From Micromonospora coriariae (GTDB lineage Bacteria; Actinomycetota; Actinomycetes; Mycobacteriales; Micromonosporaceae), in contig NZ_LT607412.1 in the NCBI RefSeq assembly GCF_900091455.1, forward strand, positions 4,464,001 through 4,528,000: a stretch of DNA of 64,000 nucleotides. The letters run 5' to 3'. The stretch's first letter is position 1, and each line of letters starts with the position of its first letter. The position numbers and the translations under genes are program-made. Positions 1 through 64,000 of the stretch are shown in pieces. Below the pieces are notes generated by a model. The model saw nothing but the letters and a program-made list of their open reading frames with translations. It ran no database searches and was not told where the DNA came from.

Positions 1-2365
<2,365 letters not shown>

Positions 2366-2431
2366 CCCCCCACCCCCGCGGCCCCCGCCGCCCCCCGCCC
2401 CCCGCCGCCTCCTGCCGCGTCGCCGCCCCCT

Positions 2432-2503
2432 GCCGCGTCGATCTAGGGAAAATCGTCGCTAGTTGATCTCTAGCCGTGACGATTTGCCCTAGATCGACGC
2501 GGC
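2432..2503. repeat. Intergenic inverted-repeat element A (convergent-gene spacer)
   Basis: Two 26-bp arms, 2432-2457 and 2478-2503, are inverted copies with one mismatch, just after the shared core CGATCTAGGG. The 20-nt loop contains a smaller stem (GCTAG at 2458, CTAGC at 2470). It lies between convergent ltaE and nfo and could act as a bidirectional terminator, although no T tract follows. The spacer around it is C-rich on the left (2366-2430) and G-rich on the right (2504-2622), so the palindrome extends loosely further. Element E at 53198-53263 shares the core. Confidence 0.8.
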
Positions 2504-2541
2504 GCGCGCGGCAGGGCGCGGCGCGGCGCGGCGGGGCGGGG

Positions 2542-2615
2542 GCGCGACGCGGCCGGGCGGCGGCGCGGAGGGGCGGGGGCGCGACGCGGCCGGGCGGCGG
2601 CGCGGAGGGGCGGGA
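2542..2615. repeat. Two tandem 37-bp G-rich repeats
   Basis: A 37-bp unit starting GCGCGACGCGG at 2542 is repeated from 2579 with one difference in its last base. The strand is rich in G runs up to the stop codon of nfo at 2623, so the nfo transcript would end in C-rich RNA. It may be replication slippage or part of the termination region. Confidence 0.65.
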
Positions 2616-2622
2616 GTGGGGG

Positions 2623-3489
2623 TTAGGGGCGGAGGCGGCTGAGGGTGGCGATGTCGGCGACGTGGCCGACCTGCTTCTCGCTGGGCGTCTCCACGACGAT
2701 CGGGACGCCGGCGGTGGCCGGGTGGGCCATCAGCTCGGCGAAGGCGGGCTCACCGATGGTGCCCTTGCCGATGTTCTCGTGCCGGTCCCGGGTGGAGCCG
2801 CACAGATCCTTCGAGTCGTTGGCGTGCACCAGCCGCAGCCGGTCCGCACCCACGGTGGCCACCAGCGTGTCCAGGGTCGCCGTCATGCCGCCCTCGGCCG
2901 CCAGGTCGTGCCCGGCCGCCCAGGCGTGGCAGGTGTCGAAGCAGACCCCGAGCATGGGGTGCCGGTCCACCGCGTCCAGGTAGGGCCCGAGCTGCTCCAC
3001 CCGGGAGGCGAGCGACCGCCCGCCGCCCGCGCTCGGCTCGACCAGCAGCATCGGCCCGCCGGCCTCGGCGGCCCAGTCGAGCAGCGGCAGAAGCTCCCGG
3101 TGGACCTGGCGCATCGCCTCCTCGGCGTACCCCTCGTCCACCGAACTGCCCGCGTGGAACACCACCGCCCGGGCGCCGATCGCCATGCCCCGGCGTAGCG
3201 CGTGCGCCAGCGTCTGGGCCGACCGCTCGACCGTGGCCGGGGTGGGCGAGCCCAGGTTGACCAGCAGCGAGGCATGGATGAAGGCCGGCACGCCCCGCTC
3301 GGCGCAACCGTCGCGGAACAGCGCGTCCTGCGCCGGGTCACCCGGGGGCAGCGCCCAGCCTCGCGAGTTGGAGACGTAGACCTGCACCACCTCGGCCCCG
3401 GTCGCGTCGACGTACGGCAGGGCAGCCCTGGCCAGCCCGCCGGAGGTGGGGGTGTGCGCGCCGACCGGTCGGGAGCGGGTCACCGGCAT
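2623..3489 (-). CDS. nfo: Endonuclease IV (AP endonuclease, deoxyribonuclease IV)
   Basis: A 288-residue xylose-isomerase-like TIM barrel that incises DNA 5' to abasic sites in base excision repair. The metal-binding motifs of the AP endonuclease 2 family are all visible: VVFHAGS, VEPSAGGG, CFDTCHAWAAGHD, HANDSKD and the C-terminal VVETPS. The frame stays open further upstream, but those residues are antisense to the kinase gene. The ATG at 3489 is chosen because it sits one base after the kinase stop codon (TGA-G-ATG), implying translational coupling in a pknL-nfo operon. Length is normal for the family. Confidence 0.93.
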   Translation of the reverse strand: MPVTRSRPVGAHTPTSGGLARAALPYVDATGAEVVQVYVSNSRGWALPPGDPAQDALFRDGCAERGVPAFIHASLLVNLGSPTPATVERSAQTLAHALRRGMAIGARAVVFHAGSSVDEGYAEEAMRQVHRELLPLLDWAAEAGGPMLLVEPSAGGGRSLASRVEQLGPYLDAVDRHPMLGVCFDTCHAWAAGHDLAAEGGMTATLDTLVATVGADRLRLVHANDSKDLCGSTRDRHENIGKGTIGEPAFAELMAHPATAGVPIVVETPSEKQVGHVADIATLSRLRP

Positions 3490-3490
3490 C

Positions 3491-5476
3491 TCAGAAACAC
3501 CCGATGGTGATCTGGGTGCCCGGTGGCACCGGCGAGTTCTCGCCCGGGTTCTGGTAACGGACCACGGCGTTCGGGTTGAGCTGGACGGCCACCGGGAAGC
3601 CCTGGCTCTCCAGCGTCTGCTTGGCCTGCTGGCAGGGCAGGTCGACCACCCGGGGTACGACCACCAGCGGCGGGCCCTTGCTGACCTCCAGCTTGACCTG
3701 GGTGCCCTTCTCCACGCCGGTGCCGTCGGCCGGACTCTGACCCAGGATCTCGTCCTTGGGCTTGTCGGAGTCCTTGTAGGTCTCCACCAGCACCAGGTTG
3801 AGCCGGGCAAGGGTCGTCCGGGCCTCGGTCAGGCTCTTGCCGACCAGGTTCGGCACCGACACCGGCGCCCGGCCCCGGCTCAGGATGAGGGTGATCTTCG
3901 CGCCCGGTTTGACCTCGGTGCCCACCTTGGGGGAACTGTCCACCACGACTCCGGCCGGCAGGTTGTCGTCGTAGCGGGGGGTGCCCTTGGCCACCACCAG
4001 GTTCGCGTTGACCAGGTCCGCCTCGGCCAGCTCGAACTCCTTGCCGATCACGTCCGGCACCGGGAAGCGCTCCGGGCCCAGCGAGAGGGTCAGGGTGATC
4101 GTGCCGCCCTTGACGATCTTGGTGGCCGAAGCCGGGCTCTGCCCCAGCACGCTGTCCTTCGGCGCCTTCTCGTCGTAGCGCGGCTCGCCGTAGGCCAGGG
4201 TGAGCCCGGCGCGTTCGGCCCGCGCCTGCGCATCGGCCTTGCTCAGGCTGACCAGCTGCGGGGCTGCCGTGTAGCGGCCGACGCCGAACCACCAGCCGCC
4301 GAGCCCGGCCACCAGGACCAGCATCACCACCACGGCCCCGACGGCCAGCCGGCCCCGCGGGTGGGCCAGTACCGTGCCGCGCAGCGCGGCGAGTCGGGAC
4401 CCCAGGCTGTCCGCCGGTGTCGGGGCGGCCCGCCGTCGGCCCGGCCCCTGCCCACCGCCCTCGGGCAGCCGGGCCCAGGCCGGGCGCTCGGCCGGGCGGA
4501 CGGTGGCGACCATCATGGTCGGCTGTGCCACCGGCGGCTCGTCGGTCACCCGGCGCAGCACGGCGGTACGGCTGTTGACGTCGCCCAGGTCGTCCCGGGC
4601 CGTCTGCACCTCGGCCAGCAGCGCTCCGGCGTCGGCGGGCCGGGCCCCGGGGTCACGCCGGGTGGCCCGCTGAACCAGATCGTCGAGGATCGGCGGTAGG
4701 CCCGGCACCAGCGTCGACGGTGCCGGCACGTCGCGGTCGACATGCTGCCAGGCCACGTCCACCGGGCGGTCACCGTCGTAGGGCACCCGACCGGTGAGCA
4801 TCTCGAACAGCACGATGCCCGCCGAGTAGACGTCGGTGCGCGGATCGGCCCTGCCCTCGGTGACCAGCTCCGGGGCGACGTACGCCACGGTGGCCATCAG
4901 CTGGTTGCCCTGCTCCTCGTCGGCGCTCGCCTCGACCGCCCGGGCCAACCCGAAGTCGGCCACCTTGACCACGCTGTCCACCAGGTTGGCGACACCACCG
5001 GTGGGCGCCTCGGCGACCAGCACGTTCTCCGGCTTGACGTCCCGGTGCACCAGGCCGGCGCGGTGCGCGGCGGCGATCGCGGCGAGCATCTGCTCGGCGA
5101 TGGCCAGCGCCTCGTCCGGGTTGAGCCGGCGCCGCTCGGCCAGCACGTCGCGCAGCGTGCGGCCGCGGACGTACTCCATCACCAGGTACGGCAGCCCGCC
5201 GTGGGTGCCCTGGTCGTAGACCGCCACCACGTTCGGGTGGGTCAGCCGGGCGATGGTCTTCGCCTCGTCGGTGAACCGGGCCACGAAGTTGGCGATCCGG
5301 GCCCGGGCCTCGGACGCCTGCGTCGGATGAATGATCTTGACAGCGACGGTGCGCTCGAGGCGCTCGTCGGTGGCGGTGTACACGGTCGCCATGCCGCCAC
5401 GAGCCACGCGACCGCGAATGCGGTAGCGCCCGTCGATCAGCGAGCCCAGCAACGTGTCGGCGACCTGTGTGTCCAT
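3491..5476 (-). CDS. pknL: PknL-type serine/threonine protein kinase with four PASTA repeats
   Basis: A 661-residue membrane receptor kinase. The N-terminal kinase domain (about residues 10-280) has the glycine loop GRVARGGMATVY, lysine in VAVKII, catalytic HRDVKPENV and DFG in VADFGLA. A Pro/Arg-rich linker leads to one membrane helix (about 372-398) and four extracellular PASTA repeats (about 400-661), which in this family bind muropeptides or lipid II. The ATG at 5476 is preferred over one 30 nt upstream because homologues begin MDTQVADTLL and a TAGACT -10 box lies 8 nt before it. The divergent neighbour is the Rv2175c-type regulator, a known PknL substrate in M. tuberculosis. The mycobacterial PknL lacks PASTA repeats; this one has them, as in corynebacteria. 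Confidence 0.93.
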   Translation of the reverse strand: MDTQVADTLLGSLIDGRYRIRGRVARGGMATVYTATDERLERTVAVKIIHPTQASEARARIANFVARFTDEAKTIARLTHPNVVAVYDQGTHGGLPYLVMEYVRGRTLRDVLAERRRLNPDEALAIAEQMLAAIAAAHRAGLVHRDVKPENVLVAEAPTGGVANLVDSVVKVADFGLARAVEASADEEQGNQLMATVAYVAPELVTEGRADPRTDVYSAGIVLFEMLTGRVPYDGDRPVDVAWQHVDRDVPAPSTLVPGLPPILDDLVQRATRRDPGARPADAGALLAEVQTARDDLGDVNSRTAVLRRVTDEPPVAQPTMMVATVRPAERPAWARLPEGGGQGPGRRRAAPTPADSLGSRLAALRGTVLAHPRGRLAVGAVVVMLVLVAGLGGWWFGVGRYTAAPQLVSLSKADAQARAERAGLTLAYGEPRYDEKAPKDSVLGQSPASATKIVKGGTITLTLSLGPERFPVPDVIGKEFELAEADLVNANLVVAKGTPRYDDNLPAGVVVDSSPKVGTEVKPGAKITLILSRGRAPVSVPNLVGKSLTEARTTLARLNLVLVETYKDSDKPKDEILGQSPADGTGVEKGTQVKLEVSKGPPLVVVPRVVDLPCQQAKQTLESQGFPVAVQLNPNAVVRYQNPGENSPVPPGTQITIGCF

Positions 5477-5484
5477 CGGCAGGG

Positions 5485-5490
5485 AGTCTA
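5485..5490 (-). promoter_or_regulatory. -10 box of pknL, leaderless arrangement
   Basis: Read on the minus strand this is TAGACT, 8 nt before the ATG at 5476. That spacing predicts transcription starting at or next to the start codon. Confidence 0.5.
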
Positions 5491-5677
5491 TGTGTCCAGG
5501 GGGCAAAGGTTGAACAGGATGCTACAGCCGGCGGCGAACCTGATCCGTCCCGCTGCGCTCGCCGAGCCTGTTCCGACCCCTGATCCGCTGGTCACCGGTC
5601 CGTTCATCGGGTGTTCGGACCGGTCGTCCCGGGGTGCCCGGTGGCCCGTGCGGGCAGTGGCGTGGCAGGGTGATCGG

Positions 5678-6067
5678 GTGACCGAACCCGTACCCGACCA
5701 GGCCGTGCCCGGCCCCGAGCTCGCCGGCCCCGCAGACCCGGCCGGCTGGCTCACCCTGCCCGACGTCGCCGAGCGCCTCGACGTGTCGATCAGCAAGGTG
5801 CACCAGATGATCCGCGACCGGGAGCTGCTGGCGGTCCGCCGCGACGGCATCCGCCGGGTGCCGGCGGACCTGGTGGCCAACCAGACCGTGCTCAAGCACC
5901 TGCCTGGCGTGCTCAACCTGCTCTCCGACAACGGCTACGACGACGAGGCCGCGCTGCGCTGGCTCTACGAGCCGGACGACGCCCTCCCCGGCGCCACCCC
6001 GGCCGCCGCCCTCTCCGGCGACCAGGCCCGCGAAGTCAAACGCCGAGCCCAAGCCCTCGGCTTCTAA
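5678..6067 (+). CDS. Rv2175c-type winged-helix DNA-binding regulator
   Basis: A 129-residue protein. An N-terminal tail rich in Pro/Ala (about 1-22) precedes a helix-turn-helix (WLTLPDVAERLDV, SISKVHQMIRDRELL) and an Rv2175c C-terminal domain ending AREVKRRAQALGF. In M. tuberculosis the homologue binds DNA and loses affinity when PknL phosphorylates a threonine in its N-terminal tail; here Thr2 (VTEPVP) is a candidate. The gene is divergent from the kinase across a 201-bp spacer, which supports a kinase-substrate pair. The frame is open far upstream, but that part is antisense to pknL. GTG at 5678 is chosen from homologous length. Targets are unknown. Confidence 0.85.
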   Translation: MTEPVPDQAVPGPELAGPADPAGWLTLPDVAERLDVSISKVHQMIRDRELLAVRRDGIRRVPADLVANQTVLKHLPGVLNLLSDNGYDDEAALRWLYEPDDALPGATPAAALSGDQAREVKRRAQALGF

Positions 6068-6076
6068 CCCTCCGGC

Positions 6077-6116
6077 CCTCCCCGCGCCTCCCCGCGCTTC
6101 CCCGCGCTTCCCCGCG
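6077..6116. repeat. Four tandem copies of a 10-bp unit
   Basis: Four head-to-tail copies of CCTCCCCGCG or CTTCCCCGCG (two of each) directly follow the regulator stop codon and run into inverted-repeat element B. Confidence 0.6.
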
Positions 6117-6185
6117 CGTTGATCATGAAGTTGGCGACGTCCGAAACGGCGTGTCGCGTCGCTAACTTCATGGTCAACGCGCGGG
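6111..6185. repeat. Intergenic inverted-repeat element B (convergent-gene spacer)
   Basis: Arms of 29 bp, 6111-6139 and 6157-6185, match with two differences, both of which would be G-U pairs in RNA. The loop is 17 nt. The left arm contains TTGATCATGAAGTTGG. It lies between the convergent Rv2175c-type gene and idsA and is a probable bidirectional terminator. It differs in sequence from element A but has the same size and a GATC near the outer part of the arm. Confidence 0.8.
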
Positions 6186-6223
6186 ATGGGGTCCGGCCCG
6201 GGGGACGGGGAGGGGGCCGGGGG

Positions 6224-7306
6224 TCAGTCGGCGCGGCGGGTGGCGGCTATCGCCAGGTCGACCAGGGCCTGGCGGGCCTCGGTGTCGAGGTCGACGGCGG
6301 CCAGCGCCGCCAGTGCCGCGTCGGTGAGCGTGACGATCCGCTGCTCGGTACGGGCCAGCGCCCCGCTCGCGGTGATCAGCTCGCGCAGCTGGGTCACCCC
6401 CCGCTCGTCGAGCTGCGGATCGCCGAGCCGGCTGAGCAGAAGCTCCCGGCCGGCGTCGTCGGTGGCCTCCACGGCCGCCGCCACCAGGTAGGTGCGCTTG
6501 CCCTCACGCAGGTCGTCCCCGGCCGGCTTGCCGGTCTGCGCCGGGTCGCCGAAGACCCCCAGCACGTCGTCGCGCAGCTGGAACGCCTCGCCCAGCGGCA
6601 GCCCGTACGCCGAGTAGGCCGTCCGCACGTCCGCCGACGCGTCGGCCAGCGCGGCGCCGAGCAGCAGCGGACGCTCGACCGTGTACTTCGCCGACTTGTA
6701 CCGGGCGACCTTGCTGGCCCGTTCCACCGAGGTGTCCCCGGTGACCTGGGTCAGCACGTCGAGGTACTGCCCGACGGTGACCTCGGTGCGCATCTCGTCG
6801 AAGACCGGCCGGGCCCGGGCCACCGCCCGCAGGTCCAGTCCCGCGGAGTGCAGCAACTCGTCGGACCAGACCAGGCAGAGATCGCCGAGCAGGATCGCCG
6901 CCGCGTCGCCGAACCCGTCCGGGTCGCCGCCCCAGCCGGCCGCCCGGTGCCGGGCGGCGAACCGCCGGTGCACCGCCGGCTCGCCGCGCCGGGTGTCGGA
7001 GCGATCCATCAGGTCGTCGTGGATCAGGGCGCTGGCCTGCACGAACTCCAGCGCGGCCAGGGCGGTGAGCACCTGGTCGGCGTCCACTCCGCCGGCGCCG
7101 CGGAACCCCCAGTACGCGAAGGCCGGCCGCAGCCGCTTGCCGCCGCCGAGCACGAATGCCTCGATCGCCTCCGCCACCGGGGCCAGGGCGTCGTCAACGC
7201 CGGTCAACCGGGCCCGCTGGCCGGCCAGGAACTCGGTGAGGGCCTTGTCGACCCGCTGCCGCAGGCCGGCACGGTCGACGGGAGACACGGAAGCAGCGTG
7301 GGTCAC
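6224..7306 (-). CDS. idsA: Polyprenyl diphosphate synthase (geranylgeranyl diphosphate synthase type)
   Basis: A 360-residue trans-isoprenyl diphosphate synthase that condenses isopentenyl diphosphate onto allylic primers. The first aspartate-rich motif is HDDLMDRSDTRR and the second is LRDDVLGVFGD; KRLRPAFAYW is the usual N-terminal substrate-binding lysine/arginine segment. Chain length cannot be fixed by eye; C20 is likely from its similarity to IdsA-type enzymes, in which case it could feed the carotenoid genes 2.3 kb away. GTG at 7306 is preceded by a TAGCGT box 6 nt upstream, so the message is probably leaderless. The promoter overlaps the end of the upstream regulator gene. Confidence 0.9.
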   Translation of the reverse strand: MTHAASVSPVDRAGLRQRVDKALTEFLAGQRARLTGVDDALAPVAEAIEAFVLGGGKRLRPAFAYWGFRGAGGVDADQVLTALAALEFVQASALIHDDLMDRSDTRRGEPAVHRRFAARHRAAGWGGDPDGFGDAAAILLGDLCLVWSDELLHSAGLDLRAVARARPVFDEMRTEVTVGQYLDVLTQVTGDTSVERASKVARYKSAKYTVERPLLLGAALADASADVRTAYSAYGLPLGEAFQLRDDVLGVFGDPAQTGKPAGDDLREGKRTYLVAAAVEATDDAGRELLLSRLGDPQLDERGVTQLRELITASGALARTEQRIVTLTDAALAALAAVDLDTEARQALVDLAIAATRRAD

Positions 7307-7312
7307 GCCACG

Positions 7313-7318
7313 ACGCTA
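7313..7318 (-). promoter_or_regulatory. -10 box of idsA, leaderless arrangement
   Basis: Minus-strand TAGCGT, 6 nt before the GTG at 7306. It overlaps the TAG stop codon of the upstream XRE-type gene. Confidence 0.45.
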
Positions 7319-7714
7319 GCCGGTCGCCGCGTACCGCGCTCCACCGCCACTCGTCGTGCCGCCGGCCCGCTCGCCGGTGCGGCCCCGGCCCGGCCGTCCG
7401 CCCGGCCGCGCGCCGGCCCCCGCCCGGCCCGGCCCGGTGGCCCGCGCCGGGCCGGCTCGCCGGGTGACCGCGGCGGCCTCGGCGAGCGTCACCAGCGGCA
7501 CGTCCAGCACCACGGCGAGCCACCCGAGCCAGAACCCTCCCGGTACGCGTCGTTGCCGTTCCCACCGGGACACCTCGTGCCGGCTCAACGTCGGCACCCC
7601 CGCTGCGGCACACAACTCGGCGGCGGTGCGCTGCTGGCTCCAGCCCCGGGCCAGCCGGCACCGGGCGAGCAACGGGCCGAGCTGTGCTGGGCGCGGCGGT
7701 GGGGGCGGGGTCAT
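7316..7714 (-). CDS. Small XRE-family helix-turn-helix protein
   Basis: A 132-residue protein with one XRE/Cro-type helix-turn-helix at about residues 10-65 (GPLLARCRLARGWSQQ and LSRHEVSRWERQRRVP), a short hydrophobic helix (FWLGWLAVVLDVPLVTLAEA), and a Gly/Arg/Pro-rich tail without predicted fold. The start MTPPPPP at 7714 is chosen because residues further upstream are low-complexity. It ends 9 nt before idsA, so it may share a transcript with it or regulate it. The target is unknown, and the tail could be a GC-rich readthrough rather than a conserved part. Confidence 0.6.
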   Translation of the reverse strand: MTPPPPPRPAQLGPLLARCRLARGWSQQRTAAELCAAAGVPTLSRHEVSRWERQRRVPGGFWLGWLAVVLDVPLVTLAEAAAVTRRAGPARATGPGRAGAGARPGGRPGRGRTGERAGGTTSGGGARYAATG

Positions 7715-7843
7715 CGGTCCTCCCGGCGGGCGTCGGTGCGGCGACGGGCGCCCGCCCGACCGGACGGGACCGGCGTCACCGCTCGGTTGCTGACCCCCGC
7801 GCGGGCCCCCGGGCCGCCCCCGCCGACCCTCCCGCGCCACCCA

Positions 7844-7860
7844 TTACTACCCCGTGGGTA
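7844..7860 (-). promoter_or_regulatory. Candidate promoter and palindrome upstream of the XRE gene
   Basis: The 280-bp spacer 7715-7994 between the XRE gene and metF has no gene. It contains a palindrome, TACCC-CGT-GGGTA (7848-7860), overlapping a minus-strand TAGTAA box (7849-7844). This could be an autoregulatory operator; the distance to the start codon (130 nt) leaves doubt. Confidence 0.3.
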
Positions 7861-7982
7861 CGACGGCCCTCCGCCCACCTGGCCACGGCGCGCGGGACGG
7901 CACCGGCCAACGTGCGCGCCCCCGCATCCGTCGATCCGTGGGACGCGATGGGAAGCGCCTGGGTGGTGCGGACGCTGCCCGC

Positions 7983-7988
7983 TAGAGT
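7983..7988 (+). promoter_or_regulatory. -10 box of metF, leaderless arrangement
   Basis: TAGAGT lies 6 nt before the GTG at 7995, and no Shine-Dalgarno sequence is present, so the transcript probably begins at the start codon. Confidence 0.55.
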
Positions 7989-7994
7989 CGGGTC

Positions 7995-8912
7995 GTGGCG
8001 CTCGGTCTTCCCTCGGTACTCCCCAATCCGCAGCCGGCGATCGGGGAGCTCATCCGTGACCGTCAGCCGACCTTCTCGTTCGAGTTCTTCCCACCCAAGA
8101 CCGAGGCGGGGGAGCGACTGCTCTGGCAGGCGATCCGCGAGCTGGAGTCGCTGCGCCCGTCGTTCGTGTCGATCACCTACGGCGCGGGCGGCTCGACCCG
8201 GGACACCACCGTGTCGGTCACCGAGCGGATCGCCACCGACACCACCCTGCTGCCGATGGCCCACCTGACCGCGGTCAACCACTCCGTCGCCGAGCTGCGG
8301 CACGTGATCGGTCGGCTCGCCGGGGTGGGGGTGCGCAACGTGCTGGCGGTGCGCGGCGACCCGCCGGGCAACCCGGGCGGCGAGTGGGTCCGCCACCCCG
8401 AGGGCGTGGACTACGCCGAGGACCTGGTACGCCTCGTGCGGGACGCCGGTGACTTCAGCGTGGGCGTGGCAGCCTTTCCGTACAAGCACCCCCGCTCACC
8501 CGACGTGGCCAGCGACACCACGCACTTCGTCCGCAAGTGCCGGGCCGGCGCCGAGTTCGCGATCACGCAGATGTTCTTCGAGGCCGACGACTACCTGCGG
8601 CTGCGTGACCGGGTGGCGGCCGCCGGCTGCGACACCCCGATCCTCGCCGGGGTGATGCCGGTGACCCAGATCGGCACCATCGAGCGGTCCGTGCAGCTGT
8701 CCGGGGCGCCCTTCCCGCCGGCGCTGGCGGCGCGCTTCGAGCGGGTCGCCGACGATCCGGAGGCGGTCCGCCGGCTCGGCATCGAGCAGGCCAGCGAGAT
8801 GTCCCGCCGGCTGCTGGACGAGGGCGTGCCGGGGATCCACTTCATCACCCTCAACCGGTCCACCGCGACCCGTGAGGTCTGGCAGAACCTCAAGGCCGGC
8901 GCGCGGAGGTGA
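7995..8912 (+). CDS. metF: 5,10-Methylenetetrahydrofolate reductase
   Basis: A 305-residue FAD-dependent TIM barrel reducing methylene-THF to methyl-THF for methionine synthesis. Characteristic segments are SFEFFPPKT (catalytic Glu), SITYGAGGS, HLTAVNHS, NVLAVRGDPPG, and the flavin-binding ITQMFFEADDY. Length matches bacterial MetF. In M. tuberculosis the MTHFR-like gene Rv2172c also lies in the pknL/idsA neighbourhood, so the order is ancestral. The start GTG follows a -10 box with leaderless spacing. Confidence 0.94.
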   Translation: MALGLPSVLPNPQPAIGELIRDRQPTFSFEFFPPKTEAGERLLWQAIRELESLRPSFVSITYGAGGSTRDTTVSVTERIATDTTLLPMAHLTAVNHSVAELRHVIGRLAGVGVRNVLAVRGDPPGNPGGEWVRHPEGVDYAEDLVRLVRDAGDFSVGVAAFPYKHPRSPDVASDTTHFVRKCRAGAEFAITQMFFEADDYLRLRDRVAAAGCDTPILAGVMPVTQIGTIERSVQLSGAPFPPALAARFERVADDPEAVRRLGIEQASEMSRRLLDEGVPGIHFITLNRSTATREVWQNLKAGARR

Positions 8913-8956
8913 CCGCGGGGCCCGCGACACCTGATGCCCGGCGCGACGGTTGATCC

Positions 8957-9646
8957 GTGGTGGGCACACAGCTGAACTGGGACCAGTACGCCACGGCGTG
9001 GGCACGGTTGCACGGCGGGTTCGACCCCCGCACGGCCGCGCCGGTGGTACGCGCCTGGCTGCGGTTCGCGTACCACGTCGGGTACGTGCTGGGCCGGCTG
9101 CGGGTCAGCCCCACGGCGGTCACCGTGGCCGGGGTGCTGCTCTGCTTCTGCGTACCGCTGCTGGTGACCCGGCCGGCGGACGGACCGTTTCTCGGCGCGC
9201 TGTTCGTGCTGCTCGCCTCCGTGGCGGACAGCGTGGACGGGGCGGTGGCGGTGGCCACCGGCCGCACCACCCGGCTCGGCTACGTCTACGACTCGGTCGC
9301 CGACCGGCTCGGTGAGGTGGCCTGGCTGCTGGCGTTCTGGCTGGTCGGCGCGCCGGGCGCGCTGGTCGTCGCGGGCGGCGCGCTGTCCTGGCTGCACGAG
9401 TACACCCGGGCCCGAGCGGTCTCCGCCGGCATGCGCGAGATCGGCGCGGTGACAGTGGGCGAACGCCCCACCCGGGTCTCGGTGGCGCTGGTCGGGCTGC
9501 TGGTCGCCGGGCTGGCCGGGCTGATCGAGCCGGACCTGGCCGCCGGCACGATCACCATGGCGGCCGCCGTGTGGGTGCTGCTGGCCGGCTTCGGTCTGGG
9601 GCAGTTGCTCTCCACCGTCCGCCGCGCGCTGCTCGACGTCGGCTGA
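8957..9646 (+). CDS. CDP-alcohol phosphatidyltransferase family membrane protein
   Basis: A 229-residue integral membrane protein with about six helices. The CDP-alcohol phosphotransferase signature is recognisable in ADSVDGAVAVATGRTTRLG...YDSVADR: the two metal-binding DxxDG and DxxxD aspartates are intact, but the usual Ala-Arg after DG is Ala-Val. The family transfers a phosphoalcohol head group from CDP-diacylglycerol or a CDP-polyol. The substrate here is not readable; phosphatidylinositol-phosphate or phosphatidylglycerol-phosphate synthesis are typical. GTG at 8957 or 8960 could serve as start. It ends 9 nt before the convergent carotenoid operon. Confidence 0.8.
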   Translation: MVGTQLNWDQYATAWARLHGGFDPRTAAPVVRAWLRFAYHVGYVLGRLRVSPTAVTVAGVLLCFCVPLLVTRPADGPFLGALFVLLASVADSVDGAVAVATGRTTRLGYVYDSVADRLGEVAWLLAFWLVGAPGALVVAGGALSWLHEYTRARAVSAGMREIGAVTVGERPTRVSVALVGLLVAGLAGLIEPDLAAGTITMAAAVWVLLAGFGLGQLLSTVRRALLDVG

Positions 9647-9655
9647 CCCCCGCAC

Positions 9656-11143
9656 CTACCAGGCCGGGCCGATCTCGTCGGCGACGATCTGCGCGGAGAG
9701 CGTCACCATCGGCAGGCCACCGCCGGGGTGGCTGGAGCCGCCCACCAGCCACAACCCGTGCACGGGACCCCGATTGGCCGGGCGGAGCAGCCCTCCGGCG
9801 GTGCCGTAGATCGAGCCACCCGGCGCGCCGGTCGCCGCGTCCAGGTCGGCCGGGGTACGGACCTCCCGGAACAGCAGCCGGTCGCGTACGTCCACGCCAC
9901 GCTCGGCCAGCACCGCCAGGATCCGGTCGGCGTACGCGTCGGCCAGCCCCGGGCGTCGCCAGTCGACCGCGCCCGCGGCGGTGCCCTGCCGGGCGGCGTT
10001 GACCAGCACGAACCACGCCTCGTGCCCGGCCGGGCGGACCATCGGGTCGTCGGCCACGGTGACGAACACCGTCGGGTCGGCTGCCGGCCGGGCCGGTACG
10101 CCGCGCCCCGGATCGCCGAAGACCGCGTCGAACTCCGCGTCGTAGTCGCGCGGAAAGAAGACGTTGTGGTGGGCCAGTCCGGTGCTGCCGGAGACGCCGA
10201 GCAGCAGCACGAAGCCGGCCAGGCTACGGTCGGCCAGCCCGGCCAGCCGGCGCGCGTGCGGTAGCAGGTCGCGGTAGACGGTGAGCGCGTCCACGTTGGC
10301 CACCACCACGTCGGCGGGCACCGGCGCGGTGACGCCGGCGAGGCGTACCCCGTGCACCCGGCCGCCGGCGGCGTCGATCCGGGTCACCGTGGCGCCGGTC
10401 CGCACGGCCACGCCGAGGTCCAGGCAGCGCGTCAGCAGCGCGTCGGCGAGCGTGCCCAACCCGCCGCGCAGGTACCAGCCGCCGAAGGTCAGCTCGGCGT
10501 AGGGGACCGCCACCAGGGCCGCCGGCGCCCGGCGGGGGTCGGCGCCGGTGTAGGTGGCGTACCGGTCCAGCAGCATCCGCAGCCGAGGGTCGGACAGGTG
10601 CCGGCGGCCCAGCCCGCGCAGGGTGCGGCCCGGGGCGATGGCGGCCAGGTCGCCGACCCGCCAGGCCAGTGACGCGAGGTCGCGGGGGGAGTCGACGGTA
10701 CGGCGCAGGATGTCCCGCGAGGAGGCGTTCCACACCCGCGCCGCCCGGCGCCACAGCCGGTGCCAGTCGGCCGCCGCCCGGTCACCGAAGGCGGCCCCGA
10801 TCCGGGCGGCGAACTCCACCGGGTCGGCGCAGGAGTCCAGCGTCGGGCCGCCGGCGGGGAAGACGTGCCGGACGATCGGGTCCAGCGGGGCCAGGTCCAG
10901 GTACTCGTCGAGCTTCGCCCCGGTCGCCTCGAACAGGTCGTGGAAGACCTCGGGCAGGGTGAGCAGGCTCGGCCCGGTGTCGAAGTGGAACGACCCGGCC
11001 GGGGTGTCGTGCACGTACCGGCCGAGCTTGCCACCGACCGTGTCGGCCCGCTCGAGGACGGTCACCTGGTGCCCGGTGGCGGCCAGCCGGGCGGCGGTGG
11101 CCAGGCCACCCACCCCGGCGCCGACGACCACGATCCGCGCCAT
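9656..11143 (-). CDS. CrtI-type carotenoid desaturase/oxidase (FAD)
   Basis: A 495-residue FAD-dependent phytoene-desaturase family enzyme. It opens with the Rossmann motif [17 protein letters not shown] and [11 protein letters not shown], and ends with the family signature [18 protein letters not shown]. It is the last gene of a six-gene minus-strand operon. The ATG at 11143 is preceded by a good AGGAGG seven bases upstream and by a 12-nt gap after the glycosyltransferase. Whether it desaturates phytoene or acts later as a ketolase/oxidase on a terminal group (CrtO/CrtN2-like) cannot be settled by eye. The absence of crtB beside it and the company of CruF and a glycosyltransferase favour a late step. 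Confidence 0.85.
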
Positions 11144-11154
11144 GCCGCGCCCTC

Positions 11155-12282
11155 CTAGCTGACCGGGCGGCCCCGCCAGGTCAGGCGGCGCTGCTTTCGC
11201 AGATGGTACGACCGCGAGGTCAGCCAACCGAGGACCACGACCGACACGGGGTGTGCGAGCGCGTCGGGCCACCACCGGCCGCCGGTAGCCCGGGCGGTGA
11301 GCACCCGCCCGGCCACCCCGAGCAGGTAGCCGGCCAGGCCCGCGGCGGCCACCCCCGGCGCGCCGGCCACCAGGGCCGCCACAGTGACCAGCGGCGGGGC
11401 GGTGTAGAGCAGCAGCAGCAACGCCACCACGGCGGCCCCCGCGCCCGGGTGCCCGAACGACGCCCAGAGCGACTTCGAGTACCCGTCGCGCAGCTGCCGC
11501 CAGTCGTCGTACATCCGACACGTGGCCAGCCGGGAGCCGTCGGCCAGGGCGATCCGCCCACCGGCCCGCTTGACCGCCCGGGCGAGCTCGACGTCCTCCA
11601 GGATCTTGTCGGCGACCGCGGCGTGCCCGCCGGCGGCGGTGTAGCCGGCCCGGTCCAGCACCAGGAACTGCCCGCCCGCCGCGGCCAGCGACGGCCGCGG
11701 CGAACGCTCCATCGCGCGCAGCGGCAGGAAGGTCAGCCAGAGCCACTGCAACAGCGGCTGCACCAGCCGGTCGGCCGCCGTCGTCACCACGATCCGGGGG
11801 TACGGCGACAGCAGCGTCGCGCGGGCGGCACGCAGCTCGGTGACGGCCGCCGCCACGGCGTGCGGGGCGAGCACCACGTCGGCGTCGACGAAGACCAGAG
11901 CGGTGGCCGCCGGGTCGGCCCGGGTGGCCAGCTGCCAGCAGGCGTGCGGTTTGCCCAGCCAGCCCGGCGGCGGGGCGACCCCGGTGAGCAGGGTGACCCG
12001 GGGATCGTCGCCGGCCACCGCGCGGACCACGTCGGCGGTGCCGTCGGTGGACCCGTCGTCGAGGATCACGACGCGGAGCCCGGGCACACCGCGCTGGGCG
12101 AGCAGAGCGCGCAGGCATCCGGCGACCCGGGCGGCCTCGTCCCGCAGCGGCAGCAGCACGGCCACCGGCTCGCCGACCTCGTCCGGTCGGTCGGTGGGCC
12201 GGCGCAGCCAGCGCGAGGCGTTGACCCAGGTGTGCCCGGTCAGCGCGGCGACGACGAGCAGCAGGGCGAACAGGACGATCAT
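11155..12282 (-). CDS. Membrane glycosyltransferase, family 2 (carotenoid glycosylation)
   Basis: A 375-residue GT-A glycosyltransferase. One N-terminal helix (about 1-20) precedes the catalytic domain with [22 protein letters not shown] and the metal-binding DxD in VFVDADV, then [13 protein letters not shown] and a cluster of C-terminal helices. The architecture resembles CruG/CrtQ-type enzymes that glycosylate a hydroxylated carotenoid end. Its ATG overlaps the stop codon of the CruF-like gene (ATGA). The context makes hydration followed by glycosylation of an acyclic carotenoid end the best guess; the donor sugar is unknown. Confidence 0.82.
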
Positions 12283-13112
12283 CGGGTCGCGTCGACACCG
12301 GGGCGGTACGGCTGGTGGCCCTCCCGGTGGAAGTCGGGGGCCCGGCGGGCGCGCAGCAGGACCACCGCCAGCGGCACGGCGGTCACCGACATGCCGGCCG
12401 CGCCCCAGAGCGCCGAGGCGGGCAGGTCGAGGAAGACCGCGTGGGCCAGGATGCTGGAGAAGTACGTCCACAGGTAGAGCGCGATCATCGGGTGATCCCG
12501 GTGGTCGGTCCGTTCGGCGTCCGGGCCGGCCAGCGGGCGCAGCGCGCTCATCAGCAGCACCGCGAAGAGCAGCCAGCCCAGGTAGTTGCTGACCGGGATG
12601 CCGGGCAGGCCGGGCAGCGCCGGGGTGGCGTTCCGCCAGACCCAGTACCCCTCGGCCACCATCTGCGGATCGAGGAAGAGGTCCCAGGCGGCCAGCCCCA
12701 GCGCGGCCAGCGCGAGGCGGCGCACCCGCCACAGGGCCGGCGACCCGCCGGTCAGGCGGACCGCCGCCAGCCACGCCGGCCAGGCCATCCAGGTCCAGGC
12801 CAGGGGGATGATCAGTGGCACCCCGGCCAGTTTGGGGCCGAGCTCCCCGGAGTAGTCGTAGCTGCCGAACGGCACGCCCGTGGCCACCCCGATCGCCTCG
12901 ATCGCGAACCCTCCGCCGGTGGCCACGGCGACCAGCGCCGCCGCGGCCCGGGGGCCCCGGCTCAGCAGCGCGTGGCCGACCGAGAGAAGCCAGCCGAGCA
13001 CGACGGTGGCCACGGTGAGCCCGGCCCGGGTGGCGCCGGTGGTCAGCGGGTAGCAGATCTGGGCGAGCACCAGGACGGCGAGCAGCGCCCAGGAGACGCC
13101 CCGCCGGGTCAT
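12279..13112 (-). CDS. cruF: CruF-like carotenoid hydratase (DUF422 membrane protein)
   Basis: A 277-residue polytopic membrane protein of the carotenoid biosynthesis DUF422 family. About seven hydrophobic segments are visible, with family motifs EAIGVATGVPFGSYDYS, PLAWTWMAWPAW and AAWDLFLDPQMV. CruF adds water across the 1,2 double bond of an acyclic carotenoid end, giving the hydroxyl that a following glycosyltransferase uses. Stop and start codons overlap by 4 nt with both neighbours, so it is translated as part of the operon. Assignment to CruF rests on the family and the adjacent glycosyltransferase. Confidence 0.85.
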   Translation of the reverse strand: MTRRGVSWALLAVLVLAQICYPLTTGATRAGLTVATVVLGWLLSVGHALLSRGPRAAAALVAVATGGGFAIEAIGVATGVPFGSYDYSGELGPKLAGVPLIIPLAWTWMAWPAWLAAVRLTGGSPALWRVRRLALAALGLAAWDLFLDPQMVAEGYWVWRNATPALPGLPGIPVSNYLGWLLFAVLLMSALRPLAGPDAERTDHRDHPMIALYLWTYFSSILAHAVFLDLPASALWGAAGMSVTAVPLAVVLLRARRAPDFHREGHQPYRPGVDATR

Positions 13113-13660
13113 GACGCCGGGCGCTCGAGAGGCAGATCCCGGCCGAGCACGCCGAACGGCCGCTCGTCGCCGGGGAAGTGGAAGTCGCGCAGGACGTCGA
13201 CGAAGCCGAACCGCCGGTACAGCCGCCAGGCCCGCGAGGTCTGCTCGTCGGCCTCCGGGGTGGACAGCAGCGTGGTGTCGCCCTCGGCCATGGTGAGCAG
13301 GGCACGCAGCTGGCCGGCGCCCAGGCCGTGCCCCTGCGCCGGCGGCCGGACGTGCAGCTCGACCACCTCGAAGCAGTGGGTGAGCCAACGCTGCCGGATC
13401 GGGGCGTCCAGCGCCCGGTGCACCTGGTCGTGCCACCACTGCCCGGGGCCGCCCAGGTAGCCGTAGCCGAAGCCGGCGAGGCGGCCCTCGCTGGTCAGGC
13501 TGGCCACCGCCCGGAACCCGGGCCGGCGGACGTGGGTGGCGATGTAGCCGCGCCGGGCCTCCAGCAGATCGGTGCGGTATCCCATCGCCTCGCCGTAGAC
13601 GGTCACCACGTCGTCCAGCCGCCGGACGAGATCGTCCGGCGTCCAGCGCACCAACCTCAT
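13109..13660 (-). CDS. GNAT-family N-acetyltransferase
   Basis: A 183-residue acetyltransferase. The acetyl-CoA binding motif A is partly visible as VVELHVRPPAQGHGLGAGQLRA (with QGHGLG), followed by TPEADEQTSRAWRLYRRFGF, the usual motif B region. It overlaps both flanking carotenoid genes by 4 nt (ATGA), so expression is tied to them, but an acetyl step in carotenoid tailoring is only inferred. The start at 13660 (MRLVRWTP) is chosen because of that overlap. Confidence 0.8.
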   Translation of the reverse strand: MRLVRWTPDDLVRRLDDVVTVYGEAMGYRTDLLEARRGYIATHVRRPGFRAVASLTSEGRLAGFGYGYLGGPGQWWHDQVHRALDAPIRQRWLTHCFEVVELHVRPPAQGHGLGAGQLRALLTMAEGDTTLLSTPEADEQTSRAWRLYRRFGFVDVLRDFHFPGDERPFGVLGRDLPLERPAS

Positions 13661-14418
13661 GCCCGTCCACCCTTCGCCGTTCCCGGGTCGCCGTCGGCGA
13701 CCCACCCGAGCACCGTCCGGTCGCCGACCACGTCGCGCACCTCGAACCGTGCGAACAGCTCCTCGGCGTACCAGCCCGCGGTGGGGGTTCGCATGATCGC
13801 CGCCCGGTGCTCCGGGTGACGGTACGCGAACGCCACCAGGTCCGCCGGGTCACGCCACACGCTCACCGTGCCCTGCCAGCCCAGCGGCGCCTCGCCGACA
13901 CCGAAGCGGGCCAGCAGCCCCGGCGCGTCGCGCAGGGCGGCGGCGACCGGGGGGACCGCCCGCCAGAAGGTGGCCGCCCGGCGTGCCCGCAGCCGGGCCC
14001 GGGTCAGTGCCAGCACCGGGCCGGTGACCCGGCCGCCAGACGGCTCGCCGAACGGACGCTGACCGGACCACTCGCCCCGGCTGCTCAGTGGCCGCAAATC
14101 GATCCGGGCGCGGGCGTGGGCGATCCGCGCCCAGGCACTGCCGACCGGCGAGTCGTCGAAGCCGGCCGCCGCGGCGGGCGAGTCCCAGACGGTCAGCGCC
14201 GCCCACCGGGTCAGGTCGGCGTCACCCGGCCCGAAGCCGGTGCCCGTCCCGGTGCCCAGCAGCTTGCCGAACCGGACGCCCGGCAGGGCGCGCAGCCGGC
14301 CCGGGTCCATGGCCATCCGGGTCAGTGCCCGGGGCAGCGCGCCGCGGGAGGTCCGCCACACGTGCAGGGTGACCAGATCCGGAGCATCGCTGCTGTGCCT
14401 GCTGGTTCGCTCGCTCAC
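13657..14418 (-). CDS. CrtA-like (spheroidene monooxygenase family) protein
   Basis: A 253-residue protein resembling the spheroidene monooxygenase/CrtA-like family common in actinobacteria. Recognisable pieces are VTLHVWR, PGVRFGKLLGTGTG, RWAALTVWDSP, and the C-terminal GWYAEELFARFEV. CrtA enzymes put keto groups on acyclic carotenoids; many actinobacterial members are untested, so the reaction is an inference from family and context. The GTG at 14418 overlaps the upstream YbaK stop codon by 4 nt and is supported by that coupling. Confidence 0.75.
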   Translation of the reverse strand: MSERTSRHSSDAPDLVTLHVWRTSRGALPRALTRMAMDPGRLRALPGVRFGKLLGTGTGTGFGPGDADLTRWAALTVWDSPAAAAGFDDSPVGSAWARIAHARARIDLRPLSSRGEWSGQRPFGEPSGGRVTGPVLALTRARLRARRAATFWRAVPPVAAALRDAPGLLARFGVGEAPLGWQGTVSVWRDPADLVAFAYRHPEHRAAIMRTPTAGWYAEELFARFEVRDVVGDRTVLGWVADGDPGTAKGGRA

Positions 14419-14903
14419 GCCACCTCGGCCGGGGTGCCGGCGGTGACCCGCAGCAGCTCGGCGTAGGTGGTCGGGAAGACCGCCTGCGGTACGCCGCCCG
14501 CGGCCCAGATCTCCGGGTACGCCTCCAGCGCGGTGTCCACCAGGGTGCGCAGCGGTCGGGGGTGCCCGAGCGGGGCGACCCCGCCGATCGGCTGCCCGGT
14601 GTGCGTCCGGACGAACTCCGGGGTGGCCCGGCGCAGTCGGGTGACCCCGATCGACGCGGCCAGGCCGGCGGTGTCCACCCGGTGCGCGCCGGAGGTGAGC
14701 ACGAGCAACGGCGCGTCGTCCGCGTCGAAGATGAGCGAGTTGGCGATCTGGCCGACCTGGACGCCGAGCGCCTCGGCGGCCGCCGCTGCGGTGTGCACCG
14801 CGTCGGGCACCAGGCGGACCATGCTGGGCTGGCCGGCGCCGTCGAGCGCGCCGGAGCCGTCCAGCGCGTCCTGCACCGCCCGTACGTTCGGGTGTGGCTG
14901 CAT
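14415..14903 (-). CDS. YbaK/EbsC-type aminoacyl-tRNA deacylase domain protein
   Basis: A 162-residue stand-alone YbaK/ProRS-editing domain protein. It carries the family pattern with ANSLIFDADDAPLLVLTSG, the substrate lysine position replaced in part, and the glycine loop IGGVAPLGH. Such proteins hydrolyse mischarged tRNA (Ala- or Cys-tRNA-Pro). It is the first gene of the carotenoid operon, overlapping the CrtA-like gene by 4 nt, which is an odd partner; it may simply have been captured upstream. Start ATG at 14903. Confidence 0.83.
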   Translation of the reverse strand: MQPHPNVRAVQDALDGSGALDGAGQPSMVRLVPDAVHTAAAAAEALGVQVGQIANSLIFDADDAPLLVLTSGAHRVDTAGLAASIGVTRLRRATPEFVRTHTGQPIGGVAPLGHPRPLRTLVDTALEAYPEIWAAGGVPQAVFPTTYAELLRVTAGTPAEVA

Positions 14904-14987
14904 GTCGCCATTCTTCCCGGTCCGCCGGCGGCCGGGTCAGCCGGCCACGCCGTGTCCCACCCCGTTGCGGCGCCCCGCCGCCCGCGG

Positions 14988-15722
14988 TCAGGGCCGGGCG
15001 CGGTCGGTGAGCAGCAGTTGCACCCCGTCGAGGATCCGGGACAGCCCGAAGTCGAGCGCCTGGTCGCGGCCGTCGTGGGCGGCGGCCGACGCCACCGCCG
15101 CGAGCAGTGCCGGAAAGCGCTGCTCGTGACCCCTCAGCAGGGCAGACAGCGCGGGTTCCATGGCCTGTTCCGGCGTCTCGGTGGGGATGGCCGCCACCTG
15201 CTGGGCGAGGTTGCGGACGTGCCCGACCAGGAGCACCACGACATCGAGCTTCTCCCCGCCGTGCAGGCGGGTGCCGTTCAGGGCGTTGATGGCCCGTTCC
15301 ATCCAGCCCAGCTCGTTGGGGCCCAGCACCCGTACGCCGACGGTGGCGGTCACCGCCCACGGGTGGCGGCGGAACCGGTCGTACATCTGCCGTGCCCAGG
15401 CGTCCAGCTGGTCGCGCCAGGGCGCGTCGGCGGGCAGTACGGGTGGTTCCCCGATTCCGGTCTCGATCATGAGGGCGACGAGTTCGGTCTTGCCCGGCAC
15501 GTACCGGTAGAGCGCCATCTTGGTCACGTCGAGCGATTCCGCGACCCGTTGCATGGTGACCGCGCCGAGCCCGTCGGTGTCGGCGATCGCGATGCCGGCC
15601 CGGGCGATGGCGGTCAGGGTGAGCGTGGGTCGGGGGCCGCGCCGTGGTGCGCTCGGCGGCTGCCAGAGCAGCTCGACGAGGCGTCGGCGCTGCGTCGCGT
15701 CGGTGGCGTCCGCCGGTTCCAT
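14988..15722 (-). CDS. TetR-family transcriptional regulator
   Basis: A 244-residue repressor-like protein. The N-terminal helix-turn-helix (about residues 33-80) reads LTAIARAGIAIADTDG, VTMQRVAESLDVTKMALYRYVPGKTELV. The C-terminal part fits the TetR C-terminal domain seen in TetR/TcrR-type drug-response regulators. It is divergent from an FAD monooxygenase across 87 bp containing a perfect inverted repeat, the classic arrangement for a repressor controlling a drug-modifying or efflux gene and itself. A GGGAGG ribosome site lies just before the ATG. The inducer is unknown. Confidence 0.88.
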   Translation of the reverse strand: MEPADATDATQRRRLVELLWQPPSAPRRGPRPTLTLTAIARAGIAIADTDGLGAVTMQRVAESLDVTKMALYRYVPGKTELVALMIETGIGEPPVLPADAPWRDQLDAWARQMYDRFRRHPWAVTATVGVRVLGPNELGWMERAINALNGTRLHGGEKLDVVVLLVGHVRNLAQQVAAIPTETPEQAMEPALSALLRGHEQRFPALLAAVASAAAHDGRDQALDFGLSRILDGVQLLLTDRARP

Positions 15723-15742
15723 CGGCCTCCCGTCGAGCTGTC

Positions 15743-15796
15743 TTGTTCAGGTCCATGAACTGTGTCTAGAGTAATCTGTATCCGTCGGACACAGTT
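15743..15796 (+). promoter_or_regulatory. Promoter and TetR-type operator of the monooxygenase
   Basis: A perfect 9-bp inverted repeat, AACTGTGTC at 15758-15766 and GACACAGTT at 15788-15796, flanks the likely -10 region. A plus-strand promoter fits TTGTTC (15743-15748), 18 bp, TAGAGT (15767-15772). Repressor bound between these arms would block both divergent genes. Confidence 0.6.
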
Positions 15797-15809
15797 TTGG
15801 AGGCGTCCC

Positions 15810-17006
15810 ATGTCGCACCCCCTTCCCCTTCGCGGTCTGCGCGTCCTCGTCTCCGGCGCCGGCGTCGCCGGGCCGTCGCTGGCCTGGTGGCTGACCCGTT
15901 ACGGCGCGGACGTCACAGTCGTCGAGCTGGCCCCCGCGCTGCGCGCCAGTGGCTTCGCGGTCGATTTCCGCGGCCCCACGCACCTGCGGGTGCTGGCCGC
16001 GATGGGTGTGCTCGACGAGCTGCGCGCCGTGCAGACCCACGGCGGAGCGATGAGCTGCGTGGATGAGCGGGACCGGGAGATCTTCCGGCTGCCCGCCGAG
16101 TTCGCTGGGGGTGAGCTGGAGGTCTACCGCCGGGACCTGTCCCGGATCCTGCACCGGCGCAGCGCCGACCGGGCCGAGTACCTGTTCGGCGACCAGGTCA
16201 CCGCCCTCACCGAGGCCGCCGACGGGGTGCACGTCACGCTCGACCGCGCCGGTGCCCGCACCGTCGACCTGGTGGTCGGCGCCGACGGGCTGCACTCCGG
16301 CGTACGCCGGCTGGCCTTCGGCCCGGAGCGGGAGTATGTGCGGCACCTCGGCTACCAACTGGCCGGCTGGGACCTGCCCAACGAGCTGGGGGTGGGCGTC
16401 GTCGCGCAGCAGTACAACGTCCCCGGGCGGATGGCCAGCGTCGCCGCCGATCAGCGCGACCCGGCCCGGGCCGGGGCCTTCGTCGTCTTCACCGCGCCCG
16501 ACCCGGAGGGCGACTGGTACGACATCGATCAGCAGAAGAAGATCATCACGACGGCGTTCGGCGGTCTGGGCTGGCACGTGCCGCAGCTGCTGGCCGGTCT
16601 GCGTGACGCGCCGGAGCTGTACTTCGACTCCATCAGCAAGGTGCGTGTGCCGCGCTGGCACGCTGGTCGCACCGCGCTGCTCGGCGACGCGGCCTGGGGG
16701 GTCACCCTGGGTGGGATGGGTGTCGGCACAGGCGTCGTCGGTGGGTACGTGCTCGCCGGCGAGCTGGCCGCGGCCGGTGGCGACCACCGGGTCGCCTTTC
16801 CGGCGTACGAGCGACGGCTGCGCGACTATGCGATGCGCTGGCAGCGCGGGGCCAACCCCGGCACCTTCCTCGCCCCGGCCACCGCGGGTGGGCTCTGGCT
16901 GCGCAACCGGCTGCTGCGCAACCGGCCGGTCCAGGCGCTGCTGGTGCGCGGCACCCGGTCCCTGGCCACCGACCTCGACCTGCCCGACTATCCGGCGCCG
17001 AGCTGA
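15810..17006 (+). CDS. FAD-dependent aromatic-ring monooxygenase (PHBH/TetX-like)
   Basis: A 398-residue class A flavin monooxygenase. It starts with the FAD motif VLVSGAGVAGPSLAWWL, has the DG fingerprint VVGADGLHSGVRR, and the second FAD motif GRTALLGDAAWG followed by GGMGVGTGVVGGYVLA. Enzymes of this type hydroxylate aromatic compounds, polyketides or antibiotics such as rifamycin and tetracycline. Coupled with a divergent TetR gene, a role in inactivating a toxic small molecule is plausible but unproven. ATG at 15810 is selected because GGAGG lies 6 nt before it; the longer upstream frame runs into the operator. Confidence 0.86.
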   Translation: MSHPLPLRGLRVLVSGAGVAGPSLAWWLTRYGADVTVVELAPALRASGFAVDFRGPTHLRVLAAMGVLDELRAVQTHGGAMSCVDERDREIFRLPAEFAGGELEVYRRDLSRILHRRSADRAEYLFGDQVTALTEAADGVHVTLDRAGARTVDLVVGADGLHSGVRRLAFGPEREYVRHLGYQLAGWDLPNELGVGVVAQQYNVPGRMASVAADQRDPARAGAFVVFTAPDPEGDWYDIDQQKKIITTAFGGLGWHVPQLLAGLRDAPELYFDSISKVRVPRWHAGRTALLGDAAWGVTLGGMGVGTGVVGGYVLAGELAAAGGDHRVAFPAYERRLRDYAMRWQRGANPGTFLAPATAGGLWLRNRLLRNRPVQALLVRGTRSLATDLDLPDYPAPS

Positions 17007-17097
17007 GTCGCCGGTTGGCGGGCCGGCTCGTTTGGCCCTGGGTCGGCGCTGCGGCGGCCGGCGCGTCACACGTTGCATTTTCGTCGGAGGGGAGGTG

Positions 17098-17103
17098 TAC
17101 TGT
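17098..17103 (+). promoter_or_regulatory. Possible -10 box of the mutasome operon
   Basis: TACTGT lies 19 bp after TTGCAT (17073-17078), just upstream of the two LexA boxes. The spacing is long, so this is a tentative promoter. Confidence 0.35.
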
Positions 17104-17113
17104 CAGCAGCAGT

Positions 17114-17129
17114 TAGAACGAGTGTTCGA
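17114..17129 (+). promoter_or_regulatory. LexA (SOS) box 1
   Basis: TAGAACGAGTGTTCGA matches the actinobacterial/Gram-positive SOS box TCGAAC-N4-GTTCGA at 11 of the 12 specified positions (only the second base differs). It controls the HEPN-imuA-imuB-dnaE2 unit downstream. Confidence 0.85.
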
Positions 17130-17134
17130 TTGCC

Positions 17135-17150
17135 TCGAACGCCCGTTCCA
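17135..17150 (+). promoter_or_regulatory. LexA (SOS) box 2
   Basis: TCGAACGCCCGTTCCA, a second near-consensus SOS box placed 21 bp (two helical turns) after the first, so two LexA dimers could bind on the same DNA face. Confidence 0.8.
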
Positions 17151-17256
17151 ACCAGCCGGGGCGCGGTGTTTCGCGGCGCCAGCTCCGGCCGGTGCGGCTC
17201 CGCGGGCCGCACCTGGGTTTCCGGGCAGTCGCGAGCCCGGTCCCGACAGGCAGGAG

Positions 17257-17295
17257 CGTCGCCCGCCGCCCACGACCCCCGGGCGGCGGGCGACG
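17257..17295 (+). repeat. Perfect 15-bp hairpin in the mutasome leader
   Basis: Arms 17257-17271 and 17281-17295 pair without mismatch around a 9-nt loop. No T run follows, so it is not a standard intrinsic terminator. It lies between the LexA boxes and the HEPN start codon at 17451. Confidence 0.7.
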
Positions 17296-17308
17296 AACCC
17301 GCCGGTAC

Positions 17309-17351
17309 GCCGGCCGGGTGTGGTGTGGGGAAGCATCCACACCCGGCCGGC
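17309..17351 (+). repeat. Second 15-bp hairpin in the mutasome leader
   Basis: Arms 17309-17323 and 17337-17351 pair perfectly around a 13-nt loop, only 13 nt after the first hairpin. Together they make a highly folded 5' leader of about 300 nt. Confidence 0.7.
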
Positions 17352-17450
17352 CACACCCGGTGCGTCTTCCTCCGCACCACCCGACCTCGGCATCCCATCG
17401 GCGGCACCAGTGCGCCGAGCCGACGCCCCGGCCAGTGGAGGAGACAGTCC

Positions 17451-17900
17451 ATGCCGACCAACCCGGCTCAGGCACCGACGGTGCCGGCGCACGTGCTGCC
17501 GCACCGCACCCCCACCCAGCTCCTCACGTTGGCCCGGCGCGGGCTGGTCGAAGCCGGCCAGACCCGACCCGACGGCCTGCGCTACGCGGCCGCCCACCTG
17601 GCGGCGCTGCGCGCGGCGGCCGCACTGCTCGCCGCCCGCGCCCGACCCGCGCCGAGCCGGCGCAACCGGATCACCAGCGTGTGGGTCCTGCTCTGCGCCG
17701 TCGCCCCGGAGCTCGACGAGTGGGCCCGGTTCTTCGCCGCCGGTGCCGGCAAGCGGGCCGCCGCCGAGGCCGGCATCCCCCGGGTGGTCAGCGCCCGGGA
17801 GGCCGACGACCTGCTCCGCGCGGCCGAACAGTTCGTCACGGTGGTGGAGACCGCGCTCGGCGTGGCTCACCAACCGGCCCTGGACGGCCTCGCCGCATGA
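17451..17900 (+). CDS. SAV_6107-type HEPN domain protein
   Basis: A 149-residue all-helical protein of the SAV_6107 HEPN family found in actinobacteria next to mutasome genes. Helical stretches such as TPTQLLTLARRGLVEA, LRYAAAHLAALRAAAALLA and ADDLLRAAEQFVTVVETALGV are visible. The RxxxxH catalytic motif of HEPN ribonucleases is not evident, so a binding role is as likely as RNA cleavage. ATG at 17451 follows a GGAGGA site by 7 nt; residues of the longer open frame upstream come from the hairpin leader. It is the first gene behind the LexA boxes and so probably damage-inducible. Confidence 0.82.
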   Translation: MPTNPAQAPTVPAHVLPHRTPTQLLTLARRGLVEAGQTRPDGLRYAAAHLAALRAAAALLAARARPAPSRRNRITSVWVLLCAVAPELDEWARFFAAGAGKRAAAEAGIPRVVSAREADDLLRAAEQFVTVVETALGVAHQPALDGLAA

Positions 17901-17904
17901 TCCC

Positions 17905-17955
17905 GCCGTGATGCCGGCCGCCCGGCGGGGGGAGTCGGGCGGCCGGCATCACGGC
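17905..17955 (+). repeat. Perfect 20-bp hairpin between the HEPN gene and imuA
   Basis: Arms 17905-17924 and 17936-17955 are perfectly complementary around an 11-nt loop, 4 nt after the HEPN stop codon. There is no T tract. It could end or attenuate transcription, or protect the upstream message, so that imuA-imuB are made at a different level from the HEPN protein. Confidence 0.75.
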
Positions 17956-18001
17956 GTGCCGGTCCTGATCTGATCCACAGCAACGACGGGGGGTTGGTCC
18001 G

Positions 18002-18727
18002 ATGGCGGGCCGCATGGTGGTCGGTTCCGCCGCACTGGCCGATCTGGTACGCCCGGCGAGCGCACCCGACCCGGTCGGCGGCCACCGGGTGCTGCCGGTG
18101 GCGCCCGAGCTGACCGGCCTGCTGCCCAACCGGGGTCTACGCCGGGGCAGCACCATCGCGGTCGCCGTCGGCCAGCCCCGACACAGTGGCGGCACCTCGC
18201 TGGTGCTGGCCCTGCTCGCCGAGGCGTCCCGGGCCGGCTCGTGGTGCGCCGTGGTCGGGGTGCCGACGTTCGGCGCGGGCGCGGCCGCCGAGTCGGGCAT
18301 CGCCCTGGACCGGCTCGCCCTGGTGCCGAATCCCGGCCCCGAGTGGGCCACCGTGGTCGCCGCGCTGATCGACGGGGTGGACGTCGTGGTCACCGCCGTG
18401 CCGGCCACGGTCTCCGCCTCGGTCGCCACCCGGCTGGCCGCCCGGGCCCGGCAGCGTGGCAGCGTGCTCGTCCCGTACGGCCGGTGGGACGGCGCGGACG
18501 TGACGCTGCAGGTGGTCCGTGGGGTCTGGGAAGGGCTCGGGTCGGGCCGGGGTCGGCTGCGCCGCCGGGAGGTGACCGTCTCGGCGCGCGGGCGCGGGGC
18601 TGCCGCCCGACCCAAGGAGATCAAGATCTGGCTCCCCGGTGACGAGCTCACCCGGGTGATTCCTCGTACGGTGCCGTCGACCGTGGGCCGCCCGGCCGTG
18701 TCGCTCACCCTGGTCGGTCCGGGATGA
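18002..18727 (+). CDS. imuA: ImuA-type RecA-like mutasome accessory protein
   Basis: A 241-residue protein of the ImuA/SulA-RecA-like group. It has a RecA-fold layout: GLLPNRGLRRGSTIAVAV with the nucleotide-binding region degenerate (GQPRHSGGTS in place of a full Walker A), LDRLALVPNPGPEWATVVAALIDGVDVVV, then a basic C-terminal part. ImuA' helps ImuB and the DnaE2 polymerase in translesion synthesis. It overlaps imuB by 4 nt (ATGA). Sequence conservation in this family is low, so identification depends mainly on its place before imuB and dnaE2. Confidence 0.82.
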   Translation: MAGRMVVGSAALADLVRPASAPDPVGGHRVLPVAPELTGLLPNRGLRRGSTIAVAVGQPRHSGGTSLVLALLAEASRAGSWCAVVGVPTFGAGAAAESGIALDRLALVPNPGPEWATVVAALIDGVDVVVTAVPATVSASVATRLAARARQRGSVLVPYGRWDGADVTLQVVRGVWEGLGSGRGRLRRREVTVSARGRGAAARPKEIKIWLPGDELTRVIPRTVPSTVGRPAVSLTLVGPG

Positions 18728-20352
18728 CCGGCTCGCCGGTGCGGACCCTGCTGCTGTGGTGCCCGGACTGGCCGGTGCTCGCCGCCGAGATCGTCGACGG
18801 GGTGCCGGCCACCGGCCCGGTCGCCGTGCTGCACGCCAACCGGGTGGTCGCCTGCTCCGAGCGCGCCCGCGCCGAGGGGGTGCGCCGGGGGCTGCGCAAG
18901 CGGGAGGCGCAGGGCCGCTGCCCGCAGCTCACCGTCGTGGAGTACGACCCCGGCCGGGACGCCCGGGCGTTCGAGCCGGTGGTCGCCGCGGTGGAGGAGC
19001 TGGTCGCCGGCGTCGAGGTCGTCCGCCCCGGAGCCTGCGCGGTGGCCGCCCGGGGCCCGAGCCGTTACCTCGGCGGCGAGGAGGCGGCCGCCGAGCGGAT
19101 CATCGAGCACATCGCCCAGTCGTGTCTGGTGGAGAGTCAGGTCGGCATCGCCGACGGGGTCTTCGCCGCGGGGCTGGCCGCCCGCGCCGGCCGGGTGGTG
19201 GCGCCGGGCGGCACGCCGGAGTTCCTGGCCGGGCTGCCGGTCGAGGCGCTCGGCCGGTCGGCGCTGGCCGACCTGCTGCGCCGGCTGGGGGTGCGGACCC
19301 TCGGCGACTTCGCCGCGTTGCCGGCCGGCGACGTGCTGGCCCGGTTCGGGTTCGACGGCGCGCTGGCCCACCGGCTGGCCGCCGGGCGGGACCATCGCCC
19401 GCTCGCCGTCCGGCGGCCGCCGGCCGACCTGACGGTGACCTCCGAGCACGACGAGCCGATCGACCGGGTCGACGCGGCGGCGTTCGCCGCCCGCGCGCTG
19501 GCCGAGCAGCTGCACGACCGGCTGGCCGGGCACGGGCTGGCCTGCACCCGGCTCGGCATCGAGGCGGTCACCGCGCACGGGCAGGAGCTGCACCGCGTGT
19601 GGCGGCACGACGGCCTGCTCACCGCCGTGGCCATCGCCGACCGGGTGCGCTGGCAGCTCGACGGATGGCTCTCCGGCAGCAACGGCCGGGCCGGTGCCCG
19701 ACCGGCCCGGCCGACGGTCGGCATCATCCGGTTGCGGTTGGTCCCGGACGGGGTGATCGCCCAGGCCGGCCTGCAGTCCGGCCTCTGGGGGGAGGCCGGT
19801 GAGGAGCGGGAGCGGGCGCACCGGGCGTTGAGCCGGGTGCAGGGCATCCTCGGCCCGGAGGCGGTGGTCACCGCGGTGCTCGGCGGCGGGCGTTCCCCGG
19901 CCGACCAGGTGCGACTGGTGCCGTGGGGCGACGAACGCCTCCCCACGCGTCCCGGTCCGGCACCGCTGCCCGGCGAGCCGATCGTCAGTGCCGGTCGGCC
20001 TGCCGACCGCAGCGCCGGCGGGGTTCCACCGTGGCCCGGCCGGCTGCCGGCGCCCGCGCCGGCTGTGGTGCTGCCCAGCCCGCTCGCCGCGACCGTGCAT
20101 GACGCCGCTGGTGAGGCGGTGGTGATCAGCGCGCGGCTGGCGGTGAGCGCTCCGCCCGCCCGGCTGGTGGTCGGCACCGGTCGGCCGGCGGAGATCGTCG
20201 GCTGGGCCGGTCCGTGGCCGGTGGACGAGCGGTGGTGGGCCCCAGCCGAGGCTCGGCGGCGGGCACGGTTCCAGGTCTGCCTGGCCGACGGCACCGCCCT
20301 GCTGCTCGCCGTCGAGGCCGGGCAGTGGTTGGTGGAGGCGATCTATGACTGA
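18724..20352 (+). CDS. imuB: ImuB, Y-family-like polymerase homologue without catalytic residues
   Basis: A 542-residue Y-family polymerase-like protein. The N-terminal palm reads LLLWCPDWPVLAAE where active enzymes have DxDxFFA, and the usual SLDEA motif is replaced around VRPGACAVAARG, so catalysis is not expected. The little finger region and a C-terminal extension follow, with a likely beta-clamp contact at LQSGLWG, near the mycobacterial QLPLWG. ImuB serves as the hub linking DnaE2, ImuA' and the clamp. It overlaps imuA and is separated from dnaE2 by 108 bp holding an inverted-repeat element. Confidence 0.9.
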   Translation: MTGSPVRTLLLWCPDWPVLAAEIVDGVPATGPVAVLHANRVVACSERARAEGVRRGLRKREAQGRCPQLTVVEYDPGRDARAFEPVVAAVEELVAGVEVVRPGACAVAARGPSRYLGGEEAAAERIIEHIAQSCLVESQVGIADGVFAAGLAARAGRVVAPGGTPEFLAGLPVEALGRSALADLLRRLGVRTLGDFAALPAGDVLARFGFDGALAHRLAAGRDHRPLAVRRPPADLTVTSEHDEPIDRVDAAAFAARALAEQLHDRLAGHGLACTRLGIEAVTAHGQELHRVWRHDGLLTAVAIADRVRWQLDGWLSGSNGRAGARPARPTVGIIRLRLVPDGVIAQAGLQSGLWGEAGEERERAHRALSRVQGILGPEAVVTAVLGGGRSPADQVRLVPWGDERLPTRPGPAPLPGEPIVSAGRPADRSAGGVPPWPGRLPAPAPAVVLPSPLAATVHDAAGEAVVISARLAVSAPPARLVVGTGRPAEIVGWAGPWPVDERWWAPAEARRRARFQVCLADGTALLLAVEAGQWLVEAIYD

Positions 20353-20367
20353 GCATCCAGCCTGGCT

Positions 20368-20444
20368 TGATCGACTCGGCATTCCGGAAGTCGGGGTGTC
20401 CCGCCGACTCGGACAGCCCGACTTCCCGGAGGTCGAGTCGATCA
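20368..20444 (+). repeat. Intergenic inverted-repeat element C between imuB and dnaE2
   Basis: Outer arms TGATCGACTC (20368-20377) and GAGTCGATCA (20435-20444) pair perfectly. Inner arms 20384-20395 and 20417-20429 (CCGG-AAGTCGGG type) pair with one bulged base. The loop includes GCCGACTC. The element ends 16 nt before the dnaE2 start codon and may partly separate dnaE2 expression from imuB. Confidence 0.75.
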
Positions 20445-20460
20445 TGGCGAGGGTGCGGGA

Positions 20461-23400
20461 ATGAGCTTCCACAACCCGAAGATGCCCTGGTCGGAGCTGG
20501 AGCGGGTGCTCTCCGGGCGGGCCGACGGCAGCTCCGGCAGGTCGGGCGGCTCCGGCGAAGGGCGGTCGCGCGACGAGCGGCACCTGCACGTGGTGGATCC
20601 GCTCGCCGTGGACGCCGACGGCGGGGACTCCCCGGCCTGGAGCCGCCGCCGCGAGCAGTACCAGCCGCCGGAGCTGGTCCGCCCCGACGGTGTGGTGCCC
20701 TACGCGGAGCTGCACGCACACACCAACTTCAGCTTCCTCGACGGCGCCAGCCATCCGGAGGAGCTGGCCGAGGAGGCGGCCCGGCTGGGGCTCACCGCAC
20801 TCGCCGTCACCGATCACGACGGCTTCTACGGGGTGGTCCGCTTCGCCGAGGCGGCCCGCGCGCTGGCCCTACCGACCATCTTCGGCGCGGAGCTCTCCCT
20901 CGGGCTGCCCGGTCCGCAGAACGGCGAGCCCGACCCGCACGGCGCGCACCTGCTGGTGCTCGCGCACGGCCACGAGGGGTACGCCCGGCTGGCCACCACC
21001 ATCGCCCGCGCCCAGCTGCGCGGCGGGGAGAAGGGCCGTCCGGTCTACGGGGAGCTGGAGGAGGTCGCCGCCGAGCTGCGCGACCACGTGCTGGTGCTGA
21101 CCGGCTGCCGCAAGGGCCACGTGCCGGCGGCGCTGCTCACCGAGGGGGTGGACGCGGCGGCCCGGGAGCTGGACCGGCTGACCGCGCTCTTCGGCGCGGA
21201 GACGGTGGCGGTGGAGCTGACCGACCACGGCCACCCCGTCGACGCCGACCGCAACGACGCGCTCGCCGACCTGGCCGCCGCGGCCGGGCTGCCGACGGTG
21301 GCCAGCAACAACGTGCACTACGCCAGCCCCGGCCGGCGACGACTGGCCACCACGGTCGCCGCCGTCCGGGCCCGGCGCAGCCTGGACGAGATCGACGGCT
21401 GGCTGCCCGCGGCGGCCACCGCCCACCTGCGCAGCGGCGCGGAGATGGCGGCCCGGTTCGCCGCGTATCCGGGCGCGGTGGCCCGGGCCGCCGAGTTCGG
21501 CGCCGAGCTGGCCTTCGACCTCCAACTGGTCGCGCCGCAGCTGCCGGCGTACCCGGTGCCGCCGGGGCACACCGAGATGAGCTGGCTGCGGAAACTGACC
21601 GCGGACGGGGCACGGGAGCGTTACGGCCCTCCACAGGCGCACCCGACGGCGTACGCGCAGCTCGACCACGAGCTGAACATGATCGAGGAGCTGGGCTTCC
21701 CCGGCTACTTCCTGGTGGTCTACGACATCGTCGCGTTCTGCCGGAAGCAGGACATCTACTGCCAGGGTCGGGGCTCGGCGGCCAACTCGGCGGTCTGCTA
21801 CGCGCTGCGGATCACCAACGTGGACGCCGTCCGGCACCGTCTGCTCTTCGAGCGCTTCCTCGCCCCGGAGCGGGACGGCCCGCCGGACATCGACGTGGAC
21901 ATCGAGTCCGACCGCCGGGAGGAGGTGATCCAGCACGTCTACACCCGCTACGGCCGGGAGCACGCCGCCCAGGTCGCCAACGTCATCTCCTACCGACCCC
22001 GGTCGGCGGTGCGGGACGTGGCCAAGGCGTTCGGGTTCTCACCCGGCCAGCAGGACGCCTGGAGCAAGCAGATCGACAGGTGGGGCTCGGTCGCCACGGT
22101 CGACGTCGAGGACATCCCCGAGCAGGTGGTGGAGTACGCCAACGAGTTGCAGACGTTCCCCCGGCACCTGGGCATCCACTCCGGCGGCATGGTGATCTGC
22201 GACCGGCCGGTGATCGAGGTCTGCCCGGTGGAGTGGGGGCGGATGCCCGGACGCAGCGTGCTCCAGTGGGACAAGGACGACTGCGCCGCGGTCGGTCTGG
22301 TCAAGTTCGACCTGCTGGGGCTCGGCATGCTCTCCGCGCTGCACTACGGCTACGACATGATCGGGTCCCGGCTCGACCTCGGCGACATGACGCTGGACGA
22401 CCCGGAGGTCTACGACATGCTCTGCCGGGCGGACTCGGTCGGGGTGTTCCAGGTGGAGAGCCGCGCCCAGATGGCCACCCTGCCCCGGCTCAAGCCCCGC
22501 GAGTTCTACGACCTGGTGGTCGAGGTGGCGCTGATCCGGCCCGGCCCGATCCAGGGCGGCTCGGTGCACCCGTTCATCCGGCGCAAGAACGGCCTGGAGC
22601 CGGTGACCTTCGCGCACCCGCTGATGCGCAACGCGCTGGAGAAGACCCTGGGTGTGCCGCTGTTCCAGGAGCAGCTGATGCAGCTCGCCATCGACCTGGC
22701 CGGCTTCGACGCGGCCGAGGCCGACCAGCTGCGCCGGGCGATGGGCGCCAAACGCTCGGTCGAGCGGATGACCCGCATCGCCGACCGGCTCTACGCCGGG
22801 ATGGCCGAGCGGGGCATCACCGGCGAGCTGGCCGACGACGTCTACCGCAAGCTCACCGCGTTCGCCAGCTACGGCTTTCCGGAGAGCCACGCGATGAGCT
22901 TCGCCTACCTGGTCTACGCCAGCTCCTGGCTCAAGCGGTACCACCCGGCGCCGTTCCTGGCCGCGCTGCTGAATGCCCAGCCGATGGGCTTCTACTCCCC
23001 ACAGACCCTGGTGGACGACGCGCGCCGGCACGGGGTGGAGGTACGCCGCCCGGACATCAACGCCAGCGGGTCGAAGGCGGTGCTGGAGTCCACCCCGGAC
23101 ACCCGGTGGGGCAGCGGGCCGGGGGAGCCGCCGCACGCCTGGGGGCTGGGCGGCCCGGCTGTCCGGCTCGGGCTGTCCGGCGTGCGGACCCTCGGCGTCG
23201 AGGTGGCCGAGCGGATCGAGGCCGAACGGGCGGCCGGTGGACCGTACCGGGACATGCCGGACCTGGCCCGGCGGGTCGGTCTCACCGCCGCGCAGCTGGA
23301 GGCGCTGGCCACCGCGGACGCCTTCGCCTGTTTCGGGCTGACCCGGCGGGAGGCGCTCTGGGCTGCCGGCGCGGCGGCCCAGGACCGGCCGGGTCGGCTG

Positions 23401-23856
23401 CCCGGCACGGTGACCGGCGCGGCGGCACCCACGCTGCCCGGGATGGAGGCGGTGGATCGGCTGGTCGCCGACGTGTGGGCCACCGGGTTGTCGCCGGAGA
23501 GCCATCCGGCCCGGTTCATCCGGGGTCAGCTCGACGTGCTCGGCGCGGTGCCGATCGCCCGGCTCGGCCGGGTGGAGCCCGGGCAGCGGATCCGGGTCGG
23601 CGGCATCGTCACCCACCGGCAGCGCCCGGCGACCGCGGGCGGGGTCACCTTCCTCAACCTGGAGGACGAGACCGGGATGCTCAACGTCACCTGCTCGCCG
23701 GGGCTGTGGCAGCGCTACCGGCGGGTGGCCCGGACCAGCGCCGCGCTGGTGGTCCGGGGGCGGCTGGAGCGGAATGAGGGGGTGACCAACCTCGTTGCCG
23801 ACCGGCTGGACGCCATCGACCCGCCGGTCAGTCCCGCATCCCGTGACTTCCGGTGA
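20461..23856 (+). CDS. dnaE2: Error-prone DNA polymerase III alpha subunit DnaE2
   Basis: A 1131-residue C-family polymerase of the DnaE2/ImuC type, the translesion polymerase of the actinobacterial mutasome. The PHP domain begins with YAELHAHTNFSFLDGASHP and AVTDHDGFYG; the palm has GRGSAANS and the catalytic aspartates in PDIDVDIE (about residue 477); the thumb/fingers include KYGKFG-type FASYGFPESHAMSFAYL; an OB fold closes the C-terminus (VGGIVTHRQRP, LNLEDETGMLNV). Start ATG at 20461 gives the usual MSFHNPKMPWSELE. Slightly long for the family because of a Gly/Ser-rich N-terminal linker. Confidence 0.95.
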   Translation: MSFHNPKMPWSELERVLSGRADGSSGRSGGSGEGRSRDERHLHVVDPLAVDADGGDSPAWSRRREQYQPPELVRPDGVVPYAELHAHTNFSFLDGASHPEELAEEAARLGLTALAVTDHDGFYGVVRFAEAARALALPTIFGAELSLGLPGPQNGEPDPHGAHLLVLAHGHEGYARLATTIARAQLRGGEKGRPVYGELEEVAAELRDHVLVLTGCRKGHVPAALLTEGVDAAARELDRLTALFGAETVAVELTDHGHPVDADRNDALADLAAAAGLPTVASNNVHYASPGRRRLATTVAAVRARRSLDEIDGWLPAAATAHLRSGAEMAARFAAYPGAVARAAEFGAELAFDLQLVAPQLPAYPVPPGHTEMSWLRKLTADGARERYGPPQAHPTAYAQLDHELNMIEELGFPGYFLVVYDIVAFCRKQDIYCQGRGSAANSAVCYALRITNVDAVRHRLLFERFLAPERDGPPDIDVDIESDRREEVIQHVYTRYGREHAAQVANVISYRPRSAVRDVAKAFGFSPGQQDAWSKQIDRWGSVATVDVEDIPEQVVEYANELQTFPRHLGIHSGGMVICDRPVIEVCPVEWGRMPGRSVLQWDKDDCAAVGLVKFDLLGLGMLSALHYGYDMIGSRLDLGDMTLDDPEVYDMLCRADSVGVFQVESRAQMATLPRLKPREFYDLVVEVALIRPGPIQGGSVHPFIRRKNGLEPVTFAHPLMRNALEKTLGVPLFQEQLMQLAIDLAGFDAAEADQLRRAMGAKRSVERMTRIADRLYAGMAERGITGELADDVYRKLTAFASYGFPESHAMSFAYLVYASSWLKRYHPAPFLAALLNAQPMGFYSPQTLVDDARRHGVEVRRPDINASGSKAVLESTPDTRWGSGPGEPPHAWGLGGPAVRLGLSGVRTLGVEVAERIEAERAAGGPYRDMPDLARRVGLTAAQLEALATADAFACFGLTRREALWAAGAAAQDRPGRLPGTVTGAAAPTLPGMEAVDRLVADVWATGLSPESHPARFIRGQLDVLGAVPIARLGRVEPGQRIRVGGIVTHRQRPATAGGVTFLNLEDETGMLNVTCSPGLWQRYRRVARTSAALVVRGRLERNEGVTNLVADRLDAIDPPVSPASRDFR

Positions 23857-23951
23857 CCGGCACGCCTCGGCCTCCCAGGTTTGGAAATCCGGAGAAGAGG
23901 AGAAGTGCAGGTCGCGCGGGCAGGGTGGCCCGTGCGAATCGGGAGGGTTTC

Positions 23952-25301
23952 ATGTCACGGACAGTGCGGGCGACCGCGTTCGTCGGGGTGCTCACCCTGG
24001 CGCTCAGCGGGTGCGGGGGAGTCGGCGGCGGCAGCGACGCGAGTGGCGGCACCGCCACCAAGGGTGCGCTCAGCACTATGGGTTTCGGCTTCTCCGACGA
24101 GATCGCCACCACCCGCGTCGACGCGTTCAAGCGGGACCACCCGGACGTCGACCTGAAGGTCACCGAGGGCAGCTTCGACGAGCAGCAGTTCCTCTCCGCT
24201 GTCGCCTCGGGCAATCCACCGGACCTGGTCTACATGGACCGCAAGCTGATCGGCACGTACGCCAAGCGCGGTTCGATCCAGCCGCTCACCGACTGCGTCA
24301 AGAAGCAGGACATCGACCTGGAGCAGTACCGGCCGGCCGCCCGCGCCCAGGTCACCCTGGACGGCACCGTCTACGGCATTCCGGAGTTCTCCACCGTCCG
24401 GGTGGTCTACCTGAACGAGGGGTTGCTCAAGAAGGCCGGGATGACCGCCGACCAGGTCAACCTGGCCGACTGGGCGGCGCTGCCCGGGCTCAACGCCAGG
24501 CTGGCCACGGTGTCCGGTGGCAGGCTCTCCCGGATCGGCATCGACCCGAAGATCCCCGAGTTCCTGCCGATGTGGGCCAAGGCCAACGGTGTCGACATGC
24601 TCTCCGCCGACGGCCGCACCGCCAAGTTGGACGACCCGAAGGTGATCGAGGCGCTGACCACCGGGGTGAACCTGATCCAGCAGCAGGGTGGTTGGGGCAG
24701 GTTCAAGTCGTTCCGGGACACCTTCGACTTCTTCGGCGCGCAGAACCCGCTGTCGAAGAACCAGATCGTGGCGTGGCCGATGGAGGAGTGGTTCCTCAAC
24801 CAGGCCGCCAAGAACAGCCCGGACGCCGAGCTGGTGGTCAAGCCGTTCGTGGATCGGCAGGGCAAGCCGCTGACCCAGTCCGCCGGGCAGGCCTGGGTGA
24901 TCACCAAGGGCGCGAAGAACCCGGACGCCGCGTGCGCCTTCGTCAAGCAGATGACCGCCACCGACACCTGGCTGGCCGCCGCGAAGGCCCGGGCGGACGC
25001 CCGCAAGTCCGCCGGTCAGCCGTTCACCGGCGTCTACACGGCCAACGTCGAGGCGGACAAGCGGATCTTCGACGAGCTGTACCAGCCGACCGGCAACAAG
25101 CGCTTCGACGACGCGGTGGCCACCATCCGTTCGGTGCAGGACGCCGCGTTCGCGATGCCCGCCTCGCCGGCGGGCGCGGAGTTCGACAAGGCGTACTACG
25201 ACGCGGTCAACCGGGTGCTCGCCGGCCAGGCGCAGCCCGCGCAGGCGTTGCGGCGGGCCCAGCAGGAGGCCACCGCCGCGCTGGACAAGGCCGCGAAGTA
25301 G
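23952..25301 (+). CDS. ABC transporter sugar-binding lipoprotein
   Basis: A 449-residue extracellular solute-binding protein of family 1. The signal peptide ends in a lipobox, LALSGC, so it should be lipid-anchored at the outer face of the membrane. The mature part has a family 1 pattern: VDAFKRDHPDVDLKV, SGNPPDLVYMD, VYGIPEFSTVRVVYLNEGLLKKAGM and WVITKGAKNPDAACAFVKQM. Ligands of this family are usually oligosaccharides or polyols; the substrate cannot be named. ATG at 23952 with GGGAGGG upstream is chosen over a longer frame. Two permease genes follow. Confidence 0.92.
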   Translation: MSRTVRATAFVGVLTLALSGCGGVGGGSDASGGTATKGALSTMGFGFSDEIATTRVDAFKRDHPDVDLKVTEGSFDEQQFLSAVASGNPPDLVYMDRKLIGTYAKRGSIQPLTDCVKKQDIDLEQYRPAARAQVTLDGTVYGIPEFSTVRVVYLNEGLLKKAGMTADQVNLADWAALPGLNARLATVSGGRLSRIGIDPKIPEFLPMWAKANGVDMLSADGRTAKLDDPKVIEALTTGVNLIQQQGGWGRFKSFRDTFDFFGAQNPLSKNQIVAWPMEEWFLNQAAKNSPDAELVVKPFVDRQGKPLTQSAGQAWVITKGAKNPDAACAFVKQMTATDTWLAAAKARADARKSAGQPFTGVYTANVEADKRIFDELYQPTGNKRFDDAVATIRSVQDAAFAMPASPAGAEFDKAYYDAVNRVLAGQAQPAQALRRAQQEATAALDKAAK

Positions 25302-25307
25302 TCCGCG

Positions 25308-26255
25308 ATGGCCACCGTCACCGCTCCCGCTCCGGGCCGGCGCCGTCGTACGCCGCTGGCCCGGCGGGAGGCGCGCTGGGCGTACCTCTTCCTGGCGCCG
25401 TGGATCATCGGGTTCCTGGTCTTCTACGCGGGCCCGATGATCGCCAGCCTCTGGCTGAGCTTCACCGAGTACGACGTGATCAACCCGCCGGAGTACACCG
25501 GGCTGGACAACTACCGGGAGCTGATGAGTGACCCGGCGGTGGCCCGCAGCCTGGGCAACACCGTCTACTACACGGCGCTGCACGTACCGCTGGTGATGCT
25601 GATCTCGCTCGGCCTGGCGCTGCTGCTCAAGCGGGTCGGTCGGTTGCAGGGCTTCTTCCGCACCGTCTTCTATCTGCCGGTGATGACCCCGGCGGTGGCG
25701 GTCGGCATCCTGTTCCTGCTGCTGCTCAACACCCAGGACGGCCTGATCAACCGGACGCTCGGCCTGGTCGGGATCGACGGTCCGAGCTGGACCACCGACC
25801 CGGGCTGGGTGATGCCCGGCATCATCCTGATGAGCCTGTGGAGCCTCGGCTCCACGGTGATCATCTACCTGGCCGCGTTGCAGAACGTGCCCCGTGACCT
25901 GTACGAGGCGGCCGCCATCGACGGTGCCGGCGCCTGGGCGCGGTTCCGCTCGGTCACCCTGCCGATGATCTCCGGCGCGCTGTTCTTCACGCTGATCGTC
26001 AACACGATCGCGTCGCTGCAGATGTTCACCGAGGTCTACACCATGTACTTCGGCAACCGGGAGACGCAGAACTCGTTCAACAGCGACGCGGCCACCTTCT
26101 ACGTCATCCACCTGTTCCAGGAGGCGTTCCAGTTCCTGCACATGGGCTTCGCCTCGGCGATGGCCTGGCTGCTCTTCGTGATTATCTTGATCATCACGCT
26201 GGTACAGGTGAAACTCAGCAACCGGTTCGTGTACTACGAGGGAGAAGACAAGTGA
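25308..26255 (+). CDS. ABC sugar transporter permease (MalF/UgpA-like)
   Basis: A 315-residue permease with six predicted membrane helices, starting at WAYLFLAPWIIGFLVFYAGP. The EAA loop that docks the ATPase is YEAAAIDGAGAWARFRSVTLPMI. It lies 6 nt after the binding-protein gene. Its stop codon overlaps the GTG of a 58-codon small gene (GTGA), so the second permease is not directly adjacent. Confidence 0.93.
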   Translation: MATVTAPAPGRRRRTPLARREARWAYLFLAPWIIGFLVFYAGPMIASLWLSFTEYDVINPPEYTGLDNYRELMSDPAVARSLGNTVYYTALHVPLVMLISLGLALLLKRVGRLQGFFRTVFYLPVMTPAVAVGILFLLLLNTQDGLINRTLGLVGIDGPSWTTDPGWVMPGIILMSLWSLGSTVIIYLAALQNVPRDLYEAAAIDGAGAWARFRSVTLPMISGALFFTLIVNTIASLQMFTEVYTMYFGNRETQNSFNSDAATFYVIHLFQEAFQFLHMGFASAMAWLLFVIILIITLVQVKLSNRFVYYEGEDK

Positions 26256-26428
26256 CTCCGATGATCGGCCACAACGGCGTGGCCAACGCGCGACGCACCC
26301 GGCTGACCGCGGGCTGGGTGCCCGAGCAGCACCTCGAGCCGCGCGAGTACCAGCTCACCGACGGCCCGGTGGCCAACGCCCGACGGTCCCGGGCCGAGGA
26401 CGATCCGGCGGCTGGGGCCGAGTCGTGA
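26252..26428 (+). CDS. Small 58-aa gene fitted between the two permease genes
   Basis: A GTG-started frame of 58 residues whose start overlaps the upstream permease stop (GTGA) and whose stop overlaps the downstream permease start (GTGA). That double 4-nt overlap is strong evidence for translation. The product is soluble and charged, with an internal repeat, GVANARRTRL near residue 9 and PVANARRSRA near residue 39, separated by a Tyr/Glu-rich segment (EPREYQLTD). I do not recognise a family. An accessory or regulatory role in the transporter is inferred only from position. Confidence 0.7.
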   Translation: MTPMIGHNGVANARRTRLTAGWVPEQHLEPREYQLTDGPVANARRSRAEDDPAAGAES

Positions 26429-27348
26429 CCACCGCCGTCGAGCGGGGCGCCGCTCCGCCGGTGCCCGGCATCTCGCCGGCCCGGCCGGCGGTGCCCCGGT
26501 CGGCGGCCGGTGAGGGCCGCCGGCCACTCTGGCAGCGGGTGCTCTTCGTGGCGGCGCTGGTCGGTGCCGCGGTGGTCTTCATGCTGCCGTTCGTCTGGCT
26601 GATCAGCGCCTCACTGCGCCCCCGCGAGTACGTCTTCGCCCCGGGCTTCCTGCCGGTCCCGTTCGCTCCGGAGAACTACGCCGAGGCCTGGCGGGCCGTG
26701 CCGCTGCTGACCTGGTTCGGAAACAGCGTGGTGGTCGGCGTGGCCGCCGCCGCGGCGGTGACCCTCTCCAGCGCCTGGGTGGCCTTCGGCTTCGCCTACT
26801 TCCGCTTCCCCGGCCGCAACCTGCTCTTCGGGCTGGTCCTGGCGACCATGATGCTGCCGTTCGCGGTCACCATGATCCCGACGTACCTGATCTGGTCGGA
26901 CCTGGGGCTCACCGACACCCAGGTGCCACTCTGGGCGGGCAACCTGTTCGGCTCGGCGTTCTACATCTTCCTGCTGCGGCAGTTCCTGCTCTCGTTGCCC
27001 CGGGAGTACTTCGAGGCCGCCCGGGTGGACGGGGCGAGCTATCCGCAGCTGTTCTGGAAGATGGCGTTCCCGCTGATCCGGCCGGCGCTGCTGGTCGCCT
27101 TCGTCTTCGAGTTCAAGGCCAGCTGGACGGACCTGCTCAAGCCACTGATCTACCTGCGCAACGAGCAGCTCTACACCCTGCCGCGCGGGCTCAAGGTGGT
27201 GCTGGACAGGTTCGGCTACGGCGGCGAGCAGCAGTGGGAGATCGTGCTCGCCGGGAGCGTGCTGGCCACCGTACCGATGATCATCCTGTTCTTCCTGGCC
27301 CAGCGGCACTTCGTCGAGGGCATCGCCACCACCGGCCGCAAGGGTTGA
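26425..27348 (+). CDS. ABC sugar transporter permease (MalG/UgpE-like)
   Basis: A 307-residue second permease with a cytoplasmic N-terminal tail rich in Pro/Ala and six membrane helices from about residue 38. The EAA motif reads FEAARVDGASYPQLFWKMAFPLI. The GTG start overlaps the small gene's stop. No ATPase gene follows, which is common in actinobacteria where one MsiK-type ATPase serves several sugar importers. The operon appears to end here, since a methyltransferase with its own promoter follows. Confidence 0.93.
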   Translation: MTTAVERGAAPPVPGISPARPAVPRSAAGEGRRPLWQRVLFVAALVGAAVVFMLPFVWLISASLRPREYVFAPGFLPVPFAPENYAEAWRAVPLLTWFGNSVVVGVAAAAAVTLSSAWVAFGFAYFRFPGRNLLFGLVLATMMLPFAVTMIPTYLIWSDLGLTDTQVPLWAGNLFGSAFYIFLLRQFLLSLPREYFEAARVDGASYPQLFWKMAFPLIRPALLVAFVFEFKASWTDLLKPLIYLRNEQLYTLPRGLKVVLDRFGYGGEQQWEIVLAGSVLATVPMIILFFLAQRHFVEGIATTGRKG

Positions 27349-27362
27349 GTGGACCGGGTGAC

Positions 27363-27368
27363 TAGGCT
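27363..27368 (+). promoter_or_regulatory. -10 box of the methyltransferase gene, leaderless arrangement
   Basis: TAGGCT lies 7 nt before an in-frame GTG at 27376, favouring this codon over the GTG at 27349 that abuts the permease stop. Confidence 0.4.
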
Positions 27369-27375
27369 CGACCGG

Positions 27376-28125
27376 GTGGAGCAGACCCGAGGCCGGTTCA
27401 CCGGGCCGCCGCTGACCCCCCGTACCGCCGTGATCTGGTCGGTGCTCCGCGCCGAGCTGGACCGGCGCGCCGAAGCCGAGCTCACCGTGCTGGACGTGGG
27501 CGGCGGCACGGGCGGCTTCGCCGTCCCGCTGGCCCGCGCCGGGCACCGGGTCACCGTTGTCGACGCCAGTCCCGACGCGCTGGCCGCGCTCACCCGCCGG
27601 GCCGCGGAGGCCGGGGTGGCCGACCGGATCGCCGCAGTGCAGGGCGACGGCGACGCCCTCGCGGGGCTGGTCGAGCCGGCCGGCGTCGACCTGGTGCTCT
27701 GCCACGCCGTGCTGGAGGTCGTCGACGACCCGGCGGCGGTGGTGGCCGCGCTGGCCACCGCGCTGCGTCCGGGCGGTGCGGCCAGCGTGCTGGTGGCCGG
27801 CCGGGCCGCCGCCGTGCTCGGGCGGGCGATGAACGGTCACCTGGACGTCGCGGCGGCGCTGGCCGCCGACCCGGCCGGCACCGCCGGACCACGGGACACC
27901 CTGCGCCGGCGCTATGACGCCTCGGGCGCCGCCGCGCTGCTCGGCGCCGCCGGGCTGGTGGTCGAGGAGATCCACGGGGTACGCGTACTGGCCGACCTGC
28001 TGCCGGCCGCGGTGGCCGACGGGCAGTCGGCGGCGCTGGTGGAGCTGGAACGGGCGCTCGCCGCCCAGCCCCCGTACCGGGATCTGGCCGCCCAGCTGCA
28101 CCTGTTCGCCCGCCGGCCGGCATGA
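27376..28125 (+). CDS. Class I SAM-dependent methyltransferase
   Basis: A 249-residue methyltransferase. SAM-binding motif I is TVLDVGGGTGGFAVPLA, the acidic end of strand 2 is VTVVDASPDAL, and motif IV is VDLVLCHAVLEVVDDPAAVV. The overall pattern is similar to Mtb Rv3030/CmoM-like methyltransferases, but the substrate is unknown. The start at 27376 follows the leaderless -10 box; GTG at 27349 would add nine residues. It overlaps the next gene by 4 nt (ATGA). Confidence 0.85.
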   Translation: MEQTRGRFTGPPLTPRTAVIWSVLRAELDRRAEAELTVLDVGGGTGGFAVPLARAGHRVTVVDASPDALAALTRRAAEAGVADRIAAVQGDGDALAGLVEPAGVDLVLCHAVLEVVDDPAAVVAALATALRPGGAASVLVAGRAAAVLGRAMNGHLDVAAALAADPAGTAGPRDTLRRRYDASGAAALLGAAGLVVEEIHGVRVLADLLPAAVADGQSAALVELERALAAQPPYRDLAAQLHLFARRPA

Positions 28126-29294
28126 CCGCCCTGTCGGGTGGCGCGCCGGCGCCGCTGGCCGTCCTCGGTCCGGGTTACGGCGGCGGTCGCCTCGCCGACG
28201 TGCTGCCCAGCGCGCTGGCCGTGCTGGGCGTGCCCGGGTCGGCCGACCCGCTCGGGCTGGTCCCCGCGCTGGCCGGGGTACGCCGGGTCGCCGTGCTGCT
28301 GGTCGACGGGCTCGGCTGGTATCAGCTGCCGACCGTCGCCCCGTACGCGCCGATCCTCGCCGGGCTCGCCGCGACGGTGGGTCGGCCGCTCATCGCCGGT
28401 TTCCCGTCCACCACCCCGACCAGCCTGGTGACCCTCGGCACCGGCGTCGCGCCGGGCGCGCACGGGGTGCTCGGCTTCACCGTGCGGGTGCCCGGCACCG
28501 ACCGGGTGTTGACGCACACCGACTGGGCCGCCGACCCGTCGCCGCTGCGCTGGCAGCCGATGCCCACCCAGCTGGAACGGGCCCGCGCCGCCGGGGTGGC
28601 GGCGACCGTGGTGAGCCGACCGGAGTTCGGCGGCAGCGGGTTGACCCTGGCCGCCAACCGGGGCGGCGACTTCCGGGGCGCGGCCGGCGCGGACGCCGTG
28701 GCCGCCACCATGCTGGCCGCGCTGTCCGCCGGCCCCGGGCCCACACTGGTCTCCGGCTACCACCCCGACCTCGATCGGCACGGCCACCTCGGCGGGGTCG
28801 ACTCGGCGCCCTGGCGGATCGCCGCCAGCGAGGTGGACGCACTGCTCGCCCGGCTGGTCGACGGGCTGCCGCCGGACGCGGCGCTGCTGGTGACCGCCGA
28901 CCACGGTCAGCTCAACGTGCCCGCCACGCACCGCTTCGACCTGGACACCGATCCGCGGCTGCGCGCCGGTGTGCGACTGGTGGCCGGCGAGGCCCGGGTG
29001 CGGTACCTGCACGTCGTACCGGGTGCGCTCGACGACGTGGTGGCCGCCTGGTCGGCGGTGCTCGGCGACGCGGCCCGGGTGCGCACCCGGGACGAGGTGG
29101 TGGCCAGCGGCTGGTTCGGGCCGGTGCCCGAGGAGCACCTGGGGCGGATCGGCGATGTGGTGGTGAGCTGCAACGACACGTACGCGGTCCTGGCGACCCG
29201 CACCGAGCCGCCGATGGCGTCCCGGCTGGTGGCGTACCACGGGTCGGACACCGCCGCCGAGCTGACCGTGCCGCTACTGGTGGTCCGCGGCTGA
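28122..29294 (+). CDS. Alkaline phosphatase-superfamily phosphodiesterase/nucleotide pyrophosphatase
   Basis: A 390-residue protein of the type I phosphodiesterase/nucleotide pyrophosphatase family. Metal and nucleophile motifs are visible: VLLVDGLGW, the threonine nucleophile in PSTTPTSLVTLGTG, DLDRHGH, and LVTADHGQLNV. Such enzymes hydrolyse phosphodiester or pyrophosphate bonds of nucleotides or phospholipid head groups. No clear signal peptide, so it may be cytoplasmic. Coupled to the methyltransferase by a 4-nt overlap; their joint job is unknown. Confidence 0.87.
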   Translation: MTALSGGAPAPLAVLGPGYGGGRLADVLPSALAVLGVPGSADPLGLVPALAGVRRVAVLLVDGLGWYQLPTVAPYAPILAGLAATVGRPLIAGFPSTTPTSLVTLGTGVAPGAHGVLGFTVRVPGTDRVLTHTDWAADPSPLRWQPMPTQLERARAAGVAATVVSRPEFGGSGLTLAANRGGDFRGAAGADAVAATMLAALSAGPGPTLVSGYHPDLDRHGHLGGVDSAPWRIAASEVDALLARLVDGLPPDAALLVTADHGQLNVPATHRFDLDTDPRLRAGVRLVAGEARVRYLHVVPGALDDVVAAWSAVLGDAARVRTRDEVVASGWFGPVPEEHLGRIGDVVVSCNDTYAVLATRTEPPMASRLVAYHGSDTAAELTVPLLVVRG

Positions 29295-29344
29295 CCGCCG
29301 GACGGTCCGCCCCGCCGGCCGCCGGTGATGTCGTACCCCCGGGT

Positions 29345-29350
29345 TAACCT
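29345..29350 (+). promoter_or_regulatory. -10 box of dinB, leaderless arrangement
   Basis: TAACCT lies 6 nt before the ATG at 29357. No LexA box is visible nearby, so this polymerase is probably not SOS-controlled, unlike the mutasome. Confidence 0.5.
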
Positions 29351-29356
29351 GCCGGG

Positions 29357-30616
29357 ATGGGCCGCAGCCAGTCGTTGCCCCGGGGTGGCGATCCGCGCTT
29401 CGGGCCGGACGCCGACGACTCCGGCAGCCCGATCCTGCACGTCGACATGGACGCCTTCTTCGCCGCCGTCGAGGTGCGCCGCCGGCCCGAGTTGCGAGGC
29501 CGACCTGTGGTCGTCGGCGGCGTCGGGCCGCGCGGCGTGGTCAGCTCGGCCAGCTACGAGGCCCGCCGCTACGGCGTCCGCAGCGCGATGCCGACCAGCC
29601 AGGCCCGCGCTCGCTGCCCGCACGCGGTCTACCTGCCACCGGAGTTCACCGCCTACACGGCCGCCTCCCGCGCGGTCATGCAGATCTTCCGGGACGTCAC
29701 CCCGCTGGTCGAGCCGCTCTCCCTGGACGAGGCGTTCCTCGACGTGACCGGAGCCCGTCGGCTGTTCGGCTCCCCGGCCGCCATCGCGCGGCTGATCCGT
29801 CGCCGGGTCGCCGAGGAGCAGGGCCTCACCTGCTCGGTCGGGGTGGCGCCGAGCAAGTTCGTCGCCAAGCTGGGGTCCACCCGGGCCAAGCCGGACGGCC
29901 TGCTGGTCGTGCCCCCCGGGCTGGTGCTCGACTTCCTGCACCCCCTGCCCGTGGACGCGCTCTGGGGGGTGGGGGAGCGCGCAGCCGAGACGCTGCGCCG
30001 GCTCGGCCTGGCCACCGTCGGCGACCTCGCCGAGGCCCCGCTGGGCATGCTGCGCCGGGCGGTCAGTGCGGCGTCGGCGGCGCACCTGCACGAGCTGGCC
30101 TGGGGGCGGGACCCGCGCCGGGTGAGCCCTGAGCATGTGGACAAGTCGATCGGCGCCGAGGTGACCTTCGACGCCGACGTGGCCGACCCGGTGGAGATCC
30201 GCCGCGCCCTGCTCGCGCTCAGCGCGAAGGTCGGCGTCCGGTTGCGCGGCTCCGGGCAGGTGGGGCGCACCGTGACGCTCAAGGTGCGGCTGGCCGACTT
30301 CCGCACCGTCAACCGTTCCCGCACCCTCGGCGTCCCCACCGACACGGCCCGCGAGATGTTCGACACGGTCTGGGCGCTCTACACCGCGCTGGACCCGGGC
30401 GAGCGGATCCGGCTCGTCGGTGTCCGGGTGGAGGGGCTCGCCCCGGCGCAGGGCGCACCCCGACAGCTCACCCTCGGCGCGCCCGAGCGTGGCTGGCGTG
30501 AGGCGGAAGCTGCCGCGGACGCCGCCGCTGCCCGATTCGGGCGGTCCGTCATAGGTCCGGCCAGTCTCCTGGGCGACCGTGACCCCCGTCGAAACGAAAA
30601 TCCACCCCACCCGTAG
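29357..30616 (+). CDS. dinB: DNA polymerase IV (Y-family translesion polymerase)
   Basis: A 419-residue active Y-family polymerase. The catalytic carboxylates are intact in ILHVDMDAFFAAVE and LSLDEAFLDVTG; SYEARRYGVRSAMP and VAPSKFVAKLGS are standard palm/finger segments; WGVGERAAETLRRLGL is the helix-hairpin-helix thumb. The little finger follows and the last 50 residues form a charged tail. It copies past minor-groove and other lesions. Its intact active site contrasts with the inactive ImuB 10 kb upstream. Confidence 0.94.
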   Translation: MGRSQSLPRGGDPRFGPDADDSGSPILHVDMDAFFAAVEVRRRPELRGRPVVVGGVGPRGVVSSASYEARRYGVRSAMPTSQARARCPHAVYLPPEFTAYTAASRAVMQIFRDVTPLVEPLSLDEAFLDVTGARRLFGSPAAIARLIRRRVAEEQGLTCSVGVAPSKFVAKLGSTRAKPDGLLVVPPGLVLDFLHPLPVDALWGVGERAAETLRRLGLATVGDLAEAPLGMLRRAVSAASAAHLHELAWGRDPRRVSPEHVDKSIGAEVTFDADVADPVEIRRALLALSAKVGVRLRGSGQVGRTVTLKVRLADFRTVNRSRTLGVPTDTAREMFDTVWALYTALDPGERIRLVGVRVEGLAPAQGAPRQLTLGAPERGWREAEAAADAAAARFGRSVIGPASLLGDRDPRRNENPPHP

Positions 30617-30649
30617 GTCGTCCCGCTTTCCGACGCGCGACCCCCCTCG

Positions 30650-30655
30650 TAGACT
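30650..30655 (+). promoter_or_regulatory. -10 box upstream of the DUF3040 gene
   Basis: TAGACT is placed about 77 nt before the GTG at 30733, giving a leader of roughly 70 nt with a small GCAGCC/GGCTGC hairpin at 30665-30680. Confidence 0.4.
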
Positions 30656-30732
30656 TGCGGGTAAGCAGCCGGTTGGCTGCCACGGTCTGTCGGCCCGAGT
30701 GGGCCCGACCAACGTGACCGGGGAGGAGTGCC

Positions 30733-31131
30733 GTGCCGCTCTCGGAGCACGAGCAGCGGCTGTTCGAGCAGATCGAGCGGTCGCTTGCCGAGGACCCCAA
30801 ATTCGCCTCGGCCGTGCGCGCCAGCGATCCGCGCTTCCACGCGCGGCGTCGCCTGCTCGTCGCTGCTGGCGTGATCATCGCTGGCTTGGCTCTACTGGTC
30901 TATGGCGCGGTGATCAAGACTCCACCGCTGGCGGTGGCGGGCTTTGTCGTCATGCTGGCCTCGGCCGCGTTCGCGGTGCAGTCGCACCGGCGGGCGCAGT
31001 CACCCGACCTGCACGTGGTGGGTGGCACGACCAGTCGTCGCCGTCCCCGCGGCGGCCGATCTGGTCGTCGGCCGTCGATCCTGGACCGCATGGAGGACAG
31101 GTGGCGGCAGCGCCCGGAGGGGCACCGCTGA
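30733..31131 (+). CDS. DUF3040 membrane protein
   Basis: A 132-residue protein with the DUF3040 signature MPLSEHEQRLFEQIERSLAEDPKFA, two adjacent membrane helices (about 41-82) and a basic C-terminal tail (SRRRPRGGRSGRR). The family is widespread in actinobacteria, and in M. tuberculosis a member (Rv2169c) lies close to the mraZ/dcw region. Function unknown; a role near the division machinery is only suggested by that synteny. GTG start after GGGGAGG. Confidence 0.88.
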   Translation: MPLSEHEQRLFEQIERSLAEDPKFASAVRASDPRFHARRRLLVAAGVIIAGLALLVYGAVIKTPPLAVAGFVVMLASAAFAVQSHRRAQSPDLHVVGGTTSRRRPRGGRSGRRPSILDRMEDRWRQRPEGHR

Positions 31132-31173
31132 GCCGGTCCCGCCGCTGAGGCGGGCCGTACGCCGCGACGAGCG

Positions 31174-31199
31174 GGTCGCCGGAAACAGGCCCGGCGACC
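31174..31199. terminator. Hairpin between convergent genes, possible bidirectional terminator
   Basis: Perfect 9-bp arms GGTCGCCGG and CCGGCGACC around an 8-nt loop sit in the 225-bp spacer 31132-31356 between the DUF3040 gene and the convergent transglutaminase operon. No T tract. Nothing else is visible in the spacer. Confidence 0.4.
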
Positions 31200-31356
31200 G
31201 CTGACGTATCCGCGCGCCCATCGACCGTAGGCGACGCCGTGCGGCTTCCGGCGACCACCCGGCATCACATCACCACGGGGGCACAGCGGGGCGGAGAGCC
31301 CGGACGGCCCGGGACGACGGCCGATGGACCGCCGCCCCGAGCCGGAGGGACGTCGC

Positions 31357-33831
31357 TCAGCGGGCCGCCCGGTCGGCCAGCAGCCGACGCGGATTCCAGC
31401 GGAGCAGCCGGTACCGGGCCCGCCCGGTCAGCGCCACCATCCGGCCGGAGGTGTCCGCCAGGGCGGTCCGCCAGCGCATCAGCACCGACGGCGGCAGCAT
31501 GGTGGCGAGCAGTCGGGTCCGGCGGTTCGCCCGGGTGGCGAGCGCACCGCGGACCGCGCGCAGCGCCGGCACCAGCGGTTCACCGGTCAGCGGATCCCGC
31601 GCGTAGCGTGCCCGCTCCTCGGCCCGGCCGAGCAGCCGCGCCGCGCCGACCGCCGCGGTGTCATCGCCGAAGGTCTCCCGAACCAGCCGGTCCGCGGTCG
31701 CCCGGGGCGTCTCGGTCCGGTCGACCCGGACCTGGAAGTCCACAAGCGTGTCGAGCAGCTCCGCCCAGGCGGCGTGCGCGTCCGCGCGGGCCCGGTTGGC
31801 ATCCGGCCCGACCACCACCACGCGTGACCCGTCCACCGACGCCGCCTCGTTCGGGGTGGCGGTCATCGCGGCGCCCGCCGCCCGGCCACCCCGCCGCCGA
31901 CGCAGCGCCAGCCGACGCAGGGCCGGCAGTGCCAGCAGAGCCAGCAGAGCCAGCAGGCCCGCCGTCCACCAGGGCCACACCGGCGGTTGCTCGGCGGGCG
32001 TCGAGCCGGCGAGGGAGAGCCCCGAGTCGGTGTCCCGGTCGGCGTTGTCCGGGCCGGCCGGGCCGGCCGACGCGTCCGGGCCGGCCGTGGGGTCCACGGC
32101 GCCGGGGTTCGTGCCGGGCAGTTCCGGCGCGTCGGTGTCCGGTGCCCAGGCCGACCGGGTGGAGCCCGGCACACCGTACGACGGCGTGGCGTCGAACGGC
32201 ACCCAGCCGACCCCGTTGAAGTAGACCTCGGTCCACGCGTGCAGGTTGAGGTTGGTCAGGGTGTAGGTGTTGCCGTCCTGCTTGCTGCCGTTCGTGAACC
32301 CGAACGCCACCCGGGCCGGGATGCCGGCGCTGCGCACCAGCCAGGCCATCGCCGCGGCGTACTGCTGGCAGTAGCCGACCTTGTTGGTCAGGAAGTTGAC
32401 GATGTCCTCGCCGCTGCTGCCGCTCTCGGTGCTGAGCCGGTAGCTGAACCCGTTGTCCGCCGAGAAGTGCTGGTAGATCGCCAGCACCTTGTCGTAGTCG
32501 GTGCGCTTGCCCTGGACCAGGCCGTTGACCAGCTCCTCCACCTCGGGCACCACCCCGGGAGTGGCGGTCAGCTGGCGGCGTAACGGGTGCTCGGCCGGCA
32601 GCGACTGTGCGGCCCGCAGCGCCGCCGGGGTGTACGTCGAGCGGATGTAGTCGAAGGAGTACTTCCTGCCCCGGGAGTTGTCCCGGTTGGAGAAGACGAC
32701 CTGCTGGTTGGCGTCGTAGAGCCAGTTGCCGTTGAGGTCCTCGGTGCGCACCGGCTCGGCGTACACCGGCATCAGGGACATGCTCAGGCTCTTGGTGACC
32801 TCGACGGTCGCCTGGTAGCGGGTCTGCTCGACGCCCGGGCCGGCCCGCTCGGTCGGGTCCGGCAGCTTCCCGTTGGCCGGTTTGCCGCTGGGGCTGCGCG
32901 CCTGGAACCCGTTCGGGCGCAGCTCGTCCGCGACCGCGTAGCGCAGGTAGAACGGATTCGGCTCGGACGTGGTCACCTTGACCAGGTCGGCCACCTCGGA
33001 CTGGTTGAGCTGGCCGGCGAGCGAGGCGAACAGGTCGATCCGGCCCGATGAGCCCGCACCCGCCCGGCCGCTGCCGTTGCCGTTGCCCGTGCCGCCACCG
33101 AGTGTGTCGAGCAGCCCGCCGGTCATGCCCGGCACGGCCAGCGGCAGCGCCACGGCGATGGCCACCCCGACCACCGCGAGCCGGCGGCCGGCGGAGGCCA
33201 GCGGCGAAGCCTCCCATACGTCGACGTCGCGGCCGTCGCCGGTGAACCGGCGGCCGAACCGGCGGACCCGGTCGACGTTGTCGGTGACCAGCAGCCAGAG
33301 GTACCCGGCGGCGCCCACCACGAACGGCACCGGCGGGACGCTGTCGACGTAGACGGCGACCGGCACCGAGTAGATGGCGAGCATCGGCAGCCCGGCCAGC
33401 GCCGGCCGGCGCAGACCCACCGCCAGCAAATCCACCAGCACGGCCACCCCGCCGACGCCGAGCACGGTGATGAACAGCAGCGGATCGGTGTCCGGTACCT
33501 CCACGCCGTACGAGCGCATGTCCTGCATGGAGCCGGTGAACAGGTCGGCGAAGTACCCGAACGTGCCCGGCGTCGGCAGGAAGGTGAGCAGCTCCTCGCC
33601 GCTGGGGAACAGCCAGGTCAGGGCGAGCGCCAGGGCGGCCAGCATGCCGAGGACCTGGCCCCACAGCGGCGCCCGGACGAGCCGGGTCAGCGCGGCGACC
33701 CCGGCCACTATCGCGACCGCGATCGCGGACTGGACGAGCCACGTCCAGGTCTGGAAGATCGCCGACAGCGGGGCGGCGGCGAGAAGGGTGGCGGCGGCCG
33801 CCACCGGGCCGACGTTCCGACTGGCGATCAT
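31357..33831 (-). CDS. Transglutaminase-like membrane protein (TgpA/DUF3488 type)
   Basis: An 824-residue membrane protein. About six N-terminal helices (residues 1-240) precede a large extracytoplasmic transglutaminase-like domain with the catalytic triad region: Cys in VGYCQQYAAAMAWL (about 487), His in LNLHAWTEVYF (about 530) and Asp in WVPFDATPS (about 544). A Pro/Asp-rich linker, one more helix (about 640-660) and a cytoplasmic DUF4129-like tail follow. It is the last gene of a MoxR-DUF58-transglutaminase operon, a conserved actinobacterial trio of unknown substrate. ATG at 33831 follows a GGAAGG site. Confidence 0.9.
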   Translation of the reverse strand: MIASRNVGPVAAAATLLAAAPLSAIFQTWTWLVQSAIAVAIVAGVAALTRLVRAPLWGQVLGMLAALALALTWLFPSGEELLTFLPTPGTFGYFADLFTGSMQDMRSYGVEVPDTDPLLFITVLGVGGVAVLVDLLAVGLRRPALAGLPMLAIYSVPVAVYVDSVPPVPFVVGAAGYLWLLVTDNVDRVRRFGRRFTGDGRDVDVWEASPLASAGRRLAVVGVAIAVALPLAVPGMTGGLLDTLGGGTGNGNGSGRAGAGSSGRIDLFASLAGQLNQSEVADLVKVTTSEPNPFYLRYAVADELRPNGFQARSPSGKPANGKLPDPTERAGPGVEQTRYQATVEVTKSLSMSLMPVYAEPVRTEDLNGNWLYDANQQVVFSNRDNSRGRKYSFDYIRSTYTPAALRAAQSLPAEHPLRRQLTATPGVVPEVEELVNGLVQGKRTDYDKVLAIYQHFSADNGFSYRLSTESGSSGEDIVNFLTNKVGYCQQYAAAMAWLVRSAGIPARVAFGFTNGSKQDGNTYTLTNLNLHAWTEVYFNGVGWVPFDATPSYGVPGSTRSAWAPDTDAPELPGTNPGAVDPTAGPDASAGPAGPDNADRDTDSGLSLAGSTPAEQPPVWPWWTAGLLALLALLALPALRRLALRRRRGGRAAGAAMTATPNEAASVDGSRVVVVGPDANRARADAHAAWAELLDTLVDFQVRVDRTETPRATADRLVRETFGDDTAAVGAARLLGRAEERARYARDPLTGEPLVPALRAVRGALATRANRRTRLLATMLPPSVLMRWRTALADTSGRMVALTGRARYRLLRWNPRRLLADRAAR

Positions 33832-33847
33832 GAGGGGAACCTTCCGT

Positions 33848-35146
33848 TCATCGCACGCCGCCGGCGACCGTCTCGGCCAGCGCGGCGCGCAGGGCGAACC
33901 CCTGGGAGCCCCGGCCGGCCTGCGGCCAGAGCGCCGGCAGTCGGCTGCCGTGGTCGACCCCGACCACCCGCCAGCCGCTGTGCAGCATGGCGAGCGCGGC
34001 GGCGCCGTGCGCGTGCTCCGCCTCGGCCCGGGCCTTCTCGGGCAGGCTGAGCCAGGTGGAGCTGTCCAGCAGGAAGCCGACGCAGGTGGCGCCGTTGCCC
34101 CGCAGGCCGGCCAGCAGTTCGGCCTCGGCCACACTCACCGCGCCGAACAAGCCGATGATCAGACCGCCGTCGGCGCGCTGCCGGACCCGCTGCACCAGGC
34201 CGGTCACCTCGGCCCGCTGATCCAGCCGAACCTCGGCGAGGTGGTCGAGAAGCGCGCCGTCGCCGCCGGCTTCCGAGGCGTCCACGTCGACCCCCGAGCC
34301 GGTGACCAGGCGCAGCTTGTAGCCGGCCTGCCGCAGGTGCACCGCGATGCTCGCGGCCGCGGAGACGGCCCACTCGAAGCTCGCCGTCGGCCCGTCGCCG
34401 CGGTGGCCGTACGCGCGGGTGTCCAGCACGACCGTGGCCCGGCTCTCCCAGGGTTGCTCCTCACGGCGCACCATCAGCTCGCCGGTGCGCGCGGTGGACT
34501 TCCAGTGCACCCTGCGCAGGTCGTCGCCGCGCCGGTACTCCCGGGTCGCCGCGTCGTCCTCGCCGTGCACCGCCACCGAGCGGGCCCGGCTGTCGCCGCT
34601 GCCCGCGTACTCACCGGGGAGCCGGACCGACGGCAGTGGGGTGACCTGCGGGATGACCGTCAGGTGGTCGGTGCTGGGGAACGCCCGGCTGAGCTCGCAG
34701 AGACCGAACGGGTCGGTCATCCGGACCACCAGCGGGCCCACGTCGTAGCGGCCCCGCACGTCGGCCCGCACGGTGTACGCCACCGAACTGGCCTGGTGTG
34801 CGCCGAGCCGCTCGAGCACCACCCGGGGCCGGCTGCCCAGGGCGTAGGGCAGCCGGTCCTCCAGCAGCAGGGTGCCGGTCGGCAGCCGGGAGAGGTTCTG
34901 CAGGCGCAGCACCACCCGGGAGTTGGCCCCGACCGGGACCCGGTGCGGATCCAGTGACCGGTTGCAGGCCAGCTTGTAGCGGCTGCGACCGACGTAGGCG
35001 GCGGCCAGCAGCGGCAGGACGCCCAGCAGCACGGCCACCCGGAGCAGATCCTTCTCGCCCAGGATGCCCGCCGAGATCGCCGCCGCGACCGCGGCGGCCA
35101 GGAACGAGCGCCCGCGGGTGGTCAGCCCGCGCAGCCCGGCACGCAC
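33848..35146 (-). CDS. DUF58 (vWA-like) protein
   Basis: A 432-residue protein. Two N-terminal membrane helices (about 12-55) are followed by the DUF58 core with the hallmark REYRRGDDLRRVHWKSTAR and the MIDAS-like segment TVVLDTRAYGH. DUF58 proteins pair with MoxR ATPases as metal-binding adaptors. The GTG at 35146 is one base after the moxR stop codon (TGA-C-GTG), so the two are translationally coupled. A 16-nt gap leads to the transglutaminase gene. Confidence 0.9.
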   Translation of the reverse strand: MRAGLRGLTTRGRSFLAAAVAAAISAGILGEKDLLRVAVLLGVLPLLAAAYVGRSRYKLACNRSLDPHRVPVGANSRVVLRLQNLSRLPTGTLLLEDRLPYALGSRPRVVLERLGAHQASSVAYTVRADVRGRYDVGPLVVRMTDPFGLCELSRAFPSTDHLTVIPQVTPLPSVRLPGEYAGSGDSRARSVAVHGEDDAATREYRRGDDLRRVHWKSTARTGELMVRREEQPWESRATVVLDTRAYGHRGDGPTASFEWAVSAAASIAVHLRQAGYKLRLVTGSGVDVDASEAGGDGALLDHLAEVRLDQRAEVTGLVQRVRQRADGGLIIGLFGAVSVAEAELLAGLRGNGATCVGFLLDSSTWLSLPEKARAEAEHAHGAAALAMLHSGWRVVGVDHGSRLPALWPQAGRGSQGFALRAALAETVAGGVR

Positions 35147-35147
35147 G

Positions 35148-36200
<1,053 letters not shown>

Positions 36201-36474
36201 GGGCCTCCTCCTCGTCGCCGTCACGGCAGCTCTGTATAGAGCACCTGGACCCGCCGTTGGGTTCGCGACGTCGAGCCTCGTTTGCCGCAGAATTCTCACT
36301 GGCCTCTCAGGCTAACCATGTTTGTCGTTATCGCCGACCCCCGCAGGTAGTCCGCCGGTTACGCCCCGGAATATCCGCCGGCCGGAGGACGCGTGGTCCG
36401 CGCGCCGCCGGGTAACCGGCCCGTCGCTCGGATGGGCCGTCCGTCGGCAGGGGCGAGGAACCTGGGAGGACGCC
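36201..36474. promoter_or_regulatory. Divergent promoter region between moxR and the isochorismatase gene
   Basis: A 274-bp spacer without a gene and noticeably more AT-rich between 36280 and 36335. On the minus strand, a TATACA box (near 36233-36238) and a TAGCCT box (36314-36309) could start moxR transcription; on the plus strand TAACCA near 36313 is a weak candidate. No clear operator is visible. Confidence 0.35.
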
Positions 36475-37266
36475 GTGTGGCGGGAGCGGGACATCTACCA
36501 GCGGGCCGACGACGGCGGCGTGCGCCTCGGCGGTGGTGTGGCGCAGTGGCGGCTGCACGCCGATCACGTCGACGTGGCGGCCGGCGCCCCAGGCCGCCGG
36601 GCCCGGATCGAGGCCGAGCTGCTCCCCGTCGTTGTGGACCTGGACTCGACCGCGCTGGTCCTGCTCGACATGCAGAACGACTTCTGCTCCCCGGGCGGCT
36701 GGACCGACCGCTCCGGGCTGGACCACACCGCCTGCCGGGAGGCGATCCCGGCCGCGGTACGCGCGGTGCGGGCCGCCCGCCAGCTGGGCGTACCGGTGAT
36801 CTGGGTGTACTGGTACAACCGCTCGGACCTGCGCAACCTGGGCGCACCGACCCTCTGGTCGTTCAAGCACCGGCTCGAACAGGCCGGCATCGGAGAGCAG
36901 TTGGACCACGGACCGGTGCTGACCGAGGGGTCGTGGGGCGCGACGCTCGTCGACGAGCTGCGGGAGCTGGTGCGGCCCGAGGACGTGCAGGTGCCGAAGT
37001 ACCGGATGAACGGCTTCCACGCCACCCATCTCGACCAGGTGCTGCGCGCCCAGGGCATTGGCACCCTGCTGTTCGGCGGCGTCAACACCGACCAGTGCGT
37101 CAGCACCACTGTCGAGGACGCGTACTTCCGGGACTACGCCACAGTGCTGCTTACCGATGCGACCGCCACGTCCAGCCCCGCGTACTGCAAGGACGCGGTG
37201 GTCTTCAACTCGCAGCAGTGCTGGGGCTTCACCACCGACACCTACCGGTTCGCCGCCGCAGGGTAG
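36475..37266 (+). CDS. Isochorismatase-family cysteine hydrolase
   Basis: A 263-residue alpha/beta hydrolase of the isochorismatase-like family (nicotinamidase, biuret or carbamoyl hydrolases). The catalytic triad is visible: Asp in VLLDMQNDFCSPGG, Lys in VPKYRMNGFHAT, and Cys in GGVNTDQCVSTTVEDA. An N-terminal extension of about 60 residues (WRERDIYQRADDGG, GGGVAQWRLHADHV) precedes the domain, a layout shared by some actinobacterial homologues. GTG at 36475 with GGGAGGA upstream is preferred over an earlier start. The substrate is not predictable. Confidence 0.87.
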   Translation: MWRERDIYQRADDGGVRLGGGVAQWRLHADHVDVAAGAPGRRARIEAELLPVVVDLDSTALVLLDMQNDFCSPGGWTDRSGLDHTACREAIPAAVRAVRAARQLGVPVIWVYWYNRSDLRNLGAPTLWSFKHRLEQAGIGEQLDHGPVLTEGSWGATLVDELRELVRPEDVQVPKYRMNGFHATHLDQVLRAQGIGTLLFGGVNTDQCVSTTVEDAYFRDYATVLLTDATATSSPAYCKDAVVFNSQQCWGFTTDTYRFAAAG

Positions 37267-37269
37267 ACT
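37264..37269 (+). promoter_or_regulatory. -10 box of the leuS leader transcript
   Basis: TAGACT, overlapping the isochorismatase stop codon, lies 7 nt before the ATG of a 12-residue leader peptide, so that peptide is probably translated from a leaderless transcript. Confidence 0.6.
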
Positions 37270-37276
37270 GCGGTCC

Positions 37277-37315
37277 ATGGTCGGAGTCTTCCTGCTTCTT
37301 ACCGGGCCGTGCTGA
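37277..37315 (+). CDS. leuS leader peptide (MVGVFLLLTGPC)
   Basis: A 12-residue open frame with three successive leucine codons, CTG CTT CTT. CTT is rare in this genome, so ribosomes would stall readily when charged tRNA-Leu is short. The stop codon lies within the left arm of a hairpin, and a T-tailed terminator follows before leuS. The arrangement is that of ribosome-mediated transcription attenuation of a leucyl-tRNA synthetase gene. Translation is inferred from the -10 spacing and codon content, not proven. Confidence 0.7.
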   Translation: MVGVFLLLTGPC

Positions 37316-37340
37316 TGCGCTGACAACGCGACAGCACGGC
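37306..37340 (+). repeat. Hairpin 1 of the leuS attenuator
   Basis: Arms GCCGTGCTG (37306-37314) and CAGCACGGC (37332-37340) pair perfectly. The left arm covers the last leader-peptide codons, so a ribosome stalled on the leucine codons would disturb this fold. Confidence 0.65.
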
Positions 37341-37341
37341 T

Positions 37342-37367
37342 GCCCCTCCTGCGTGAGGGGCTTTTTT
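37342..37367 (+). terminator. Intrinsic terminator upstream of leuS (attenuator)
   Basis: GCCCCTC (37342-37348), a 6-nt loop, GAGGGGC (37355-37361) and six T residues (37362-37367). It is the clearest rho-independent terminator I see in the window and lies between the leader peptide and the leuS start, where it must be bypassed for leuS expression. Confidence 0.85.
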
Positions 37368-37423
37368 GTGCCCATCGCCGGCCCGGCCGGAGACGCCGAG
37401 ACGAAGCTTGACGAGGAGAGACG

Positions 37424-40264
<2,841 letters not shown>

Positions 40265-40326
40265 CGCCCCTGTCGATCAGGGGGCACGGCGGAGGCCGGC
40301 GCGGACGATACGCGGCGTGACGTCCA

Positions 40327-40412
40327 CGGAGGCGGACACCGAATTGAGCGTGATGACTCTGAGGCATATTTATACCTCTGAGTCATCACGCTCACCGGTG
40401 CATCCGTCTCCG
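40327..40412. repeat. Intergenic inverted-repeat element D (convergent-gene spacer)
   Basis: Core arms of 23 bp, 40346-40368 and 40371-40393, match with two differences around a 2-nt gap, so the centre is almost a perfect palindrome with an AT-rich middle (CATATTTATA). Outer segments 40328-40336 with 40403-40411 and 40337-40341 with 40396-40400 also pair. It lies between convergent leuS and the phosphotransferase gene and probably terminates both. Confidence 0.8.
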
Positions 40413-40447
40413 GGCGCGACACGCCGGCTCCGACGAGTGACACCAAC

Positions 40448-41218
40448 TCAGGCGGTCAGCGCCGCCAGCACGGCGGGGCGGTGGGTGAGCAGCCAGTCCT
40501 GCCAGAGGCGTACCCCGTCGACCGCGCCCGCGTCGCGGAGCCGGCGCATGGCCGGCTCGTCGCGGTCGGCGCCGGCGTCGATGGTCTGCCAGGTGCTCTG
40601 GATCTGGTCGAGCATCAGGTCCACCAACTCATCCCGCGGCAGTGCCGGACGGACGGGTGCGGTGGACGCCGCGTCGTAGGCGTCGCAGAGCAGGCGGCAG
40701 CGCCGGCCCACCTCGGTGGGGTCGGCGCCCTCGCCCAACGCGGCCCAGTGCCAGCCGGCGAACGCCACGTCCTCGATCCGTCGGCCCGGCCGGGCCAGGT
40801 CCCAGTCGAGGAAGGCCACCGGCAGTGGCCCGGCGGGGGAATCCCGGTACACCGTGTTCTTCGGGGACAGGTCGCGGTGGCACACCGTCTCGGCGTCGCC
40901 GGCCAGCGCGGTGCCCGCACACGCGTCGTGCAGTCGCCGGATCAGCTCGGCCAGCCGCACCAGCGCCGGGTCGGCGAAGAACGCCGGGTCCTCCCGATCG
41001 CGCCACGGCACCCGACCCGCGACGTAGCTGAGCATCTGCCGACCGAGGGCGTCGACGCCCAGGTGGTGAGGCGCGAGGTCCGCGTCCACCTCGGCCAGGT
41101 GGCGCAGCAGCGCGGCGACGAAGTCCAGGTTGGCCGGCGGCGTACGCCGGACCGTGTCACCGACCCGGACCACCTCGGCGACGAAGCCACCCGGCAGCAA
41201 CTCCCCGTCGTCGGTCAC
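40448..41218 (-). CDS. Aminoglycoside phosphotransferase-family kinase
   Basis: A 256-residue APH/choline-kinase fold protein. The catalytic loop is VCHRDLSPKNTVY and the metal-binding DxD region is VAFLDWDLARPG, followed by FAGWHWAALG. The family phosphorylates aminoglycosides, choline, homoserine or other small molecules; nothing here shows an antibiotic substrate and the N-lobe is short. GTG at 41218 is chosen since it overlaps the stop of a small upstream frame (GTGA); GTG at 41224 is also possible. Confidence 0.82.
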   Translation of the reverse strand: MTDDGELLPGGFVAEVVRVGDTVRRTPPANLDFVAALLRHLAEVDADLAPHHLGVDALGRQMLSYVAGRVPWRDREDPAFFADPALVRLAELIRRLHDACAGTALAGDAETVCHRDLSPKNTVYRDSPAGPLPVAFLDWDLARPGRRIEDVAFAGWHWAALGEGADPTEVGRRCRLLCDAYDAASTAPVRPALPRDELVDLMLDQIQSTWQTIDAGADRDEPAMRRLRDAGAVDGVRLWQDWLLTHRPAVLAALTA

Positions 41219-41331
41219 GGGCACGCCGGCAGCGGCGGCAGCCGGTCCGGGCGCAGTAGCGAGTACGCGTGTCGCTGCGCGGGGACCGAGTGGGTCAGCT
41301 CGGCCCTGTCCTTGCCGAGGATCCTCGTCAC
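41215..41331 (-). CDS. Possible 38-aa small gene upstream of the phosphotransferase
   Basis: A GTG-started frame of 38 residues (VTRILGKDRAELTHSV at the N-terminus) whose TGA overlaps the phosphotransferase start by 4 nt. A GAGGGG stretch lies upstream and a TAGCAT box further up (near 41405-41410, minus strand). No family is recognised. The product may be real or a short translated leader that couples the next gene; evidence is moderate. Confidence 0.35.
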   Translation of the reverse strand: MTRILGKDRAELTHSVPAQRHAYSLLRPDRLPPLPACP

Positions 41332-41465
41332 GGCGAGCTTCCCCTCGCGCGGCTGCGGCCCGGGAGCGGGTCGCGGGTCGCGGGTCGGGGCGTCATGGTC
41401 GCGAATGCTAGGTAGCGTAGCGCCGGCGGTGCGCGAAGCCCGCCGACGCGATCGTCCTCCGGTCG

Positions 41466-42161
41466 TTACCACCGTTGGTCGGCCGGCCGGACGGCATCCC
41501 GTCGTTCGGCCCGCCACCACCGGGAAATCAGCACCACGCTGGCGATCAGGCCGAGGCTGGCCGGGGCGGCGGCGTACCAGTTGATGTGGCCGGGGGAGCT
41601 GACCGACGCACCGACAGCCGCGTACCCGAAGGCGGTCGGGGCGGACGCGATCACGCTGCCGACCAGGAACGGCAGGACCCGGGCCCCGGTGGTGCCGTAG
41701 CCGTAACTGACCAGCCCGAAGCCGGCGATCGGCAGCAGCCGGACGGTGACCACGCCGAACACGCTCTGCCGGGCGAACCAGCCGTCCAGGCGGGCCAGCC
41801 GGCCACGGACCCGCTCGGCGACGAACTCCCGGCCGAGCAGCCGGCCGACAGTGAACCCGACCGCCGCCGCCACCAGCGCGGCGCCCAGGGCGTACGCGGC
41901 GCCCTCCAGCGGACCGAAGATCGCGCCCGCGGCGAGCGTGATGAACGTCCGCGGGACCAACGCGACAAGCAGCAGCGCGCCGCCGAGGACCGCCGCCACC
42001 GGGGCGAGGTCGCCGAGCCGGTCAGCCAGATGTGGCAGCTGCGCCGGATCCGGCCGGGGTGTTAGGAGCAGCAGCAGTGCGCAGACGCCGATCAGCAGCA
42101 CGAGCAGGGCGAACCGGGCGGCCGACGGCTGCCGGAGCAGCCGCCGGACGGCCCGGATCAT
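41466..42161 (-). CDS. TVP38/TMEM64 (VTT domain) membrane protein
   Basis: A 231-residue polytopic membrane protein of the DedA-related TVP38/VTT group. The signature FITLAAGAIFGPLEGAAYALGAALVAAAVGFTVGR contains the re-entrant-loop glycine pattern, and FGVVTVRLLPIAGFGLVSYGYG is the second hallmark. Members are linked to lipid scrambling and membrane homeostasis. Its ATG overlaps the gatD stop by 4 nt (ATGA), so it is cotranscribed with the lipid II amidation genes, which raises the idea of a wall-lipid role. Confidence 0.87.
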   Translation of the reverse strand: MIRAVRRLLRQPSAARFALLVLLIGVCALLLLLTPRPDPAQLPHLADRLGDLAPVAAVLGGALLLVALVPRTFITLAAGAIFGPLEGAAYALGAALVAAAVGFTVGRLLGREFVAERVRGRLARLDGWFARQSVFGVVTVRLLPIAGFGLVSYGYGTTGARVLPFLVGSVIASAPTAFGYAAVGASVSSPGHINWYAAAPASLGLIASVVLISRWWRAERRDAVRPADQRW

Positions 42162-42877
42162 GCCCGGGCGGCGGCCACTGCGGAGCGGCGCTCGTTCCGG
42201 AGCCGGTCCGACCAGGTGTCGTCCAGCGGCGGAAGCTGGTGCGCGCCGGTGGCCCAGCGCAGCAGCAGGTCGGCCAGGGCCGGGTTGCGGGCCAGTGCGG
42301 GCCCGTGCGAATACGTGCCGAGCAACTTGCCGCGCCAGGCGCCCTCGGTGCTGCCGTCGTTGCCGACCCCGGCGCTGACCCGGGCCAGCGGCGCGACCTC
42401 CGGGCCGAGGTGGGTGCGGCCGCCGTGGTTCTCGAAGCCGGTCAGCGCGGGCAGGCCCAGCCGCGGGTCGATCTCGCCGGCCAGCTCGCCCACGGCCCGG
42501 CTCGGGCCCCGGTCGGACTGCAGGTCGAGCAGCTCCAGCCCGCGGCACTGCACACCCTTGGCAAAGAAGGAGGTGCCGAGCAGCTGGTAGCCGGCGCAGA
42601 CGCCGAACACCACCGAACCCTGGGCGACCGCCCGGTGCAGACCACCGTCGGCGATCAGCCGCTGCGCGCCCAGCGCCTGCGGACCGTCCTCGCCGCCGCC
42701 GACCAGGTAGATGTCGGCGGTCGAGGGCAGCCGCTGGTCGGAGCGGACCTCCAGCACCTCGACCGGCATGCCACGCTGGCGCGCCCGTCGGGCGAGGATC
42801 AGGGCGTTGCCCCGGTCGCCGTAGGTGGAGAGCAGGTCGGGGTAGATCCAGACGATGCGCAGGCTCTCAGTTGACAC
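42158..42877 (-). CDS. gatD: Lipid II isoglutaminyl synthase, glutaminase subunit GatD
   Basis: A 239-residue class I glutamine amidotransferase of the CobB/CobQ-like type. The nucleophile Cys lies in VVFGVCAGYQLLG (about 95), with GFENHGGRTHLG and the catalytic His in LLGTYSHGP. It releases ammonia for MurT, which amidates the D-Glu alpha-carboxyl of lipid II. The GTG start at 42877 lies inside the end of murT (11-nt overlap). Family and position are both diagnostic. Confidence 0.94.
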   Translation of the reverse strand: MSTESLRIVWIYPDLLSTYGDRGNALILARRARQRGMPVEVLEVRSDQRLPSTADIYLVGGGEDGPQALGAQRLIADGGLHRAVAQGSVVFGVCAGYQLLGTSFFAKGVQCRGLELLDLQSDRGPSRAVGELAGEIDPRLGLPALTGFENHGGRTHLGPEVAPLARVSAGVGNDGSTEGAWRGKLLGTYSHGPALARNPALADLLLRWATGAHQLPPLDDTWSDRLRNERRSAVAAARA

Positions 42878-44129
42878 GGTCCAACTCCGCTCGGATGTCC
42901 TGGAACGCGGTGTAGTTCGCGATGACCTCCAGCCGCCCGGGCGGGACCGACCGGATCGCGTCGTCGAACGTGCGCACGTGCTGGAACGGCACGTCGTTGA
43001 CGTCCAGCCGGACCGCCAGGTCGTACGCCCGGTCGCCGGTGATCAGCACCTGCCGGCCGCGCAGCGGGGCGAAGTCGACGTCGAAGAGCCAGGAGGTGTC
43101 CAACCCGTCGGGGTCGCGCGCGTTGATGGAGAGCAGGGTGGGCGCCTCGTCAGCCATGTCGAAGGCCTCCAGCCAACTGGCTGGGTTCTTGGCCAGCAGC
43201 AGCCGGATGTTGCGCCCGTCCTTGTCCACCTGCGCGTAGCGGCCGGCGACCGAGGTGACGATGCCGAGTCGGGACACCGCGTCGACCGGGCGGACGCCGA
43301 ACTCGGCGGCCACGGCCAGCGCGGTCGCCGCGTTGCCGAGGTTGACCTTGCCGGGTAGCTGGAGGGAGACCTTGTGCCAGGCGCCGGTGGGGTCGAGCAC
43401 GCCCTCGTCCTCGACGATCCACTGCGGCTCGGGCCGGCGCAGCGGGCAGCCGCTGCACCACCACTGGTCGCCGGAGCGCTGGATGGTGGAGCCGCACTCG
43501 GGGCAGACCCAGGAGTCGTCGTGCCAGCGCTGCCCGGCGCTGAACCAGGTCACGTGCGGCGGGTTGATGCCGCGCGCGGGGTCGGCCGGCGGGGTGGCGG
43601 CCCAGACGACCATCGGGTCGTCGGCGTTGGCCACCACCCGTACGTCGGTGTGCCGGACCAGCGCCGCGCGCCAGAGCTGCGCCATCATGGCGACCTCCTT
43701 GGCCCGGTCGAGCTGGTCGCGGGAGAGGTTCAGCAGCGCGACCACGTGCGGCTCGGTCGCCTCCAGCACCTGGGCGAGGTAGTGCTCGTCGACCTCCAGC
43801 ACCGCGTACGGCGTGCTGCCGGCCTTCGCCAGCGCGGAGGTGTGCCCGCTGGGCATGTTGGCGCCGAAGGAGTTGGTGGCGACCCGGCCGAGCACGCCGA
43901 CCGCGGCGGCGGCGAGCCGGGTGGTGGTGGTCTTGCCGTTGGTGCCGGAAACGAGCGCGATGGCGCGCCCGGCCGACAGGTGGGCCAGCAGGTCGGGGTC
44001 GATCTTCAACCCGATCCACCCGCCGATCACCGAACCGTCGCCACGGCCGGCCGCCCGGGAGAGCGCCGCGGCGGTCCGTGACACGGAGCTGGCCACCTTG
44101 GCCCGTAGGGGCATTTTCGCGTCCGTCAC
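42867..44129 (-). CDS. murT: Lipid II isoglutaminyl synthase, Mur ligase-like subunit MurT
   Basis: A 420-residue Mur ligase-like protein: ATP loop [15 protein letters not shown], central-domain EVDEHYL, and the MurT-specific zinc ribbon with CPEC and CSGC (about residues 206-227). The C-terminal DUF1727 domain ends [11 protein letters not shown]. With GatD it amidates the stem peptide glutamate, needed for efficient cross-linking. GTG at 44129 follows a TAACCT -10 box by 7 nt, so translation is probably leaderless. It diverges from mraZ across a 340-bp spacer that holds MraZ-type boxes. Confidence 0.94.
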
Positions 44130-44136
44130 GCGAGCG

Positions 44137-44142
44137 AGGTTA
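44137..44142 (-). promoter_or_regulatory. -10 box of murT, leaderless arrangement
   Basis: Minus-strand TAACCT, 7 nt before the GTG at 44129. Confidence 0.5.
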
Positions 44143-44281
44143 CCGGACCGCCCACCCCACCAGATCGCCGCCGACGGCGAACCGTTCGGTTGTGGTGCGG
44201 ACTCGGGTGGCCGGGTCGGCTTCCACCGGACGGAGTCGATCTATGTCGGAAAGCGGACCACGCCGGGCGGCGGTCCCGGCC

Positions 44282-44297
44282 CTCCACTCCGCTCCAC
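44282..44297 (-). promoter_or_regulatory. Inverted pair of MraZ-type boxes facing murT
   Basis: On the minus strand two GTGGAG hexamers (44297-44292 and 44287-44282) are spaced by 4 nt, exactly the repeat geometry of MraZ operators. They point away from mraZ towards murT-gatD, 150 bp before murT. Confidence 0.55.
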
Positions 44298-44353
44298 CCC
44301 TTGTGACGTGCGGTTTTACCCGCGGGTAGGGCGCGCCACGCGGTCGATTCTGG

Positions 44354-44385
44354 TTGCAGGTGGAGGGAAGTGGAGTAGAGTGGGG
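44354..44385 (+). promoter_or_regulatory. mraZ promoter with three MraZ boxes
   Basis: A promoter, TTGCAG (44354-44359), 16 bp, TAGAGT (44376-44381), is overlapped by three direct repeats with 10-bp period: GTGGAG (44360), GTGGAG (44370) and GTGGGG (44380), each followed by 4 nt; ATGGTG at 44390 is a degenerate fourth. This is the known MraZ operator layout and implies autorepression of the dcw cluster. Confidence 0.8.
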
Positions 44386-44389
44386 CCCA

Positions 44390-44464
44390 ATGGTGAGGCC
44401 GGGAGGGCTCACCGGCCCGGGGGGTCAGCGGCGCCGCGAACGCCGCTTAAGGGCGAGGGGGTAG
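44390..44464 (+). CDS. Possible 24-aa upstream ORF in the mraZ leader
   Basis: ATG lies about 8 nt after the -10 box, close to the expected transcription start, and the frame runs 24 codons (MVRPGG..., Arg/Gly-rich) to TAG, 5 nt before the mraZ GTG. It contains a TTA leucine codon, very rare at this GC content. It may be translated and couple to mraZ, or be chance. Confidence 0.3.
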
Positions 44465-44469
44465 GGCCG

Positions 44470-44901
44470 GTGTTTCTCGGCACCCACACTCCACGCCTGG
44501 ACGACAAAGGCCGGTTGATCCTTCCGGCCAAGTTCCGGGATGAGCTGGCGGGGGGTGTCGTGGTCACCAAAGGACAGGATCGCTGTCTCTACGTCTTCCC
44601 GACCCCTGAGTTCCAGCGGATCGCGGAGCAGTTGCGCGCGCAGCCGATGACGCACAAGGCGGCCCGGGCCTACAGCCGGGTCTTCTTCGCCAGCGCGCAC
44701 GACGAAGTGCCGGACAAGCAGGGCCGGGTGACGATCCCGGCCCACCTGCGGGCGTACGCCGCGCTCGACCGCGACCTGGTCGTGATCGGCGCGAGCACGC
44801 GGGTGGAGATCTGGGACAAGGTCGCCTGGGAGACCTACCTCGCCGAGAGTGAAGACGACTTCGCCGACATCGAGGAGGGGGTGCTGCCCGGCGGTCTGTA
44901 G
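44470..44901 (+). CDS. mraZ: MraZ, transcriptional regulator of the division cluster
   Basis: A 143-residue protein with two AbrB-like SpoVT/MraZ domains: [25 protein letters not shown] and the second copy [27 protein letters not shown]. The DKGR and DKQGR loops bind the GTGGAG repeats present in its own promoter. Normal length. GTG at 44470 gives the family N-terminus VFLGTH. A 200-bp spacer without genes (44902-45101), including a CCTGGCA/TGCCAGG hairpin at 44950-44975, precedes rsmH. Confidence 0.95.
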
Positions 44902-45101
44902 GGCGAACGGCGCCCGACGTACTGCGAGATCTCCAGCCGCTTTCGAGTTCCTGGCATCCCTTCCCCGGTGCCAGGCGCACGATCCAGTCATCGGGTGAGA
45001 GTCCGGTGCCCGGCGGGAGCGGATGGGGATCTGGCGGTACGACGGCAGCGCCGTCCGACGACAGGCGCAGCAACGAACGGACGTTTCAACCAGTGGGGGT
45101 C

Positions 45102-46217
45102 ATGATGGGGGAGCTGCGCGGCACGCACGTGCCGGTGCTGCTCGAGCGGTGTCTCGAGCTGCTGGCCCCCGCGCTGGGTCGGGGCGGCCGGACGGTGTAC
45201 GTCGACGCGACGCTCGGCCTGGCCGGGCATGCGGAGGCGGTGCTCGAGGCGCACCCGGAGACGGTCCTGATCGGGCTCGACCGGGACACCGAGGCGCTGG
45301 CCCACGCACGGGTCCGGCTGGCCCGTTTCGCCGACCGGGTGCACCTGGAGCACGCCGTCTACGACGAGCTGCCCGACGTGCTGGACCGGCTGGGCTATCC
45401 GGGCATCGACGGGATCCTGTTCGACCTGGGTGTCTCGTCGCTGCAACTGGACGCGCCCGACCGCGGGTTCGCGTACGCCCAGGACGCGCCGCTGGACATG
45501 CGGATGGACCAGACCCGGGGGGTGACCGCCGAGGAGGTGGTCAACACCTACGCGCATCCGGACCTGGCCCGGGTGCTGCGGGTCTACGGCGAGGAGAAGT
45601 TCGCCGGCCGGATCGCCTCGGCGATCATCCGGGAGCGGGAACGCGCCCGGATCACCTCGTCCGCGCGGTTGGCGGAGCTGGTCCGGGATTCCATTCCGGC
45701 ACCAGCCCGACGAACGGGTGGACACCCGGCAAAGAGAACGTTTCAGGCTTTACGGATCGAGGTAAACAAGGAGTTGGCAGCGCTGGAGTCAGCGCTGCCG
45801 TCCGCGCTCGACGCACTGACCGTGGGCGGTCGCATGGTGGTCCTGTCCTACCACTCGCTGGAGGACCGGCTCACCAAGGTGGCGCTCGCGGACCGGGTCC
45901 GCAGTAAGGGCCCGATCGACCTCCCGGTCGAACTGCCCGGGTCCGGTCCGACGTTCCGGCTGCTCAGCCGGGGCGCCGAACTGGCCGGGGAGGCGGAGGT
46001 CGCCGCGAACCCGCGAGCCGCCTCGGTGCGGTTGCGGGCCGCGGAGCGACTCGACCCGAACGCGACACAGCAGGGGCGGACCGACCGCGAACGGTCCCGC
46101 CGACGGGTGAAGGCGATGCACCAACCGGGGACGGGGTCCGCCGGATCCGTGGGGGATCCAGGGACGCCGGGGGACGACAGAGGGACGGATGTAGAGGGGG
46201 AGGGACATGAACATTGA
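45102..46217 (+). CDS. rsmH: 16S rRNA (cytosine-1402-N4) methyltransferase RsmH
   Basis: A 371-residue SAM-dependent methyltransferase (formerly MraW). Motifs: [16 protein letters not shown] site [58 protein letters not shown], and [11 protein letters not shown]. Two adjacent ATGs at 45102 and 45105 are possible; the homologous N-terminus [11 protein letters not shown] fits the second and the difference is one residue. An open frame reaches further upstream but is not conserved in character. The C-terminus overlaps ftsL by 11 nt. Confidence 0.93.
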
Positions 46218-46815
46218 CAAGCGCGAGCGTCGGGACGTCACCGGCGCCGGGCAGCGCACACCGCGGTCGGGGGGCCGGACCGCGGCGGAGCGGGCTCCGC
46301 GCGGGGGCAACGGTACGCCACGCATCGATCGAGTGAACCGGCAGGGGGAGGCTCGCGCCCGGGGGGCGCGCGAGTTCCCGACCCAGGGCACCGCCGCGCT
46401 GCGGCCGGCCGAGAAGCCCGGCGTAGCCGCCAGTGCCCGTCCGCCCCGGCTGCGGGTGGCACCACCGCCTCCGGTGTCGGTGCCGCGCGCGCCGTTCGCG
46501 GCGCTGATCGTGGTCCTGGTGGTCGGCGGGGTGCTGGGCATCCTGGCGGTCAACACCAAGATCAATGAGAACGCCTTCCGGCTGGAGAAGCTGCAGCAGC
46601 AGCAGGCCCGACTGGACCTGGAGAAGCAGCAGCTCGACAAGCAGATCGCCGAGGCCAAGGCGCCGGGCAACCTGACCGCCGCGGCGCGGCGACTGGGCCT
46701 GGTGGACGCCGGCGAGCCGGGGTACGTCCGGCTGCCGGACGGCAAGATGCCTCTCGGGGTGCCGAAGCCGGCGACCGGCGAGCCGTCGGTGACCAGCCAG
46801 GGCGCGGGAGGCTGA
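46207..46815 (+). CDS. ftsL: FtsL-like septum protein
   Basis: A 202-residue bitopic membrane protein. A long basic, Gly/Arg/Pro-rich cytoplasmic tail (residues 1-95) leads to one membrane helix (about 97-118, [19 protein letters not shown]) and a short extracytoplasmic coiled coil rich in Gln/Leu/Lys ([18 protein letters not shown]). That layout and position between rsmH and ftsI identify FtsL, which with FtsQ and FtsB (not in this window) activates FtsW/FtsI. Sequence conservation in the family is low. Confidence 0.85.
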
Positions 46816-46818
46816 CCG

Positions 46819-49026
46819 GTGCCACCGAGGTCGGACGAACCGCGCCGGGATCCCAAGGGGTCCCGGCGCGGTTCTGCACCTGACGCCGGCGCCCGGGACG
46901 GGGAGCCGCGCGCCGGCGAGCCGGGCATGGGGGGCATCTCCGGCGCCCGGGCGTACACCCCGAGGGGCCGGACCATCCGCGAGGAGCGCGGCACGCCGCC
47001 GCGCAGCGGGGGGGCCGAGCAGCGGCGTACCCCGCGCAGCACCCGGTCCGGCGACCCGTTCCGACCGGCGTTGCAGGTGCTCGACGGAGGCCGGGCCGCC
47101 GCCCGTTCCGGCCGGCGGGACGCCCCGGCGGCGGGACGCGGTGGGGTCGTGCGCACCGTCGCGCCCCGGACCCCGCGCGGCCCGGCCGGCGACGAGCCGC
47201 CCGCGCGTCGGCGGACCACGCCGCGCGCGCCGCGCCGCTCCGACCGACCGGCGGCCCGCCGGCCGTCCCGCAAGCCGCCGCGACCGCCGAAGCTGGCCGA
47301 TCCACGGCTGCGGCTGCGGCTCGGCACCGCCCTGACGCTGGCGTTGTTCGCCGCCATCGGGATCCGGCTGATCTTCCTTCAGGCGGTGGACACCCCGGCG
47401 TACGCCGGTGGCGGCGTCGCCGACCGGACCCGCACCGTGGAGCTACCCGCGCCGCGCGGCGCGATCTACGACCGCACCGGCGAGCCGCTGGCACGCAGTG
47501 TCGAGGCGCGGTACGTGTTCGCCGACCCGACCGAGATCGTGGACTCCGCCGCCACCGCGAAGGCGCTCTCCCCGCTGCTCGGCATGCCGGTGTCGAAGCT
47601 GACCGAGCTGATGAAGCCCCGCAAGCTGGAGAACGGCATCCCGTCCCGGTTCGTGTACCTGGCCCGGGGGGTGGAGATCCCGACCGCCAAGCAGGTGCTG
47701 GCGCTCGAGCTGCCCGGGATCAGGGTGCACCGCGACGAGCGGCGCGAGGTGCCCGGCGGTGACCTGGCGGCCAACCTGATCGGCTTCACCAGCCAGGACA
47801 TGGTCGGTCTGGAGGGGCTGGAGGCCCGCTACGACGAGCTGCTCGCCGGTCAGGACGGCAAGCGGGTGTACGAGGCCGGCCTCGGTGACCTCGCCGCGCC
47901 GATCCCGGGCGGCTACAGCCGGACCACCCCGGCCAAGCCGGGCAGCTCGATGGCCCTCACCCTCGACGGTGACCTGCAGTTCCGCACGCAGCAGATCCTC
48001 AGTGCGGGGATGGGGCAGCAGCGCGGCGGCACGGCCGCGGCGGTGATCATCGACGTGCCCACCGGCGAGGTGCTGTCCCAGGCCAGCCATCCCACCTATA
48101 ACGCGGCGAAGCCGATCCCGAGCGACCCGGTCGCCCGGGAGGACGCGGCGACCAGCTTCGTGGTCGACCCCGGCTCGGTGCACAAGGCGATCACGTTCGG
48201 CGCGGCGTTGCAGGAGGGGGTGATCACCCCGGACACCACGTTGCCGATCGCGAACAGCATCAAGAAGGGCGACACCTGGTTCTCCGACACACACCGCGCC
48301 AACGGCCGGCGGATGAGCGTGCCCGGGATGCTCGCCTACTCGTCGAACGTCGGCACCATCACGATCGCCGACAAGCTCGGCCGGGACCGGTTGATCGACT
48401 ACCAGAAGCGGTTCGGGCTCGGCCAGCCCACCGGTGAGGGGGTGCCCGGCGAGGCCAGCGGCCGGCTGCTGCCGGCCGACGAGTGGAGCGAGTCGTCGGA
48501 AGGGTCGGTGCCGATCGGGCACAGCGTCGACGCCACGCCGTTGCAGATGGCCGCCGCGTACGCCGCCATCGCCAACGACGGCACGTACGTGCAGCCGCAC
48601 CTGGTCAAGGAGACGATCGGGCCGGACGGCAAACGCACTCCCGCGCCGCCACCGGTGACCCGGTCGGTGCTCAGCCCGAAGAACGCGGCAGCGCTGCGCA
48701 CCATGCTCGAGGCGGTCACCACGGTCGACCATGCCACCGGGCTCACCGCCGCGGTCCCCGGCTACCGGGTCGCCGGCAAGACCGGCACCGGCTGGCGGCT
48801 GGTGGACGGCAAGAAGCAGCCCGGCGAGGTGTCCTCCTTCATCGGCATGGCCCCCGCCGAGAACCCCCGCTACGTGATCGCGGTCTTCGTGTACGCACCC
48901 GGCGGTGGGGGCGGGGCGATCGCCAATCCGGCGTTCCGCGACATGATGCAGTTCACGCTGCGTCACTACCGCGTACCGCCGTCCACCGACGGGTCGGCGC
49001 CCAAGTTCGTGGTCTATCCGCGCTGA
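46819..49026 (+). CDS. ftsI: FtsI, septal peptidoglycan transpeptidase (class B PBP)
   Basis: A 735-residue class B penicillin-binding protein. The first 165 residues are an unusually long Arg/Pro/Gly-rich cytoplasmic tail, then one membrane helix (about 170-190), the dimerisation domain (LPAPRGAIYDRTGEPLA), and the transpeptidase domain with SxxK as SVHK (about 453), SxN as SSN in YSSNVGTI (about 514) and KTG in GKTGTGWR (about 654). It cross-links septal peptidoglycan. GTG start is 3 nt after ftsL. A tail of this length is larger than in most relatives. Confidence 0.95.
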   Translation: MPPRSDEPRRDPKGSRRGSAPDAGARDGEPRAGEPGMGGISGARAYTPRGRTIREERGTPPRSGGAEQRRTPRSTRSGDPFRPALQVLDGGRAAARSGRRDAPAAGRGGVVRTVAPRTPRGPAGDEPPARRRTTPRAPRRSDRPAARRPSRKPPRPPKLADPRLRLRLGTALTLALFAAIGIRLIFLQAVDTPAYAGGGVADRTRTVELPAPRGAIYDRTGEPLARSVEARYVFADPTEIVDSAATAKALSPLLGMPVSKLTELMKPRKLENGIPSRFVYLARGVEIPTAKQVLALELPGIRVHRDERREVPGGDLAANLIGFTSQDMVGLEGLEARYDELLAGQDGKRVYEAGLGDLAAPIPGGYSRTTPAKPGSSMALTLDGDLQFRTQQILSAGMGQQRGGTAAAVIIDVPTGEVLSQASHPTYNAAKPIPSDPVAREDAATSFVVDPGSVHKAITFGAALQEGVITPDTTLPIANSIKKGDTWFSDTHRANGRRMSVPGMLAYSSNVGTITIADKLGRDRLIDYQKRFGLGQPTGEGVPGEASGRLLPADEWSESSEGSVPIGHSVDATPLQMAAAYAAIANDGTYVQPHLVKETIGPDGKRTPAPPPVTRSVLSPKNAAALRTMLEAVTTVDHATGLTAAVPGYRVAGKTGTGWRLVDGKKQPGEVSSFIGMAPAENPRYVIAVFVYAPGGGGGAIANPAFRDMMQFTLRHYRVPPSTDGSAPKFVVYPR

Positions 49027-49103
49027 GCAGCGATGGCGGGACATCATCGGTGAGTGCCGACGAACCACCGGGGCGGCTGTGCGGCCGGAACCGGACGACC
49101 GGG

Positions 49104-49109
49104 TAGGGT
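49104..49109 (+). promoter_or_regulatory. -10 box of murE
   Basis: TAGGGT, 8 nt before the GTG at 49118, in the 91-bp gap after ftsI. It suggests an internal promoter within the dcw cluster and supports that GTG as the start. Confidence 0.45.
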
Positions 49110-49117
49110 CTGACGCC

Positions 49118-50641
49118 GTGCCCGGCAATCCACGTCCACGTACCGTGACCGGAGTCCGGCTCGGTGATCTCGCCGTCCGGCTCGCCGTCGACCTCCCTGC
49201 GGACGCCGTCGGCGTGGTCGTCACCGGGGCGACCCACGCCAGCCAGGAGGTCCGCCCCGGCGACCTGTACGCGGCGCTGCCCGGCGCCCGCCGGCACGGC
49301 GCGGAGTTCGCCGCCGGCGCCGCCGAGGCCGGCGCGGTGGCTCTGCTGACCGACCCGGCCGGCGCCGAGCTGGCGGCGGAGACCGGCCTGCCCGCCCTCG
49401 TGGTGCCCGACCCCCGCGCGGTGCTCGGCGAGCTGGCCTCGGCCGTCTACGGCGACCCGACCGCCGAGCTGACCGTGATCGGCGTGACCGGTACCGCCGG
49501 CAAGACGTCCACCGCCTACCTGATCGAGTCGGGGCTGCGCGCCGCCGGGCACACCACCGGGCTGATCGGCACCGTGGAGACCCGTCTCGGTGACCTGGTG
49601 ATCGACAGCGTTCGCACCACCCCCGAGGCGACCGACCTGCACGCCATGCTGGCCACCGCCCGCGAGCGGGGGGTCACCGCGGTGGTCATGGAGGTCTCCA
49701 GCCACGCGCTGGCCATGGGCCGGGTGGGCGGTGTCCGGTTCGCCGTCGGCGGTTACACCAACTTCGGCTCCGACCACCTGGACTTCCACGCCGACAGCGC
49801 CGACTACTTCGCCGCCAAGGCGCAGCTCTTCGACGGCCGGTGCGCGGTCGAGGTGCTCAACCACGACGACCCGGCGCTGAAGCCGCTGTACCGGCCGGCC
49901 ACGATCAGCTACTCGGCGGCCGGCGACCCGGCCGCGACCTGGTGGGCCGACGGCGTGGACGGCGAGGGGTACGCCCAGCGGTTCACCGCGCACGGCCCGG
50001 ACGGCGTGGTCCTGCCCGCCGGGGTGGCGCTGCCCGGGCGGCACAACGTCGCCAACGCGCTGCTGGCCATCGCCGCGCTGGTGGGCGCCGGGGTGGACCC
50101 GGCGACCGCGGCCGCCGGTGTGGCCGCCTGCGGCGGTGTGCCCGGCCGGCTGGAGCTGGTCGACGTGGCCGGGCCGGTGCGTGGGGTCGTCGACTACGCG
50201 CACAAGTCGGACGCGATCGTGGCCGCGCTGGCCGCGTTGCGTGAGTTGAGCGCCGGCCGGTTGATCTGCGTGATCGGCGCCGGCGGGGACCGGGACCGGG
50301 GCAAGCGGCCGGTGATGGGCGCCGCCGCGGCCGAGGGGGCCGACGTGGTGCTGGTGACCGACGACAATCCGCGCACCGAGGACCCGGCGGAGATCCGCGC
50401 CGAGGTGCTCGCCGGGGCGTACCGGGCCGGCACGGCCGCCCGGATCATCGAGGTGGCGGGCCGCCGGGCCGCGATCGACGAGGCGGTCCGGCTGGCCGCG
50501 CCGGGCGACGTGATCGCGCTGCTCGGCAAGGGCCACGAGCGGGGCCAGGAGGTGGCGGGCGAGGTGTTCCCGTTCGACGACAGCATCGAGTTGGCCGACG
50601 CCCTGCGGGCCCGCTTCGGGGACCTGGCGGGTCAGCGGTGA
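49118..50641 (+). CDS. murE: UDP-MurNAc-tripeptide synthetase MurE (meso-DAP adding)
   Basis: A 507-residue Mur ligase. ATP loop GVTGTAGKTSTAYLI, carbamylated-lysine region near NFGSDHLDFH, and the substrate-selecting DNPRTEDP motif, whose DNPR is typical of enzymes adding meso-diaminopimelate. Product of the preceding MurC and MurD steps is extended to the tripeptide. GTG at 49118 is chosen from the -10 box and since an earlier GTG would add only non-conserved residues. The stop overlaps the murF start (GTGA). Confidence 0.95.
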   Translation: MPGNPRPRTVTGVRLGDLAVRLAVDLPADAVGVVVTGATHASQEVRPGDLYAALPGARRHGAEFAAGAAEAGAVALLTDPAGAELAAETGLPALVVPDPRAVLGELASAVYGDPTAELTVIGVTGTAGKTSTAYLIESGLRAAGHTTGLIGTVETRLGDLVIDSVRTTPEATDLHAMLATARERGVTAVVMEVSSHALAMGRVGGVRFAVGGYTNFGSDHLDFHADSADYFAAKAQLFDGRCAVEVLNHDDPALKPLYRPATISYSAAGDPAATWWADGVDGEGYAQRFTAHGPDGVVLPAGVALPGRHNVANALLAIAALVGAGVDPATAAAGVAACGGVPGRLELVDVAGPVRGVVDYAHKSDAIVAALAALRELSAGRLICVIGAGGDRDRGKRPVMGAAAAEGADVVLVTDDNPRTEDPAEIRAEVLAGAYRAGTAARIIEVAGRRAAIDEAVRLAAPGDVIALLGKGHERGQEVAGEVFPFDDSIELADALRARFGDLAGQR

Positions 50642-52041
50642 TCGCGCTGAGCCTGGCCGAGGTGGCCGCGGCGGTCGAGGGGCGGCTGGTCGCCGCCGAC
50701 CCGACCGCCACAGTCACCGGGCCGGTCGAGTTCGACTCGCGCAAGGTGGGGCCCGGGGCGCTCTTCGTGGCCTTTCCGGGGGAGAAGGTCGACGGGCACG
50801 ACTACGCGGCCGGGGCGATCTCGGCCGGCGCCGTGGCCGTGCTCGGCACCCGCGAGGTGCCGGGTGTGCCGATGGTTCTGGTCGCCGACGCGTTGACCGC
50901 GATGGGCCGGCTGGCCCGCGTGGTGGTGGACCGGCTGCCCGGGCTGACCGTGATCGGTCTGACCGGCTCCTCCGGCAAGACCACCACCAAGGACCTGATC
51001 GGCCAGCTCACCGCCCGGCTCGGGGCCACGGTGGCGCCGCCCGGCTCGTTCAACAACGAGCTGGGGCACCCGTACACCGCGTTGCAGGCCGGACCGGACA
51101 CCCGCTACCTGGTGCTGGAGAAGGGCTCGCGCGGGGTGGGGCACGTGCGCTACCTGTGCGAGATCGTCCCGCCGCGGATCTCCGTGGTGCTCAACGTCGG
51201 AACGTCGCACATCGGTGAGTTCGGCTCGCAGGAGACCATCGCCGTGGCCAAGGGCGAGCTGGTCGAGGCGCTGCCGCCGGACGGGCTGGCGGTGCTCAAC
51301 GCCGACGACCCGCGGGTGGACGCGATGGCGAGCCGTACCCGGGCCCGGGTGGTCCGCTACGGGGAGGCCCCGGACGCCGACGTGCGGGCCGAGGACGTAA
51401 CGCTGGACGACCGGGGGCGCGCGTCGTACACCCTTGTCGTCCCGGAGGGGACCGCGCCGGTGCGCCTCGGGCTGACCGGCCGCCACCAGGTCTCCAACAC
51501 CCTCGCCGCCGCGGCGGTGGCCCGGGAGCTGGGCATGCCGCTGGCCGAGCTGGCCCCGGCGCTGGGCGAGCTGGGGTTGGTCTCCACCCGGCGGATGGAC
51601 GTCTTCGACCGCCCCGACGGGGTGACCGTGATCGACGACTCGTACAACGCCAACCCGGCGTCGATGTCGGCGGCGCTGAAGGCGCTCGCCACGCTCGGCC
51701 GGGGTCGGCGTACGGTCGCGGTGCTCGGCTACATGGCCGAGCTGGGCCCGTTCGAGCGGGACGGCCACGCCGAGGTCGGCCAACTCGCGGCCGAGCTGGG
51801 TGTGGATCGGCTGCTCGTGGTGGGCGAGCCGGCCGCGCCGATCCACGAGGGCGCGACAGCGGTAGGAAACTGGGGAGGAGAGTCGGTGCTGCTCACCGAT
51901 CAGGCGGCGGCCGTCGAGGTGCTGCGGGGCGAGCTACGGCCGGGCGATGTCGTCCTGGTCAAGGGCTCCCGGTACCGGACGTGGGAGGTGGCCGACGCCC
52001 TGCGCGCCGACGTCACCCCCGGAAACGGAGCTACCGCGTGA
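50638..52041 (+). CDS. murF: UDP-MurNAc-tripeptide D-alanyl-D-alanine ligase MurF
   Basis: A 467-residue Mur ligase adding D-Ala-D-Ala to complete the cytoplasmic pentapeptide precursor. N-terminal substrate domain ([19 protein letters not shown]), ATP loop [28 protein letters not shown], and [13 protein letters not shown] of the C-terminal domain. Overlaps murE and mraY by 4 nt (GTGA) on both sides, so the three are translationally coupled. Confidence 0.95.
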
Positions 52042-53162
52042 GGGCGGTCATCGTCGCCGTCGGGGTGGCCTTCATCGTCTCGCTCTTCTGCACCCCGATC
52101 GCGATCAAGGTGTTCACCCGGCTCAAGGCCGGCCAGCCGATCCGGGCCGAGGGCCCGGCCATGCACCAGACCAAGAAGGGCACGCCGACGATGGGCGGCG
52201 TGGTCTTCATCCTGGCCACGGTGATCGCGTACGTGGCCGGGCACCTGGCCCTGACCACCCTGCCGGACGCGCAGATCGCCCAGGTCGAGCCGACGATCAC
52301 CGCGCTGGTGCTGCTGGGGCTGATGGTCTTCTCCGGCGCGGTGGGCTTCCTCGACGACTTCCTGAAGGTGCGCAAGCGCAACAGCGCCGGGCTGAACAAG
52401 CGCGGCAAGCTGCTCGGCCAGATCCTGGTCGGCGCGGTGTTCGGTGTGGTGGCCCTGTACTTCCCGAGCACGATGACCGACGCGACGGGCAAGGTGACGA
52501 ACACCGAGACGGTGGGCAGCACCACGCTCAGCTTCATCCGGGACATCGACGCCCTGGAGGTCAGCAAGATCGGCGCGGTGATCATCTTCATCTTCGTGGT
52601 GATGGGCGCGACGAACGGGGTGAACCTCACCGACGGCCTGGACGGTCTGGCCACCGGCGCCTCGGTGATGGTGCTCGCCGCGTACGCGTTGATCGCGTTC
52701 TGGCAGTACCGGCACTGGTGCGCCGACCCGAGCTACACCCAGTCGTACTGTTACGCCGTCCGCGACCCCTTGGAGATCGCGCTGATAGCCGGGGCGGCGG
52801 CCGGGGCCTGTGTGGGCTTCCTGTGGTGGAACACGTCACCGGCGCGGATCTTCATGGGCGACACCGGCGCGCTTGGGCTGGGCGGCCTGATCGCCGGCAT
52901 GGCGATGTCCACCCGGACCATCCTGCTGCTGCCGATCATCGGCGGGCTCTTCGTGATCATCACGATGTCCGTGGTGATCCAGATCATCTCCTTCCGGACC
53001 ACCGGCAAGCGTGTGTTCCGGATGTCGCCGTTGCAGCACCACTTCGAGTTGGCCGGCTGGAGTGAGGTCAACATCGTGGTCCGGTTCTGGATCATCGCCG
53101 GCATCGGCGTGGCCATCGCGCTGGGCCTGTTCTACAGCGAGTTCCTCGCCAACATGACCTGA
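52038..53162 (+). CDS. mraY: Phospho-MurNAc-pentapeptide transferase MraY
   Basis: A 374-residue membrane enzyme with ten predicted helices transferring the MurNAc-pentapeptide to undecaprenyl phosphate (lipid I). Catalytic-site motifs are [13 protein letters not shown], the DDxxK in [22 protein letters not shown], and the metal/nucleotide segment [22 protein letters not shown] ends the active face. GTG at 52038 overlaps the murF stop. The usual next gene, murD, does not follow. Confidence 0.95.
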
Positions 53163-53197
53163 TCCCCGATCCCCCCGATCGCGCCGACCCCTCGATC

Positions 53198-53263
53198 GCG
53201 CCGATCTAGGGCGAATCGCAGTGGTTGAAGATCAGCTGGCAGCGATTCTCCCTAGATCGGCGC
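53198..53263. repeat. Intergenic inverted-repeat element E between mraY and ftsW
   Basis: Arms 53198-53219 and 53242-53263 (22 bp) match with one mismatch, again directly after the core CGATCTAGGG. It is the same family as element A but in the opposite orientation. It occupies the 185-bp gap where murD is normally found. As a hairpin it might reduce readthrough from mraY into ftsW. Confidence 0.8.
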
Positions 53264-53347
53264 GGCTCGGGACGGGCGCGCGTGGGGCGACACGCCGAGA
53301 ACGGTGTTGCGGCGGGCGCATCCCGGCAGAGCGGTGATGATGAGCGG

Positions 53348-54940
53348 ATGGGGGAGGAACAGCACACCAAGGCGGCCGGCGGGACACGATCGGTGCGTCA
53401 TCCGGAGGCGGGAGCCAAGGCCACACCACGGTCCAGTGGATCGGCCCAGCTCGGATCCGAAGCGCCACCGCCGCAGGAGCCCACGGCCGGCGGCTTGATC
53501 GCCGTGCGTGGGCTGGACGCGGCCGGCGGGCTGGCGGCGCTGCGCGGCCTGCTGGACCGGCCGCTGGCCTCCTACTACCTGCTGCTGTCCAGCGCCGGCC
53601 TGCTGCTGTTGATCGGGCTGACGATGGTCTTCTCGGCGACCAGCGTGAAGGACTACGCCGAGGACGGCAACGCCTCGGCCTCGGTGACCAAGCAGGCCAT
53701 CTTCGCGGTGATCGGCATCGGGGTGTTCTGGGCCTGCCAGCGGCTGCCCGCCAGCACCTACCGGTCGTTGGGCCGGCCCCTGCTGATCACCTCGGTGGCG
53801 CTGCTGCTGGTGCTCAACCTGCTGCTCGCCTACGCCCGGCTGACCGACCAGGACTCGGCCCGGATCGGGCCGATCGAGGCGCGGCTGCTCTGGCTGTTCA
53901 TCGGCGGGATCCAGGTGCAGCCCTCCGAGCTGGCCAAGTTCGCGCTGGTGCTGTGGGGCGCGCACCTGATCGCCCGCAAGGGCGCCGCGCTGGGCTGGTG
54001 GCGGGAGCTCGCCACACCGCTCTTTCCGGTGATGGGCCTGCTCTTCGTGCTGGTCGGCTACAACGACGTGGGCACCATGCTGTGCCTGCTGGCCCTGGTG
54101 GTCGGCCTGCTCTGGGCGGCCGGGGTGCGGATGCGGGTCTTCGGGGCGCTGACGGTGGTCGGGCTGCTCGGCGTCGGCCTGCTCATAGCGGTGGCGTCGC
54201 TGGGCGCCGGCTCGGGCGAGCGCGGCGAGGAGAACTACCGCCTGGCGCGACTCACCCTGTTTCTCAACCCGCCGCCGCCGGACCAGTGCGGGGACCCCTG
54301 CTACCAGTTCTACCAGGGTCGACTGGCCATCGAGCACGGCGGCTGGTTCGGCGTCGGGCTGGGCAAGAGCAGCCTCAAGTGGGACTGGCTGCCCGAGGCG
54401 CACAACGACTTCATCTTCGCGATCATCGCCGAGGAGCTGGGCGTGATCGGCTGCGTGGTGGTGCTCGCGCTCTTCGCGGTGCTCGCGTACACCGGGCTGC
54501 GGATCGCCCGGCGGGTCGACGACCCGTTCCGGCGGCTCGCCGCCGCGGCGGTGACCACCTGGCTGGTGAGCCAGGCCGTGATCAATATCGGTGGCGTGGT
54601 CGGGCTGCTGCCGATCACCGGCCTGCCGCTGCCGTTCATCTCCGACGGCGGAAGTGCCCTGGTAGTGACGTTGGCCGCGATCGGCATGCTGGCGTCCTTC
54701 GCGCGCGCCGAACCCGATGCGGCCAGAGCACTGCATGCCCGTCCGCCGGCCCGGTGGGTCCGACTACTCTGGGCCCCGTTGCCGCCGCTTCCGGGCCGGC
54801 GCCGCCGACCGGCGACGCCGCCGGCTGGCCGAGGGTCCGTGCCCCGGTCCCGCGAGCGGCGCCACGACGACCAGGCCGCACCGCGCGGGGTCCGGCAGGA
54901 CCGGAGCCGTGGGCGTACGGCGAGCGAGAGGAGACGCTGA
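53348..54940 (+). CDS. ftsW: FtsW, septal peptidoglycan glycosyltransferase (SEDS)
   Basis: A 530-residue SEDS-family polymerase with about ten helices. The cytoplasmic N-terminus (about 75 residues) and a basic C-terminal tail (about 60 residues) are longer than usual. Family motifs are GGIQVQPSELAKFALVLW, YNDVGTMLCLLALV, GVGLGKSSLKWDWLPEAHNDFIFAIIAEELG and TGLPLPFISDGGSALV. The ATG at 53348 is chosen since the open frame further upstream runs through element E. Stop and murG start overlap (TGATG). Confidence 0.93.
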   Translation: MGEEQHTKAAGGTRSVRHPEAGAKATPRSSGSAQLGSEAPPPQEPTAGGLIAVRGLDAAGGLAALRGLLDRPLASYYLLLSSAGLLLLIGLTMVFSATSVKDYAEDGNASASVTKQAIFAVIGIGVFWACQRLPASTYRSLGRPLLITSVALLLVLNLLLAYARLTDQDSARIGPIEARLLWLFIGGIQVQPSELAKFALVLWGAHLIARKGAALGWWRELATPLFPVMGLLFVLVGYNDVGTMLCLLALVVGLLWAAGVRMRVFGALTVVGLLGVGLLIAVASLGAGSGERGEENYRLARLTLFLNPPPPDQCGDPCYQFYQGRLAIEHGGWFGVGLGKSSLKWDWLPEAHNDFIFAIIAEELGVIGCVVVLALFAVLAYTGLRIARRVDDPFRRLAAAAVTTWLVSQAVINIGGVVGLLPITGLPLPFISDGGSALVVTLAAIGMLASFARAEPDAARALHARPPARWVRLLWAPLPPLPGRRRRPATPPAGRGSVPRSRERRHDDQAAPRGVRQDRSRGRTASERRR

Positions 54941-56046
54941 TGGGTCCGCTGCGTTCGGTGGTGCTCGCGGGAGGTGGGACCGGGGGGCACGTCTACCCGC
55001 TGCTCGCCTTCGCCGACTGCCTTCGCCGACACGACCCGGGCGTCCGGATCACCTGCCTCGGCACACCGCGCGGCATGGAGAACGAGCTGATCCCGCCGCA
55101 CGGCTACGACCTGCGGCAGATCCCGGCGTACCAGCTGCCCCGGTCGGTCAACATGAACCTGGTCCGCACCCCGGGCCGGATGTGGACCGCGGCCCGCGCC
55201 GCGGGCAAGGTGATCGACGAGGTGAGCGCCGACGTGGTGGTCGGCTTCGGCGGGTACGTCTCGGTGCCGGCCTACCTCGCCGCCTGGCGCCGGGAGCTGC
55301 CCATGGTGATCCATGAGGTGAACGTGCCGGCGGGGGTGGCCAACCGGCTGGGCATGAAGTTCACCAAGAACGTCGCGGTCGGGTTCCCGCACCAGCCGGT
55401 CCAGGCCGAGGCGCTGCGCGACGCCACAGTGGTCGGCGTGCCACTGCGCCGCAGCATCGCCGGGCTGGACCGGTACGCGCTGCGCAACGCCGCCCGCGCG
55501 CACTTCGGGCTCCGCCCCGACCTGCCGGTGCTCTTCGTGGCCGGCGGCTCGTCGGGCGCCCGCTCGATCAACCTGGCGGTCTCCGGGGCGGCCAAGGAAC
55601 TGGCCCGCAACGGCGTGCAGGTGCTGCATGTGATGGGCGCCCGCAACGAGCCGGTGCCGATCCCCAGCGACCTGCCGGTGCCGTACGTGACGCTGCCGTA
55701 CCTGTCGGAGATGGAGCTGGGCTACGCCGCCGCCGACCTGATGCTGGGCCGGGGCGGGGCGATGACCTGCGCCGAGGTGGCCGCGATCGGGTTGCCCACG
55801 ATCTACGTGCCGTACCCGCACAGCAACCAGGAGCAGAAGCGCAACGCGCTGCCCGTGGTGGAGGCCGGCGGCGGGCTGCTGGTCGACGACACGGAGCTGA
55901 CCCCGGCCTGGCTGGAGCGCACCGTCATCCCGCTGATCCGTGACCCGCAGCGGCTGTACGCGATGGGCGCCGCGGCGGCCGCGTACGGGCGGCGCGACGG
56001 CGACGAGGCGCTGCGCTCGTTCGTCATCCAGGCGGTGGCCCGATGA
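54940..56046 (+). CDS. murG: UDP-GlcNAc transferase MurG (lipid II synthase)
   Basis: A 368-residue GT-B glycosyltransferase completing lipid II on the inner membrane face. Motifs: VVLAGGGTGGHVYPLLAFA, GFGGYVSVPAYLAAW, HEVNVPAGVANRLG, VAGGSSGARSIN, RGGAMTCAEVAAIGLPTIYVPYPHSNQEQKRNA in two blocks. ATG at 54940 follows GAGAGGAGA and overlaps the ftsW stop by one base. Overlaps murC by 4 nt. Confidence 0.95.
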   Translation: MGPLRSVVLAGGGTGGHVYPLLAFADCLRRHDPGVRITCLGTPRGMENELIPPHGYDLRQIPAYQLPRSVNMNLVRTPGRMWTAARAAGKVIDEVSADVVVGFGGYVSVPAYLAAWRRELPMVIHEVNVPAGVANRLGMKFTKNVAVGFPHQPVQAEALRDATVVGVPLRRSIAGLDRYALRNAARAHFGLRPDLPVLFVAGGSSGARSINLAVSGAAKELARNGVQVLHVMGARNEPVPIPSDLPVPYVTLPYLSEMELGYAAADLMLGRGGAMTCAEVAAIGLPTIYVPYPHSNQEQKRNALPVVEAGGGLLVDDTELTPAWLERTVIPLIRDPQRLYAMGAAAAAYGRRDGDEALRSFVIQAVAR

Positions 56047-57605
56047 CCGCGCAGTTCACCCCGGCCGGCACGCTCACCGCCGAGGACCTGGGCGCCGTCC
56101 ACCTGATCGGGGTGGGTGGGGTGGGCATGCTCGGCGTGGCCCGGCTGCTGCTCACCCGGGGCATCCGGGTGTCCGGCAGCGACCTGCGTGAGTGGCCCTC
56201 GCTGGCGGGGCTGCGGGCGCTCGGCGGCACCATCTACCTCAGCCACGAGGCGACCAACCTCGACGGCGTGGACACCGTCGTCTACTCCTCGGCCATCTCG
56301 CAGGACCACCTGGAGCTGGTTGAGGCCCGCCGGCGCGGTCTGCGCGTGCTGCACCGTTCCGAGGCCCTCGCGGCGGCCATGACGGGCCGCCGCGCCATCG
56401 CGGTGGCCGGTACCCACGGCAAGACCACCACCACCTCGATGGTGACCATGGTGCTCCAGCAGGCCGGGGTGGACCCGTCCTTCGTGATCGGCGGGGAGAT
56501 CTCCGAGGTGGGCTCGGGCGCCCACCACGGCACCGGTGAGCACTTCGTGGTCGAGGCCGACGAGAGCGACCGCTCGTTCCTCATCTACCGCCCGTACGTC
56601 TCGATCATCACCAACGTCGAGGCGGACCACCTGAACACCTACGGCGACTACGCGACCCTGGAGGCCGCGTTCGTCGAGTTCGCCCGGCTCACCGACCCGG
56701 ACGGGTTCATCATCACCTGCGCCGACGACCCGGGCGGGCGGCGGCTGGCGGAGAGCCTGCGCGCCGAGGGCCGGCGGGTGCACACGTACGGCGAGGCGGC
56801 CGACGCCGACCTGCGACTGACCGACATCGTCTCGTCCGCGCGCGGGGTGCGCTACCTGGCCGCGATCGACGGCCGGTCGCTGGGCGAGTTCCGGTTGCCG
56901 GTGCCGGGGCGGCACATGGGGCTGAACAGCGCCTCCGCGGTGCTGGCCGCGTACCTGCTGGATCTGCCGTTGCCGGCGGCGGAGGCCGCGCTGGCGGTCT
57001 TCCCCGGCGTGCGGCGGCGCTTCGAACGCAAGGGTGTCGCGGACGGCGTGCTGGTCTACGACGAGTACGCCTACCACCCGACCTCGATGACGCTTGCGTT
57101 GCAGACGCTGCGCGAGGTGGCCGGGGAGGGGCGGCTGATCGTGGTCTTCCAGCCGTACCGGCTGTACCGCACCCGCGACAACCAGGCGGAGATCGCGGAG
57201 GCGTTGGCGATCGCCGACGAACTGGTGCTGTTGGAGGTCTTCGGTCCGGGCGAGCTGCGCCAGCCCGGTGAGGGCTCGGCGGCGCTGATCGAGGCGGTGG
57301 CGCTGCCCGCCGACCGGAAGGTCTTCGTCGACTCCTGGGAGGAGGCGCCGGTCGAGGTGGTCCGGCGGGCCCGCCCGGGGGACGTGGTGGTGACCATGGG
57401 CGCTCCGCCGATCTCGCTGATGGGTGACGAGCTGCTGGCCGGCCTGCTGGCGCGCGCCGGCTCCGCGCCGACCGCGACCGTCGACCCGGTGGCCTCCGCC
57501 CCGGCGGTCGGTGGTCCGGTGCCCGGCGGGGCCACCGCCGGTGGCGACGGAGCGGCCCTCGGTGGCACCGCCGCACCGGACGGCGCGGCGCCCGCGGCCG
57601 GATGA
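56043..57605 (+). CDS. murC: UDP-MurNAc amino acid ligase MurC, variant pocket
   Basis: A 520-residue Mur ligase adding the first stem amino acid. N-terminal GVGGVGMLGVARLLL, ATP loop AGTHGKTTTTSMVT, EADESDRSFL and TNVEADHLNTY are normal. In the C-terminal domain two conserved His positions are Tyr: DEYAYHP (Tyr344; usual D-D/S-Y-x-H-H-P) and FQPYRLYRT (Tyr372; usual QPHRYSRT). The last 55 residues are a low-complexity Ala/Gly/Pro tail. Micromonospora walls carry glycine instead of L-alanine at position 1, so a glycine-adding MurC is plausible. Overlaps murG and ftsQ by 4 nt each. Confidence 0.93.
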   Translation: MTAQFTPAGTLTAEDLGAVHLIGVGGVGMLGVARLLLTRGIRVSGSDLREWPSLAGLRALGGTIYLSHEATNLDGVDTVVYSSAISQDHLELVEARRRGLRVLHRSEALAAAMTGRRAIAVAGTHGKTTTTSMVTMVLQQAGVDPSFVIGGEISEVGSGAHHGTGEHFVVEADESDRSFLIYRPYVSIITNVEADHLNTYGDYATLEAAFVEFARLTDPDGFIITCADDPGGRRLAESLRAEGRRVHTYGEAADADLRLTDIVSSARGVRYLAAIDGRSLGEFRLPVPGRHMGLNSASAVLAAYLLDLPLPAAEAALAVFPGVRRRFERKGVADGVLVYDEYAYHPTSMTLALQTLREVAGEGRLIVVFQPYRLYRTRDNQAEIAEALAIADELVLLEVFGPGELRQPGEGSAALIEAVALPADRKVFVDSWEEAPVEVVRRARPGDVVVTMGAPPISLMGDELLAGLLARAGSAPTATVDPVASAPAVGGPVPGGATAGGDGAALGGTAAPDGAAPAAG

Positions 57606-58420
57606 GCCCCGGCCCGGCCCGAGGGCGGACCAGCGCCGCCGAGGGCGGCGCTCCGCGACGCGGTCCGGTCCGGCGCTGGCAGCTGGTCCGGGCCGGCCGT
57701 GACGCGGTGCCACCGTCGACCCGCCGGTTCATGGCCCGGGCCCGCCAGCGCCGGATGCGCGCGGCGCTGCCGTGGGCGCTGGCCGCCGGGGTGCTCGCGC
57801 TGGTCGGGCTGGTCGCCTGGACGGTGCTCGGCACCGGGCTTCTCGGGGTCCGCGAGGTGAAGGTGGAGGGTGCCGGCCTGGTCACCCCGGTGCAGGTGCG
57901 TGATGCGGTCGGGGTGCCGGACGGGGTGCCGCTGGCCCGGGTGGACCTGGCCGCCGCCGCCCGGCGGGTCGGTGCGTTGGCGCCGGTGGAGCGGGCCACG
58001 GTGTCCCGGGACTGGCCGGACGCGCTGGTGGTCCGGGTGACCGAGCGGACTCCGGTGGCGGCGGTGCCGCAGGGGGAGGCGTTCGCCCTGGTCGACCGGA
58101 CCGGTGTGGCGTTCCGGACGGTCGCCCGACGCCCCGCCGGGCTGCCGGTGGTGAAGGTGGCCCGGCCGGCCGCCGACGATCCGGGCACCCGGGCCGCGCT
58201 CGAGGTGCTCGTCGCGCTGACCCCGCAGTTGCGTGCCGAGCTGGCGGACGTGAGCGTGGAGGGGTTGGCCCGGATCAGCCTGCGGTTGCGCGGTGACCGG
58301 ACTGTGGTCTGGGGCGACGCGACCCGGAGCACGGACAAGGCCCGGGTGGCCACCGCGCTGCTCGGCGAGGACACCGACCGGATCGACGTGAGCGCGCCGG
58401 ACGTGGTGACCTTCCGTTGA
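57602..58420 (+). CDS. ftsQ: FtsQ/DivIB division protein
   Basis: A 272-residue bitopic protein. Cytoplasmic basic tail (about 1-55), one membrane helix (about 57-80, WALAAGVLALVGLVAWTVL), a POTRA domain (LLGVREVKVEGAGLVTPVQVRDAVGV) and the FtsQ beta domain (ERATVSRDWPDALVVRVTERTPVAAV). It scaffolds FtsL and FtsB at the septum. ATG start overlaps the murC stop. A 255-bp spacer with the ftsZ promoter follows. Confidence 0.92.
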   Translation: MSPGPARGRTSAAEGGAPRRGPVRRWQLVRAGRDAVPPSTRRFMARARQRRMRAALPWALAAGVLALVGLVAWTVLGTGLLGVREVKVEGAGLVTPVQVRDAVGVPDGVPLARVDLAAAARRVGALAPVERATVSRDWPDALVVRVTERTPVAAVPQGEAFALVDRTGVAFRTVARRPAGLPVVKVARPAADDPGTRAALEVLVALTPQLRAELADVSVEGLARISLRLRGDRTVVWGDATRSTDKARVATALLGEDTDRIDVSAPDVVTFR

Positions 58421-58540
58421 CCGAGGGGCGTGCCGCGAGGTGCGGAAAGGTGACTCGTTGCGCTCCGGGCGGCGACACGCCGGTCGGGTCCTTGGCTCAT
58501 CGCGCGGCGGCGCTTACGTTGCCCCGAAGAGGTTCAGTGG

Positions 58541-58569
58541 TTGACATAACTGTAAGCCTCTAGTAGAGG
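58541..58569 (+). promoter_or_regulatory. ftsZ promoter
   Basis: TTGACA (58541-58546), 17-bp spacer, TAGAGG (58564-58569), the only consensus -35 seen in the window. The segment with CCTCTAGTAGAGGG is similar to the ftsZ promoter region of other actinomycetes. A leader of about 100 nt runs to the ATG at 58676. The rest of the 58421-58675 spacer shows no gene. Confidence 0.75.
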
Positions 58570-58675
58570 GTGAGGGTTCAGCTCTGATCCTCGCTGGTGA
58601 CAGCTGTCGTCGGCCGCTGGTCTGGCCACGCCGTACCCGGTCGGCCGAAGCCAATCTCGAAGGGAAGGACCGGAG

Positions 58676-59791
58676 ATGACACCTCCGCACAACTACCTGG
58701 CGGTCATCAAGGTCGTCGGCATCGGGGGCGGCGGCGTCAACGCCGTCAACCGGATGATCGAGGTTGGGCTCAAGGGCGTCGAGTTCATCGCGATCAACAC
58801 GGATGCCCAGGCGCTGCTGATGAGTGACGCCGACGTCAAGCTCGACGTCGGCCGGGAGCTGACCCGTGGGCTGGGGGCCGGCGCCAACCCGGACGTCGGC
58901 AAGAACGCCGCCGAGGACCACCGGGACGAGATCGAGGAGGTGCTCAAGGGCGCCGACATGGTCTTCGTGACCTGCGGTGAGGGCGGCGGCACCGGCACCG
59001 GCGGCGCGCCCGTGGTGGCGAACATCGCCCGCAAGCTCGGCGCGCTGACCATCGGTGTGGTGACCCGGCCGTTCTCCTTCGAGGGCAAGCGCCGCCAGGT
59101 TCAGGCCGAGTCCGGAATAGACGAACTCCGCAACCAGTGCGACACCCTGATCGTCATCCCGAACGACCGGCTGCTGGCGCTGGGCGACCGCGGCATCAGC
59201 ATGATGGACGCGTTCCGCACCGCCGACCAGGTGCTGCTCTCCGGCGTGCAGGGCATTACCGACCTGATCACCACCCCGGGTCTGATCAACCTGGACTTCG
59301 CCGACGTCAAGAGCGTGATGAGCGGCGCCGGCAGCGCGTTGATGGGCATCGGCAGCGCCCGTGGCGAGAACCGCGCGGTCGAGGCGGCCGAGGCGGCCAT
59401 CTCCAGCCCGCTGCTCGAGCAGAGCATGGACGGCGCCCGCGGCGTGCTGCTCTCCATCGCCGGCGGTTCCGACCTGGGTCTGTTCGAGATCAACGACGCG
59501 GCCCAGCTGGTCACCGACGCGGCCCACCCGGACGCCAACATCATCTTCGGCGCCGTGATCGACGACGCGCTCGGTGACGAGGTGCGGGTGACCGTCATCG
59601 CGGCGGGCTTCGACGGGGGAGCGCCGGCGTACAAGGCGGCCGAGCCGGCCCGCAAGACCAACACCAACCAGCCGGCGGCGCAGAGCGCCCCGGTCCCGGC
59701 ACCGGCCACCATGCCGGCGCCGACCCAGTCGCCGCGCCGGGTGCTGTTCGACGACGTGGACGTGCCCGACTTCCTCAAGAACGGGTCCTGA
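58676..59791 (+). CDS. ftsZ: FtsZ, tubulin-like division GTPase
   Basis: A 371-residue GTPase forming the Z ring. GTP-binding segments are [17 protein letters not shown], the tubulin signature [12 protein letters not shown], and [11 protein letters not shown]; the T7 loop is [12 protein letters not shown] with catalytic aspartates. After a Pro/Ala/Gln linker the conserved C-terminal tail [11 protein letters not shown] binds SepF and other partners. GGGAAGGA lies before the ATG. It starts a unit with ylmE, sepF, ylmG and divIVA. Confidence 0.97.
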
Positions 59792-59800
59792 GCACCGCCG

Positions 59801-60544
59801 ATGACCGACAGCTCAGCCACGGTACGACCGGACCGGCGCGCCGAACTCGCGGCCGGCCTGGCCCAGGTTCGGGCCCGCATCGCCGACGCCTGCGCCGTCG
59901 CCGGCCGGGATCGTGCCGGCATCACGATGATCGCCGTGACCAAGACCTACCCGGCCAGCGACGTTCTGGCGCTGGCCGGGCTCGGGGTGACCGACGTGGG
60001 GGAGAACCGCGACCAGGAGGCGGCCGGCAAGGCCGCCGAGGTCGCCGCGGCCGGGGTGAGCCCGCGTTGGCACTTCATCGGCCAGTTGCAGCGCAACAAG
60101 GCCCGCTCGGTGGTCCGGTACGCCGACGTGGTGCACTCCGTCGACAGTGTCCGGCTGGCCCGGGCGCTGGCCACCGCGGCGGCCGGGCGGGAACGACCGC
60201 TGGCCGCCCTGGTCCAGGTGAGCATCGACGGCGACCCGGCGCGAGGCGGCGCGTTGCCCGGCTCGGCCGACCCGGTCGTCGGGTTGGAGCCGGTGGCCGA
60301 GGCAATCGCCGACTCGCCGACGATGCGGCTGGCCGGCCTGATGGCCGTGGCGCCACTGGGTTGGGCGCCGGAGCGGGCCTTCGCCCGGCTGGCCGAGGTG
60401 GCCGAGGCGTTTCGCTCGGTCCATCCGGGAGCGGTCGCGTTGTCCGCCGGAATGAGTGGCGACCTGGAAATCGCGATCCAATACGGCGCGACACATGTCC
60501 GCGTCGGTAGCGCGTTGCTCGGAATGCGCCCCACGCTGCGGTAG
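59801..60544 (+). CDS. ylmE: PLP homeostasis protein (YggS/YlmE family)
   Basis: A 247-residue single-domain TIM barrel of the alanine-racemase N-terminal type with PLP lysine in MIAVTKTYPASDV, GENRDQEA, WHFIGQLQRNKARSVV, and the phosphate-binding MSGDLEIAIQYGATHVRVG. It buffers PLP in the cytoplasm. It is 9 nt after ftsZ; in many actinobacteria a YlmD/PgeF laccase-domain gene separates the two, and that gene is absent here. Confidence 0.93.
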   Translation: MTDSSATVRPDRRAELAAGLAQVRARIADACAVAGRDRAGITMIAVTKTYPASDVLALAGLGVTDVGENRDQEAAGKAAEVAAAGVSPRWHFIGQLQRNKARSVVRYADVVHSVDSVRLARALATAAAGRERPLAALVQVSIDGDPARGGALPGSADPVVGLEPVAEAIADSPTMRLAGLMAVAPLGWAPERAFARLAEVAEAFRSVHPGAVALSAGMSGDLEIAIQYGATHVRVGSALLGMRPTLR

Positions 60545-60584
60545 CCTGACCGCGAGACAAGCAAATTACATCAGTGTTGTTTCA

Positions 60585-60653
60585 GGAACGGCGTCTCCCA
60601 GTCGGGGGTCGTGGCGCGCGACGCGAATCGCGCGCCAGGGGGATTGCCGTTCC
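60585..60653 (+). repeat. Structured RNA-like leader upstream of sepF
   Basis: An outer stem GGAACGGC (60585-60592) with GCCGTTCC (60646-60653) encloses a perfect 9-bp inner hairpin GGCGCGCGA (60613-60621) with TCGCGCGCC (60628-60636), loop CGCGAA. It lies in the 191-bp gap 60545-60735 before sepF. It could be an mRNA control element or a protein site; no matching known riboswitch is recognised. Confidence 0.5.
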
Positions 60654-60735
60654 GGTCCGATGGGCATGGTTGTCCACTCGCGACGGGCGACATGGCACGG
60701 GGGCGCGTGCCGCACGGCGGACGGAAGGGCGCGGG

Positions 60736-61428
60736 ATGGGTGCACTGCGCAAGGCGGGGGTCTGGCTCGGTCTGGTCGAAGAGGACGATGAGCGGGCCTA
60801 CGACGACGGTGGCTACGACAAGGGTGGCTACCGCGACTCGCGTTACCGGCAGAGCCGGTACGCCGAGGAGTTCGCCGACGAGGACGACGAGGACACCGAG
60901 GAGCCGCCGGCTCCCCGGCCGCGGGCCAGCGAGCGGGGTCGGCTCTCCGAGCGCTCGAACGGGCGGGGCGGCGAGTCCGACCGGGGCGACGGCGAGCGTC
61001 CGGAGCGGGTCGAGCGGTCCAGCGTCCGGTCGATCACCCGGTCCTCGGCCGGCGAGACCTCCGGCGCGCTGACGTACCACACCCGGGACAACCTTGCCCT
61101 CGCGCCGCAGGTCACGGCGCGGGAGCGGGCGGTGCCCGAGGAGGAGCAGCGTTACCAGATCACCACGCTGCACCCGACCACGTACCGGGAGGCGCGCACC
61201 ATCGGTGAGCACTTCCGCGACGGGGTTCCGGTGATCATCAACCTCACCGAGATGGACGAGGCCGATGCCCGCCGTCTGGTTGACTTCGCCGCCGGTCTGG
61301 CGTTCGGGCTGCGCGGTACGATCGAGCGCGTGACCAATCGGGTGTTTCTGCTCTCACCGGCCAATGTCCAGGTCACCGCGGAGGACAAGGCCAAGATCGC
61401 TGAGGGCGGCTTTTTCAGTCTGAGTTGA
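60736..61428 (+). CDS. sepF: SepF division protein
   Basis: A 230-residue FtsZ-membrane anchor. The N-terminal amphipathic helix [16 protein letters not shown] binds membrane, a long acidic/Tyr-rich linker follows (about 17-140), and the SepF core is at the C-terminus ([43 protein letters not shown] split in two halves, then [12 protein letters not shown]). ATG at 60736 gives the conserved N-terminus; the frame is open further upstream through the structured leader. Part of the ftsZ-ylmE-sepF-ylmG-divIVA group. Confidence 0.94.
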
Positions 61429-61456
61429 TCGCCCGACCCGAGGGACGTCGCTGACC

Positions 61457-61762
61457 GTGTTGTCGATCTTGCTGCAAGTGTTGTACCTGGTCCTTTATGT
61501 CTTCCTCCTGCTTCTTCTGTCCCGGTTCGTGTTGAGCGCCGTCCTGCAGTACGGCCGCCGGTGGCAGCCGGGGCGCGGAGCATCGGCGGGACTGGAATCC
61601 GTGTGGAGCGTCACTGATCCCCCTCTCAACGCGTTGAGGCGTGTGATCCCTCCGCTGCGAATTGGTACCGTGAGCATCGACCTGGCCTCCCTTGTGCTCC
61701 TGGTTATCCTGTTCGTGCTGATGGAGTTCGTGTTAGGGCCGTCGATCAGGGCATCTGCCTGA
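61457..61762 (+). CDS. ylmG: YggT/YlmG-family membrane protein
   Basis: A 101-residue protein with two membrane helices (about 2-25 and 72-95) and the family pattern around [33 protein letters not shown]. YlmG proteins are linked to septum and nucleoid organisation. GTG at 61457 has no strong ribosome site. The stop overlaps an in-frame upstream ATG of divIVA by one base (TGATG). Confidence 0.92.
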
Positions 61763-61806
61763 TGACCGACGCGCTTTCGCGGCCGCAACTGACCCGAGGA
61801 GTTTCG

Positions 61807-62610
61807 ATGCCGCTGACCCCGGCCGACGTACACAACGTCGCCTTCAAAAAGCCGCCGATCGGCAAGCGGGGGTATGACGAGGAGGAGGTCGACGCTTTCC
61901 TGGACGAGGTTGAGCGCGAGCTCGCCCGTCTCATCGAGGAGAACAACGAGCTGCGCGCCCAGGTGGAGCGCGGCGGCCGTGGCGGTGCCCCCGCCGGCCC
62001 CGGCGGCGACGCCCGACTCGCGGCGGAGCTCAACGACGTCAAGGCACAGCTGGACCGGGTGCAGCGCGACAAGGCGGCGGCCGAGCAGGCCGCCCGCGCC
62101 ATGCAGTCCGAGCTGGAGCAGGTCCGCGCGACCGGCGGCCCGGGTGCGGTCACCGGTGACGGTGAGCAGCAGGCCCTGCGGGTTCTGATGATGGCCCAGC
62201 GCACCGCCGACGACCACGTGTCCGACGCGCGTCGCGAGGCCGACCAGCTCCTGTCCGAGGCCCGCAGCAAGGCCGAGGAGGTGACCCGCGAGGCTCGCGC
62301 GAAGGCCGACGCCCTGGAGCGGGACGCCCGCCAGCGGCACCAGGAGGCCATGGGCGGCCTGGACGCCAAGCGCACGGCGCTGCAGAAGCACATCGAGGAG
62401 CTCAAGCAGTTCGAGCGCGAGTACCGCACCCGGCTCAAGGCGTACCTGGAGAGCCAGCTGCGTGACCTCGACGGTCGTGGCCAGGGCCTCGAAGCCGAGA
62501 TGACCCGCTCCGAGGCAGGCCGGGTCGCCGGTGGCAACGGGCTGGCCGCCGCGGGTCTCGCCGGTTCGTACGGCGGCGGGCGCTCCGGCGCCCTCGAAGC
62601 CGGACGCTGA
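61807..62610 (+). CDS. divIVA: DivIVA/Wag31 polar growth protein
   Basis: A 267-residue coiled-coil protein that marks curved poles and directs apical wall growth. The N-terminal membrane-binding domain is [17 protein letters not shown] followed by [23 protein letters not shown]; a Gly/Ala/Pro linker (about residues 58-72) leads to a long coiled coil (about 73-235) rich in Glu/Arg/Ala. ATG at 61807 with GAGGAG upstream matches the family start; an earlier in-frame ATG at 61762, overlapping the ylmG stop, would add 15 residues. A Gly-rich C-terminus ends the protein. Confidence 0.94.
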
Positions 62611-62690
62611 GCACCGGCCGGCGATCGCTCTCCGCAGATGGTGACGGTCGCCGGCCCCGCCTGGACGGTACGAAGCGGCGGGGGTGAGCC

Positions 62691-63431
62691 GTGATAGTCG
62701 CGAGTCTCCTGTTCATCCTCGTCGCAGTGGTGCTACTGGTGCTCGGCCTGGCCGGTGGCTCCAGCATCATGTTGATCATCTCCATCGCGGCCAGTCTGCT
62801 GGCCGCCGTGGCGTTGGTGGTGGGCGCCCGCCAGGCAGCCGCCAACCGCGCGACGGCGGAGCCCGGCCGGACCGGCCAGCGGAGCCCCGCGGCACCCCGC
62901 ACGGCCAACCAGGCCGGCCCGGGTGTCGCGTACGGGCCGCCGCTGGTCGAGCCGGAAGTGCCGGTCCAGCACGTGCCCACGACGGTCGGTACCGGCGGCA
63001 CCGGGTGGCGGCAACCACCCGAGCCGCCGGCCGACCAGGGATCTCCGTTCGACGTGCCGGTCGACCAGGAGCCGCCGTTGGCGACCCCGCCCGAGCACAC
63101 TTCCCACGCCTCGTCCGCCGGTCCGGCGTCGCCCTTCCCGGCGCCGGCCGACGAGGCGTCCGAGATCGGTGCGCCGGCGGCCGATGTCACGGGGGACGAG
63201 GAGCCGGCCGCGCAGCCGGTCACCCCCGCCGAGGCGGCCCGGGTGGCCCGGCTGCCCGACCCCGTCCAGGTGGTGGATGGTCGGCCCCGCTACCACCTCG
63301 CCAGTTGCCCGCACCTCGTCGGCCGGGCGTCCGAGACGCTGCCGGCCGCCGAGGCCGTCGAGCTCGGCTTCACCCCGTGTGCGCACTGCGCGCCGGCCAC
63401 CGCCCTGCTCGCCGACGCCCGGCCGATCTGA
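62691..63431 (+). CDS. Membrane protein with C-terminal Cys/His metal-site-like motif
   Basis: A 246-residue protein. Two N-terminal membrane helices (about 2-46, MIVASLLFILVAVVLLVLG first) are followed by a Pro/Glu-rich disordered linker (about 50-190) and a small C-terminal domain, YHLASCPH then GFTPCAHCAP. The His/Cys spacing (C-x23-C-x2-C with a preceding His) resembles the Ada-type zinc-binding domain, though no nuclease or methyltransferase domain is attached. Not a family I can name. It follows divIVA by 80 bp, the likely end of the polar-growth group. Confidence 0.75.
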   Translation: MIVASLLFILVAVVLLVLGLAGGSSIMLIISIAASLLAAVALVVGARQAAANRATAEPGRTGQRSPAAPRTANQAGPGVAYGPPLVEPEVPVQHVPTTVGTGGTGWRQPPEPPADQGSPFDVPVDQEPPLATPPEHTSHASSAGPASPFPAPADEASEIGAPAADVTGDEEPAAQPVTPAEAARVARLPDPVQVVDGRPRYHLASCPHLVGRASETLPAAEAVELGFTPCAHCAPATALLADARPI

Positions 63432-63441
63432 AGCGGCGCCG

Positions 63442-63747
63442 ATGCCCGCGCAGGACACGCTCACCGTGGCGGTACGGGTCAAGCCCGGCGCCTCCCGGGA
63501 CCGGGTCGGGGGCCGGCACGACGGCCCGCACGGCCCCGCCCTGGTGATCGCGGTGCACGCCCCGGCCGTGGACGGTCGGGCCACCGAGGCCGCCCGCCGG
63601 GCGTTGGCCGGGGCGTTGGGTGTCCGGCCGGCTTCGGTGTCACTGCGTACCGGCGCGGCCAGCCGGGACAAGCTCTTCCTCGTCGACCGTCCCGGCCCGG
63701 AGCTGTCCGAGGTGCTGCGCCGGCTGCGCGACGGATCCGCGGGGTGA
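63442..63747 (+). CDS. DUF167 (YggU-family) protein
   Basis: A 101-residue small domain protein with the DUF167 signature: VAVRVKPGASRDRVGG, VIAVHAPAVDGRATEAARRALAGALG, and VSLRTGAASRDKLFLV. The family is near-universal and often sits in the yggS-yggT operon of other bacteria, matching its place close to ylmE and ylmG here. Biochemical role unknown. ATG at 63442 is 10 nt after the previous stop. Confidence 0.9.
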   Translation: MPAQDTLTVAVRVKPGASRDRVGGRHDGPHGPALVIAVHAPAVDGRATEAARRALAGALGVRPASVSLRTGAASRDKLFLVDRPGPELSEVLRRLRDGSAG

Positions 63748-63790
63748 GGAACGCCCGGGCCGAGGACTTCGACACAGGCCCTCGGCAACC

Positions 63791-64000
63791 GTGACGCCCG
63801 GGCTGGATATCGCGCTGCTGCTCGGCGCGGGGGTGCTGCTCGTGGCGGTCGGCGCGGTCCGGCTCTCCACCCGGCTCGGGGTGCCCAGCCTCCTGGTCTA
63901 CCTGGCGCTGGGCGTGGCGATCGGCGAGTCGGGGTTGGGCATCCGCTTCGACGACGTCGAGCTGACCCGGGCCCTCGGCTTCTGCGCCCTGATCGTGATC
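63791..64000 (+). CDS. Cation/proton antiporter (CPA1/NhaP2-like), 3' end cut by the window
   Basis: The first 70 codons of a membrane protein starting GTG at 63791. Two helices are visible, and the segment TRLGVPSLLVYLALGVAIGESGLGI is typical of the potassium/proton or sodium/proton antiporter N-terminus (CvrA/NhaP2 type). The rest, including any regulatory TrkA domain, lies beyond the window, so ion specificity is open. Confidence 0.75.
   Translation, partial: MTPGLDIALLLGAGVLLVAVGAVRLSTRLGVPSLLVYLALGVAIGESGLGIRFDDVELTRALGFCALIVI

Follow-up and report, generated by a model that had tools for sequence, protein, structure and literature searches.

The leucyl-tRNA synthetase gene leuS in the window (the whole 64,000-nucleotide stretch of Micromonospora coriariae DNA that was analysed) is preceded by a compact leader, in which a promoter element, a small reading frame and two hairpins follow each other closely. 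The features are as follows.

37264..37269, + strand: -10 box TAGACT, which recurs as TANNNT in relatives and shares bases with the TAG stop of the gene upstream
37277..37315, + strand: leaderless open reading frame of 12 codons, MVGVFLLLTGPC, with stop TGA, from sequence reading and recurrence in relatives
37292..37300, + strand: Leu codons CTG CTT CTT, the second and third being the likely control codons, judged by conservation
37301..37305, + strand: 5-nt spacer from the last Leu codon to hairpin H1, 5 nt long in 140 of 143 distinct leader sequences
37306..37340, + strand: hairpin H1, 9 + 4 bp, which holds the last codons and the stop, from fold energy and covariation
37342..37361, + strand: intrinsic terminator hairpin GCCCCTC-CTGCGT-GAGGGGC, from its fold and from covariation at model pairs 71-80 and 72-79
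37362..37367, + strand: T6 tract, read in the sequence
37424..40264, + strand: leuS, leucyl-tRNA synthetase of 946 aa, matching TIGR00396 at 885.7 bits (cut-off 548.4)

The gene upstream lies on the same strand, is RutB/isochorismatase-like (below curated cut-offs) and ends at 37266, inside the -10 box. Seven bases separate TAGACT from the ATG at 37277, and the leader reads ATG GTC GGA GTC TTC CTG CTT CTT ACC GGG CCG TGC TGA, with TGA at 37313-37315. Transcription probably starts at the A of this ATG or at an adjoining base. A generic sigma-70 scan found no promoter, and the assignment of the -10 box draws on its recurrence among relatives, where the finder itself demanded a TANNNT. The arms of H1 pair 37306-37314 with 37332-37340, followed by an inner part of 4 bp (minimum free energy -21.4 kcal/mol, z -4.8), and those of the terminator pair 37342-37348 with 37355-37361 (z -3.1, as good in 2 of 200 shuffles). 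The leader RNA as a whole (37279-37370) folds better than 200 of 200 shuffles (z -4.05). An initial annotation had described a leucine leader peptide and attenuator here, and the -10 box, the leaderless 12-codon frame, the hairpin over the stop and the T-tailed terminator are indeed all read at the positions that it gave. The 56 nt that it counted between the end of the terminator and leuS are there as well (37367 to 37424), and the downstream protein is LeuS by TIGR00396. The same holds for the rarity of CTT (in a crude set of the window's genes, 16 of the 1679 Leu codons) and for the missing T-box. A T-box riboswitch can be set aside, as the window matches no Rfam family at gathering score.

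This leader is not particular to one genome. Among 209 leuS loci drawn from the genus, family, order and class, some of them places fetched twice or near relatives, it is present at 193 by a loose rule (TANNNT, a start codon 4-10 nt after it, and a short reading frame with LL). A strict finder (TANNNT, 6-7 nt, ATG/GTG, 8-21 codons with LL) matched 189 of 208 natural leuS upstream regions, against 2 of 2080 dinucleotide shuffles. Once duplicates were removed, 143 distinct leader sequences were left; TANNNT sits 6-9 nt before the start in every one of them, the finder having demanded it 4-10 nt before. The 16 loci where no leader was found include all three of one family of the order (f8; L129, L130, L141), and a covariance model run on the 16 gave one weak match only (L192, 19.5 bits). 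With the leader and the start of leuS as a DNA query, a match was found in 151 of 151 genus genomes, in part with the leuS side alone aligned. The commonest starts of these alignments are query bases 22 and 23, that is 37261-37262, at the edge of the -10 box, and because of this the conserved block is taken to be the leader and not the upstream gene.

Further away, model R1 at an E-value of 0.1 or better and with strict filters matched 71 of 148 class genomes and 21 of 198 phylum genomes, counts that include matches outside leuS: in at least 6 of the 71 (G344, G366, G395, G409, G422, G430) the best match lies elsewhere. An exact pattern of the control region has at least 119 matches in named genomes. 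Among the matches listed, leuS is the following gene, on the same strand, in 95. A further 6, all actinobacterial, have too little sequence after them to tell, with 21-349 nt left, and the other 18 come from records that carry no actinobacterial label (one just 'bacterium') and are attributed to chance. The LeuS behind the 95 listed leaders falls into two kinds, being more than 60% identical to that of the window in 89 cases and 37-38% identical in 5, with one in between. Nine loci (L220, L222, L224, L228, L242, L244, L267, L268 and L273) carry the leader before a LeuS type that is only about 40-45% identical; the leader therefore outlived the divergence or replacement of the enzyme. It is also seen (74.4 bits) before leuS on a contig labelled as a Chloroflexi MAG (L333), which may reflect mis-binning or transfer. 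In the relatives, then, both the Leu codons and the terminator on which the initial annotation had built its proposal are conserved, and together with H1 and the promoter spacing they are found again across the genus and the family and in much of the class.

The choice of codons is as regular as the layout. At the last Leu codon, 137 of the 143 distinct leaders have CTT and the other 6 CTC, whereas CTT makes up about 1% of the Leu codons in the crude gene set of the window. The penultimate one is CTT or CTC in 131 and CTG in 12. CTG also occupies the third position from the end in 103 leaders, the others having codons for Arg, Val, Gly, Ala and further residues there. By standard wobble rules CTT and CTC are both read by tRNA-Leu(GAG). 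A search of the genome gave 49 tRNA hits, and the nine longest were typed as one each of Leu(GAG), Leu(CAG), Leu(TAG), Leu(TAA) and Tyr, and four Ser. It is worth noting that the base after the last Leu codon (37301 in the window) is A in 130 of the 143 leaders, though the codon that it begins specifies Thr, Ser, Ile, Met or other residues.

Both hairpins show covariation. In 65 diverse leaders, 97.5% of the cells of H1 and the terminator are paired, compared with 38-61% on sliding, and there are 20 double-change cells where shuffles have 4.4. In 170 distinct aligned leaders, two pairs have the highest mutual information: one is H1 pair 34-60, with U-A in 81 and C-G in 80, and the other is pair 72-79 of the terminator, whose pair 71-80 comes tenth. 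All three pair in 99-100% of the sequences. Other high-ranking pairs are pairable in at most 74% (the third-ranked, 8-14, lies inside the reading frame) and look like reflections of shared ancestry. In 10 of 142 leaders (L116, L122, L124, L177, L178, L179, L182, L199, L202 and L207) the stop has moved upstream, to a UAG just before H1, and the CCGYG of H1 is unchanged after it. Since these ten leaders stop ahead of H1 and yet retain its sequence, H1 is kept as RNA and not as peptide. In 79 aligned loci selected by other means than the pattern, H1 spans 18-87 nt (median 35), and the linker that joins it to the terminator measures 2 nt in 67, 3 in 9, 1 in 2 and 4 in 1. The terminator loop (37349-37355 in the window) is largely conserved as CUGYGYG across families. 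Its TGYG, 12 nt past the foot of H1, resembles the polymerase pause consensus and would be a candidate hairpin pause site.

Leaders of this kind have been described in Streptomyces. Seliverstov (2005) predicted attenuators before leuS in S. coelicolor and S. avermitilis (PMC1262725), and in S. lividans a 2021 RNA-seq study reports leuL2, MRAVRLLLSEPR, before leuS, leaderless and with a hairpin and U-run (PMC8079986). The leader in the window is like LeuL2 in being a leaderless frame of 12 codons with LLL, a hairpin and a U-run upstream of leuS. The exact MRAVRLLLSEPR peptide stands before leuS in 6 of the 209 loci, and the window leader differs in its H1 stem (CCGUGC, not CCGCGC), its N-terminal peptide and its shorter H1 loop, being otherwise the same element. 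One covariance model scores the window at 96.9 bits and four MRAVRLLLSEPR leaders at 70.4-72.5 bits; its 65 training sequences include the window leader and two of these four, L145 and L146, and exclude the other two, L148 and L160. Because a single model covers the window and the MRAVRLLLSEPR loci, the window leader belongs to the known kind of leuS attenuator. What was known before is thus the Streptomyces attenuator, and what is added here is its spread, the keeping of H1 as RNA and the 5-nt spacer. In the open-licence literature, as far as the available parts of the sources go (PMC3896937, PMC9413887 and PMC2965389 among them), no description of the leuS element outside Streptomyces was found. 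The 5-nt spacer is claimed for leuS only. A paper by Lopatovskaya and others from 2010 (Mol Biol), reportedly on attenuation of amino acid and aminoacyl-tRNA genes, may list more leuS leaders.

Similar arrangements are known for the genes of branched-chain amino acid (BCAA) synthesis. In Corynebacterium, ilvB-II/ilvBNC shares a BCAA leader, a hairpin and a terminator with the leuS element, and the ilvBNC attenuator of C. glutamicum is likewise leaderless, with CUU named as control codon in the published model and with readthrough that needs translation (PMC10272879, PMC11857589). The Corynebacterium element differs in that its uORF spans P1 and that a specific antiterminator has been proposed and mutated (same sources), whereas in leuS no such helix is supported. 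In M. tuberculosis, attenuation of the ilvB1 BCAA operon yields a terminated leader RNA of about 120 nt (PMC13236596). The LEU element is another matter, being a leuA pseudoknot in which Leu codons pair with the leuA Shine-Dalgarno box (PMC1262725); the gene here is leuS.

Taken together, the leader is probably a ribosome-mediated transcription attenuator of leuS that senses the charging of tRNA-Leu(GAG). What is read directly in the sequences is the set of parts, how far they are conserved, the choice of codons, both hairpins and the spacing. A ribosome would translate the twelve codons of the leader. With ample Leu-tRNA it would clear CTT-CTT, melt H1 and get to the stop, so that the terminator could form and leuS would be off. 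With scarce Leu-tRNA it would wait with CTT in the A site, the polymerase would pass the terminator, and leuS would be transcribed. The stalling, the response to leucine and the polarity are what we infer. The attenuation that the initial annotation proposed gains from the recurring codons, H1 and terminator and from the S. lividans RNA-seq (PMC8079986), and the context of the exact-pattern matches and the 193 of 209 loci also count in its favour. For the leaderless BCAA attenuator of C. glutamicum ilvB, removal of the leader start codon lowered expression by 80% and replacement of the Val codons abolished the valine response (Morbach 2000, via PMC11857589). Against it stands the S. coelicolor ilvB leader, where codon substitutions were without effect, as told in PMC1262725, which calls the mechanism of BCAA attenuators in Actinobacteria unclear since that result. 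The 16 loci without a leader and the failure of the strict spacer outside leuS also count against the general claim.

How a waiting ribosome would let the polymerase through is a separate question. The E. coli trp, leu and his attenuators have control codons, a hairpin over the stop and a terminator, and a stalled ribosome masks segment 1. Here, in contrast, 5 nt separate H1 from the last control codon, and at its other end it all but touches the terminator. In work on translational stem-loops, a stem-loop whose first nucleotide lies at +12 or +13 (counting the P-site codon from +1) hinders tRNA binding in the A site, while one at +14 does not, and the dnaX spacer is 5 nt (PMC7282821, PMC8861025). 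When the A site holds the CTT at 37298-37300, position +1 falls on 37295 and the start of H1, 37306, on +12. As the fixed spacer puts H1 at +12, it is suggested that H1 and Leu-tRNA compete for the A site. The last step that we prefer, tentatively and as an unproven one, is that H1 brakes the ribosome at CTT while the looped-out RNA keeps the ribosome near the polymerase, where it blocks the terminator. H1 would slow the decoding of CTT and would remain closed during the wait, with its 3' foot separated from the terminator by 1-4 nt. Without H1, the RNA between +1 and the last T of the tract comes to 38 nt. Because a closed H1 leaves only these 38 nt, ribosome and polymerase would almost touch when the terminator should form, and the nearby ribosome would prevent its formation.

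The literature bears on this step from both sides. In models, a collided ribosome-polymerase complex is not compatible with termination hairpins, and antitermination at intrinsic terminators by coupled ribosomes can occur; the same review doubts the stability or physiological role of collided complexes (PMC7858274). Polyproline stalls raised termination at the pyrL terminator (PMC5021804, which uses the pyr leader terminator), a ribosome stalled upstream normally uncovering the terminator, and for this reason the proposed blocking needs H1 to shorten the path. In stem-loop work the length of the stem mattered, with 11 bp in dnaX and 12 bp in HIV (PMC7282821, PMC8861025). H1 has 9 + 4 bp, which counts against a brake at the A site. 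In attenuation of the pyrBI type, a ribosome running close behind the polymerase blocks the terminator. The preferred last step has a nearby ribosome as well, but a waiting one that is brought near by a hairpin. On this account an antiterminator would be unnecessary, and termination would occur where translation does not, as is told for C. glutamicum ilvB. A variant with H1 alone as a steric antiterminator was rejected, as it predicts high expression when there is no translation, contrary to the start-codon result in C. glutamicum ilvB.

The classical last step of the trp type leaves the sensor unchanged and has odds nearly equal to those of the blocking ribosome; we regard it as a serious possibility that nevertheless falls short of an even chance. 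H1 would be 1:2, and on a stall segment 2 would pair with segment 3, the 5' arm or loop of the terminator. In Seliverstov (2005) the leuS leaders of Streptomyces count as classical and have an antiterminator hairpin (PMC1262725), and mutants of C. glutamicum ilvB have been interpreted as showing a three-hairpin attenuator (PMC11857589). The sequence of the window allows GCG(A)CAG to pair with CUGCGU, the loop of the terminator, when both hairpins are blocked, and across the alignment the candidate 2:3 helix is slightly above shuffles, being reached by 38 of 500 in cells paired and 44 of 500 in covariation score. The helix GCG(A)CAG:CUGCGY nevertheless pairs in 78.8% of cells where column shuffles give 77.6%, and segment 2 against the terminator 5' arm and loop is not above shuffles (136 sequences, mean z +0.44). 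Partner swaps outside the genus give means as low in 47 of 200. In the 170 aligned leaders, near-complete pairing with high mutual information is found in H1 and the terminator only, and in no pair between segment 2 and the terminator. A ribosome on CTT would also mask little of H1, because its mRNA channel ends where H1 starts. The attenuation proposed by the initial annotation is supported, with one qualification: textbook attenuation calls for an antiterminator, and for the usual 2:3 kind no support was found. Two other pairings were tried and dropped: the 3' arm of H1 with the terminator loop or 3' arm is below shuffles in complementarity (median z +0.94 and +0.58), and segment 2 with the terminator 3' arm has a median z of +0.62 in the genus and -0.26 outside it.

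Were a real antiterminator to be formed by the Leu codons and the terminator 3' arm, the blocking ribosome would not fit. This pairing, of GCUYCUU with GAGGGGC, would again change the last step only; it is unlikely to act as an antiterminator in which a ribosome on the codons favours termination, or to do so in ribosome-free RNA only. RNAalifold chose it on the 65-sequence alignment, 94.3% of its cells pair, and its covariation score is reached by 11 of 500 shuffles. The complementarity beats shuffles in the genus (median z -2.8, 64 sequences) and outside it (-1.8, 72 sequences), which the first codons of the leader do not. But the helix has a single double-change pair, a count that 454 of 500 shuffles attain. 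In constrained consensus folds its score is about 11 worse than that of the terminator fold, and its pairs break where the terminator differs (L122, L124, L177). CTC would pair better than the conserved CTT. The direction is moreover wrong for a synthetase, and a ribosome stalled on the codons would cover the helix. The pairing may matter in ribosome-free RNA, or may reflect pyrimidine codons opposite a purine arm.

There is very little to be said for an arrest of the ribosome by the nascent leader peptide rather than by codon hunger. Most leaders do share a C-terminal P-C or P-R, but the ten sequences with the early stop end ahead of that part and keep the same nucleotides as RNA, and the N-terminal half of the leader varies. 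Least probable, by a little, is that the terminator belongs to the upstream gene, which ends on the same strand at 37266, 76 nt before the terminator starts, with a fortuitous reading frame and an unregulated leuS: the conserved block starts at the -10 box (37261-37262), outside that gene, and the leader and its codons recur in other families.

R1 also has weaker matches upstream of genes of the types ilvB (acetolactate synthase), leuA (isopropylmalate synthase) and cimA (citramalate synthase); their codon runs include Leu-Val-Leu-Ile, Leu-Leu-Leu and Ile-Ile-Ile. NCBIfam, applied to the first 330 residues, put a name to four of these genes; as the pieces are short, three of the four score below the curated cut-off. 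The rest were named by eye. The common layout is one of codons, a GC hairpin and an abutting terminator. In 19 leaders of the ilvB, leuA and cimA type, the last BCAA codon lies, by eye, about 2-7 nt from the folded hairpin, and it is because of this variation that the 5-nt rule is restricted to leuS. Before genes of the cimA type (L254, L255, L259, L262, L264) there are leaders with Ile codons (MTHWMIII*, MSFCLIIT* and MFYGLLIIGRRAG*), with the GC hairpin and the abutting terminator, and an isoleucine attenuator of cimA would fit these sequences; two of these genes are among those compared with NCBIfam. A literature search on attenuation of citramalate synthase turned up a single paper, on a methanogen. 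The same layout is seen before genes of the ilvB type (L257, L265, L266, L270, L272, L249, L250), with BCAA runs like CTC GTA CTT; there the 3' arm of the terminator is often ACGAGGGG or CGAGGGG, complementary, by eye, to the CTCG(T) of the codons.

If the preferred last step holds, which is a tentative reading, this would be an attenuator in which no antiterminator competes, with H1 as a frameshift-like brake and the ribosome as the blocker, and leuS, leuA, ilvB and cimA might share one design. The fixed spacing offers a cheap and concrete way to tell a control hairpin that works on the ribosome from one that works by way of an alternative RNA fold, in a leuS switch that is widespread among actinomycetes.
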